Origin: Pseudomonadota bacterium
GTDB lineage: Bacteria > Desulfobacterota > WTBG01 > CAIYCZ01 > CAIRTM01
Assembly: GCA_024640785.1 (NCBI GenBank)
Contig: JAHEEI010000004.1
Location: forward strand, 1-40,105
Length of the DNA: 40,105 nucleotides
Direction of reading: 5' to 3'
This document shows, in pieces, positions 1-40,105 of this stretch (its first letter is position 1; each line of letters begins with the position of its first letter). The translations under genes were made by a program, and so were the position numbers. The notes beneath the pieces were generated by a model, which worked only from the letters and a program-made list of their open reading frames with translations, was not told the DNA's origin and ran no database searches.

Positions 1-1
1 T

Positions 2-679
2 TTTGTTCTTATAAGGTCGGGGATATATATACAGCTCTTCTTCCTACCCTACTGGTTATGTATCATCCTTACCTTTTTCTGGCTAATGGGAACGACTAAT
101 GCTTTTAATCTTATTGATGTAATGGACGGTCTTTCATCCGGCATAGGGGCCATTTGCTGCCTAACCCTGTTTGTTATCTCCCTTTTAAATGGTCGACCCA
201 TGATAGCCGTACTCACTATTTCTCTTGCAGGGGCACTTATTGGTTTTTTAAAATTTAATTTTAATCCGGCAACCATATATCTTGGTGATTCCGGAAGCAT
301 GTTCCTGGGTCTTATAATCGGAGCACTTGCAATGACAGGAAGTTATACCGAAAACAATCTGATGGCATGTCTCACCCCAGTTGTGATTCTTGGAATTCCC
401 ATATTTGACACACTTTTTGTAATGTATGTCAGAAGAAAAAAAGGAATGCCCGTAATGTATGGAAGCCCAGACCATTATGCCCTGCGACTGCGCAAATGGA
501 CATTGACTACAAAACAGATCGTCGTTATTTCATATGTGATTGGAATATTTCTAGGACTTTCCGGCATCGGAATGATGCTGAGTCCAACAAACGGAGTCTG
601 TCTCAGTATTCTTCTTATACTGATAGGCATTGCTCTAGGCACAGGTTTTCTATTAAGCAAAGTTGATATGACTCGGTAG
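2..679 (+). CDS. Polyprenyl-phosphate sugar-1-phosphate transferase (WecA/MraY family), 5' truncated by window edge
   Basis: The reading frame is open from base 2, so the gene starts outside the window; the ATG at 86 is internal because the family motif lies across it. Seen: an NAFNLIDVMDGL motif (about 98-133), the NPATIYLGDSGS motif with the conserved aspartate (about 266-301), several hydrophobic membrane helices, and a cytoplasmic basic loop followed by SPDHYALRLRK near 460-495, the place where family members carry their His-rich substrate loop. Known of the family: integral inner-membrane enzymes that move a HexNAc-1-phosphate from a UDP-sugar to undecaprenyl phosphate, starting O-antigen, teichoic acid or capsule synthesis. 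The following genes (FAD oxidoreductase, GT4) support a surface-polysaccharide role rather than peptidoglycan MraY. The sugar specificity cannot be read from the sequence. Confidence 0.88.
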   Translation, partial: FVLIRSGIYIQLFFLPYWLCIILTFFWLMGTTNAFNLIDVMDGLSSGIGAICCLTLFVISLLNGRPMIAVLTISLAGALIGFLKFNFNPATIYLGDSGSMFLGLIIGALAMTGSYTENNLMACLTPVVILGIPIFDTLFVMYVRRKKGMPVMYGSPDHYALRLRKWTLTTKQIVVISYVIGIFLGLSGIGMMLSPTNGVCLSILLILIGIALGTGFLLSKVDMTR

Positions 680-715
680 ACAAGGGGTCTTTTCTGTTGC
701 TGTTGGAGGTTTTTA

Positions 716-2002
716 ATGATTGCTATTATCGGTGCGGGTCTAACAGGACTCAGCGTTGCCTACCATTTAAGTGACTTACCTTACTCAGTCTTTGATTCGG
801 AAAAAGAGATTGGTGGACTATGCCGTTCAGTAAATAAGGATGGATTTATCTTTGACTATACCGGCCATCTGCTCCACATGAAAGACCCTTATACGAGAAA
901 TTTCATTGAGTCTATTTTACCAAATGTCTTCATGGTAAAAACACGCAAAGCATCTGTGTTTTTAAAGGACCGTTACCTGCCTTATCCTTTTCAGGCCAAC
1001 CTTTACGGACTTCCGAAAAAAGTTGTTATTGAATGTCTTTTTGATTTTGTAAAAAAAAGAATAGGCAGTAGAAACAAAGACGATCTTAATTTTAAAGAAT
1101 GGGTGGTTGAAACATTTGGAAAAGGCATTTCAGAACAGTTTTTCATCCCTTATAATGAAAAGCTGTTTAGAACGAGCCTTGAAACTCTTACCAGCAACTG
1201 GGCCAGTTGGTCTGTTCCCCGTCCATCACTAACTGAAGTTTTAAGGGGCGCCATTGGAATAAAAAATATCAGGATGGGATATAATTCATCATTTTATTAC
1301 CCTTTAAAAAGCGGTATAGATGTGTTGCCCAAAGAATTAGAAAAAAGGGTCAAAGGTATCCAGCTGAATAAAAAACTGGTTTCAGTAGATCTTTTAAATA
1401 GATGTGTTGAATTTAATGACGGCACAAAGCAAAACTACAAATACCTTGTATCAACCCTACCTCTTCCAAACTTGCTTGAAACAATAGTAGAACTCCCCAA
1501 TTCTTTTAAAGATATCTCAAAAAATTTAAACTATGTGTCTGTTCAGAACTTAAATATTGGAATAAGTAGAAAAAATATAACAGGTTTTCACTGGATATAT
1601 TTTCCTGAGGGAAAATACCCTTTTTACAGGGTGGGGTGTTATTCAAACATATCTAACACTCTTGCTCCTGAAAACACAAGCTCGCTGTATATAGAGATAT
1701 CCTCACGTCCGGAAAAGAAAAAATCTATTGAGCAGATAACTGCTGAAACAATTGAAGGATTAAAGATGTGCGGCATTTTAAAAAAAACGGATAGTGTGAT
1801 TGAAAAAAATTATATTGAAATCGAACATGGGTATGTAATTTTTGATAAATTTCGCGAAAAGATCCTTCCGGACCTATTCAGTTATCTGGAAAAAAACAAT
1901 ATTTTTTCAATCGGACGTTATGGGAGCTGGACTTACTCTGCCATGGAAGATTCTATTTTAAAAGGAAAAGAAATCGCAGAAATATTAAAATGCAGAAAAT
2001 AA
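716..2002 (+). CDS. FAD-dependent oxidoreductase of the amine oxidase / protoporphyrinogen oxidase-like superfamily
   Basis: A 428-residue protein starting at an ATG with a good GGAGG site at 705-709. The N-terminus carries the dinucleotide-binding motif GAGLTG (residues 6-11), followed by a second FAD contact region (GGLCRSV at about 33-39) and FDYTGHLLHM (about 46-55), as in UDP-galactopyranose mutase and protoporphyrinogen-oxidase-like enzymes. The C-terminal part has the closing FAD motif, here IFSIGRYGSWTYSAMEDS. It lies 36 bp after the sugar-phosphate transferase and overlaps the next glycosyltransferase by 13 bp, so it is translationally coupled with polysaccharide genes. I infer a role in modifying or isomerising a nucleotide sugar or lipid-linked sugar; a role in haem synthesis is unlikely from context. 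The substrate is unknown. Confidence 0.8.
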   Translation: MIAIIGAGLTGLSVAYHLSDLPYSVFDSEKEIGGLCRSVNKDGFIFDYTGHLLHMKDPYTRNFIESILPNVFMVKTRKASVFLKDRYLPYPFQANLYGLPKKVVIECLFDFVKKRIGSRNKDDLNFKEWVVETFGKGISEQFFIPYNEKLFRTSLETLTSNWASWSVPRPSLTEVLRGAIGIKNIRMGYNSSFYYPLKSGIDVLPKELEKRVKGIQLNKKLVSVDLLNRCVEFNDGTKQNYKYLVSTLPLPNLLETIVELPNSFKDISKNLNYVSVQNLNIGISRKNITGFHWIYFPEGKYPFYRVGCYSNISNTLAPENTSSLYIEISSRPEKKKSIEQITAETIEGLKMCGILKKTDSVIEKNYIEIEHGYVIFDKFREKILPDLFSYLEKNNIFSIGRYGSWTYSAMEDSILKGKEIAEILKCRK

Positions 2003-3156
2003 TAGTTGTTCACATTATCACCAAAATGGAACTGGGCGGAGCACAACAGAACACGTTGTTTACCGTCTCAAATCTTGATCCTCGGAAACATGAAACTTTT
2101 CTCCTGGCTGGTCAAGAAGGAGAATTGATTGAAGAAGCAAAAAAGTTTAAAAATTTTTTTATCATCAAAGACCTAGTGCGTGAAATTAGGCCATTCAAGG
2201 ATGTAAAGGCTTTTCTTCAGATCGTAAAAATTCTAAAAAAAATTAAAAATAAATTTTCTAAACCTGTTCAAATTATTGTACATACCCACAGTTCAAAAGC
2301 CGGGATGCTTGGAAGATGGGCTGCAAAAGCAGCCGGTGTAAAAGTGATCATTCATTCGATTCACGGTTTTCCATTTAATGATTTTCAGCCCTTTTTAAAA
2401 AAATATATCTATATAGTCCTTGAAAAAATTACCGCTAAAATCACTTCTCATTTTATTCTGGTTTCATCTTCAAATATTGAAGAGGGGATAAAATACAGCA
2501 TTTTTAATCGTGAAAGAACAACTCTCATAAGAAGCGGCATTGAAATATCAAAATTTAAAAACCCGGAAACAGGAAAAGAGGAAACAAAAAATAATCTTGG
2601 AATTCCGATTGATTCACCTGTTGTGCTGATGGTTTCCTGCCTGAAACCCCAGAAAGCACCCCTTGACTTTGTAAAAACCTGCTTTATTGTTAAACAGGAG
2701 ATAAAAAATGTTTCTTTTTTACTTGCCGGCGATGGTATATTAAGGCAGGAGCTTGAAAACGAGATAAGAAAATATGGGTTGGAAGACTCTTTTCACTTTT
2801 TGGGATGGAGAAGGGATATTCCAAACCTTATAAATGCTTCAGAAGTTCTTGTCCTGACTTCTTTATGGGAGGGGCTTCCAAGGGTAATTCCACAGGCAAT
2901 GGCAGCATCTGTGCCTGTAGTTGTAACAAGAGTTAATGGCTCTCCTGAAGCTGTGAAAGAAGGTGAAAACGGTTTTCTTGTAACTCCGGGAGACATTATT
3001 GGAATAGCTGAAAAAACTGTTTTGCTTCTTAAAAATCCAGAAAAAGCAAAAAAAATGGGTCAAAAAGGGAGTTTTATGGTTCAAGAGTTTGATATTCATA
3101 AAATGGTAAATGATCAGGAAAGACTTTATGCTGAATTATTAAACTTTACAGGATAA
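1990..3156 (+). CDS. Glycosyltransferase family 4 protein
   Basis: A 388-residue GT-B fold retaining glycosyltransferase. The N-terminal domain begins with the GT4 pattern MELGGAQQNT (residues 13-22) and contains HTHSSKAGMLGR; the C-terminal domain has the nucleotide-sugar site with VSCLKPQKAP, LLAGDG, FLGWRRDI and the acidic motif WEGLPRVIPQAMA beginning at W293, with E294 the conserved donor-binding glutamate region. Its ATG lies inside the end of the FAD gene (13 bp overlap), indicating translational coupling. Known of the family: cytoplasmic or membrane-associated enzymes that add a sugar from an NDP donor to a growing glycan. I infer that it extends the lipid-linked sugar started by the transferase at the left edge. 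It is the last gene of this operon; about 100 bp separate it from the next gene, which has its own promoter. Confidence 0.9.
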   Translation: MQKIIVVHIITKMELGGAQQNTLFTVSNLDPRKHETFLLAGQEGELIEEAKKFKNFFIIKDLVREIRPFKDVKAFLQIVKILKKIKNKFSKPVQIIVHTHSSKAGMLGRWAAKAAGVKVIIHSIHGFPFNDFQPFLKKYIYIVLEKITAKITSHFILVSSSNIEEGIKYSIFNRERTTLIRSGIEISKFKNPETGKEETKNNLGIPIDSPVVLMVSCLKPQKAPLDFVKTCFIVKQEIKNVSFLLAGDGILRQELENEIRKYGLEDSFHFLGWRRDIPNLINASEVLVLTSLWEGLPRVIPQAMAASVPVVVTRVNGSPEAVKEGENGFLVTPGDIIGIAEKTVLLLKNPEKAKKMGQKGSFMVQEFDIHKMVNDQERLYAELLNFTG

Positions 3157-3177
3157 ACATATTAAAAATCATAATTA

Positions 3178-3206
3178 TTGACAAATACTGGTAGAACACT
3201 TATAAT
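3178..3206 (+). promoter_or_regulatory. Consensus sigma-70 promoter for the FmdB-type gene
   Basis: TTGACA at 3178-3183 and TATAAT at 3201-3206 are separated by exactly 17 bp; both hexamers match the housekeeping consensus perfectly. The start codon of the next gene is about 50 bp downstream. Perfect promoters are uncommon, so this small gene is probably strongly transcribed. Confidence 0.8.
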
Positions 3207-3258
3207 TTTTGTTTAGTTTCAAAACCTTATTTAATTAATAGATTTTGGAGAATCAAAA

Positions 3259-3573
3259 GTGCCGATTTATGAATATGAATGTGATAACTGCAAAGAAGCC
3301 TTCGAGGTTTTTTTAGGAGTAAATGAACCTCGGGTAGAGTCCTGTCCTAACTGTAAGGGAACAGAGGTAAGAAAGCTTATTTCAAACTGTTCTTTTCAGC
3401 TTAAAGGGTCAGGCTGGTATTTGACAGATTACGCCCGAAAAGATAAGAAAGACAATTCTCAGCCAAGCGCTAAAAAAGACCCTCCTTCAAAAGAGGATAA
3501 GAATAAAACCGAAAGTAAATCTAAGCCTACCGAAAAAATTACACCCAATAAAGATTCCGGAAAGGCTGCTTAA
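3259..3573 (+). CDS. FmdB-family zinc ribbon protein
   Basis: A 104-residue protein beginning at a GTG codon (3259), chosen because the family's conserved start MPIYEYEC follows directly and a GGAG site lies 9 bases upstream. Four cysteines in two CxxC pairs (C8, C11, C29, C32) form the zinc ribbon; FQLKGSGWYLTDYA follows, as in most FmdB proteins. The last 45 or so residues are a hydrophilic Lys/Ser/Pro tail that is probably disordered. FmdB proteins are named as putative regulators of amide metabolism in methylotrophs, but the name is carried over and the molecular role is not established here. It is a single-gene unit with a consensus promoter upstream and a terminator at its stop codon. 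Confidence 0.88.
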   Translation: MPIYEYECDNCKEAFEVFLGVNEPRVESCPNCKGTEVRKLISNCSFQLKGSGWYLTDYARKDKKDNSQPSAKKDPPSKEDKNKTESKSKPTEKITPNKDSGKAA

Positions 3574-3597
3574 GAAAAGCAGTCCTTTTTTTCTTTT
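3564..3597 (+). terminator. Rho-independent terminator after FmdB-type gene
   Basis: CTGCTT (3566-3571) pairs with AAGCAG (3577-3582) over a 5-nt loop that includes the end of the stop codon, followed by CC and a run of seven Ts. The stem overlaps the last codons of the gene. Confidence 0.7.
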
Positions 3598-3737
3598 TTA
3601 CTCCAGGGAAATTCTCTATACAGTGTAGCTTCAAAGAAAAGATAACCATTGCTTTTGAATCTCGATTTTTTCAACTGTCGCAGTTATTCTGTTCTCTTTT
3701 GTCATTACAGTTTTAAGGTGATAGGGAAAAGATAAAC

Positions 3738-3785
3738 TTTCTAACCCAGCTAAAGCATTATTTACCGCTTTAGCTGGGTTAGAAA
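3738..3785. repeat. Perfect 19-bp inverted repeat with 10-nt loop
   Basis: Arms at 3738-3756 and 3767-3785 are perfect reverse complements over 19 bp, enclosing a 10-nt AT-rich loop. There is no clean T-run on either strand, so it is not a textbook terminator. It lies in the gap before a decayed J-domain gene. A structured RNA, a DNA-binding site, or a remnant of a small palindromic repeat element are all possible; a second copy was not noticed in this window. Confidence 0.85.
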
Positions 3786-3900
3786 AATTAAATCCCCATG
3801 GATTTTTCTCCCATAAGTTCCAACGCGCAGGAAAGGTGAAAGAATTTCAGTTGCACAAAAAAACAGCTTAACTATCTTTACAACATGGTCCTGTGATTTA

Positions 3901-4650
3901 TTGAGGCTGTTCTTAAAGAATTTGTCTGCTTGTACGATAAAGGATAGAGATAAAGAAGTGAACGCATCTATTGATTTTTTAAATTATCTCCAGACAGGCG
4001 ATCTTAAAACAGCTTACAGGAAAAGGGCTCTTGAAACTCATCCTGACCGTGCCTTAGCTCTTGGCGTACATGAAGGCATCATGAACGAGAAATTCAAGGA
4101 AGTAAAAGTCGCATACGAGATGCTGTTTTTTTATAGAAGAGAGCAATAAAAAGATCCTAAGAAACACTGTTTCTAATAAAGAGAAAACCAGAAAAAAAAG
4201 AACCGCCTCACAAAAGCAAAACTATAAATACAAAAAAATAGAATAGATCATTTTTATATTGGTAAAATTCCTAACCGGAAACTTCTGATTGGGCAGCACC
4301 TCTACTATTCAGGCGCCATATCCTGGAGAATACTGATAGAGGCTATTGCCTGGCAAATAAAACACAGGCCGCGTATCGGACAGAATGCTGTTGACTGGGG
4401 CAGTATTACACATTATGACATAGTAAAGATCTTGTCGAAGAAAGCTTGGAATGAGAAGCTCGGAGAATGCGCTCTTCATACCAGACATATCACGACTTTT
4501 GAACATATTGCGCTTCTTGGCAAGCAAAGGGGAATTCAGTCTCCCCTATGTCTTTATTTTATAAAAAAGAAAGTACTTTCATCTTCACAGATAAGCAGAT
4601 GTCTTCGTAAACAGGCTGTTCACAAGCTGAACATTTCAAGGAATAAGTAA
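3901..4650 (+). pseudogene. Decayed J-domain protein gene interrupted by in-frame TAA codons
   Basis: The same reading frame carries two recognisable halves of one protein. The first (3901-4146) has a J-domain core with the HPD tripeptide at residues 47-49 of the segment (GDLKTAYRKRALETHPDRA). After in-frame TAA codons at 4147, in a TAATAA pair near 4183-4188, and again near 4228, the frame resumes with a well-conserved C-terminal region from about 4252 (FYIGKIPNRKLLIGQHLYYS ... GECALHTRHITTFEHIALLG) to the stop at 4648. From family memory, this N-terminal J domain plus C-terminal GspE-N-like module is an uncharacterised Desulfobacterales protein. The frame is open upstream to 3817 but no good start exists; the TTG at 3901 is arbitrary. 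No frameshift is needed, only nonsense codons in the Lys/Asn-rich linker. I judge it a pseudogene, although the J-domain half could still be made as an 82-residue peptide. Confidence 0.7.
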
Positions 4651-4800
4651 CAGTCTGTTTATTAGGATTTTCAAAAATTTTCTTCAAGTTTTCAAATCTG
4701 GCTTTTTACAGCATTAGAACTGTATATATTAACGGTTACTGGTTTGCTGAATAAAAATTATTTTGTTATATAAGTTAATAAAAAACAACAGAGAGCCTTT

Positions 4801-6237
4801 ATGAGTATATCTTCTAGAAAAACCAAAATCATCGCAACAATCGGTCCTTCCAGCGAAAGTCCGGAAATGCTTCTAGCTCTTTTTAAGGCTGGGGTAGATG
4901 TCTGCAGATTAAATTTTTCATTCGGAGAGCATGACGAACACCTTAAAATGATAAGGAAAATAAGGGCGGCAAGCAAAAAGGCTGGAAAACCGGTAGCAAT
5001 TCTTCAGGATCTCCAGGGACCAAAGATTAGGGTGGGGAAACTAAACAGCCCTGTAACAGTTAAAAAAGACGATATTATTATACTCAGCGGAAACTCCGGA
5101 CATGATAATAAAAAGGTATTGCCCACAACATACACTAATATAGCAGATGACACAGAGGTTGGGAAAACAATTCTTCTAGCAGACGGAACAATAACGCTAA
5201 TGGTCACTAAGACAGAAAGAAAAAAACGTGCTGTTCATTGCCGGGTGATAAGTGGCGGTACGATTTTAACCGGAAAAGGCATAAACCTTCCATACACAAA
5301 GATATCCCTTCCTTCTCTAACGGCAAAGGATAAGAAGGATGCCGTATTCGGAGCAAAGGCAGGAGTTGATTATATTGCATTGTCTTTTGTCCGAACTGCA
5401 AAAGATATTATAAAACTAAAGAAAATCCTGAAAAAGCATGCGGAAGAAATCCCGATAATTGCAAAGATCGAAAAACCTGAAGCTCTTGATAATATCAAAG
5501 AGATCATAACTGCAGCCGACGGTATAATGGTTGCTCGCGGAGACCTTGCTGTTGAGATATCAATTGCCCATGTGCCTGTCGTACAAAAAAAAATAATAGG
5601 TCTTGCAAATCAAAAAGGGAAGATTACTATAACAGCTACCCAGATGCTTGAAACCATGATAGAAAACCCCGCACCCACAAGAGCGGAAGCAAGTGATGTG
5701 GCAAACGCAATTATTGACGGAACAGATGCTGTAATGCTTTCCGGTGAAACAGCAATCGGCAGACATCCTGAACAGGTTATCAATGTTATGACCCAGATCG
5801 CACGCGAGATAGAATCTTCACAGTTTGTTCCGCAAGGAGTAAGTAAAATGCTTGACCTTCCTGAAGGCGATGCTATCAGAAACGCAATCTGCGCAGCATC
5901 CTCCTATCTTTCATACCTTACTGAGGAAAAGGGGTTAGCTGTTTTTTCTTCTTCTGGAATGACATTAAGAATTCTTTCTAAATTCAGGCCTCAAACAAAT
6001 ATTTATGCTGCGTCAAACAAAGATGAGTTCTGCAACAGGATGGCGCTGCTTCACAATGTTTATCCTGTCCTGATAAAAGCCAAAAATCTGAAAAGTGCTG
6101 TGAGCTCTGTAAGTGCTTTAAAAAAAGAACTTCTAAAGAGAAAACTTTTTAAAAAAGGCGACAAAATGATCCTTCTTACCGGAAGCCACTATGAAATACC
6201 CTGGCATACAGATACCATAAAGGTAAGTACGATCTAG
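4801..6237 (+). CDS. pyk: Pyruvate kinase
   Basis: A 478-residue enzyme of standard length that converts phosphoenolpyruvate and ADP to pyruvate and ATP in glycolysis. Seen: the N-terminal TIGPSS motif (about residues 14-19), NFSFGEHDEH, the B-domain insertion, the active-site segment AKIEKPEALDNI with catalytic lysine K222, MVARGDLAVE (243-252) for metal binding, TQMLETM from T280, and PTRAEASDVANAIIDGTDAV with the substrate-loop region after it. The C-terminal allosteric domain (about residues 355-478) is complete. The start ATG at 4801 matches the family start. It appears to be a monocistronic gene; no terminator stands out before the next gene 44 bp later. Confidence 0.97.
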   Translation: MSISSRKTKIIATIGPSSESPEMLLALFKAGVDVCRLNFSFGEHDEHLKMIRKIRAASKKAGKPVAILQDLQGPKIRVGKLNSPVTVKKDDIIILSGNSGHDNKKVLPTTYTNIADDTEVGKTILLADGTITLMVTKTERKKRAVHCRVISGGTILTGKGINLPYTKISLPSLTAKDKKDAVFGAKAGVDYIALSFVRTAKDIIKLKKILKKHAEEIPIIAKIEKPEALDNIKEIITAADGIMVARGDLAVEISIAHVPVVQKKIIGLANQKGKITITATQMLETMIENPAPTRAEASDVANAIIDGTDAVMLSGETAIGRHPEQVINVMTQIAREIESSQFVPQGVSKMLDLPEGDAIRNAICAASSYLSYLTEEKGLAVFSSSGMTLRILSKFRPQTNIYAASNKDEFCNRMALLHNVYPVLIKAKNLKSAVSSVSALKKELLKRKLFKKGDKMILLTGSHYEIPWHTDTIKVSTI

Positions 6238-6281
6238 CGGGATATCTTTTGTCTAATATTTAACCTTTTTTACTCTTCTCT

Positions 6282-7439
6282 ATGAATAAATTTCTTATAA
6301 AGACTTTTTTTCTTAGCCTGATGCTTTTGGGCCTGCCGCTGATGGGCATCATTTGTTCTGGACGGGCGGTCACTTTATACCTCGAATTCCCGCCGACAAC
6401 CCGATACGTAAGACACGCGCCTTTTTCCTTAAGCGTTTTTCTCGGAACGGGAACACTTGTTTTTTTTCTGGTTTTGCCTTTTCTGATCAGACTATTCAAA
6501 CACTCTTTAAAAGATAATGGCAGGCTAATAAAAAGGGACTTCCCCTGGTGGGGGTATGCTGGAATCTTATCTGGAACCGTTTTCTGGGTTTTGGCCTGGA
6601 CACGTTTCGAATGGTTCAGTCTCTTCCAGCAGCATACCTTTACTCCTTTATGGATGAGTTATATCCTTGTCATAAACGGAGCAAGCTATGCCCGAAGCAA
6701 ATCTTGCTTAATGCTCAAAGACCCATTATATTTTCTATTCCTTTTCCCTGTAAGTTCGGTTTTTTGGTGGTTTTTTGAATTTCTTAACCGTTTTGTTCAA
6801 AACTGGTACTATGTGGAAGTTTACCGGTTTAGTCCGGCAGAATATATTATGTTTGCCTCTTTGTCATTTTCAACGGTTCTTCCTGCCGTTCTTTCAACCG
6901 CTGAATTTTTATCCACCTTTCCTTGTTTTTTCAGAATTTTTTCAGGGTATAAAATAAATATGGTTTTTAAATCAAAAAAAATATGGGTGTTGCTCCTTAT
7001 TTCTTCAGTCGCAGGGCTGTCATTAATCGGAATTTTTCCGGATCAGCTTTATCCCCTGCTTTGGATTTCGCCTCTTATCATTATAGTTTCCCTTCAGGAA
7101 TTTTCAGAGGAACAGCACATCTTTTCTGCCCCTTCACAGGGGGACTGGAGCGTCATTGTCATATCATCGCTGTCCGCCTTGATCTGCGGATTTTTCTGGG
7201 AAATGTGGAATTATTACAGTCTGGCAAAGTGGATATATTCTGTACCCTATGTTCACAGGTACAGTCTTTTTGAAATGCCACTTCTCGGGTTTACAGGATA
7301 TCTTCCTTTCGGCCTAGAATGTGCTGTGATAGGGAGCATTTTTTGGAAACGGTTAAACAGAGAGGAAGGCGCTTACAGTAAAATTTTTATTTTCTTTCAA
7401 CAGCCACTGAAATCAATAATCCCAGATGTAAAGAGATAA
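6282..7439 (+). CDS. Uncharacterised polytopic membrane protein
   Basis: A 385-residue protein I cannot assign to a characterised family. It begins with a hydrophobic segment (about residues 5-28) and has roughly eight to nine further hydrophobic helices (about 47-70, 85-102, 115-135, 140-165, 185-210, 230-250, 255-275, 290-310, 340-360). It is rich in Trp, Phe and Tyr. The C-terminal third holds a dense aromatic block, FFWEMWNYYSLAKWIYSVPY (about 312-331), followed by YSLFEMPLLGFTGYLPFGLE, which looks like a conserved membrane active site or lipid-facing region. It lies 44 bp after pyk on the same strand and converges with the next gene with a 16-bp gap. Nothing in the context fixes its function. 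Confidence 0.75.
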   Translation: MNKFLIKTFFLSLMLLGLPLMGIICSGRAVTLYLEFPPTTRYVRHAPFSLSVFLGTGTLVFFLVLPFLIRLFKHSLKDNGRLIKRDFPWWGYAGILSGTVFWVLAWTRFEWFSLFQQHTFTPLWMSYILVINGASYARSKSCLMLKDPLYFLFLFPVSSVFWWFFEFLNRFVQNWYYVEVYRFSPAEYIMFASLSFSTVLPAVLSTAEFLSTFPCFFRIFSGYKINMVFKSKKIWVLLLISSVAGLSLIGIFPDQLYPLLWISPLIIIVSLQEFSEEQHIFSAPSQGDWSVIVISSLSALICGFFWEMWNYYSLAKWIYSVPYVHRYSLFEMPLLGFTGYLPFGLECAVIGSIFWKRLNREEGAYSKIFIFFQQPLKSIIPDVKR

Positions 7440-7455
7440 TTTTGCGACAACATTT

Positions 7456-9177
7456 TCAAAAGTCGAAATCACTTTTTTTGGGTAAACCAAGTCCTTTGGT
7501 GGTCTGAAAAGCATATTCTTTCCTGCCTATTGCAACACAGACTTTTTTTCCATCTCCTTTTAAGCTAATTTGATCCTCAGGAAAACGATTTTTTAAAATA
7601 TTTATAAGGCAAATAGCTTTTTCAATACCATCCCCCCTGTTATAGTTCCAGACTTCATCCGGCTGCGCCAGTCTGGAACTATCGTAAATAGATTCGTTTT
7701 CCATCAGCCATAGTTTTTCGGCTAACCCCTCCTTATCAAGGTCTTTGCTGCCTTCTATGCTCACCGGGTTTCTTTCTATCGCAGCTTTTAAAAATGGTTT
7801 CCAGGGAGATTTTTCCAGGTCTCGGTAAGCACTAAAGGCAAGATCTGCCACCGAGTTTTTATCTCTCATTGATTCGAGATATTCTATAATTTCTTCGCGG
7901 TTTGATAGCTTGTCAAAAATAAGCGGTTCCTTTTCCACCCAGTGTTTTCGTGCATCTGGCAAATCCGGTTCAATCCTGCAGAATTTTTTAAGATCTGCTA
8001 TTACTTCTTCAACATTGTAGCAACAGCTTTTTAAATGTGCTTTCAGGTTCTCAATGTCACACGAAGAATCGAGAGATACACCCCCTTTTTTAAAGAAGGA
8101 CTCGATATCGTCAAGAAGAATCCTTCCCTGAATCGGGGAGGGATAAAATTCATCTTCATCAATTTCATGGAGAAGTTTTTCCTGGGTATTGTCTCCGATA
8201 CGAAGCTTGCTGCTGTGTTCATAATGAAACACTTTCTCAGACTCTATAAATCTGGGTTTTCCACAGCACTTGTGGGCAATTTGGAAACATTTTTGTATTT
8301 TGCTGTTATGCCTTAAAAAATTTGCCAGAATTTCAAAATTAATGTCCGTTGTAAGATATTGTCCAAGCTTTTTTGAGAGTTTACGGTAAGAGTCCGGTGA
8401 AATGGTAGCTTCTTTATACATGGTATGGATGTACCCGGTATTGTTGACCACAATGGTTACCTTTTCGTTTTGAAGGGCACGCCGGGTCTTGTCAGACATC
8501 TCTGTACCGTTAAACCACATGTTTTTAGTAACAATACGTCTGTTGTTCGTGATAATTCCGTCATTTATGTCAATAAAGTTCTGGGAATGAAGAGGGGTTG
8601 CAAGCATATACATACTGCTCAAGGGAATTTCTGCAATTACAAAAAGAAGGCTTGTATAAAGAGCTGCAAGAGATACGCACTCGCCGGCACCGGCAGGGTA
8701 ACCTTCCTTATACTTGAAAGCATCCATTGCTTCAGCTGTTTCCGTTTTCCAGTAGGGAATTATATCCGAGGTGTATTTGTCCAAGCCAAAGTGTCTCCTG
8801 ATATCAAGATCAAAGTAGTATTTGTCACCTTCATATCCGAAGAGAGCATTGCTTCTGGTCAGAATGTCCTCATCAACAAAGGAAGAAAAACGTTTCAGCT
8901 CTTTCTTTTTATTAGTAAGGCCCCAGGTGTCAAGGTCAAGGTTGAATGAAAAACAGTCCATGATAAATTGCTTGGTGCGCTGAAGCCTTCTATACGGACT
9001 TTTTTTCCCCAGGTCTTTGAACCAGGGATCTTTTTTCCACTGCCAGACAAGAGGAGACATAATATTTGCAAGCACAAGGGAAAACATGAGTTCCGGGAAA
9101 ATGAAGACTTCCATATCAGAAAGAGTCGCTGCCGAAGAATATTTTTCAACCGATTCAGTATCATCAGCACAATACAT
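7456..9177 (-). CDS. Uncharacterised protein with a transglutaminase-like Cys-His motif
   Basis: A 573-residue, mostly soluble protein. The N-terminal half contains GAGECVSLAALYTSLLFV (C167) followed 30 residues later by ATPLHSQNFIDIND (H197, D203), which has the Cys-then-His-then-Asp order of transglutaminase-like/papain-fold proteins; the helix after the cysteine is hydrophobic as in those folds. This is a tentative fold assignment, not a reaction. A hydrophobic stretch lies near residues 27-45, without a clear signal peptide. The rest of the sequence is highly charged and unfamiliar. The ATG at 9177 is the only good start. Its gene follows the DEAD-box helicase on the same strand with an 88-bp gap, so the two may be co-transcribed. 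Confidence 0.6.
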   Translation of the reverse strand: MYCADDTESVEKYSSAATLSDMEVFIFPELMFSLVLANIMSPLVWQWKKDPWFKDLGKKSPYRRLQRTKQFIMDCFSFNLDLDTWGLTNKKKELKRFSSFVDEDILTRSNALFGYEGDKYYFDLDIRRHFGLDKYTSDIIPYWKTETAEAMDAFKYKEGYPAGAGECVSLAALYTSLLFVIAEIPLSSMYMLATPLHSQNFIDINDGIITNNRRIVTKNMWFNGTEMSDKTRRALQNEKVTIVVNNTGYIHTMYKEATISPDSYRKLSKKLGQYLTTDINFEILANFLRHNSKIQKCFQIAHKCCGKPRFIESEKVFHYEHSSKLRIGDNTQEKLLHEIDEDEFYPSPIQGRILLDDIESFFKKGGVSLDSSCDIENLKAHLKSCCYNVEEVIADLKKFCRIEPDLPDARKHWVEKEPLIFDKLSNREEIIEYLESMRDKNSVADLAFSAYRDLEKSPWKPFLKAAIERNPVSIEGSKDLDKEGLAEKLWLMENESIYDSSRLAQPDEVWNYNRGDGIEKAICLINILKNRFPEDQISLKGDGKKVCVAIGRKEYAFQTTKGLGLPKKSDFDF

Positions 9178-9265
9178 TTTAGCCTCTTGAAGTTATTAAT
9201 TTAAAGAGTTTATTATCTATACTAAACATATCTTTGTTTAGGAGGATTATAAATATAAAACAAGA

Positions 9266-10861
9266 TTATTGGCTGCTCCTGGTTTTTTTTGCATGGGAGA
9301 TAAGTGATTTTTGTCCCTTCTCTTTAAAGCTTATCACAATTTTCTCTGCTTTATCAAAAGGGACTGTTATAAAAGAAAAATTGTCCATTATCTGTATATC
9401 GTTGATTTCCCGATTCTTAATCTTGATTTTGCTCATAATAAGATCAACAAGTTTTTTAGGATTAAGCTTGTCTTTTTTACCAAGTGCGACAAAAAGTCTT
9501 GCCTTACCCTGTTGATCAAGCGGCCTCCCTTTTGCACCAACCTCTTTTATTTCACCATAGGCATCAGGGTTGAGCTCTTCTTCGAAACAATAGTTAAGGG
9601 TAGCAGCTAATATTTCTGTTGGATCACCTTCTCCAAGCAATTGCTTAGCCCAGTTATAGTAGTCGGTACTAATTTTATCTTCAAGAATGGCATTCAGGTC
9701 ATCGTATATCTTTTTCTTTTTGGCATTAATAATATCTTTTACTCTGGGTACGTTTGATTTCTTAATAGCCGTCTTTGCAAATCGCTGTATGAACATCAAC
9801 TGTTTGTATTCACTGGGGGTAATAAAGGTAATCGCGGTGCCCTGATGTCCGGCTCTTCCCGTACGGCCTATTCGATGAACATAAGACTCCGGATCTTGAG
9901 GCAGTGAATAGTTTATAACGTGGGTGAGATTATTAACATCAATCCCACGTGCGGCAACATCTGTTGCAACAAGGATATTGACTCTCTGTTTCCTGAAATT
10001 CCCCAAGGTTCTTTCTCTTTGAGCCTGTGAAATGTCTCCGTGAATTGCTTCCGCGTCATACCCTCTATCTATTAAATGATTTGCAACAGAATCGACATCC
10101 ATCTTTGTTCTGCAGAAAACCAGACCATAAAAATCATCTTCAATATCAATTATTCTGCACAACGCCTCAAACTTATCAGAAGCTTTTACCTCAAAATATA
10201 TTTGTTCTGTCAGGCTGGTGGTCAGCTGCTCTTTAACTTTAAGAAGTTCATAGCCATCCATATATTTACGGGCAAGATCTGTTATCCTCTTTGGCATTGT
10301 TGCGGAAAAAAGCAGGGTTCTTTTATCCGGATTTGTATGCTTCATTATTTCTTCCATATCTTCAATGAAACCCATATTAAGCATTTCGTCTGCCTCATCA
10401 AGTATCAGGTGCTCAATGTTTCCAATCTTTAATGTTTTTCTGTTAAGGTGGTCGATTACCCGGCCCGGAGTTCCGACAACAATATGAACGCCTTTTTTAA
10501 GTCTGCGTAACTGTTCGTCAATAGATTGTCCGCCATATATAGGAACTATTTTTATGTTTTTTATACCCTTTAGAGAATTGATTTCTTCTGATACCTGAAT
10601 CGCCAGCTCACGAGTAGGAGTCAGGATCAGGGCCTGAACCGTTTTTGAGTCAGTATTAATCATTTCTATCAAGGGCAGACCAAATGCAGCTGTTTTGCCT
10701 GTACCTGTTTGGGCCTGAGCAATTATATTCGTGTCATCTCTGAGCATCACAGGTATGGTCATAGCCTGAATTGCAGTTGGTTCTTCAAAACCCTTTTTAT
10801 TTATGGCGGCCAGAACTTTTTCTGAGAGTCCAAGGTCATTAAATGTCATTTTTTCAACCAT
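9266..10861 (-). CDS. deaD: DEAD-box ATP-dependent RNA helicase (DeaD/CsdA type)
   Basis: A 531-residue RNA helicase with all core motifs in order: Q motif region (FNDLGLSEK ... TAIQ, residues 7-32), Walker A AQTGTGKT (50-57), PTRELA (82-87), TPGR (131-134), DEAD (155-158), SAT (186-188), ARGID (304-308) and HRIGRTGR (329-336). Residues about 455-520 form a DbpA-type RNA-binding domain, which is typical of DeaD/CsdA and DbpA proteins that act in ribosome assembly and in cold conditions. The start at 10861 (MVEK) has an AAGAG-like site; a second ATG four codons in is an alternative. A 302-bp region separates it from the divergent U32 gene, long enough for a regulated leader, as is common for cold-induced helicases (inference). 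Confidence 0.93.
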   Translation of the reverse strand: MVEKMTFNDLGLSEKVLAAINKKGFEEPTAIQAMTIPVMLRDDTNIIAQAQTGTGKTAAFGLPLIEMINTDSKTVQALILTPTRELAIQVSEEINSLKGIKNIKIVPIYGGQSIDEQLRRLKKGVHIVVGTPGRVIDHLNRKTLKIGNIEHLILDEADEMLNMGFIEDMEEIMKHTNPDKRTLLFSATMPKRITDLARKYMDGYELLKVKEQLTTSLTEQIYFEVKASDKFEALCRIIDIEDDFYGLVFCRTKMDVDSVANHLIDRGYDAEAIHGDISQAQRERTLGNFRKQRVNILVATDVAARGIDVNNLTHVINYSLPQDPESYVHRIGRTGRAGHQGTAITFITPSEYKQLMFIQRFAKTAIKKSNVPRVKDIINAKKKKIYDDLNAILEDKISTDYYNWAKQLLGEGDPTEILAATLNYCFEEELNPDAYGEIKEVGAKGRPLDQQGKARLFVALGKKDKLNPKKLVDLIMSKIKIKNREINDIQIMDNFSFITVPFDKAEKIVISFKEKGQKSLISHAKKTRSSQ

Positions 10862-11163
10862 TTTTTCTCTTTTCTTAATTGTTTTAAGTTAATAAAAGCA
10901 TACGCTTTTTTACTGTAAAAAGACATTAAAACATCTTCAAAAAAGAATAAAGTCTAATGCCAGGAAATACATATATAACACATCTAACCGGTCTATCCCT
11001 GCCAATTTTTAATAAACAGGCCTGTACGCTGTTTTATACTGAAAAACAATTGTTGCGGCAAATATCATGACTTTGGTATCCTTTTATTATAGTAGATAGC
11101 TTTAAGTGCTGCTATGATAAAATACAAAAAAGAACTAACCTGGCAAAAAGGAAGGCTTTATCA
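10862..11163. other. Intergenic region between divergent deaD and U32 genes
   Basis: About 300 bp, AT-rich, no gene found. It must hold the promoters of both flanking genes; a TATGAT-like -10 element lies near 11113 for the rightward gene without an obvious -35. No strong hairpin or known riboswitch was recognised. Confidence 0.5.
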
Positions 11164-12447
11164 ATGGCAAAGATTATATGTGGCAAAAAGCCCGAAATAA
11201 TGTCCCCCGCAGGAAACTGGATTAGCCTGCGGACTGCTCTTGATGCGGGCTGCGACGCAGTATATTTTGGTATAAAAGGCATTAATATGCGTGCCGGCGC
11301 AGACAACTTTTTAATATCGGAAATGAAAAGAGTTGCCGATCTGTGCCATAAAAAAAGCGTCAAAGCATATCTTGCCCTTAATACGGTTATCCATGAAAAA
11401 GATATTCCAAAGACCATAAAGATAATTGATAAGGCAAAACAGGCGGGTGTTGATGCAGTTATCTGCTGGGATTTCTCAATCATAACAGCGTCATTAAGTA
11501 AAAAGATTTCGGTATATCTGTCCACCCAGATGTCGATATTAAACTCGAGCAGCATCCTTCATTTTTATAACAGTTTTGGAATAAAAAGGTTTGTCCTAGC
11601 TAGAGAATGTTCTTTGAAAGAAATTATGAATGTCAGAAAAAACCTGAAAGCAGTTCTTGGCAAAAAAGCGGAGCAAATAGAAATAGAAGTCTTTATCCAC
11701 GGAGCCATGTGCGTTTCTATTAGTGGCAGATGCTTTCTGTCTCAGTTTCAGTTCAATAAATCAGCCAATACCGGCGAATGTATTCAGCCCTGTAGGAGAG
11801 AATATCTTGTGACAGACCTTGAAGAAAAACGCAGTTTTTCTGTGGGCAGCAACTATATAGTAAGTCCGAAAGATCTGTGCACACTCCCATTTATTGAAAA
11901 GCTGATAGAAGCAGGGATAGAGAGTTTTAAGATAGAAGGAAGAAACAGAAGTCCTGAATATGTAGGCATTGTAACTTCAGCCTACCGAAAGGCAGTTGAC
12001 TTTTATTTTGAAAACAGAAAAAACCCGGGTTTTAAAAAAGAGTTTGAAAAGCTGAAAAAGGAGCTTTTAAAAGAAGTCGAAAAAGTATATAATCGAGGCT
12101 TTTCTTCGGGGTTCTTTCTTGGAAAACCGATTAATGAATGGACTGAAAAACACGGTAACATTGCCACCACAAGAAAAGAGTATTCAGGCTATGTAATAAA
12201 ATACTATAAAAAGGCAGGGGTGGCAGAGGTTAAAATCGAAAGCAATGGATTTAAAAAAGGTGATGAAATAATGTTTCAGGGCACAACAACTGGTAGTTTT
12301 TCTCAAAAAGCCGGTTCAATGGAGATAGAACATGTGCAGATCCGTTGTGCTGAAAAAGGAGCTATCCTTGCGGTTAAAACAGATAGGCCTGTTCGGACAA
12401 AAGACAAGCTGTATGTTATCAAAAATATAAAGCAGGGTTCTCTTTAG
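11164..12447 (+). CDS. Peptidase U32 family protein, TrhP (YegQ)-like tRNA hydroxylation factor
   Basis: A 427-residue U32-family protein. Seen: the N-terminal signature KPEIMSPAGNWISLRTALDA (residues 9-28), GCDAVYFGIKGINMRA, VYLSTQMS, and the diagnostic central block IHGAMCVSISGRCFLS through NTGECIQPCRREY. Cysteines C183, C190, C206 and C239 have spacings close to those of the [4Fe-4S] cluster ligands of UbiU-type U32 proteins; C210 is extra. Known of the family: despite the protease name, members take part in prephenate-dependent, oxygen-independent hydroxylation of RNA (TrhP at tRNA U34, RlhA on 23S rRNA) or ubiquinone (UbiU/V). Length and C-terminal beta-barrel domain fit TrhP better than the 330-residue UbiU or 650-residue RlhA. 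It overlaps the convergent methyltransferase by 4 bp. Confidence 0.85.
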   Translation: MAKIICGKKPEIMSPAGNWISLRTALDAGCDAVYFGIKGINMRAGADNFLISEMKRVADLCHKKSVKAYLALNTVIHEKDIPKTIKIIDKAKQAGVDAVICWDFSIITASLSKKISVYLSTQMSILNSSSILHFYNSFGIKRFVLARECSLKEIMNVRKNLKAVLGKKAEQIEIEVFIHGAMCVSISGRCFLSQFQFNKSANTGECIQPCRREYLVTDLEEKRSFSVGSNYIVSPKDLCTLPFIEKLIEAGIESFKIEGRNRSPEYVGIVTSAYRKAVDFYFENRKNPGFKKEFEKLKKELLKEVEKVYNRGFSSGFFLGKPINEWTEKHGNIATTRKEYSGYVIKYYKKAGVAEVKIESNGFKKGDEIMFQGTTTGSFSQKAGSMEIEHVQIRCAEKGAILAVKTDRPVRTKDKLYVIKNIKQGSL

Positions 12448-13214
12448 GCCGGCACATTAAATCCCAGTTCCCTTCTCACAGCTTTGTACTCTTCTGTAAA
12501 ACTCTGGTCTTCATTTCTGACTGAAAGTGTTTCAATTTCATTAAGTCCTTTTTTTTTCTTTAAAAATCTGAAAAGAGAAATAAGCGGAGGTTTTGTCTTT
12601 CTTGGAATCACGTCTACTCTTAAATCACAGCAAAAAGAATAGTTTTTTGCTGCATCAAAAACTCTTTCAGCATACTGGAAAGGATAAACCGTGGTAAAAA
12701 AACCGCCTTCTTCAACGTGATGTGAGGCAGACTTGAAGTAATCAAAAATAGTTCCATTCAGTTCAAACCTTACCCCTGCCTTGTCACTGTTAGAGCTGAC
12801 AGGGCCTTCATCTTTTCTGTAATATGGAGGAGAGGATGTCACGATTTTGAACTTTTCATCAAGAAATTTATTTCTGATATCAGCATGGAGGAGTTTGAAA
12901 CGGCATGAAAGACCATTTACTTCAAGAGACTTTTTCCCAAGCATAAATCTGCTATGGTTGATTTCAATACCATAGCCTTCTGCTTCAGGAAAAGCCCACA
13001 GAAATATCATTGGGACAGAGCAGAGACCCGACCCGAGATCAAGAAACCTGTTTGGCGAAGGTAAAATATTTTTTGCACTCTTAACTGCAAGCCAAGCAAC
13101 GAGCATATCGTCTGTGGAATAGCGCTGACCCTTTTCATGTTGGTATATTATAAAATTACCGGATAGAGTATCAATTCTTGCACCCGTAATAGATCTTTGT
13201 TTCTCAGCCAACAA
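12444..13214 (-). CDS. TrmN6-like N6-adenine methyltransferase
   Basis: A 256-residue SAM-dependent methyltransferase. Seen: DTLSGNFIIYQHEKGQRYSTDD (positions 15-36, the family's N-terminal block, read here as two adjoining parts), motif I FLDLGSGLCSVP (57-68), an acidic GIEIN loop (82-86) and motif IV at SSPPY (127-131). The last replaces the usual NPPY asparagine with serine; related proteins from this bacterial group often have a Ser or Thr here, so it need not be inactive. E. coli TrmN6 methylates A37 of tRNA-Val; the target here is inferred. The start is a TTG codon at 13214, supported by an AAAGGAG site about 7 bases upstream. A hairpin (13242-13271) separates it from the upstream CheX gene, so it probably has its own promoter or depends on readthrough. 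Confidence 0.8.
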   Translation of the reverse strand: MLAEKQRSITGARIDTLSGNFIIYQHEKGQRYSTDDMLVAWLAVKSAKNILPSPNRFLDLGSGLCSVPMIFLWAFPEAEGYGIEINHSRFMLGKKSLEVNGLSCRFKLLHADIRNKFLDEKFKIVTSSPPYYRKDEGPVSSNSDKAGVRFELNGTIFDYFKSASHHVEEGGFFTTVYPFQYAERVFDAAKNYSFCCDLRVDVIPRKTKPPLISLFRFLKKKKGLNEIETLSVRNEDQSFTEEYKAVRRELGFNVPA

Positions 13215-13241
13215 AAAACTCCTTTTACGATAAAGAATAAA

Positions 13242-13271
13242 GCTCCGGATCGCTTAATTGTGATACGGAGC
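13242..13271 (-). terminator. Hairpin, likely terminator after cheX on the minus strand
   Basis: GCTCCG at 13242-13247 pairs with CGGAGC at 13266-13271, with further partial pairing inside (ATC/GAT). On the minus strand it is followed by a T-rich stretch (TTTATTCTTT). It ends about 28 bases before the methyltransferase start and 120 bases after the cheX stop. Confidence 0.5.
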
Positions 13272-13390
13272 CCTTAAAACATATTATTCATGAGTTTTTT
13301 AATCATAATAATGTGTTGCTTTTGAGGGAAGAAATCATCTGATTGTCTGTTTATTAGGGTTTTATTCCAAGGTCTAAAAATATATGTTTT

Positions 13391-13870
13391 TTAGCCGGAC
13401 AAACCTTCAAGACAAATACCCAGCTCAAAAAATCCCTTTTCTAATTCAAATTTCACCATAGTCATGTTTTTGCCTTTTGGCCTGTTTAACTTAAGATCTT
13501 TTCCTGAAATAATAGTTGGCAGGCCTGCCCCGAGTTTAGTGCCCAGTAATGATATTCTTTTTCTTGCCTGACCTGAGATCATGTTTGCTATTTCACCCAC
13601 GGCCTCTCTAACCTAAGCATTCATGGTCTCAAATTTTTCACAAAACATGGTTGAAACTATCTGTATAATACTTGATTTTGTAAAGCCGATGGTCATAAAG
13701 CCCTTTATGTTTTCATCCCTATTTGAAAAACCTATTATTCCCAACACTTCTGCCACACTTTTTTGCTTGTCCCAGATACAGGTCTCATTAACAACCGGCT
13801 TAACAAAAGCCATGGTTTCCAGGACCTTAATGGTTGCATCAACAAAAGGGGTTACATGCTCATTTTCCAT
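13391..13870 (-). pseudogene. CheX-family chemotaxis phosphatase gene with one in-frame amber (TAG) codon
   Basis: Read as one frame, the gene encodes about 159 residues, the usual CheX length. The first 85 codons (from the ATG at 13870) end at a TAG at 13613-13615, directly after ETMNA; the frame then continues without shift as VREAVGEIANMISGQARKR. That block holds the CheX/CheC catalytic pattern with Glu and Asn (GEIANM), so the stop falls just before the active-site helix. A Glu codon (GAG) is expected at this position and differs from TAG by one base. CheX proteins dephosphorylate CheY-P. Possible explanations are a recent nonsense mutation, a sequencing error, or amber readthrough. The C-terminal part has its own ATG (13600) but would lack half the fold. 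Confidence 0.75.
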
Positions 13871-14080
13871 TTGAAAATCCTATTATTTTTTAAAATTAAA
13901 TATTTATGCAAAAAATATGTTCTGGGAAAATATATTTATGTCAAAGCCCATAGCAGTATTTATTATTTATCATCAATGCTAAGCCAGCATATTTTAAATT
14001 TTAAAGGCATAGCCATCGATTGCTTCACAAGAAAAGTATCAAAACAAGGTGTTTAATCCAGTGTCACAAAAAGGTTTCTC

Positions 14081-15202
14081 TTATGTGGCCAATTCTTCTT
14101 TCTCAGGTTCAATAATCTGCCTGTAATATGCCAACAGCAAACATGTCATCGGAAGGGCAATAATAACACCAAAAACACCCAGAAGTTTTCCCCAGACAGA
14201 CACAGAAAGCAGAATGATTGCTGGAGAAAGTCCGGTAACTTTGCCCATAATTCTTGGAGTTAAAATATAATCCTGTATTATTTGAACAATTGCAAAAACC
14301 AGCAGGGTAAGGCCAGCAGTCGTCATGAGTCCTGTTCCTGTTTCAATCGTTTGTAAAACAGCCAGCAAACAGGCGGGGATGATTGCCGCAATCTGAAGGT
14401 AGGGGACCATATTTAAAAGACCTATGAAAAGCCCGAAGAAAATGGCCATGGGTAGCCCCGTAATTATAAAACCAATAGAAAAAAGAAAACCTACCAAAAC
14501 AGCGATCAGAGCCTGAGCTCGAAAATATCTGCTCATTCCCATATTAAAATCATCAACAAAATTTTCTATGTCTGAATGCCATTTTGAAGGAACAAGGGTC
14601 TTCCACCCTTTTTTGACATTCTGATAATCCATTAGTAGAAAAACCAGATATAGAAAAATAACAAAAAACCCCATCAAGGCTAAAAAAAAGTTTGCAGCTC
14701 CCTGAAACATCTTCCATAGGCCCGGCAGGATCTTTTTTACTGTAGCCTGGATAATAAGCCATACATCTTTTCGGCCTAGCATATCACCTACACGGTCCAT
14801 TTCCTCACCCCGGACCATTGACCTTACACTTTCCCATAGGTCGGGAGGGACATATTCGAGAGCTCTTTTTGATAATTCCTGATCTTCTGCAACACGCACA
14901 ATCAGTTTTGATACATGAAAGACCTCTTTTTTAATCAAGGGCACAGTTACAAAACCGGCCAGAAAAAGAAGACCTGAAACCATAATCAATGCTACAAATA
15001 CAGCCGCAGCCCGATGTTTGATTTTTTTCTGGACCAGGTTTACCAGTGGATTTAAAAGATATGCTAGAAGAAAAGCCGTTGCAAAGGGAATCAGCACATC
15101 AGAGAGATATTTCATCAGCCAGAGAACAGCAGCAAAAAAAAGGGCTGTAATAAAAATACGGAATACTCTGTCAAAAGTATAAGGCTTGCTGGATGAGGGC
15201 AT
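14081..15202 (-). CDS. AI-2E family transporter (PerM/YdiK-like permease)
   Basis: A 373-residue integral membrane protein with about eight hydrophobic helices in the family arrangement: two at the N-terminus (residues about 12-50, including VLIPFATAFLLAYLLNPLV), one near 65-90, a long soluble segment (about 95-155), then helices around 155-195 and a cluster from 225 to 360. The conserved GLLNMVPYLQ and LTPRIMGKVTGLSP segments are present. An AGGAG site precedes the ATG at 15202. Family members are exporters or antiporters; one was linked to autoinducer-2 export and others to sodium/proton exchange, so the substrate here is open. It is separated from cheX by about 210 bp and diverges from the next gene. 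Confidence 0.9.
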   Translation of the reverse strand: MPSSSKPYTFDRVFRIFITALFFAAVLWLMKYLSDVLIPFATAFLLAYLLNPLVNLVQKKIKHRAAAVFVALIMVSGLLFLAGFVTVPLIKKEVFHVSKLIVRVAEDQELSKRALEYVPPDLWESVRSMVRGEEMDRVGDMLGRKDVWLIIQATVKKILPGLWKMFQGAANFFLALMGFFVIFLYLVFLLMDYQNVKKGWKTLVPSKWHSDIENFVDDFNMGMSRYFRAQALIAVLVGFLFSIGFIITGLPMAIFFGLFIGLLNMVPYLQIAAIIPACLLAVLQTIETGTGLMTTAGLTLLVFAIVQIIQDYILTPRIMGKVTGLSPAIILLSVSVWGKLLGVFGVIIALPMTCLLLAYYRQIIEPEKEELAT

Positions 15203-15435
15203 GAAATCTCCTGACTAAAGATTAATGCGTTTTAAAATACAGGCCTCGTCAACCTCTGTACTATGGAAATATAAAATGAAAAAGACACCGTGTCAATGCA
15301 AAACGGATTTTGTTTCAACACGGCTCACAGCTGAAGCTCAGAGTTTAAAGATATTTACTTTCCGTAACCACCAATCTGTGTTACATACAAAATAAGAAGC
15401 AACAATCATTGTTTCCTCTTTTAAAGGCTGGACAT

Positions 15436-16104
15436 ATGCCTAAAGAAGCAAACACAAATTTGCCCAGCGAACCATCAAAAACAACTCTGAAGTATATCAG
15501 AGCAACAGGTCATTTTCTTCTTGTTGCCACGCTTTCGTTGTTTATCATTCTTGGAATCAAAGAAGGTTCTCCATATGATAATGTCTGGAAGCTTGTGCTG
15601 GCACATTTTGTCAGCGGTCGGGCAGGAAACGTTGGGGTCGGTCTGATGCAGGGGTTTAACCACTACTTTCTCCTCTACGAGTGCTGCATGATCGATTTTA
15701 TCATCATTTTTTATGTTTATCCATGGTTTGTTTCGGGATACCAGCATCTTTCTGACTGGCCCATTATCGGTCCGGGGCTGAAACATACTCATGAAATTGC
15801 CCTGGAGCATAAAAAGAGAATTGCGCCGTATGGCGCAATAGGTCTGATGGTTTTTGTAATATTTCCATTCTGGAGTACAGGGCCGCTTGTTGGAGTAATG
15901 GTGGGATATCTCCTAGGTATGAGCACAAGACTGACTTTTACAACAGTTATTATAGGTGACGCAATTGCAGTAGCTGCGTGGATCTGGGCTCATGATAAAC
16001 TTTACAATCACAACCGTCAATTTACCATTATACTTCTCATCATTATTTTTGCTCTCGCAATTGGAGGAGCAATATATGCGAAGATCAGAAAAAGAAAGAA
16101 TTAG
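15436..16104 (+). CDS. Small multidrug export family (PF06695-like) membrane protein
   Basis: A 222-residue membrane protein from the ATG at 15436, chosen because AAAGG lies 8 bases upstream; a TTG at 15409 in the same frame would add nine residues but has a poorer site. Hydrophobic helices lie at about residues 26-42, 75-95, 130-160 and 195-213. The segment YGAIGLMVFVIFPFWSTGP followed by LVGVMVGYLLGM matches the conserved core of the putative small multi-drug export family. No transport activity has been shown for most members, so the name is only a label. The gene converges with the aldehyde oxidoreductase gene with a 9-bp gap and is probably monocistronic. Confidence 0.75.
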   Translation: MPKEANTNLPSEPSKTTLKYIRATGHFLLVATLSLFIILGIKEGSPYDNVWKLVLAHFVSGRAGNVGVGLMQGFNHYFLLYECCMIDFIIIFYVYPWFVSGYQHLSDWPIIGPGLKHTHEIALEHKKRIAPYGAIGLMVFVIFPFWSTGPLVGVMVGYLLGMSTRLTFTTVIIGDAIAVAAWIWAHDKLYNHNRQFTIILLIIIFALAIGGAIYAKIRKRKN

Positions 16105-16113
16105 CCAAATATT

Positions 16114-18270
16114 CTAGTTTACTCTTTTTCTTGCTGTGCTTACAATTTCAAGGTTTTCTGCATGGTCAAGACTAAGTCTTTTTAAGGTTTCATCATGAGG
16201 AATCCCGTGCCAGTCATATCCCTTTTCATCATATACTTCATCCGCCAGTCTCTCATATTCTTTTCGGCGATAAACCTGAAGCAGTTCAAGTCTTTCTTTA
16301 TCGCTTTTTGAACTAATGTCAAGGCCCGCAACATCAGTGAGGTACTTTTCATAATATGGCTTTCTGGATTCATACTCGTTCATAAATACCGGGGCCATAG
16401 CGCGAAGCGGGAGCATATCATGTTCTCTGGTACCAAACCCCTGGCGAAGGTTAATAAGTTTATGAAGGAGATAACACCTTTCCGATTCTGTAAGCAGATC
16501 ATCAAGAGATTTATTAGTTCCCAGCGTAGCATTAACAAGTTCCAGATAGTAATCTATTGTGGGAAGATTCTTTGATGGATCATCCGTGTGTTTTGCTTCC
16601 GGGTGACGAACATCAATCCATGGAAGCTTACACAGCCCCACAACATTAAACCATGTTCTGATTAGAGGGAACCATTTCAGGGCCATTGCTTTTTTCTTAA
16701 AAGTAGGAAGTTCTTTATTTAGCTGGTCGATTGCTATCAGCCATGCCTCATCATGCTGCGGTCCTTTAAGGGCAAAACCGTACCCTCCCTGCTGAGCAAG
16801 AGATTCTTTAGATATATACATGGAAAACTCCAAGCCTTTTGTTTCCATGGCAAACAGAGAAAGTTCCTCCATGATATCTTTATAAGGTCTGCCGTTTCGG
16901 GTCGAAGCTTTTTTTGCGATCCAGTCTTTCATATAGCGTACACCTTTTCCAGCTGAAAGGGCAAAATCTCCCTTGCCTGCTGCCATGCGGTGGAGCAGTT
17001 CCATAACACTTTCTGCATTGTCCCAGGTGAGTTCCAGTCCTTCTGTATCTTCCTTTGTAAGAAGCCCTCTTTCATAAGCTTCAAAGAGAAAAGACTGTAC
17101 CACTCCAGTGCTTATGGTATCAATACCGTATTCATCACAGTAAAAGTTGTATTCAAAAATGTATTCGATATCAAAGATACCAAGATTTGTAATATTGGCT
17201 GCTGATTCATATTCGGGACCGTCAACCGCGACAGTACGGCCTGCAAAAGGTCCTGTTAAAAGCCTGTGTTCATCATATCCTTTTGTGCAGGCAAGATTGC
17301 ACCCTGCAAAGCATCCATCAGGATGGCCCTGTTTAAAATATTTTTTCTCAAAAATTGAACCGGAAACTTTATGGGCTCTTTCGTCGCAACCATATTGATA
17401 ATTATTTACCGGAAGCAGGTGAAAAGAGTTCATCATGTCAATTAAGGCGGTTGTTCCCTGAGTGCAGAGGCTCATGGCTTTGGGATCGACTTCATTTATT
17501 ACATTTCTTAAACTTTTGCCGGCATTTCTGACGCGTTCACGGTCCGCAGGTTTATTTGCATTACTTTTTGATTGGTCACGTTTGGCAACAATACCCCAAA
17601 GACCTTTTTCACGCATTACAGACCCTGTGCCGCCTCTTCCCGCCTGTTTTGAACGACATCTTTTCCTTCTCACATCATAATAAACACTGTTTATACATCC
17701 AAGTTGTGTGTTTTTAGCGCCTATTCCTGCGCATACAAACGCAACATTTGACAACTTACCGACACCGTTCCACTGTTCAACAAACCTATCGGCTTCAAGG
17801 AGGGTATTTTGGGTCGCAGGTGCCTTTTTTATACTTACCTCACAGGTGTTGCCGTCAATAACAATAACAACTTCCTCATCTGACTTTCCCACAACTGAAA
17901 TTGCATCAAATCCGGAAAGTTTTACCAAAGGGAAAAAGTGACCGCCAACGTTCGAATCACAAAAAGTATTGGTGAGCGGTGAAATTGTTCCTACTATAAA
18001 CTTGCCTGAGCCTGCAAAACCGGTCTCACCGCAAAAGGGTCCCCCGGCAAAAGCAAGCACATTTTCAGGACTGTCAAATTTTGTGTCTTTATCTGTTCCG
18101 TCATATACCAGCTTTAGGCAATATCCTCTGCCACCCACAAACTGCTTTTGCATTTCTTCAGGAACATCTTTTACAGTGATTTTCTTTTCAGTCAAATCTA
18201 TTTCAAGGATCTGGTTTGTATAACCCTTTTCAATCGCATTTCTATTATATTTCAATGAAGGATAACCCAT
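16114..18270 (-). CDS. Aldehyde:ferredoxin oxidoreductase family protein (long, about 720 residues)
   Basis: A 718-residue tungsten/molybdo-bispterin enzyme of the AOR family. The N-terminal domain has ILEIDLTEKKITVKDVPEE and FVGGRGYCLKLVYD (about residues 23-56), typical of AOR domain 1. The Fe-S ligands are visible as GCFAGCNLACTKG with C320, C324 and C328, spaced CxxxCxxxC, and a fourth cysteine C547 in VVGLCKLPW. DGPEYES and YCDEYGIDTIS (pterin-binding region) are intact. Classical AOR is about 605 residues with CxxCxxxC spacing; the longer form with wider spacing resembles an uncharacterised group common in sulfate reducers. Function is inferred as ferredoxin-linked oxidation of an aldehyde or reduction of an acid. 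It starts at an ATG behind GGAG and diverges from moaC, which makes its cofactor. Confidence 0.88.
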   Translation of the reverse strand: MGYPSLKYNRNAIEKGYTNQILEIDLTEKKITVKDVPEEMQKQFVGGRGYCLKLVYDGTDKDTKFDSPENVLAFAGGPFCGETGFAGSGKFIVGTISPLTNTFCDSNVGGHFFPLVKLSGFDAISVVGKSDEEVVIVIDGNTCEVSIKKAPATQNTLLEADRFVEQWNGVGKLSNVAFVCAGIGAKNTQLGCINSVYYDVRRKRCRSKQAGRGGTGSVMREKGLWGIVAKRDQSKSNANKPADRERVRNAGKSLRNVINEVDPKAMSLCTQGTTALIDMMNSFHLLPVNNYQYGCDERAHKVSGSIFEKKYFKQGHPDGCFAGCNLACTKGYDEHRLLTGPFAGRTVAVDGPEYESAANITNLGIFDIEYIFEYNFYCDEYGIDTISTGVVQSFLFEAYERGLLTKEDTEGLELTWDNAESVMELLHRMAAGKGDFALSAGKGVRYMKDWIAKKASTRNGRPYKDIMEELSLFAMETKGLEFSMYISKESLAQQGGYGFALKGPQHDEAWLIAIDQLNKELPTFKKKAMALKWFPLIRTWFNVVGLCKLPWIDVRHPEAKHTDDPSKNLPTIDYYLELVNATLGTNKSLDDLLTESERCYLLHKLINLRQGFGTREHDMLPLRAMAPVFMNEYESRKPYYEKYLTDVAGLDISSKSDKERLELLQVYRRKEYERLADEVYDEKGYDWHGIPHDETLKRLSLDHAENLEIVSTARKRVN

Positions 18271-18758
18271 TTATTTCTCCGAACAAATTAAACAAGAATC
18301 ATTTAGGGAGTTAAATTTTACGTGAGTAAGTATAAAATCTTAAATTATAGTAAAGAGATTTTCTTATGTCAATATAAATGGAATCTGCCATGTTGTTTCC
18401 AATAAAGTGACACCTTAATCCCAAAACAAAAATGGCAGTAAAAGCCGGTCATGTTTATATATAATTGTTAAACTTGAGGTTTTGAATTTGGTAATGTGGG
18501 CGCATGAAACATCACAGCAGCGTCAAACAATAGCTGTCAAATATTTTTCATAAGAGCTGTTATAAAAAATTTACAAAAAACTTTGTAACTTTAAAGGTTC
18601 TGCTACAAATTCATGGATAATTGTTATCTATTTATTCATTAAAAAATTAAAAAGAATTATTTAATGCTGCCATAAAATTATTAGCTTGACGCTTTGGTGT
18701 TTTTGCTATAGGAAAGATATATTAAGCTATAAATAGGAAGATACAACTAAAAAGAGTT
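18271..18758. other. Intergenic region between the aldehyde oxidoreductase and moaC
   Basis: About 490 bp without a gene. It holds an inverted repeat with 7-bp arms and a 4-bp spacer (TTACAAA at 18571-18577, TTTGTAA at 18582-18588), a candidate operator. TTGACG at 18686 with a TATAGG 15 bp on is a weak promoter candidate for moaC. I looked for a molybdenum-cofactor riboswitch pattern and did not recognise one. Confidence 0.5.
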
Positions 18759-19235
18759 ATGGGTGAACTGACACATTTTGACAAATCAGGCCGGTCGAGA
18801 ATGGTAGACGTCGGGGCTAAGGACAATACTGAACGTTCCGCAACTGCAACAGCTACGGTTTCAATGAAGCAGGAGACTTTTCAAAGAATAATGGATGGTG
18901 AGATCAAAAAGGGCGATGTGTTGGGTGTTGCTCAGGTGTCCGGAATAATGGCTGCGAAAAAGACTTCGGATCTGATCCCGATGTGTCACCCTCTTAATAT
19001 TACTTCTGTTGAAATGGATTTTTTACCGGATAAAAAAAACAGTCGGATCAAGGTAGTAGCTACAGCAAAGCTTGTCGGGAAAACAGGAGTTGAAATGGAG
19101 GCTCTGGTTGCGGTGTCAGTTGCGGCTCTTACAATATATGATATGTGTAAAGCGATTGACAGAGCGATGGAAATATCAGATCTCAGACTTTTAAGGAAGA
19201 GCGGAGGTAAAAGCGGCACCTTTATCAGAGAATAG
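18759..19235 (+). CDS. moaC: Cyclic pyranopterin monophosphate synthase
   Basis: A 158-residue protein of normal MoaC length. It makes cyclic pyranopterin monophosphate, the first stable intermediate of molybdopterin/tungstopterin cofactor, from the MoaA product. Seen: THFDKSGRSRMVDVGAK at the start, GVAQVSGIMAAKKTSDLIPM, the MCHPL motif (residues 75-79), GKTGVEMEAL (107-116) and DMCKAID with the catalytic-region lysine K131, then the RLLRKSGGKSG tail. The ATG at 18759 has a modest AAGAG site. Its divergent neighbour is an enzyme needing this cofactor; moaA and the other moa genes are not in the window. About 140 bp separate it from dksA, so it is probably transcribed alone. Confidence 0.97.
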   Translation: MGELTHFDKSGRSRMVDVGAKDNTERSATATATVSMKQETFQRIMDGEIKKGDVLGVAQVSGIMAAKKTSDLIPMCHPLNITSVEMDFLPDKKNSRIKVVATAKLVGKTGVEMEALVAVSVAALTIYDMCKAIDRAMEISDLRLLRKSGGKSGTFIRE

Positions 19236-19373
19236 AACAAGTATTGTCAGCTAAATACAGTTTCTGAAATAGTGATTTAATGCTGGAAACTACATGTTAT
19301 ATATAATATGATAAAAGTATAAAAGTAAAAACAGCATACAGGCTGTTAACTGTATTTAAGGAGGATTTTTTAA

Positions 19374-19736
19374 GTGGAAAAAGAAAAACTGGATTTTTTT
19401 AAAAATCTGCTTATAGAGCGTAAGAGCAGCTTGCTGAATGAAGCAAAAGAGACTATGTTTGGAATGACAGATGGTGAAGAAGCATTTCCTGATCCGAACG
19501 ACAGGGCCACCCAGGAAAGTGACCGTAACCGGATGCTGCGTATCAGGGATAGAGAACGGCAGCTTATATCAAAAATAGACAAAGCTCTTGATCGTGTTGA
19601 AGACGGAACCTTTGGAATTTGTGAAGAGTGTGGCGAAGAGATAACAGAGGGAAGGCTCAAAGCAAGGCCGGTGACAACATTTTGTATTGAATGTAAGGAA
19701 GAACAGGAAAAACTGGAAAAGGCCAGACAGGGATAA
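19374..19736 (+). CDS. dksA: DksA/TraR-family zinc finger transcription regulator
   Basis: A 120-residue DksA-type protein that is expected to bind the RNA polymerase secondary channel and, with ppGpp, to adjust transcription of rRNA and amino-acid genes. Seen: an N-terminal coiled coil broken at the tip by DPNDRA (residues 40-45), the DxxDxA motif characteristic of DksA rather than simple TraR-like proteins; then a four-cysteine zinc finger with C83, C86, C104 and C107. The start is a GTG at 19374 behind a strong AAGGAGG site. A hairpin terminator lies about 70 bp after the stop. Confidence 0.93.
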   Translation: MEKEKLDFFKNLLIERKSSLLNEAKETMFGMTDGEEAFPDPNDRATQESDRNRMLRIRDRERQLISKIDKALDRVEDGTFGICEECGEEITEGRLKARPVTTFCIECKEEQEKLEKARQG

Positions 19737-19808
19737 TCTTCAAGCTTTGCATTCTTTTGAAACCAATAGTGTATAAGAACCTGTTATAGTTGAAGGGTTT
19801 GGATAGGT

Positions 19809-19847
19809 AATTCCAGCAAATATTATTTTGCTGGAATTGCTGTTTTA
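19809..19847 (+). terminator. Hairpin terminator after dksA
   Basis: Twelve-bp perfect arms at 19809-19820 and 19827-19838 (AATTCCAGCAAA and its reverse complement) with a 6-nt loop, followed by GCTGTTTTAATT. The T-run is short, but the stem is strong. The remaining bases up to about 20077 are AT-rich and hold no gene that I can support. Confidence 0.65.
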
Positions 19848-20077
19848 ATTAGAAAAGTACAGGCTGATTATAAACTTACAGCTGATTTTAAGATTTGCAA
19901 TTTGAGCTTAAAATTAAAAACTTTCAAAATGCTTAAAAAATAAAGAAACAATTAAGACATAGACAATTTGTGATTAGTTTGTTTGTATTATTGTCTGAAT
20001 TTTTTTATTTGTATAATGTTGTCAGGCCTCAACCACTTGGTTTACCAGATATTCTTTTAATTAATGGGGTTCTTTTT

Positions 20078-22291
20078 ATGAAAAAGATCCACTTTTTGTT
20101 TGGTGTTCATAACCACCAGCCCGTTGGAAATTTTGATCATGTCTTTGAAAAGGCTTGTGCCTGCTCTTATAAGCCTTTTATTTCAATCCTTGAAAAACAT
20201 CCCCTGATTAAAGCCGCAATTCATTTTTCTGGTTCGCTTTTAGAATGGATTGAAAAAAAAGATCCGGAATTCATAGAAACCGTTCAGCGCCTTGTTGAAA
20301 AAAAACAGGTGGAAATAATCGGCGGAGGATTTTATGAGCCTATTTTTTCTATTTTACCGGAACGTGATATTGAAGGGCAGCTGAAGATGATGAATAGTTT
20401 TATAGAGGAAAAATTCAATCTTAAGCCAAAAGGATGCTGGATGCCGGAAAGGGTCTGGGATCCGGTGATGCCGCGGCTTATTTCTTCAGCGGGACTTTCA
20501 TATACTCTTTTGGACAGCACGCACTTTCTTCATGCTGGACTTTCTAACGAACAGGTGTTCGGTTATTTTACGTCCGAAAGAGAAGGGAAGACAATTTCTA
20601 TATTTCCAATTGATATGAAACTTCGATATATGATTCCTTTTGAGAAGCCGCGGAAAATAATTGAGTATCTCCGTTATCATGCAAGCGATGTAAAAGATAT
20701 TGCCATAACATATGTTGATGACGGTGAGAAATTTGGAATGTGGCCCGAAACATATTCCTGGGTTTATGAGAAGGGCTGGCTTGAAGCTTTTTTCTGTGAG
20801 CTTGAAAAAAACTTTGGGATGGTTGAAATGAATACATTTTCTGAATATCTTTCTATTTCTCAACCAGAGGGTAGGATATATCTTCCCACTGTTTCCTATG
20901 AAGAGATGATGGCGTGGGCGCTGCCTTCCGATGCTGTTGTCAGATATGAAGATATGGAAGAAAAGCTTAAGGATCTTGATCTGAAAGATAAATACAGGCC
21001 TTTTATAAGGGGAGGAGACTGGAACAATTTTCTGGTTAAATATCCTGAAAGCAATCAGATGCATAAAAAGATGCTGATGATAAGTGAAAAACTTGAAAAG
21101 GTAGAAGAAGAATTAAATGGCGAAAAAAGTGACCTTGTTGCTGCTGCCCGAAAGGAACTTTATATGGGACAGTGTAACTGTTCTTACTGGCATGGGTTGT
21201 TCGGAGGAATATATCTTAATTATCTTCGGCACGCAGTTTATGAACATCTTATTAGTGCTGAAAAAATTATTGATGGTCTAACCCAGACTAATTCAGCGTG
21301 GCTGGATTACAGTGTTGTTGATTTTCGAAAAAATATGTCGGATGAGCTTATTGTTTCCGGCAGGAACCTAAATTTATATTTCTCTCCAAAGGACGGCGGA
21401 AGCCTGTTTGAGTTTGATGTTAAATCCGGATCTTTTAACCTTTTAAATATGATGACCAGAAGAATGGAGGGCTATCATCGCAAGCTTAAAATAGAAGATT
21501 TTAAAGAGTTGATGCCGGATGATGAATGTTTTCCTGTTTCAATACACAATCTTTCAAAAGTTAAGGAAGAGGGGCTGCACAACCGGCTTATATATGACTG
21601 GTATCCCCGTCATTCTTTTATCGACCATTTTATCGGAGAGGGGACCACTCTGGACTCCTTTTCAATGTCAAGATATTCTGAAATTGGGAACTTTGTTGAT
21701 GGCGATTACTTGCTTTCAGAAATAAAAAAAATTGAAAATAATTCAAAGCTCTCTTTTGTGCTTAAAAAAAACGGTTTTGTGATGCAGGATGCGAGAAATG
21801 ATGCCAGCCATGAATCGATAGGTGTTCGCAAACAATTTTTAATTGATGATTCTTTAATGGAGGTCAGCGCTGAATATACCTTGGAAAACCAGAGCAGCAG
21901 GGATCTTGCACTTTGGTTTGGTGTGGAGATAAATTTTTCGTTTCTTGCCGCAGACAATCCTCTGCACTATTGTATTTTTCCTGATTATAAAAAAGAGAAG
22001 CTGGTGATAAATTCAAAAGGTAAGATCACAAATCTTTCACGTTTTGAACTTATAGATGAATGGAGCGGGCTGGGTATAGATATGATGCTGCCAGCAGGTT
22101 CTGATTTGTGGCGGTTTCCTATTGAAACTGTTTCCCGGTCAGAAGAAGGCCTTGAAAGGACATATCAGGGAACGACATTTCTTATTCATTGGAGAATAGC
22201 TTTAAAACCCGGGGATACTCAGGAAAAAACAATAAAAATATGCCCCCGCACATTTGCCGGACAGAAAGAAAAAAATATCTTCTGTAATTGA
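20078..22291 (+). CDS. GH57 family 4-alpha-glucanotransferase / amylase-type enzyme
   Basis: A 737-residue glycoside hydrolase family 57 protein from the ATG at 20078, chosen because the family's hallmark N-terminus (KKIHFLFGVHNHQPVGNFDH) starts there; an upstream in-frame ATG at 19970 would add 36 non-homologous residues. Seen: HNHQPVG (11-17), GCWMPERVWDP with nucleophile E124, and TYVDDGEKFG with the acid/base aspartate D214 or D215. These positions agree closely with E123 and D214 of the Thermococcus litoralis 4-alpha-glucanotransferase. The C-terminal half (from about residue 290) matches the beta-sandwich domains that follow in that enzyme. It lacks a signal peptide, so it probably remodels intracellular glycogen or maltodextrin. 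It heads a co-directional run with galT and a UDP-sugar pyrophosphorylase. Confidence 0.9.
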   Translation: MKKIHFLFGVHNHQPVGNFDHVFEKACACSYKPFISILEKHPLIKAAIHFSGSLLEWIEKKDPEFIETVQRLVEKKQVEIIGGGFYEPIFSILPERDIEGQLKMMNSFIEEKFNLKPKGCWMPERVWDPVMPRLISSAGLSYTLLDSTHFLHAGLSNEQVFGYFTSEREGKTISIFPIDMKLRYMIPFEKPRKIIEYLRYHASDVKDIAITYVDDGEKFGMWPETYSWVYEKGWLEAFFCELEKNFGMVEMNTFSEYLSISQPEGRIYLPTVSYEEMMAWALPSDAVVRYEDMEEKLKDLDLKDKYRPFIRGGDWNNFLVKYPESNQMHKKMLMISEKLEKVEEELNGEKSDLVAAARKELYMGQCNCSYWHGLFGGIYLNYLRHAVYEHLISAEKIIDGLTQTNSAWLDYSVVDFRKNMSDELIVSGRNLNLYFSPKDGGSLFEFDVKSGSFNLLNMMTRRMEGYHRKLKIEDFKELMPDDECFPVSIHNLSKVKEEGLHNRLIYDWYPRHSFIDHFIGEGTTLDSFSMSRYSEIGNFVDGDYLLSEIKKIENNSKLSFVLKKNGFVMQDARNDASHESIGVRKQFLIDDSLMEVSAEYTLENQSSRDLALWFGVEINFSFLAADNPLHYCIFPDYKKEKLVINSKGKITNLSRFELIDEWSGLGIDMMLPAGSDLWRFPIETVSRSEEGLERTYQGTTFLIHWRIALKPGDTQEKTIKICPRTFAGQKEKNIFCN

Positions 22292-22368
22292 TTTTACCTT
22301 TGTGAAATTTTATAAATACAGGTATGCTTAACATTTTATGACAATTTTTAACCCTCAAGGAGACAACT

Positions 22369-23370
22369 GTGCCGGAGTTAAGGAAAGACCCAATAATCAG
22401 CAGGTGGGTTATAATATCAACAGAGAGAACAAAACGCCCTTTTGACCTTATGGTGGAGAAAAGCAGACCTAGGGGAGGGTTTTGTCCTTTGTGTCCTGGG
22501 AATGAGGATAAGACCCCATCAGAGGTTTTTGCTTTTCGTGATCAAAATTCTCCGATTAATGGGCCGGGGTGGAAACTCCGGGTTGTGCCTAACAAGTTTC
22601 CGGCCCTTGTGATCGAAGGGGATCTGGAAAGGCAGGAAGAAGGAATATATGAAAAGATGCAGGGGATAGGAGCTCATGAAGTAATCATTGAGACTAGAGA
22701 TCACAATGCCAACGCATCTACGCTTTCTGCTATAGATTTTAAAAACATTCTGTTTACCTATCAACAGAGGATTAATGACCTTAAAAAAGACGCCCGTTTC
22801 AGATATATCTCAATTTTTAAAAATTATGGCGAAGTTGCGGGAGCTTCAATGGAACATTCCCATTCCCAGGTGATCGCTTTACCTGTTGCGCCCAAAAGAG
22901 CAGTTGAAGAGATGACTGGTGCTGAAGAATATTATAAAAAAAATAAAAGCTGTGTTTTCTGTGATATTGTTAAACAGGAACTTAAGAATAGAGAACGGAT
23001 TGTTGTTGAAAATGATCATTTTTTAGCTTTTGAACCCTATGCCCCCAGACTTCCGTTTGAGACATGTATGCTTCCAAAAGAACACATTTCCTCTTTTGAG
23101 GTTACCGGCAAGGACCTGTTCGTTTCAATGGCGGAGTGTTTGAGTCTTGTTCTAAAAAAAATAAACAAGGCTTTAGGTTTTCCGCCTTATAACTACATTC
23201 TTCACAGTTCTCCAACGGATAACAGTGAAAATGATTTTTACCACTGGCATTTTGAGATTATACCAAGACTTACAAAAGTGGCTGGTTTTGAATGGGGTAC
23301 CGGATTTTATATAAACCCAACACCGCCTGAACAGGCTGCGCAGCATTTGCGTGAAACAGTTGTAGCGTAA
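22369..23370 (+). CDS. galT: Galactose-1-phosphate uridylyltransferase
   Basis: A 333-residue HIT-superfamily enzyme that exchanges UMP between UDP-glucose and galactose-1-phosphate (or acts as a related hexose-1-phosphate nucleotidylyltransferase). Seen: RKDPIISRWVIIS at the start, a zinc-binding pair C39/C42 in CPLC, and the active-site HSHSQ (163-167) with H165 as the expected uridylylated histidine. A second CVFCDIV cysteine pair and the later YHWHFEIIPR segment match the second HIT-like half. The start is a GTG at 22369 behind AAGGAG. It lies 77 bp after the GH57 gene. Together they suggest glucan turnover to sugar phosphates and on to nucleotide sugars. Confidence 0.93.
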   Translation: MPELRKDPIISRWVIISTERTKRPFDLMVEKSRPRGGFCPLCPGNEDKTPSEVFAFRDQNSPINGPGWKLRVVPNKFPALVIEGDLERQEEGIYEKMQGIGAHEVIIETRDHNANASTLSAIDFKNILFTYQQRINDLKKDARFRYISIFKNYGEVAGASMEHSHSQVIALPVAPKRAVEEMTGAEEYYKKNKSCVFCDIVKQELKNRERIVVENDHFLAFEPYAPRLPFETCMLPKEHISSFEVTGKDLFVSMAECLSLVLKKINKALGFPPYNYILHSSPTDNSENDFYHWHFEIIPRLTKVAGFEWGTGFYINPTPPEQAAQHLRETVVA

Positions 23371-23433
23371 TTATTAGGGGCGCTTTTGAGTCGAAGCATA
23401 ACATATTATATCTTTTAGTCAGGGAGTAAAAAC

Positions 23434-23799
23434 ATGAAGAAATTAATGTTTGTTGATGACGAGGAGAGCATTAGGCTTCTTTACAGGGAGGAGTTTGAGG
23501 AGAAAGGTTTTAATGTTGTTCTGGCTGCAAATGGAGAAGAAGCTCTTGAGGTGTTTGATGGTGAGCAGCCTGATTTGATAGTTATCGATATTAAGATGCC
23601 AGGTATGGATGGTATAGAGCTTCTTAAAAAGCTCAGGGAGAAATCAAGGGATGTTCCAGCCATTTTATGTACGGCATATGGTGAATATAAACAAAATTTT
23701 GAGACCTGGGCATCAGATGCATATGTTGTAAAGTCGTCCAGACTTGAAAGCCTTTTTGAAAAGGTTAATGAACTGTTGTCACAAAAAGAAAAGCAATAA
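23434..23799 (+). CDS. Single-domain response regulator (receiver only)
   Basis: A 121-residue CheY-type receiver without output domain. Seen: the acidic pocket VDDEE (residues 7-11), phosphoacceptor D52 in DLIVIDIKMPGMDG, the T/S position in ILCTAYGEY and the conserved lysine in AYVVKSSRL (about 100). A partner histidine kinase is not in the window. It lies between galT (63 bp upstream) and the pyrophosphorylase gene (22 bp downstream), so it is probably co-transcribed with sugar-nucleotide genes. What it controls cannot be inferred; action by protein-protein contact is most likely. Confidence 0.92.
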   Translation: MKKLMFVDDEESIRLLYREEFEEKGFNVVLAANGEEALEVFDGEQPDLIVIDIKMPGMDGIELLKKLREKSRDVPAILCTAYGEYKQNFETWASDAYVVKSSRLESLFEKVNELLSQKEKQ

Positions 23800-23821
23800 G
23801 ATAAAAAAGGTGAGGATATTC

Positions 23822-25222
23822 TTGAAAGAGGTTAAGGAAATTTCTGAAGTACTAATTGAAAATGGTCAGGAGCATATTTTAGAACATCTTGGTTTAATGA
23901 TTGCGGAGCAAAAAGAGGCTCTGATCAATGATCTTAAGCAGGTTGATTTTAAACTTCTGGATAGCCTTTTTGAAACCTATAAAAAGCTGCCTACTTCAAA
24001 AAATAAGAAAAAAGTTTTTAGCGCGGCTGATGTCCTTTCCTTTGACGAAGGGGACGTTTCTGTTAAAGAGAAAAAAAGGCTCTATGCAATTGGTGAGGAT
24101 TATTTAAGCCAGGGTAAGATAGCGGTTTTTCTGGTCGCGGGAGGACAGGGTACCCGACTCGGGTTTAATGGTCCCAAAGGCTGCTATCCGATCTCACCGG
24201 TTAAAGGCAAGAGCCTTTTTCAACTTTTTTCCGAAAATATTCTTGCCCTGCAGAGAAGATACGGAAAAGAGTTTCCATGGTACATCATGACGTCTAATGA
24301 GAATAATGAAGAAACTCTTTCTTTTTTCAGGAAGAACAGTTTTTTAGGGTTAAATGAGCATAATGTCCGTTTTATTATCCAAAAGCAGATTCCTTCTTTT
24401 GACTTCAATGGGAAGCTTATTATTTCCAGAGACAAAAAGCTTTTAAAAAACCCCAATGGACACGGCGGGTCCATACAGGCGCTTTATGATTCCGGCGCTT
24501 TAACCGAAATGAAAAATTCGGGCATTGAAGAGATATTTTATTTCCAGGTTGATAATCCACTGGTGAAAATTGCCGATCCGCTTTTTGCCGGCGCTCATAT
24601 TTCCATCCACGGTGAGATATCTTCAAAAGTGGTCAGAAAAACAGATCCTGATGAAAGGGTTGGTATAATTGGCAAGGTTGACGGTAAGCTCGGATGCATA
24701 GAATATAGCGAGCTTTCATCTGAGAAGGTCAGGGAAAGAAAAGAAGACGGAAGCCTTCTCTTTAACAGCGGAAATATTGCAATACACATGCTGAATAGAA
24801 ATTTTGTCGAAAAGCTTAACAGCGAGGAAAACAAAGGCCTTCCCTACCATCTTGCAGTAAAAGATGCGGTTGCACTGGTGGTTAAGTCGGGCACTCATAC
24901 CTTGGAATATATTAAAAGTATAAAGCCTGAGATGTTTATTTTTGATGCTCTTTCTTTCGCAAAAAGGTCTGCGACTCTTGAGGTTGAACGCTCGGAAGAG
25001 TTTTCACCGGTAAAAAATAGTGAGGGAAAGGATTCTCCTGAAACAGCCCGTAGAGCAATGGTTGAAAGATGCATTAAATGGATTTATAAATCTGGAAAGC
25101 AAGATCTTTTTCCGAAAGAAGCTAGTGTTGAGATCAGTCCCTTATTTGCTTTTGATGTAGAAGGGTTCTGTGCCAGGTTTGTCTCTCTGCCGGAGGCTTC
25201 TTCTTCGTTTTATATTGAATAA
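23822..25222 (+). CDS. UDPGP-family UDP-sugar pyrophosphorylase (UAP1-like)
   Basis: A 466-residue enzyme from a TTG at 23822, chosen because an AGGTGAGG site ends 6 bases upstream and just after the preceding stop; longer in-frame starts at 23744 would overlap the receiver gene. Seen: the nucleotidyltransferase signature VAGGQGTRLGFNGPKG (about residues 103-118), then a UDPGP core with NPNGHGGSIQAL and FYFQVDNPLVKIADP, as in eukaryote-type UDP-N-acetylhexosamine pyrophosphorylases and UDP-sugar pyrophosphorylases. It makes a UDP-sugar from UTP and a sugar-1-phosphate; which sugar is uncertain (GlcNAc-1-P, GalNAc-1-P or glucose/galactose-1-P). The neighbouring galT favours a hexose or HexNAc salvage role. 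Most bacteria use GlmU or GalU instead, so this type is a notable alternative. Confidence 0.85.
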   Translation: MKEVKEISEVLIENGQEHILEHLGLMIAEQKEALINDLKQVDFKLLDSLFETYKKLPTSKNKKKVFSAADVLSFDEGDVSVKEKKRLYAIGEDYLSQGKIAVFLVAGGQGTRLGFNGPKGCYPISPVKGKSLFQLFSENILALQRRYGKEFPWYIMTSNENNEETLSFFRKNSFLGLNEHNVRFIIQKQIPSFDFNGKLIISRDKKLLKNPNGHGGSIQALYDSGALTEMKNSGIEEIFYFQVDNPLVKIADPLFAGAHISIHGEISSKVVRKTDPDERVGIIGKVDGKLGCIEYSELSSEKVRERKEDGSLLFNSGNIAIHMLNRNFVEKLNSEENKGLPYHLAVKDAVALVVKSGTHTLEYIKSIKPEMFIFDALSFAKRSATLEVERSEEFSPVKNSEGKDSPETARRAMVERCIKWIYKSGKQDLFPKEASVEISPLFAFDVEGFCARFVSLPEASSSFYIE

Positions 25223-25316
25223 AGAGGGCTTTTGAAAAGTTTTCAATGTTTCCCTTTCTATGCCATCCTGAAAGCATGTCCTTTAGAAATGAATAATTAC
25301 TGGGAACTGTTGCTAT

Positions 25317-27773
25317 ATGACCTCTCCTTCTTGTTGTGAGAACCTAATAGATGTTGCGGTACCCCTTCCTCTGTATAACAGTTTTACATATCAGTATCCT
25401 TCTAAGCTTAAAGATAGGCTTCGTATCGGTATGCGTGTTCTGGTTCCGTTTGGAAGGAGATGCTTAACAGGATATGTTGTCGGTTTTCCTCAAAAGAGGC
25501 AGGTAGATAAGGTTAAAGAGATATATGATCTTCTAGATGACGAGCCGCTATTTAATGAAGAGGACTTAAAGTTTTACAGATGGATTTCAGATTATTACTA
25601 TCACCCTTTTGGAGAGACTATAAAAACAGCGCTTCCAGGCGGCATCAATACGGAGTTTAAGAGTGTTGTTTCAATTACTGAGAGGGGGAAAATTTTTTTA
25701 TCTGAGCCGCCAAAAGATTTTTCCGGGATAACGGTTCTTCAGGAACTGAATAAACGTAAAGAAACCTCATTTAAATATCTTGAAAAGAATTTAGGAAGGG
25801 AAAAACTTAACTATGATATCCGGACCCTGAGTGAGCAGGGTCTAATTGAATGTTTTGTAAAGCAGAAGGGAACTGCCAGGATAAAGAAAGAGAAATGGTT
25901 TTCTGTTGTTGGCAGCTTGGGCGATATAAGTTTAAGATCAAAAAAACAGCATGAGATTTTTTCTTTTATTCTAGAAAAAGAAGTTGTTTCTGAAGTGTTT
26001 TTAAATGAGGTTTTTGGGAATTGTTCGTCACAGCTTAAATCACTTGTGGAAAAAGGGTTTATAAATGTTGAAGCTCGGGAAATATTCAGGAGACCGAAAA
26101 TAAATGATAAAAATTTTGTTGAGCCGATTAACCGTCTTACCTCTGATCAGTCAGCCGTTCTTAGACGGTTGGAACCGGAGATAAAACTGAAAAAGTATTT
26201 TCCGTTGTTACTCCATGGTGTAACCGGTTCCGGAAAAACAGAAGTTTATTTAAAGGTTATGGAGAAGGTACTTAAGGCGGGAAGACAGTGCCTTTATCTG
26301 GTTCCCGAAATATCGCTTACTACCCAGCTTTGGGACCGTATCAGTTCCAGATTAAATTTTCCTATCGCAATGCTTCACAGCAGCCTTACCGATACGGAGA
26401 GGTTTGATGCATGGAGAATGATAGCAAGAGGAGACATAAAGATAGTGCTTGGTGCACGATCTGCTGTATTTGCGTCCTTTCTTAATCTGGGAGCAGTTAT
26501 TGTTGATGAAGAACATGACCCGTCATATAAACAAGATGAAAAACTCCGTTATAACGCAAGAGATCTCTCGCTTCTAAAGGGTAAACTTGCCGATGCGGTG
26601 GTTATTTTAGGCTCCGCAACACCTTCCATTGAATCATATCATAACGCATTAAAGAAAAAGTATATGCTGGGCAAGCTGCCGAAAAGGGTTGAAGGCCGGA
26701 AGCTTCCGGAGGTTCGGATAATTGATATGCGGATAGAAAAGACCCTGAAAAAGAAGGGAGGCGGGATTCTTTCGAAAGCCTTAAAAGATGCTTTAACAAA
26801 GAGACTTAAAGCTGGTGAACAGAGTCTTCTCTTTTTGAACCGCAGAGGATTTTCATCGGCATATATATGTCAGGAATGCGGGCATGTTTTCAAGTGCCCA
26901 AACTGTGATGTTTCTCTGGTCCACCATATGAACAAAAAAAAATTGTGCTGTCACTATTGCAATTTTTCATTTCCTGTTCCGGAGGAGTGTCCCGAATGCA
27001 AAAGCTATTTTCTTGTTCCTACCGGCTGGGGAACGGAGCGTCTGGAAAAAGAGATACGCAGTATTTTCCCTGAGGCAAGAACCGCGCGTATGGACAGGGA
27101 TACAACTGAAAAAAAAGGTGATTCAGGGAAAATTATTAGAGAAGTCTATGATGGCAGGATTGATGTTCTTCTCGGAACACAGATGATTGTTAAAGGATAT
27201 CATCTTCCCAATATTACTCTGGTCGGTGTGGTCAACGCAGACCAGTCTCTTAACTTTCCGGACTATCATGCCGGGGAAAGAACTTTCCAGCTTTTAACTC
27301 AGGTTGCTGGAAGGGCGGGGAGGGGTGAGGTTAAAGGGGAAGTCATTATTCAGACATATAACCCGGATCATTACAGTCTGGCCTGTTCGCAACGACATGA
27401 TTTTGAAGGTTTCTATAAGATGGAAATAGGGTTTAGAAAAGAGCCTGGTTATCCTCCTTATAAAAAGATAATTAACCTCCGGTTTGACAGTACCAGCCGG
27501 ATTCGTGTGGAAACATGTGCAAGAGAATCAGGTATCTTTGCGAGGCAGCTGCTTTCAAGCAGCGATGATTTCAAAACCGTTGAAATTCTTGGGCCCGCAA
27601 GTGCTTTGTGGGAAAAGATCAAAGGACGCTACAGGTATCAGATGCTTGTTAAGGGGTCTAATTTAAAGTGCCAGAGGCTTTTTGTGTCAAAGCTGATGGC
27701 GCACTGCAGCGGCAAGGCTAAAACACAGGGTGTAAGGCTTACAGTTGATGTGGACCCTCTTTTTATTGCCTGA
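25317..27773 (+). CDS. priA: Primosomal protein N' (replication restart helicase)
   Basis: An 818-residue 3'-5' DNA helicase that reloads the replicative helicase at stalled forks. Seen: N-terminal DNA-binding region (VDVAVPLPLYNSFTYQYP-like start, about residues 10-30), Walker A HGVTGSGKTE (about 301-310), DEEH box in IVDEEHDPSYKQDE (about 397-410), motif GSATPS, and a zinc-binding region with eight cysteines in CxxC pairs (CQECGHVFKCPNC, CCHYC, CPECK; about 517-562). The C-terminal helicase motifs LGTQMIVKGY and QVAGRAGRG follow. It is somewhat longer than the 730-residue E. coli protein, mainly in the N-terminal half. The ATG at 25317 lies 94 bp after the pyrophosphorylase gene; it converges with ftsZ with a 10-bp gap. 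Confidence 0.96.
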   Translation: MTSPSCCENLIDVAVPLPLYNSFTYQYPSKLKDRLRIGMRVLVPFGRRCLTGYVVGFPQKRQVDKVKEIYDLLDDEPLFNEEDLKFYRWISDYYYHPFGETIKTALPGGINTEFKSVVSITERGKIFLSEPPKDFSGITVLQELNKRKETSFKYLEKNLGREKLNYDIRTLSEQGLIECFVKQKGTARIKKEKWFSVVGSLGDISLRSKKQHEIFSFILEKEVVSEVFLNEVFGNCSSQLKSLVEKGFINVEAREIFRRPKINDKNFVEPINRLTSDQSAVLRRLEPEIKLKKYFPLLLHGVTGSGKTEVYLKVMEKVLKAGRQCLYLVPEISLTTQLWDRISSRLNFPIAMLHSSLTDTERFDAWRMIARGDIKIVLGARSAVFASFLNLGAVIVDEEHDPSYKQDEKLRYNARDLSLLKGKLADAVVILGSATPSIESYHNALKKKYMLGKLPKRVEGRKLPEVRIIDMRIEKTLKKKGGGILSKALKDALTKRLKAGEQSLLFLNRRGFSSAYICQECGHVFKCPNCDVSLVHHMNKKKLCCHYCNFSFPVPEECPECKSYFLVPTGWGTERLEKEIRSIFPEARTARMDRDTTEKKGDSGKIIREVYDGRIDVLLGTQMIVKGYHLPNITLVGVVNADQSLNFPDYHAGERTFQLLTQVAGRAGRGEVKGEVIIQTYNPDHYSLACSQRHDFEGFYKMEIGFRKEPGYPPYKKIINLRFDSTSRIRVETCARESGIFARQLLSSSDDFKTVEILGPASALWEKIKGRYRYQMLVKGSNLKCQRLFVSKLMAHCSGKAKTQGVRLTVDVDPLFIA

Positions 27774-27783
27774 GTTTTAAAAG

Positions 27784-28914
27784 CTACATTGCCTGCTGGT
27801 TTCTCACAAATGTCGGTATGTCATAAGTGTTATCTTCTCCAAATTCACCGATGATGGTGCCTATTTTGGTAACATTCTGATTTTCTTCCCTGTAAGCGGG
27901 TGTTACAGGGGGCTCCTCTGCTTTCGTCTCAGGTTCTTCTTTTTCTGCTTTTATATTTTCGAAACCAGTGGCAATAACCGTTATCTGAAAGTTGTCTGCC
28001 ATTGATTCGTCTATTACAGCTCCAAAAATAATATTTGCATCTTCATGGGCTTTAAGCTGTATAAATTCGGTCGCTTCCTGAAGGTCGGCAAAAGTAAGAG
28101 ATTTGCTGCCGGTGATATTGACCAAGATGCCTTTAGCGCCCTTGATGGAAATATCGTCAAGGAGAGGGTTTGAAATTGCTTTCTGGGCGGCTTCTGCCGC
28201 TCTGTTTTCACCGCTGTGCTCACCTATTCCCATGAAAGCCATTCCCGTACTGGCCATTATTGTTTTAACATCTGCAAAATCAAGGTTAATAAGCCCCGGA
28301 ACGTTTATCAGGTCAGAGATGGATTTTATGGCATGGAGAAGAACTTCATCAGCCATCTTAAATCCCTGCAGAAGAGATATGGTTTTGCCGGAGATGCTGA
28401 AAAGTTTTTCGTTGGGGATAACGATAAGAGAGTCCACATGTTTTTTGAGCTGTTTAAGGCCCTCTTCCGCAACGTAACTTCTTGACTTTCCTTCAAAGGC
28501 AAATGGTTTTGTTACTACACCAACGGTTAAAACGCCTAGTTCTTTTGCTATTTCTGCAATGACAGGTGCAGCCCCGGTTCCGGTTCCTCCGCCCATTCCT
28601 GCCGCGATAAACAGCATGTCTGCTCCTTCCAGATTTCGCTTTATTTCTTCTTTGTTTTCAGTTGCTGCGTCTCTGCCGATTTCGGGTTTTGCTCCCGCCC
28701 CAAGACCTTTAGTGATGTTTTCTCCGATCTGTATCTTTATTGGAGATGTGCTGCCGTCAAGTGCCTGTCGGTCAGTATTGGCAACAATGAACTCAATACT
28801 GTTAAGATTTGAGCTGAGCATTGTGTTGACCGCGTTGCAGCCCGCGCCCCCTACTCCTAATACTTTAATGCTTGCCCCCAGGGTGTTGTTGTTTTGTTCA
28901 AATTGAAAGCCCAT
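27784..28914 (-). CDS. ftsZ: Cell division protein FtsZ
   Basis: A 376-residue tubulin-like GTPase that builds the division ring. Seen: VLGVGGAGCNAVN (residues 18-30), the tubulin signature GGGTGTG (108-114), GVVTKPFAFEG, the T7-loop region INLDFADVKTIM, and a C-terminal linker rich in Glu/Pro that ends in the conserved peptide YDIPTFVRNQ, the binding site for FtsA and other partners. All GTPase elements are intact. Neither ftsA, ftsQ nor mur genes flank it: it converges with priA, and a ribbon-helix-helix gene lies 69 bp upstream on the same strand. GGGGGAG precedes the ATG, a good ribosome site. Confidence 0.97.
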   Translation of the reverse strand: MGFQFEQNNNTLGASIKVLGVGGAGCNAVNTMLSSNLNSIEFIVANTDRQALDGSTSPIKIQIGENITKGLGAGAKPEIGRDAATENKEEIKRNLEGADMLFIAAGMGGGTGTGAAPVIAEIAKELGVLTVGVVTKPFAFEGKSRSYVAEEGLKQLKKHVDSLIVIPNEKLFSISGKTISLLQGFKMADEVLLHAIKSISDLINVPGLINLDFADVKTIMASTGMAFMGIGEHSGENRAAEAAQKAISNPLLDDISIKGAKGILVNITGSKSLTFADLQEATEFIQLKAHEDANIIFGAVIDESMADNFQITVIATGFENIKAEKEEPETKAEEPPVTPAYREENQNVTKIGTIIGEFGEDNTYDIPTFVRNQQAM

Positions 28915-28983
28915 GATTGCTCCCCCTTATGTTTATAGTTAAAAAAAAGTTTGTTTTGTTCTTAATCAATCAAGTTAGTTAAA

Positions 28984-29232
28984 TTAAATTTTATAAGCGT
29001 CTTTTATTGCATCAATTATCATGGTGGTCATTGGTTTTTCAAGCTCTGCGGATTTTATTTTTAATGACCGGTGTATTTCCTTCGGCAGCATAAGGGTAAA
29101 TTTCTTCTCCAGGGGATAATGGATTTCCCTCGGCCTCCCTACTTTTTTGTGGGGCGCTGCCTGATTTTTTTCTTCAGTTTCTCCGGATGTTTTGTCCAGA
29201 GACGGTGCTGAAGCAGCCTTCTTTTTTACCAT
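28984..29232 (-). CDS. Small ribbon-helix-helix DNA-binding protein with AT-hook-like segment
   Basis: An 82-residue basic protein. Residues 1-30 are a flexible Lys/Ala/Ser tail; VGRPRE (31-36) resembles an AT hook (GRP core). Residues 44-80 have the ribbon-helix-helix plan: a beta strand KFTLMLPKEI, then two helices HRSLKIKSAELEK and TTMIIDAIKDAYK. Proteins of this type act as dimeric repressors or partition-type regulators. It stands 69 bp upstream of ftsZ on the same strand and could be co-transcribed with it. No toxin gene is next to it, so it does not look like an antitoxin. Two direct repeats at 29228-29256 overlap its start and could be its operator (inference). Confidence 0.7.
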   Translation of the reverse strand: MVKKKAASAPSLDKTSGETEEKNQAAPHKKVGRPREIHYPLEKKFTLMLPKEIHRSLKIKSAELEKPMTTMIIDAIKDAYKI

Positions 29233-29256
29233 ATTAATAATTTAAACCATATTAAT
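29228..29256. repeat. Direct repeats ACCATATTAAT at the start of the RHH gene
   Basis: Two identical 11-mers, 29228-29238 and 29246-29256, are spaced 18 bp start to start. The first covers the start codon of the ribbon-helix-helix gene. Spacing close to two helical turns fits a cooperative dimer operator, but the region is very AT-rich and chance is possible. Confidence 0.4.
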
Positions 29257-29535
29257 TATATTAACATTAAAACATAAAAATTATACAAACAATAATAACG
29301 TAAATACTATTTATAGGAATTATAATATAAAAACAGCTTTGTCAACCCAAAAATGAGCCCCTCCTAATATTTTTTATTTGTGCAGGAGTTATTTTATCGC
29401 GGATTAATATGTTGCTTATGTTAGAGTTTTGTTATAAATCGAGGTAATCATGCTATTTTTCGGGTAAAAATAAAATATAATTTTATAAATATTATAAAAT
29501 ATGATAATTAATTTATAATTTGTTATGCTATTGAT
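29257..29535. other. AT-rich intergenic region upstream of ftsZ-RHH and PilZ genes
   Basis: About 280 bp, with long A/T runs and no gene. It must contain divergent promoters. TATAAT-like hexamers are abundant, so none can be singled out. Confidence 0.4.
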
Positions 29536-30807
29536 ATGCTAGAAAATGTCAGGGATAGGACAATGTTGCTTCTAGGATTTATGCTTCCGTGTGCATTTAT
29601 AATTTTATTTGCAGCAGAACCTGTTTGTGCAGAAGGCATCCTCGACCAGATAGGGTGGAGAAATCCAAGCAGAAAAGACCCTAGGTTTGTAATGGTACTG
29701 GGAATAATGATTGTATTTATATTTTTCATGGTTTACCGTGCCTGGCTTGATACGAGAGATAAAATTGAAAAAAGAAGAATAAGGCGGGAAGAAGAAGCAC
29801 TGTCAAGAAAGGAATTTGTAATAAGAAGGAGAATGTCCCGGCTTAACGAAAGAGAAGCAGCGCTTTTGTTGTCCATGCTGAAAAACAAAAAAATTTCAAA
29901 AATTCATACGGTATTTGAATCGGTCGAACTTTTCGAAAGCTGTATTGATCGAGAAATTAGGGACCTTACATTAAGAAGAGAGCTACCGGAGAAAAAAAAA
30001 GAAAAAGGAATGACGCTTATGTCCTTAAGGGAAAAACTTGGTTACGGTAATCTGCCAAGTTCTGTTCCCCTTGTTTCGACACGTAATATTACTGCAGGTC
30101 AGACCGGGTCAGTTTACGGAAAAAGTGTTAAAGTACCCGGCCGTATGGTTCTTATGATAAACAGGGCAGAGATAATAGAGGCCGGTCCTTTTGACTTCAA
30201 GTTGAATTATGATCCTCAAAAAGAAAAGGCCTGTAATTTTCTTTCCGGTGAAAAAGTAATCTTTTCATTTGCAAGAGAGGGAGATGCCAGATATAGGGTC
30301 GTTTTAACTGTTTTAGGGCCCGGACTTCCCGGCATGATTAAACTGCAGCACTCATCCAGCCTGAAACGAAGTCAGTCAAGAGTTGACTTTCGTTTTAAGA
30401 CAGTCATGCCGGTTAAAGGCAGGCTTTTTAAAAAATCCACCATGAGTAGTGATGCTGAAACCGTAGAAGGAGAACCCTTTATAATCAATACCTGCACCAT
30501 AAGTGGAGGAGGGCTAAGCTTTATTCATGATAAGGTCTTGGGAGCAGGTGATTTGCTTAAGGTGAATTTTGATATTCTTAGTGCCTCATTTTCTGATATT
30601 TCTTTAAAGATTCTTTATGCATTACCCTATAACAAAGAATTGAAAGGTTATAAATATCATGCACAGTTTGTTGATGTCGAAAATGCGACACAGGAACGGA
30701 TTGTAAAGCATCTTTTTGAAATGGAGCGCAGACAGAGGATTGGTGAGGTTTTTGTAGAGGAAGCGGAAGCGGAAGAGCTTGATGATGGTATATATACAGT
30801 AAATTAG
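29536..30807 (+). CDS. Membrane-anchored PilZ-domain protein (possible c-di-GMP receptor)
   Basis: A 423-residue protein. It has a hydrophobic signal-like segment at residues 10-31 and a second helix at about 53-70 (VMVLGIMIVFIFFMVYRAW), followed by a basic, charged region (75-150). A PilZ-N/YcgR-like beta domain is suggested from about 190 to 270. The PilZ domain follows: RSQSR (about 278-282) fits the RxxxR c-di-GMP motif, and TISGGG (about 321-326) occupies the (D/N)xSxxG position with threonine instead of Asp/Asn. That substitution may weaken binding. Known of the family: PilZ proteins turn c-di-GMP level into effects on flagella, pili or polysaccharide. No partner genes are next to it. 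The ATG at 29536 is the best start. Confidence 0.72.
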   Translation: MLENVRDRTMLLLGFMLPCAFIILFAAEPVCAEGILDQIGWRNPSRKDPRFVMVLGIMIVFIFFMVYRAWLDTRDKIEKRRIRREEEALSRKEFVIRRRMSRLNEREAALLLSMLKNKKISKIHTVFESVELFESCIDREIRDLTLRRELPEKKKEKGMTLMSLREKLGYGNLPSSVPLVSTRNITAGQTGSVYGKSVKVPGRMVLMINRAEIIEAGPFDFKLNYDPQKEKACNFLSGEKVIFSFAREGDARYRVVLTVLGPGLPGMIKLQHSSSLKRSQSRVDFRFKTVMPVKGRLFKKSTMSSDAETVEGEPFIINTCTISGGGLSFIHDKVLGAGDLLKVNFDILSASFSDISLKILYALPYNKELKGYKYHAQFVDVENATQERIVKHLFEMERRQRIGEVFVEEAEAEELDDGIYTVN

Positions 30808-31173
30808 GATATGATCAAAACAGAAGACAAAACAAAAAACAGTTTCTAAATGAATTTTAAGAGTTACGGCGACAGGCTGAAAGTATGAAAACACTTGCTG
30901 CAAAAAATATTGTGGAGAGAGTTAAAAGTGCGGTGAAGTTTGGAATTGCTGATCCTGACCTGTGGACAAAATAATTTTCTTTGATCCAGTTTATTTCTGT
31001 GAATGAAAACTAAGTATATATGCATGCTTCCCCTATTTAAAATCTCATCTTTTCCTTTGATAATTTTAAGTTGCGGGAGTTAAAATAAAATTTTATGTAA
31101 GGACTAATTGTAATTTTTAAGTATGGTAGAGTTGGTTTTTAGTGAGCTTAAATAATTTAATAAAGGAGTTTTA
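30808..31173. other. Intergenic region between PilZ and bilin-reductase-like genes
   Basis: About 365 bp. A 29-codon open frame (30885-30974, MKTLAAKNIVERVKSAVKFG and nine more residues) is the only coding-like stretch; its ribosome site is weak and I do not call it a gene. AAAGGAG near 31163 serves the next gene. No terminator hairpin stands out. Confidence 0.4.
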
Positions 31174-31899
31174 ATGATGCCAGAAAAATTCACGTTTCCC
31201 TCCTATGAAGACAGGATGATGGAAATTCTCAACAAGTTCGGTCTGAAAAAAATGGAAACCTACAAGGGAAAAGATATAACAAAGCTCTGGGACATGAAGG
31301 GCGGGGGGCTTGTCTGGAGCTATAAGTATCTTTATACAGCGCCTAAGATTGAAAAGATTATTTTCAGTGTGCAATCCTTTCGAGACAAACTAATGTGCTA
31401 TACAACAAGTGTCTGGCCTGAAGATGACTATGCATTTCCAATCTATTCCTCTTTCTGGGCTGAAAGCGCAAAGGGAAGCTATATGCTTATAGACCTGTAT
31501 CCGCAGGCAGACTGTATTGTTGATTTGCCGTATATGGAACGTTATCTGGACCCTCTGGAGGATGCGTACGATAAGGGGCTTAAGAACTTTTCTGAAAGAG
31601 GAACCCGTGATCCCAACTGGTGGCGTGCTTTTTCATCGCCTTATGCACTGACTGCTGATTTTGGTCCAAGCACAAAGGAGACCCAGGAGAACATCTTAAG
31701 CCTTGCAACCGACTACCTTAAAATTTATTATGATCTCTGGGAAAAAGATGAACCCGCTGATGCCGTATATTTGGAACGACTGCATGAACGTAAGCAGGCG
31801 ATTCGTCAGAATCTGAAAGACAAAGATCCTGGCGGCCTCATGCTGGAAAATTCCGTGGGTCATGAGTTGACGGAACTGACGCTGGAGGTACTTTTTTAG
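31174..31899 (+). CDS. Ferredoxin-dependent bilin reductase-like protein (divergent)
   Basis: A 241-residue soluble protein starting at ATGATG behind AAAGGAG. By memory of the family (PcyA, HY2, PebA/B), the plan matches: a central strand pair with AFPIYSSFW (87-95) and SYMLIDLYPQ (102-111), the aromatic AFSSPYAL (152-159), and a C-terminal KDPGGLMLEN (217-226), a conserved G229 and a VLF end. In PcyA the substrate pocket uses Glu76, His88 and Asp105; in an ungapped comparison these positions are S65, T77 and F94 here, so the usual proton donors seem absent. The family reduces bilins with ferredoxin electrons. In a non-phototroph, the substrate is unknown; an ancestral or side-branch activity on a linear or macrocyclic tetrapyrrole is conceivable. 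It is followed by a broken TIGR04076-type gene, DUF3795 and an Fe-S flavoprotein. Confidence 0.55.
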   Translation: MMPEKFTFPSYEDRMMEILNKFGLKKMETYKGKDITKLWDMKGGGLVWSYKYLYTAPKIEKIIFSVQSFRDKLMCYTTSVWPEDDYAFPIYSSFWAESAKGSYMLIDLYPQADCIVDLPYMERYLDPLEDAYDKGLKNFSERGTRDPNWWRAFSSPYALTADFGPSTKETQENILSLATDYLKIYYDLWEKDEPADAVYLERLHERKQAIRQNLKDKDPGGLMLENSVGHELTELTLEVLF

Positions 31900-32002
31900 G
31901 AAGGAGTATTACTGTTAATCTGAATTAATAAGTTGACTGACTGAAAGTTTTGTAATAATGGCTGATTAGGAGCTAATTGAAGATTTTTGAAATGATAAAA
32001 AC

Positions 32003-32624
32003 ATGAACGATGATGATGTTGTTTCCCGAATAATGGCTGTTGTTAACCGCTATTATCAGGAGGCAACCATCACAGAAGTTTCATGCAGCTGTCCCTAGGT
32101 CACTGTAAAGAAAACAGGTTCAAGGTTACCAGCATGAACAGTGACGGCTTGTGCGGAGGAATGTACCAGGCTGTCCACAGCCAGATCGTTATCTGTCACC
32201 ATGACGGAGAAATACAATGGGGAAAAGAGCCCGGTTCGCATAGTGGGATATGCCCGGAAGGTGTGGTACATCTTGATGTTAAGCGGAAGGCAAAAGAGAA
32301 CAGGTCTTTTTTCAGGACAGGGACAAAGATTGTTGAAATGACCAGCAAGGGATTTTCGGGTATTGACAATTTCAGGATATACCTTGAAGTAATAAGTATT
32401 GCTAATAATTGTGTCTGGGGACACCGGGAAGGCGAAAGGCTGGAGCTTGATGTTTTCAATGTGGGGACCTGCTTCGGTTTTATGTATCGTGGGATTTATC
32501 ATTATATGACCCTACTTCTTTCAGGGGTGGGCTTGTCTGGGAGGGTGTCAGCAACATTGTGCAGGGCTGCTGTCCGGACCCGTTTAACCAGCTTACTTAT
32601 TGTCTGGTAAGAGAAGAGAGATAA
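32003..32624 (+). pseudogene. Tandem TIGR04076-type gene broken by two frameshifts
   Basis: Three frames together encode one protein of about 205 residues with two copies of a TIGR04076-like domain. Part one (ATG 32003 to about 32095) ends ITEVSCSCP; the next part continues in another frame with LGHCKENRFKVTSMNSDGLC, restored by adding one C to the CCC at 32093-32095. The middle frame runs through the first domain (CGGMYQAV ... DGEIQWGKEP ... GICPEGVVHLDVKR) and the second (NNCVWGHREGERLELD ... TCFGFMYRGIYHYMTLL). Near 32515-32521 the frame changes once more, giving FRGGLVWEGVSNIVQGCCPD and PFNQLTYCLVREER to the TAA at 32622-32624. Both lesions equal loss of one base. TIGR04076 proteins are Cys-containing and uncharacterised. 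It may be a true pseudogene or carry two sequencing errors in short homopolymers. Confidence 0.65.
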
Positions 32625-32646
32625 ACGGGTAGCATATATAATTGGT

Positions 32647-32676
32647 AAAAAGGTGTCTTAAAGGGCACCTTTTTTA
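32647..32676 (+). terminator. Rho-independent terminator
   Basis: AAAAAGGTGTC (32647-32657) pairs with GGGCACCTTTTT (to about 32675) with one G-T wobble and a 6-nt loop; the right arm ends in a T-run. It closes the transcript of the frameshifted gene and perhaps of the bilin-reductase-like gene. Confidence 0.8.
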
Positions 32677-32771
32677 TGGGTAAAATAGAGGTTAAAATAT
32701 TTATTGTTTTTTAATCTTTCCGTAACATAATTTTTGCTTCTTGGTTTTTTAATTATTTAATGGAGGATGCT

Positions 32772-33107
32772 ATGGGAAAAATGACTTCACGCTGTGGCCT
32801 TGTGTGTACAGCCTGTCCAGCCTATATTGCCACGAAGGAAGATGATGATAAAAAAAGGGCGGAAGTGGCCGAATTGTGGTCAGAACAGTTTAGCATGGAG
32901 ATTAAGTCTGAAGATGTGAACTGTGTCGGTTGTCTTGCCGAGGGTGTGCACAGCAGCTATTGCGGGATGTGTGAAATAAGGAAATGTGCGATTGAAAAAG
33001 GGCTTGAGAGCTGTGGGTTATGTGATGATTATGCCTGTGAAAAACTTGAACCCGTACTTTCTATGGAGCCTTCCTGCAGAGAGAATCTGGAGAATATTAG
33101 AGATTAA
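32772..33107 (+). CDS. DUF3795 Cys-rich protein
   Basis: A 111-residue protein from the ATG at 32772, chosen because GGAGG at 32762-32766 lies just upstream; an ATG at 32760 overlaps that site and would add four residues. It has about a dozen cysteines in clusters: SRCGLVCTACPAYIA near the N-terminus, NCVGCLAEG, CGMCEIRKCA and CGLCDDYACE. This pattern is that of DUF3795, suspected to bind metal or Fe-S clusters; no function is established. It is 32 bp upstream of an Fe-S flavoprotein gene and is probably co-transcribed with it, so it may act as its redox partner or share a stimulus (inference). Confidence 0.82.
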   Translation: MGKMTSRCGLVCTACPAYIATKEDDDKKRAEVAELWSEQFSMEIKSEDVNCVGCLAEGVHSSYCGMCEIRKCAIEKGLESCGLCDDYACEKLEPVLSMEPSCRENLENIRD

Positions 33108-33139
33108 TATAAATTAAAAGAATATCGGAGACATTTAAG

Positions 33140-33745
33140 ATGAAAATAATGGCATTTGTGGGGAGTCCGAGAAAGAATTCAAACGTTGATACTTTGATGG
33201 ACAAAGTTATAGAAGGAGTAAAAAGCAAAACTGATGTGGAAGTGGAAAAGATATATCTTTATAGCGCAGATATTAAAAACTGTAATGGCTGCGGTCTCTG
33301 TTCTCCCCTTATGGGAAACAGGGATTGTCCGATAGATGATGATATGCCTGGAATTTTAAATCGAATGATTGAGGCAGAGGCCTATGTCTTCGGCACTCCG
33401 AATCATGTACATACCATGTCCTCTGCAATGACAAATTTCTGGGCACGGCTTCAGCCCCTTGGAAAAATGGAAGTAATAAGAGATGACTCTGGAAAAATTA
33501 TTGGCGGGAAATCAAAACCGCTTATAATGGGTAAGAAGGCTGTTATGGTGGTAAGTCAGGGTGATTTTTCTCCTTCTGCCTCTGCGCTTCTTCTCAGGGT
33601 GCTTGACTCAAATATAAAAGATTTTCAATTAAAGAAGATCGGTGAGGTTTTTAGCACCGGAAACCTTGAAAAAGCACAGGTGAAAAATAATGAGAATGAC
33701 CTAAACCTTGCTTTTACCTTCGGACAGCGTTTGGCTGGAGGATAA
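33140..33745 (+). CDS. Iron-sulfur flavoprotein / NADPH-dependent FMN reductase family
   Basis: A 201-residue flavodoxin-fold protein. Seen: the FMN-phosphate loop GSPRKNSN (residues 8-15), then C48, C51, C54 and C63 in CNGCGLCSPLMGNRDC, the compact cysteine motif of Isf-type proteins that binds a [4Fe-4S] cluster near the flavin (spacing before the last cysteine is slightly long at 8), and the flavin-contact segment GTPNHVHTMSSAMTNFWAR (about 85-103). Known family members carry electrons from ferredoxin and reduce oxygen, peroxide or other acceptors in anaerobes. It follows the DUF3795 gene and ends at a terminator. A link to the bilin-reductase-like protein is possible but separated by a terminator. 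Confidence 0.85.
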   Translation: MKIMAFVGSPRKNSNVDTLMDKVIEGVKSKTDVEVEKIYLYSADIKNCNGCGLCSPLMGNRDCPIDDDMPGILNRMIEAEAYVFGTPNHVHTMSSAMTNFWARLQPLGKMEVIRDDSGKIIGGKSKPLIMGKKAVMVVSQGDFSPSASALLLRVLDSNIKDFQLKKIGEVFSTGNLEKAQVKNNENDLNLAFTFGQRLAGG

Positions 33746-33780
33746 GGTTACTCGTGGTTATTTGAAATAAGTAATGTTTT

Positions 33781-33815
33781 AAAAAAGGCGGAGTAAAAGC
33801 CCTGCCTTTTCTTTT
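33781..33815 (+). terminator. Rho-independent terminator after Fe-S flavoprotein
   Basis: AAAAGGC near 33783-33789 pairs with GCCTTTT (33804-33810), with additional G-C pairs inside and a following CTTTT. It closes the DUF3795-flavoprotein unit. Confidence 0.75.
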
Positions 33816-33893
33816 AAGCGTTAAGCATTAAATACTCTCACTTAAGAGCAATTACTTTAAGGTTAATATAGAAATTTAAAAGTATGGAAGTGA

Positions 33894-35522
33894 ATGAAAA
33901 ATTACTTAATAACATTTTATACACGTCACAAAGTTAGCTCTTTGCTATTTTTGGCACTGTTTCTCAGTTTGCTGGTAAAAACAATCAATATTGGGTTTAC
34001 CCCTTCTATTTCCAGAGACGGTATTTTTTATATTGAATTTGCACGCAGTTTTTTGGAAGGAAATTATAGAGAATATTTAAATGAATTCATCTCCTTTTTT
34101 TATCCATTTCTCATTACCATCACATCTTTTGTGGTCGATGATCTGGAGCTGGCCGGTCAAGTCGTATCCGGCTTAGCCGGTTCTGGAATGGTAATATTAA
34201 TGTACTTCATCGGTAAAATATTTTTTAACATCCGTATCGGCCTTATCATGGCCTTTATGGCTGCGCTTAGTCCTATTTTTAATGCTTCTGCCTGTAAGGT
34301 CATGACTGATCTGCCGTATGCCTTATTTTATGCCTGGGCAGTTTTGGCCGGATACGACCTTGTCCAAAAACCAGCGGCAAAAGGGATTATTATATTTTCT
34401 CTTGTAGCTGCGGCTGCCTATTATGCACGGCCGGAAGGTATCGGTATTGTTTTTGTAATCGGTTGCTGGATGCTTTATAGCTGCTTCCGGGTTGTGTTTA
34501 CAGACGCAGTAAAAAAATGTTTTGCCTTCAGTATTTTTATCATTCTTTTTCTTCTCCTCATATATCCCCGTCTTTCAGTCATTCGCGCCCAGACCGGAGA
34601 ATGGACTTTTAGCGGAAAAACATCTTTTATGATTAGAGAAATCCCGGAACTGGAACAAAATTTGCCAATCAAGACCAAAAGCTCCTTTAAAATGTTTGGA
34701 GATATAAAGCAAGAACGGGAAGCCTATAAACAGTCAGGTGGACTGGTGCAGATAATTGTACGATCCCCCGGACTGCTTTTAGAAAAAATGCTTGTAAATA
34801 CGGTTTCTTATATCAAGTCGATGCCCAAAGCCGTTGGGTTTGGGTTTTTTATATTGATGATTATGGGAATTTTTTATCGCAAAGCCATTCCCTTTCGAAA
34901 AGAACAGGAATTATTTTTACTCTTTGTCATCATTTTTAATGTCATGACGATTGCGCTCTTTAAGAGTAAGTACAGACACTTAATATCTGTTGTGCCGTTT
35001 CTCTATATCTGGTGTGCCATTGGTCTGGAAGAAATGCAGAGTGTATTAAAAAACAGAAAAGGTCTTATGTCTGTATTGGTTTTAATTATTTTTTTGGCTG
35101 TATTGCCTCAAACTTTCCGGCCTGTTTCAAAAAATGGTTATTCCTGGCGCAGTAGCCCGGAAAAAACAGCTGGAAAATGGATAAGGAAAAATATCCCCTC
35201 AGGAGCAGACTGTATATCGTGGAGCGGAAACAAAACCTTTTTTTATGCTGGAATGAAAGGATATTTTAATATTGACCAGGGAGCCTCCTGTGTCCGGATT
35301 ATGGAGATTGCCCAGAAAAACAATCATAAATATCTGATCATAAACAACGATCCGAGGACAAAAAGTATCCGAGAAAAGGGGGCAGATTTCTTTAAACAGG
35401 TGAAGCAAAGAGCGGACATGAAGCTTGTGTACAAAGCCAGCCAGCCGCTGGTTAAAGATGAAATTCTGATCTACAGATTGTTTACTCGCGGTGCTAGCAA
35501 AGAGTCTGCGGCTCCGGAATAA
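33894..35522 (+). CDS. GT-C fold membrane glycosyltransferase (ArnT/PMT-like)
   Basis: A 542-residue integral membrane protein. It starts with a hydrophobic helix (about residues 16-33) followed by the first periplasmic loop ISRDGIFYIEFARSFLEGNY (39-58), with the conserved acidic residue of GT-C glycosyltransferases that use lipid-phosphate sugar donors. Ten or so more helices are visible between residues 68 and 410. The last 120 residues form a soluble periplasmic domain (about 420-540). Known of the family: transfer of a sugar from undecaprenyl- or dolichyl-phosphate to lipid A, proteins or glycans. The acceptor is not evident. GGAAG precedes the ATG at 33894; the gene stands alone between terminators. 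Confidence 0.82.
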   Translation: MKNYLITFYTRHKVSSLLFLALFLSLLVKTINIGFTPSISRDGIFYIEFARSFLEGNYREYLNEFISFFYPFLITITSFVVDDLELAGQVVSGLAGSGMVILMYFIGKIFFNIRIGLIMAFMAALSPIFNASACKVMTDLPYALFYAWAVLAGYDLVQKPAAKGIIIFSLVAAAAYYARPEGIGIVFVIGCWMLYSCFRVVFTDAVKKCFAFSIFIILFLLLIYPRLSVIRAQTGEWTFSGKTSFMIREIPELEQNLPIKTKSSFKMFGDIKQEREAYKQSGGLVQIIVRSPGLLLEKMLVNTVSYIKSMPKAVGFGFFILMIMGIFYRKAIPFRKEQELFLLFVIIFNVMTIALFKSKYRHLISVVPFLYIWCAIGLEEMQSVLKNRKGLMSVLVLIIFLAVLPQTFRPVSKNGYSWRSSPEKTAGKWIRKNIPSGADCISWSGNKTFFYAGMKGYFNIDQGASCVRIMEIAQKNNHKYLIINNDPRTKSIREKGADFFKQVKQRADMKLVYKASQPLVKDEILIYRLFTRGASKESAAPE

Positions 35523-35595
35523 TTTACAGGTCATATAATCTGCTATACTTAAAGCCATATTCCAAATATTATACAGGGCCAGAATAAGCGGCCGG

Positions 35596-35624
35596 GAAGG
35601 GGGCCGAGACCCTTTTCTTTGTTT
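35596..35624 (+). terminator. Terminator after GT-C glycosyltransferase
   Basis: AAGGG (35597-35601) pairs with CCCTT (35610-35614) over an 8-nt loop and is followed by a T-rich stretch (TTCTTTGTTTG). Confidence 0.5.
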
Positions 35625-35720
35625 GTTGAAAAATACTGCAAGCTATTAATGATAATGGGTAGTTTTATTCTTCCATCCTGAAAATAAGAGCTCCTGTAAC
35701 TCGGATTCAATTTTTTATTT

Positions 35721-35761
35721 AAAAAAAAAGCAAAGCTCTGAAATTTTGGGCTTTGCCTTTT
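35721..35761 (-). terminator. Strong terminator after serC (also usable from the other strand)
   Basis: GCAAAGCTC (35730-35738) pairs with GGGCTTTGC (35748-35756) with one wobble. On the minus strand, the stem is followed by nine Ts, a textbook terminator for serC; on the plus strand it is followed by CTTTT. Confidence 0.8.
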
Positions 35762-35786
35762 GAGATGTTTAATCTGTGATAATAAT

Positions 35787-36872
35787 TTATTCGTTATTTT
35801 CCCTGAAAGTCTTCATGAAACCGGTTAATGTTTTAACGCCTTCAACCGGCATGGCATTATATATTGATGCTCGGCACCCGCCTACGGACCGGTGTCCTTT
35901 GAGACCGCTTAAACCTGCTTTTCCTGCTTCTTCAATAAACTTTTTCTCAAGGTTTTCATTTAGGAGCCTCCAAACCACGTTCATCGGAGAACGGCTTGCT
36001 CTGTCAACAGGATTCATATAGTAACCGTTGCTGTTTTCGATTGCACCATAAAGCATGGCTGCTTTTTCATCTCTTCTTTTTGCCACACCGTCTATTCCGC
36101 CGATAGACTTGATCCAGCGTAGGGTAAGACAGGTCATCCAGATAACAAAGGTCGGCGGGGTGTTATAAAGAGAATTATTGTCAGCATGAATATCATATCT
36201 TAAATATGCCGGAAGAGACTTATTTGCTTTTTGGAGCAGGCTGTCTTTTATAATTACCAGTGCCATTCCTGAAGGGGCCAGGTTTTTTTGTGCCCCCGCA
36301 TAAACCATATCGATCTTATCCCAGGGAAGTTTGCGGGACATAATTTCAGATGACATATCACAGATAAGAGGCACATTCCCTGTATCAGGAAAATCAGGAA
36401 ACTGGATACCGCCGATGGTCTCGTTTGAACAGATATGTACATAAGCTGCGTCAGGTGAAAGTTTCAGCTCGTCTCTGGCGGGCGTTCTGGTATATTTTTC
36501 ATCTGCACCGTCCCAGGCAATATTAACATTTCCGACAGCTTGGGCATCATTTAGTGCTTTCTTTGCCCATGAGCCCGTATTTAAATAATCCGCAGTCATG
36601 CCTTGTTGCAAAAAAGCCAGGGGGATCATGCCGAACTGCAGGGTGGCTCCGCCCTGGAGAAGCAGTACGTGATAATCTTCCGGAACATCAAGTATTTCTT
36701 TAACCAGTGAAATAGTTTCACTGTGAATAGCATCATACTGTTTCCCGCGATGGCTCATTTCGATAAGCGACATTCCTGAATTTTCATAATCCACTAGTTT
36801 TTCAGCCGCTTCCTGGAGTGTTTCCAGGGGAAGAGTGGATGGGCCCGCAGAAAAGTTAAAAATCCTTGACAT
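35787..36872 (-). CDS. serC: Phosphoserine aminotransferase
   Basis: A 361-residue class V aminotransferase from the ATG at 36872, chosen because AAAGGAG lies 6 bases upstream and the family start MSRIFNFSAGPSTLP follows; an ATG seven codons earlier overlaps that site. It turns 3-phosphohydroxypyruvate and glutamate to phosphoserine in serine synthesis and also acts in pyridoxal phosphate synthesis. Seen: SAGPSTLP, EMSHRGKQYD, LLQGGATLQF (phosphate and PLP contacts), and VYAGAQKNLAPSG with the PLP lysine K196. The C-terminal substrate segment GLKGHRSVGGCRASIYNAMP is intact. It is monocistronic between a terminator and a 340-bp upstream region. Confidence 0.96.
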   Translation of the reverse strand: MSRIFNFSAGPSTLPLETLQEAAEKLVDYENSGMSLIEMSHRGKQYDAIHSETISLVKEILDVPEDYHVLLLQGGATLQFGMIPLAFLQQGMTADYLNTGSWAKKALNDAQAVGNVNIAWDGADEKYTRTPARDELKLSPDAAYVHICSNETIGGIQFPDFPDTGNVPLICDMSSEIMSRKLPWDKIDMVYAGAQKNLAPSGMALVIIKDSLLQKANKSLPAYLRYDIHADNNSLYNTPPTFVIWMTCLTLRWIKSIGGIDGVAKRRDEKAAMLYGAIENSNGYYMNPVDRASRSPMNVVWRLLNENLEKKFIEEAGKAGLSGLKGHRSVGGCRASIYNAMPVEGVKTLTGFMKTFRENNE

Positions 36873-37215
36873 TTTATTCTCCTTTACAAGCATTTATAAG
36901 TTTTTATGATTGATTATTTTTATCTTAATAACTTAAATCGTATCGATTTTAATAATCTTTAAGTATATGCTTTGATATTTAAAGTGTCAAGCAAACACTG
37001 GATTTATGGAGCCTGATTTGGGTCATGGCAGGAGGAAACCGGTTTTTTAAAAGTGTTTTTGAGAATTAATTATAATTTTGAAAACAGAAAAACCCAAAAT
37101 TTTTCCTGTTTTTGGGACGCCAAATAAAAATTGAACCTTTGAACAAAAAGCAGGGTTTTCTATAATGAAATAAATATGCTAATATGTTGACTTATAATAC
37201 AGCAAAGGAGTACTT
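36873..37215. other. Intergenic region between divergent serC and TIM-barrel gene
   Basis: About 340 bp, no gene. A small dyad AAATCG (36935-36940), 3-bp spacer, CGATTT (36944-36949) lies about 65 bp upstream of serC and could be an operator. A loose CCCAAAA/TTTTTGGG pairing lies near 37090-37116. AAAGGAG at about 37204 is the ribosome site of the rightward gene. Confidence 0.45.
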
Positions 37216-38007
37216 ATGGATTTCATGATCTGCGCACACGGAAGCCCTGAAGAAGAGAAGTTTATTCCTTATATTAAGGATTACGTAGACGGTATTGAGC
37301 TTCAGAATTACGGCTTGACAGGCTCTAAATCTATTTCAGCCTGGAACGAAAAACTTTCTCAGCATAAAAGCATAGCCAAAAAACTGCCTGGCAGACTGGC
37401 TGTTCACGGACCTTTCTTTGGTATGGACTATACCTGTCAGGATCACTTGGTAAGAGAAGCCGTAAGGAAAAGGCTTGATATGACCTATCAGATGGTGTGT
37501 GAGCTTAAACCCGATACGCTGGTCCTGCATGCAAGGTGGTCGGAAGAGCTTGAAAGGTTCAGCCTTGGAGATAACTGGATTGAAGAAAACGCACAATTCT
37601 GGAGGGATGAGATCTTAAAATATACAGAACTGGGGGTCAGGATCGTTCTCGAAAATGTAATGGAGCATAACCCTGATATGGGGATCAAGCTTTGTGATGC
37701 TGTTGACCATGAAAATATCGGTCTCTGTCTTGATATCGGACATGCCAATCTTGCCTCGTCACTTTCTCCTGCAGAATGGGTTGAAAAGATGGGGGAGCGT
37801 TTAAGACATGTTCATCTCCATGATAATAATGGAAAGCGAGACGATCATCTTCCCATTGGGCAGGGAAGAATCGACTTCGATCCTTTTTTTGAAGCTCTCT
37901 ATAAACACGCACCCGGGGTAACAGTGTCTCTTGAACTAATGGCAGAGCCGGAGGAAGTCGTCAAAAACACAGTCTATGTCACAGGAAAATATAGAAAAGC
38001 AGCCTAA
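37216..38007 (+). CDS. Sugar phosphate isomerase/epimerase family TIM-barrel protein
   Basis: A 263-residue AP-endonuclease-2-like (xylose isomerase-like) TIM barrel. Seen: LAVHGPFFGMDYT (about residues 61-73), TLVLHARW, IVLENVMEHNP with the metal-binding Glu, CLDIGHANL with Asp-His, RHVHLHDNNGK with His-Asp, and VSLELM with a final Glu. These give the usual divalent-metal site of the family. Members are sugar isomerases, epimerases or endonuclease IV; the short length and HDNNG segment favour an isomerase-like activity on a sugar phosphate or related polyol. Substrate unknown. A good AAAGGAG site precedes the ATG. It stands between serC (divergent) and grpE. Confidence 0.82.
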   Translation: MDFMICAHGSPEEEKFIPYIKDYVDGIELQNYGLTGSKSISAWNEKLSQHKSIAKKLPGRLAVHGPFFGMDYTCQDHLVREAVRKRLDMTYQMVCELKPDTLVLHARWSEELERFSLGDNWIEENAQFWRDEILKYTELGVRIVLENVMEHNPDMGIKLCDAVDHENIGLCLDIGHANLASSLSPAEWVEKMGERLRHVHLHDNNGKRDDHLPIGQGRIDFDPFFEALYKHAPGVTVSLELMAEPEEVVKNTVYVTGKYRKAA

Positions 38008-38074
38008 TACTCTTTCTTTCAATAACGAAGTAAAAAATATTGAAATTTGTACATATAAATAAATTTATTCTTAC

Positions 38075-38107
38075 CCCTTGACAAAAAAAATGCAGTCCTT
38101 AGCTTTA
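38075..38107 (+). promoter_or_regulatory. Putative heat-shock type promoter of grpE
   Basis: CCCCTTGACA (38074-38083) is followed after 15 bases by TTAGCTTT (38099-38106). The same two blocks with the same spacing occur before groES. The -10 block does not match TATAAT. The start codon is 58 bases downstream. No CIRCE element was seen. Confidence 0.5.
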
Positions 38108-38164
38108 TAAAACTACTTTTTTCTGAAGAATAATAAATGAAAATGATACGGGAGGTTCAGAACA

Positions 38165-38785
38165 GTGACAGCAGCTAAAAAAAAGGTTTCAGACGAAAAC
38201 AGAGAACACGGAGAAGAAGGTATCGTTGAAATAAGCTCCTCGGCTATGGAAGACAAGGAGGAAAAAAAGGATACAAAAACAATGGATGGTCATAAGTCCT
38301 CTATGTCAAAAAAAGATCTGAATAAAAAACTTGAAGAAATGGAAAAGGAAAAAAACGAATTGTCAGACAGACTGCTTCGAACCATGGCGGAATTTGAAAA
38401 TTATAGAAAAAGAGTAGCGCGGGAAAAAGAAGATTTAATAAAATATGGTAATGAAAAATTTGCTTTTGACCTTCTTTCTGTTATGGACAATTTTGAGAGA
38501 TCCCTTGAACAGGCAAAAGCATCAAAGGAAGTTGAGCCTGTCATTGAAGGTATTGAAATGATACAGAAACAGTTTGTCAGCGCCCTGGAAAAATTTCATG
38601 TTAAGCCTTTTGATTCTGTCGGGGAACCTTTTGATCCGGAAAGACATGAAGCAATGGCACAGCAGGAACATGATGAATATGAGGAAAATACAGTTATTGA
38701 GGAATATCAAAAGGGGTACTGTCTCAAAGAAAAACTTTTAAGGCCTGCCAGGGTAATTGTCTCAAAAAGTTCGGAAAAAGAGTAG
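38165..38785 (+). CDS. grpE: Nucleotide exchange factor GrpE
   Basis: A 206-residue GrpE that releases ADP from DnaK. Seen: an acidic, charged N-terminal tail (1-55), a long coiled coil with RLLRTMAEFENYRKRVARE (about 75-93), LLSVMDNFERSLEQA, and the C-terminal beta-wing FDPERHEAMAQQ with YQKGYCLKEKLLRPARVIVS. The start is a GTG at 38165 behind GGGAGG. dnaK, the usual neighbour, does not follow; instead there is a decayed cupin gene on the opposite strand and then groESL. Confidence 0.96.
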   Translation: MTAAKKKVSDENREHGEEGIVEISSSAMEDKEEKKDTKTMDGHKSSMSKKDLNKKLEEMEKEKNELSDRLLRTMAEFENYRKRVAREKEDLIKYGNEKFAFDLLSVMDNFERSLEQAKASKEVEPVIEGIEMIQKQFVSALEKFHVKPFDSVGEPFDPERHEAMAQQEHDEYEENTVIEEYQKGYCLKEKLLRPARVIVSKSSEKE

Positions 38786-38793
38786 CGGTAAAA

Positions 38794-39147
38794 TTATTTT
38801 CTGCCAAAATCATCTTCAACCCGTTCTATATCATCTTCACCAAAAGAATCCCTGGTCTGGACTTCTATAAAAGACAAGTTTTTCTGGCCGGTTTTTTCAA
38901 CTCTGTGAAGAACTCCTCGCTTAATATCCACACATTTTCCAGTTATCAGGCCTACCATTTTTTCGTCAAGGGTGATCCTTGCATTTCCTTCTAATACAAG
39001 CCAATTTTCATCTCTTCTTTTTTGCCGCTGAAGACTTAGCCTTTTCCCTGGATAAACAACTATTCTTTGAACTTTACAGTCTGAACTTTAATTAAGAACT
39101 TTGTAGTATCTCCAAGGACGAGGATTTTCTTCTCTTTGATCCGGTAT
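38794..39147 (-). pseudogene. Decayed mannose-6-phosphate isomerase type II-like cupin gene
   Basis: One frame on the minus strand encodes a small stand-alone cupin like the C-terminal domain of ManC/type II phosphomannose isomerase. Seen in order: PRPWRYYKVLN, a TAA at 39088-39090, then CKVQRIVVYPGKRLSLQRQK, RRDENWLVLEGNARITLDEK, CVDIKRGVLHRVEKTG and the highly characteristic FIEVQTRDSFGEDDIERVED with a DFGRK end. Besides the internal TAA, no ATG, GTG or TTG start exists; an ATA codon (39147) sits where a start is expected, 6-7 bases after a G6 run. The usual HxxRxEHW metal histidines are changed to QKRRDENW, which may reflect further decay. No frameshift is needed. The best reading is an inactive gene next to grpE. 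Confidence 0.7.
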
Positions 39148-39290
39148 GTTTATCCCCCCTTTTTTATGTTTTATAAAAAATAGAAGATTATGAAGCTGGG
39201 GTCAAGAAAAGAAAGAGTGTAACTACATATATAATCATATCTTTTTTTGTTAGAGCACCTTTTTGCTGGAATTGTATTTTTTTTCTTTCC

Positions 39291-39324
39291 CCCCTTGACA
39301 ATAGATCATTAAGTCTTAACTTTT
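39291..39324 (+). promoter_or_regulatory. Putative heat-shock type promoter of groESL
   Basis: CCCCTTGACA (39291-39300) and TTAACTTT (39316-39323) lie 15 bases apart, matching the grpE upstream region in sequence and spacing. About 108 bases precede the groES start. No inverted CIRCE repeat is present. Confidence 0.55.
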
Positions 39325-39431
39325 ACAGATATTAAACAGGCCCACAATCAAAAAAAGCATAAAACAGTGCCTAAAGTTGCAGGCACACCAATAAATATTA
39401 AACATATAAACCGAGAAGGAGGAAGGAAGAG

Positions 39432-39722
39432 ATGAAGATAAGACCATTACAGGATCGGATAATAGTAAAGAGAATGGAAGAGGAAGAGATGACCAAAGGA
39501 GGGATAATCATTCCGGATTCAGCAAAAGAAAAACCAATGGAAGGTAAGGTCATCGCAGTTGGAAACGGCAAGATTCTGGATAACGGACAGAAAACAAAAC
39601 CGGACGTAAAAGCGGGTGACAAGGTACTTTTTAGTAAATATGCAGGAACAGAAGTAAAGATAGACGGAGAAGAGCACCTGATAATGAGAGAAGACGATAT
39701 TCTGGGAATCATTGAAAAATAA
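39432..39722 (+). CDS. groES: Co-chaperonin GroES
   Basis: A 96-residue co-chaperonin of exact family length, capping GroEL. Seen: [18 protein letters not shown], the mobile-loop segment [19 protein letters not shown] (about residues 20-38), [20 protein letters not shown] and the C-terminal [15 protein letters not shown] lies about 11 bases upstream of the ATG. It is the first gene of groESL, with groEL beginning 51 bp later. Confidence 0.97.
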
Positions 39723-39737
39723 ATTAAATTATAATAA

Positions 39738-40105
<368 letters not shown>

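Follow-up and report, generated by a model that had tools for sequence, protein, structure and literature searches.

The closest described relatives of the protein reported here are the ferredoxin-dependent bilin reductases (FDBRs), with which plants and cyanobacteria produce the bile pigments of light sensing, and the red chlorophyll catabolite reductases (RCCRs). According to Rockwell et al., all known enzymes of the FDBR fold are ultimately oxygen-dependent, and FDBRs were inferred to postdate oxygenic photosynthesis (PMC10151467). PEBB and PebS have a second catalytic Asp, D219 of GtPEBB, which is positioned by R215; HY2 has an Asn at the position of PcyA D105, and its Asp-116 is reported as a substitute (PMC6755814). 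Among the pre-PcyA enzymes, which belong to the same superfamily, pre-1 is found in non-photosynthetic bacteria and lacks the three PcyA residues E76, H88 and D105. The pre-1 and pre-3 clusters typically contain a haem oxygenase, an Fe-S protein, two V4R proteins and a bilin-binding globin, and the main text of that study mentions neither a ferredoxin fusion nor flavodoxin (Rockwell 2023, PMC10151467). The same study reports sequences from Candidatus Schekmanbacteria, outside oxygenic phototrophs, that either lie intermediate between the FDBR and RCCR families or belong to the outgroup; the passages concerned give neither copy number nor gene context. In the anaerobic degrader Castellaniella defragrans the AmeABCD transporter is linked to the metabolism of monoterpenes, and the passages on it mention no FDBR (PMC6394551). 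A literature search, itself incomplete, returned no bilin reductase linked to Desulfobacterota or to a ferredoxin-domain fusion; an earlier description may exist.

The window (the whole stretch of 40,105 nucleotides analysed) carries an FDBR-like gene with an ATG start and a good AGGAG-like ribosome-binding site upstream (Table 1). Its product matches PF05996 over residues 42-235 with 49.9 bits (E 4.3e-13, Pfam cut-off 31), and phmmer against the PDB retrieves GtPEBB (1.1e-8) and HY2 (3.3e-4). A family profile built from 35 members of the class to which this genome belongs matches PEBB (2e-32), HY2 (1.5e-27), PebA (8e-20), PcyA (5e-20) and, much more weakly, RCCR (3e-6). The same alignment was used for AlphaFold2, which gave a model with a pLDDT of 94.1 and a pTM of 0.91. 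The model has the alpha/beta/alpha sandwich, with TM scores of 0.70-0.85 to PEBB, HY2, PcyA and RCCR, and the top Foldseek matches are 6qx6 (TMq 0.82), 6kme (0.85), 2d1e (0.75) and the RCCR 2zxk (0.75). A search of a viral structure library returned only phage FDBR relatives. Profile and predicted fold both assign the protein to the FDBR/RCCR superfamily, as the sequence-only reading had proposed; neither of the outcomes that would have refuted that reading, the lack of a significant PF05996 match and a different fold, occurred. GtPEBB and HY2 (6qx6 and 6kme) are its nearest relatives both in sequence and in fold, and RCCR has the same fold with a far weaker sequence match.

Table 1. Coordinates of features in the window and of related loci in other contigs of the class
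Sequence	Positions	Strand	Feature	Basis and remarks
Window	716-1999		PF01593 amine-oxidase-family flavoprotein	
Window	16114-18270	-	Aldehyde:ferredoxin oxidoreductase	
Window	31174-31899	+	Predicted FDBR/RCCR-fold protein (PF05996), 241 aa	Pfam, AlphaFold2, Foldseek, residues, orthologues in 13 class genomes
Window	31980-32610	+	Cys-containing protein similar to TIGR04076, split between reading frames	23 bits, below cut-off 33
Window	32760-33107	+	DUF3795 Cys-rich protein	PF12675, 67.2 bits; not a conserved neighbour, link to FDBR-like gene uncertain
Window	33140-33745	+	FMN_red / iron-sulphur-flavoprotein-like, possible redox partner	PF03358, 63.1 bits
L031 (G000:C171, own genome)	1700-2368		FDBR-like copy	Several in-frame stops, likely frameshift or pseudogene
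L078 (G003:C122)	10772-15675		Nitrogenase-like set	Adjoins NmrA-FDBR pair; one genome only
L095	8624-9973		Relative of the PF01593 protein	
L106	11155-12486		Relative of the PF01593 protein	

In an alignment with the PDB sequences, E76, H88 and D105 of PcyA correspond to S65, T77 and F94 of the window protein, exactly the Ser, Thr and Phe that had been noticed from the sequence. The central catalytic Asp (PcyA D105, GtPEBB D99) is absent, as is a substitute of the HY2 type: in HY2 the H88 column is occupied by an Asp, which we take to be Asp-116, and the window protein has T77 there. With F94 and T77, the acid of the known A-ring mechanism is therefore gone from both positions. As the D105 acid was tested for in this alignment and is absent, we do not class the protein as a bilin reductase. 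The Asp at PcyA D220 and GtPEBB D219 is kept as D218, and is invariant among 14 aligned orthologues; GtPEBB R215, in contrast, is replaced by L214, a position that is hydrophobic across the whole group of orthologues (the window group). Every orthologue has Phe or Tyr at D105, and Y30, D34, K51, E97, K100, D107 and R145 are invariant among them. Across the class, 46 of 81 proteins have Asp or Glu at D105 and 39 combine this acid with Asp at D220; several groups, the window group among them, lack the combination.

FDBR/RCCR-fold proteins have undergone a lineage-specific expansion in one class of presumably anaerobic deltaproteobacterial genomes, and the window protein represents one of the resulting orthologous groups. 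In its own genome 14 genes match PF05996, of which one is interrupted by in-frame stops, and 13 of 17 sampled class genomes carry 6 to 17 each, 145 in total (E<=1e-3). In a sample of the phylum (217 genomes at least 85% complete) matches at E<=1e-8 were found in 7 genomes, all of this class, and one peptide-pattern scan of genome contigs beyond the phylum with the window protein gave two class members only. Two of the class genomes with window-group orthologues are public Deltaproteobacteria MAGs: GLR311, and K_DeepCast_150m_m1_356 from a depth of 150 m in Lake Tanganyika. About a dozen orthologous groups are well supported in the tree, and since each of them has members in several genomes, the duplications are old. 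The window group has full support and is present in all 13 FDBR-bearing genomes; its best match in each genome is 49-61% identical, and a second copy in the window's own genome is 63% identical. The FDBR-like genes of the class are as diverse as the characterised FDBRs of the comparison set. An early branching of the window protein had been suggested from the sequence; in the tree the known FDBRs fall among the class groups, and the deep nodes are weakly supported.

The distribution of genes around the FDBR-like loci was analysed. In six genomes an NmrA-type dehydrogenase gene lies 25-104 bp upstream of the window-group orthologue on the same strand, and in some genomes the orthologue also has DUF1302 and DUF1329 genes, an Old Yellow Enzyme (OYE) and a flavin-reductase-like protein nearby. 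The NmrA partner belongs to PF13460, a family that includes biliverdin IXbeta reductase and ChuY, and its best PDB matches are generic. An intact TIGR04076-like copy (67.9 bits) is found 3' of the orthologue in genome G002 and a related ORF 3' of that in G004. The window itself has no NmrA or transporter genes. The nearby Fe-S proteins (DUF3795 and FMN_red), proposed from the sequence as possible partners, are not conserved neighbours of the orthologues; FMN_red does recur near FDBR-like genes in four genomes. Across paralogues a set of DUF1302, DUF1329, YCF48-like and HAE3-type RND genes recurs, and these are the same four families as in the hydrophobe transporter AmeABCD. Of 81 DUF1329 genes, 17 lie within 12 kb of an FDBR-like gene, where chance would give no more than 6 (p about 7e-5; the test treats orthologous loci as independent, which they are not). 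Co-occurrence of DUF1329 was dropped as evidence and co-location alone retained, as DUF1329 also occurs in FDBR-less genomes. This, together with the great abundance of AOR, SDR and FAD enzymes in the class genomes, makes some of the neighbourhood signals weak. Aldehyde:ferredoxin oxidoreductases are hugely expanded, with 21 AFOR_N genes in the 2.8-Mb genome of the window (one copy is in the window) and 7-24 in its relatives; with up to 24 copies per genome they were set aside as specific neighbours. The nitrogenase-like set of L078 has two members resembling NifH and two resembling NifDK/BchNB, none of which reaches its curated cut-off; as it occurs beside the orthologue of one genome only, it was set aside as evidence.

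Electron supply is best documented outside the window group. One group carries a 2[4Fe-4S] ferredoxin domain fused before the FDBR domain, with Fer4 and Fe_bilin_red both over the Pfam cut-offs. These fusions comprise 10 genes in 8 genomes, with two complete [4Fe-4S] motifs and all 8 Cys invariant, and the D105/D220 pair is kept in all six copies checked one by one. The fused protein of genome G008 is encoded at L106, positions 8049-9032. The AlphaFold2 model of a fusion has a good reductase domain that matches FDBR structures; its ferredoxin part has a pLDDT below 45, from an alignment of 10 sequences only, and the docking of the domains is unreadable. In two other groups tandem FDBR pairs adjoin a separate small 2[4Fe-4S] ferredoxin. 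A membrane-anchored group present in seven genomes follows a geranylgeranyl-reductase-like (GGR-like) flavoprotein, with a flavodoxin in most cases and often a divergent AmeABCD-type set. Fusions and ferredoxin or flavodoxin neighbours are the best evidence that the expanded family probably resembles FDBRs in receiving low-potential electrons directly. The use of ferredoxin electrons, suggested by the sequence-only reading, is therefore probable for the family; for the window protein, whose sister group alone has the fused domain, ferredoxin would be the donor by analogy. At five loci (L034, L087, L103, L119 and L122) flavodoxin-domain proteins of about 360-390 aa precede the membrane-anchored FDBR-like protein. 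Their N-termini resemble export signals, which suggests that the inner membrane, or the space outside it, may be the site of this reduction.

We then considered the pathways in which bilins are made or used. No match over the cut-off to haem oxygenase (PF01126) was found in the 13 FDBR-bearing genomes, and for the anaerobic haem-opening enzyme HutW/ChuW (TIGR04107) there were HemN-like matches only, far below the cut-off. Phytochrome (PF00360) and phycobiliprotein or bilin-binding globin (PF00502) had no match over the cut-off in the class genomes. COX1, the haem-copper oxidase, is absent from all 13 FDBR-bearing genomes, which is consistent with the presumed anaerobic host. In contrast with GtPEBB, the window protein occurs in a genome with no recognised bilin pathway, and in contrast with the pre-PcyA clusters, the class genomes have no PF00502 or PF01126 over the cut-off and the neighbours differ. 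The OYE neighbours of the orthologues score best to bilirubin reductase (NF045599), at 384 bits against a cut-off of 750, and carry HGHEGY instead of HGDR, the motif of bilirubin reductase BilR (PMC10769871); on both grounds their identity as bilirubin reductase was rejected. Taken indirectly, the lack of PF01126 and TIGR04107 matches over the cut-offs would speak against biliverdin or another bilin as substrate. The idea of a relative acting on another tetrapyrrole, put forward from the sequence, gains no support: the bilin-making and bilin-using families searched for (haem oxygenase, HutW/ChuW, phytochrome and phycobiliprotein) gave no match over the cut-off in the class, the OYEs lack HGDR, and the recurrent neighbours point to hydrophobic compounds.

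Our preferred reading, for which we see nearly as much reason to accept as to doubt, is that the family has been retargeted, and consists of low-potential ferredoxin- or flavodoxin-dependent reductases of hydrophobic unsaturated compounds other than biliverdin. The expanded family would have moved from bilin metabolism to cofactor-free radical reduction at low potential. Its substrates may be terpenoid-, steroid- or aromatic-like, and its electrons would come straight from ferredoxin (fused, encoded adjacently or in trans) or from flavodoxin. The window protein would hold its substrate in the open alpha/beta/alpha pocket, where ferredoxin electrons would reduce it, with D218, and perhaps the group-invariant E97 too, as proton donor in place of the lost D105; the NmrA-type NAD(P)H dehydrogenase would act before or after it. 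Family membership, predicted fold, residues, expansion, fusion and gene neighbourhoods are what the analysis shows; the activity, the electron donor of the window copy, the proton donors and the class of substrate are what we infer here. Hydrophobic-compound metabolism is favoured because recurrent neighbours, such as the AmeABCD-type set, point there; the NmrA family with BVR-B/ChuY, the GGR-like enzyme and the nitrogenase-like genes could be read as tetrapyrrole-related. Further points count against retargeting: the window has neither the NmrA gene nor the transporter genes, its copy of the conserved downstream neighbour is broken, and the principal catalytic acid is gone from the window group.

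The tetrapyrrole side of this evidence can be put as an explanation of its own, in which the family degrades or remodels external tetrapyrroles that reach anoxic water from above (phycobilins, haem or chlorophyll breakdown products), and FDBR-like proteins, the BVR-B/ChuY-like NmrA dehydrogenase and the OYE reduce bilins stepwise. Open tetrapyrroles are, as far as known, the only substrates of this fold and pocket family, nearly half of the class proteins keep both acids, at least one relative was sampled in a stratified lake, and both the family of the NmrA partner and the best, if sub-threshold, score of the OYEs are in line with it. We nevertheless regard it as unlikely: the genomes have none of the haem oxygenase, over-cut-off HutW, phytochrome or phycobiliprotein genes, the OYEs differ from BilR in their motif, the NmrA protein has generic best matches, and both acids serving A-ring reduction are gone in the window group. 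The Phe or Tyr that every orthologue has at D105 also suits a non-catalytic partner or binding pseudo-enzyme that would hold a hydrophobic substrate for an FDBR-like paralogue or for the NmrA dehydrogenase. The position of window-group genes directly 3' of the NmrA gene agrees with such a role, and tandem FDBR-like pairs in which one partner has no acids (R/F, N/D and A/D types) are frequent. The window gene, however, is outside any tandem pair, and a protein relieved of catalysis would have to account for the invariance of D218 and the polar residues listed above; this explanation is less probable again. Very improbable, finally, is an ordinary, recently acquired bilin reductase or pre-PcyA serving bilin chromophore synthesis. 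It would explain the PF05996 match, and pre-1 enzymes without the three residues do have weak activity (PMC10151467), but the class has no haem oxygenase, PF00502 globin or phytochrome, the orthologues are vertical across the class, and D105 is lost.

Extended to the whole class, retargeting becomes a larger proposal, which we hold with more doubt than belief: that in strict anaerobes the FDBR fold gave rise to a large family of flavin-free ene-reductases, driven by ferredoxin and acting on hydrophobic substrates other than tetrapyrroles, with the self-contained fusion of ferredoxin and reductase among its members. If so, FDBR-type chemistry would be bound neither to bilins nor to oxygen. The loss of key residues, the 14 gene copies and the lack of a known bilin-making route in the genome suggest that anaerobic life has put the FDBR fold to use in other reductions. 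The conclusion of Rockwell et al. would be directly contradicted by a class whose genomes have no recognisable haem oxygenase or haem-copper oxidase and carry as many as 17 FDBR-like genes each, and these genes would form a large pool of uncharacterised ferredoxin-driven reductases. The fusion offers a single-gene system for testing electron transfer, and the intact Asp pair of the fused group against the single loss in the window group makes a clean comparison.

Two further observations concern genes at these loci. A protein of about 140 aa is encoded 3' of tandem-pair FDBR-like genes at L033, L093, L094, L098, L099, L116, L117 and L118; the one copy tested had no Pfam or NCBIfam match, and by eye it resembles sterol-carrier SCP2 domains. 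The PF01593 flavoprotein of the window has relatives at L095 and L106, near the ferredoxin-fused FDBR in two genomes.
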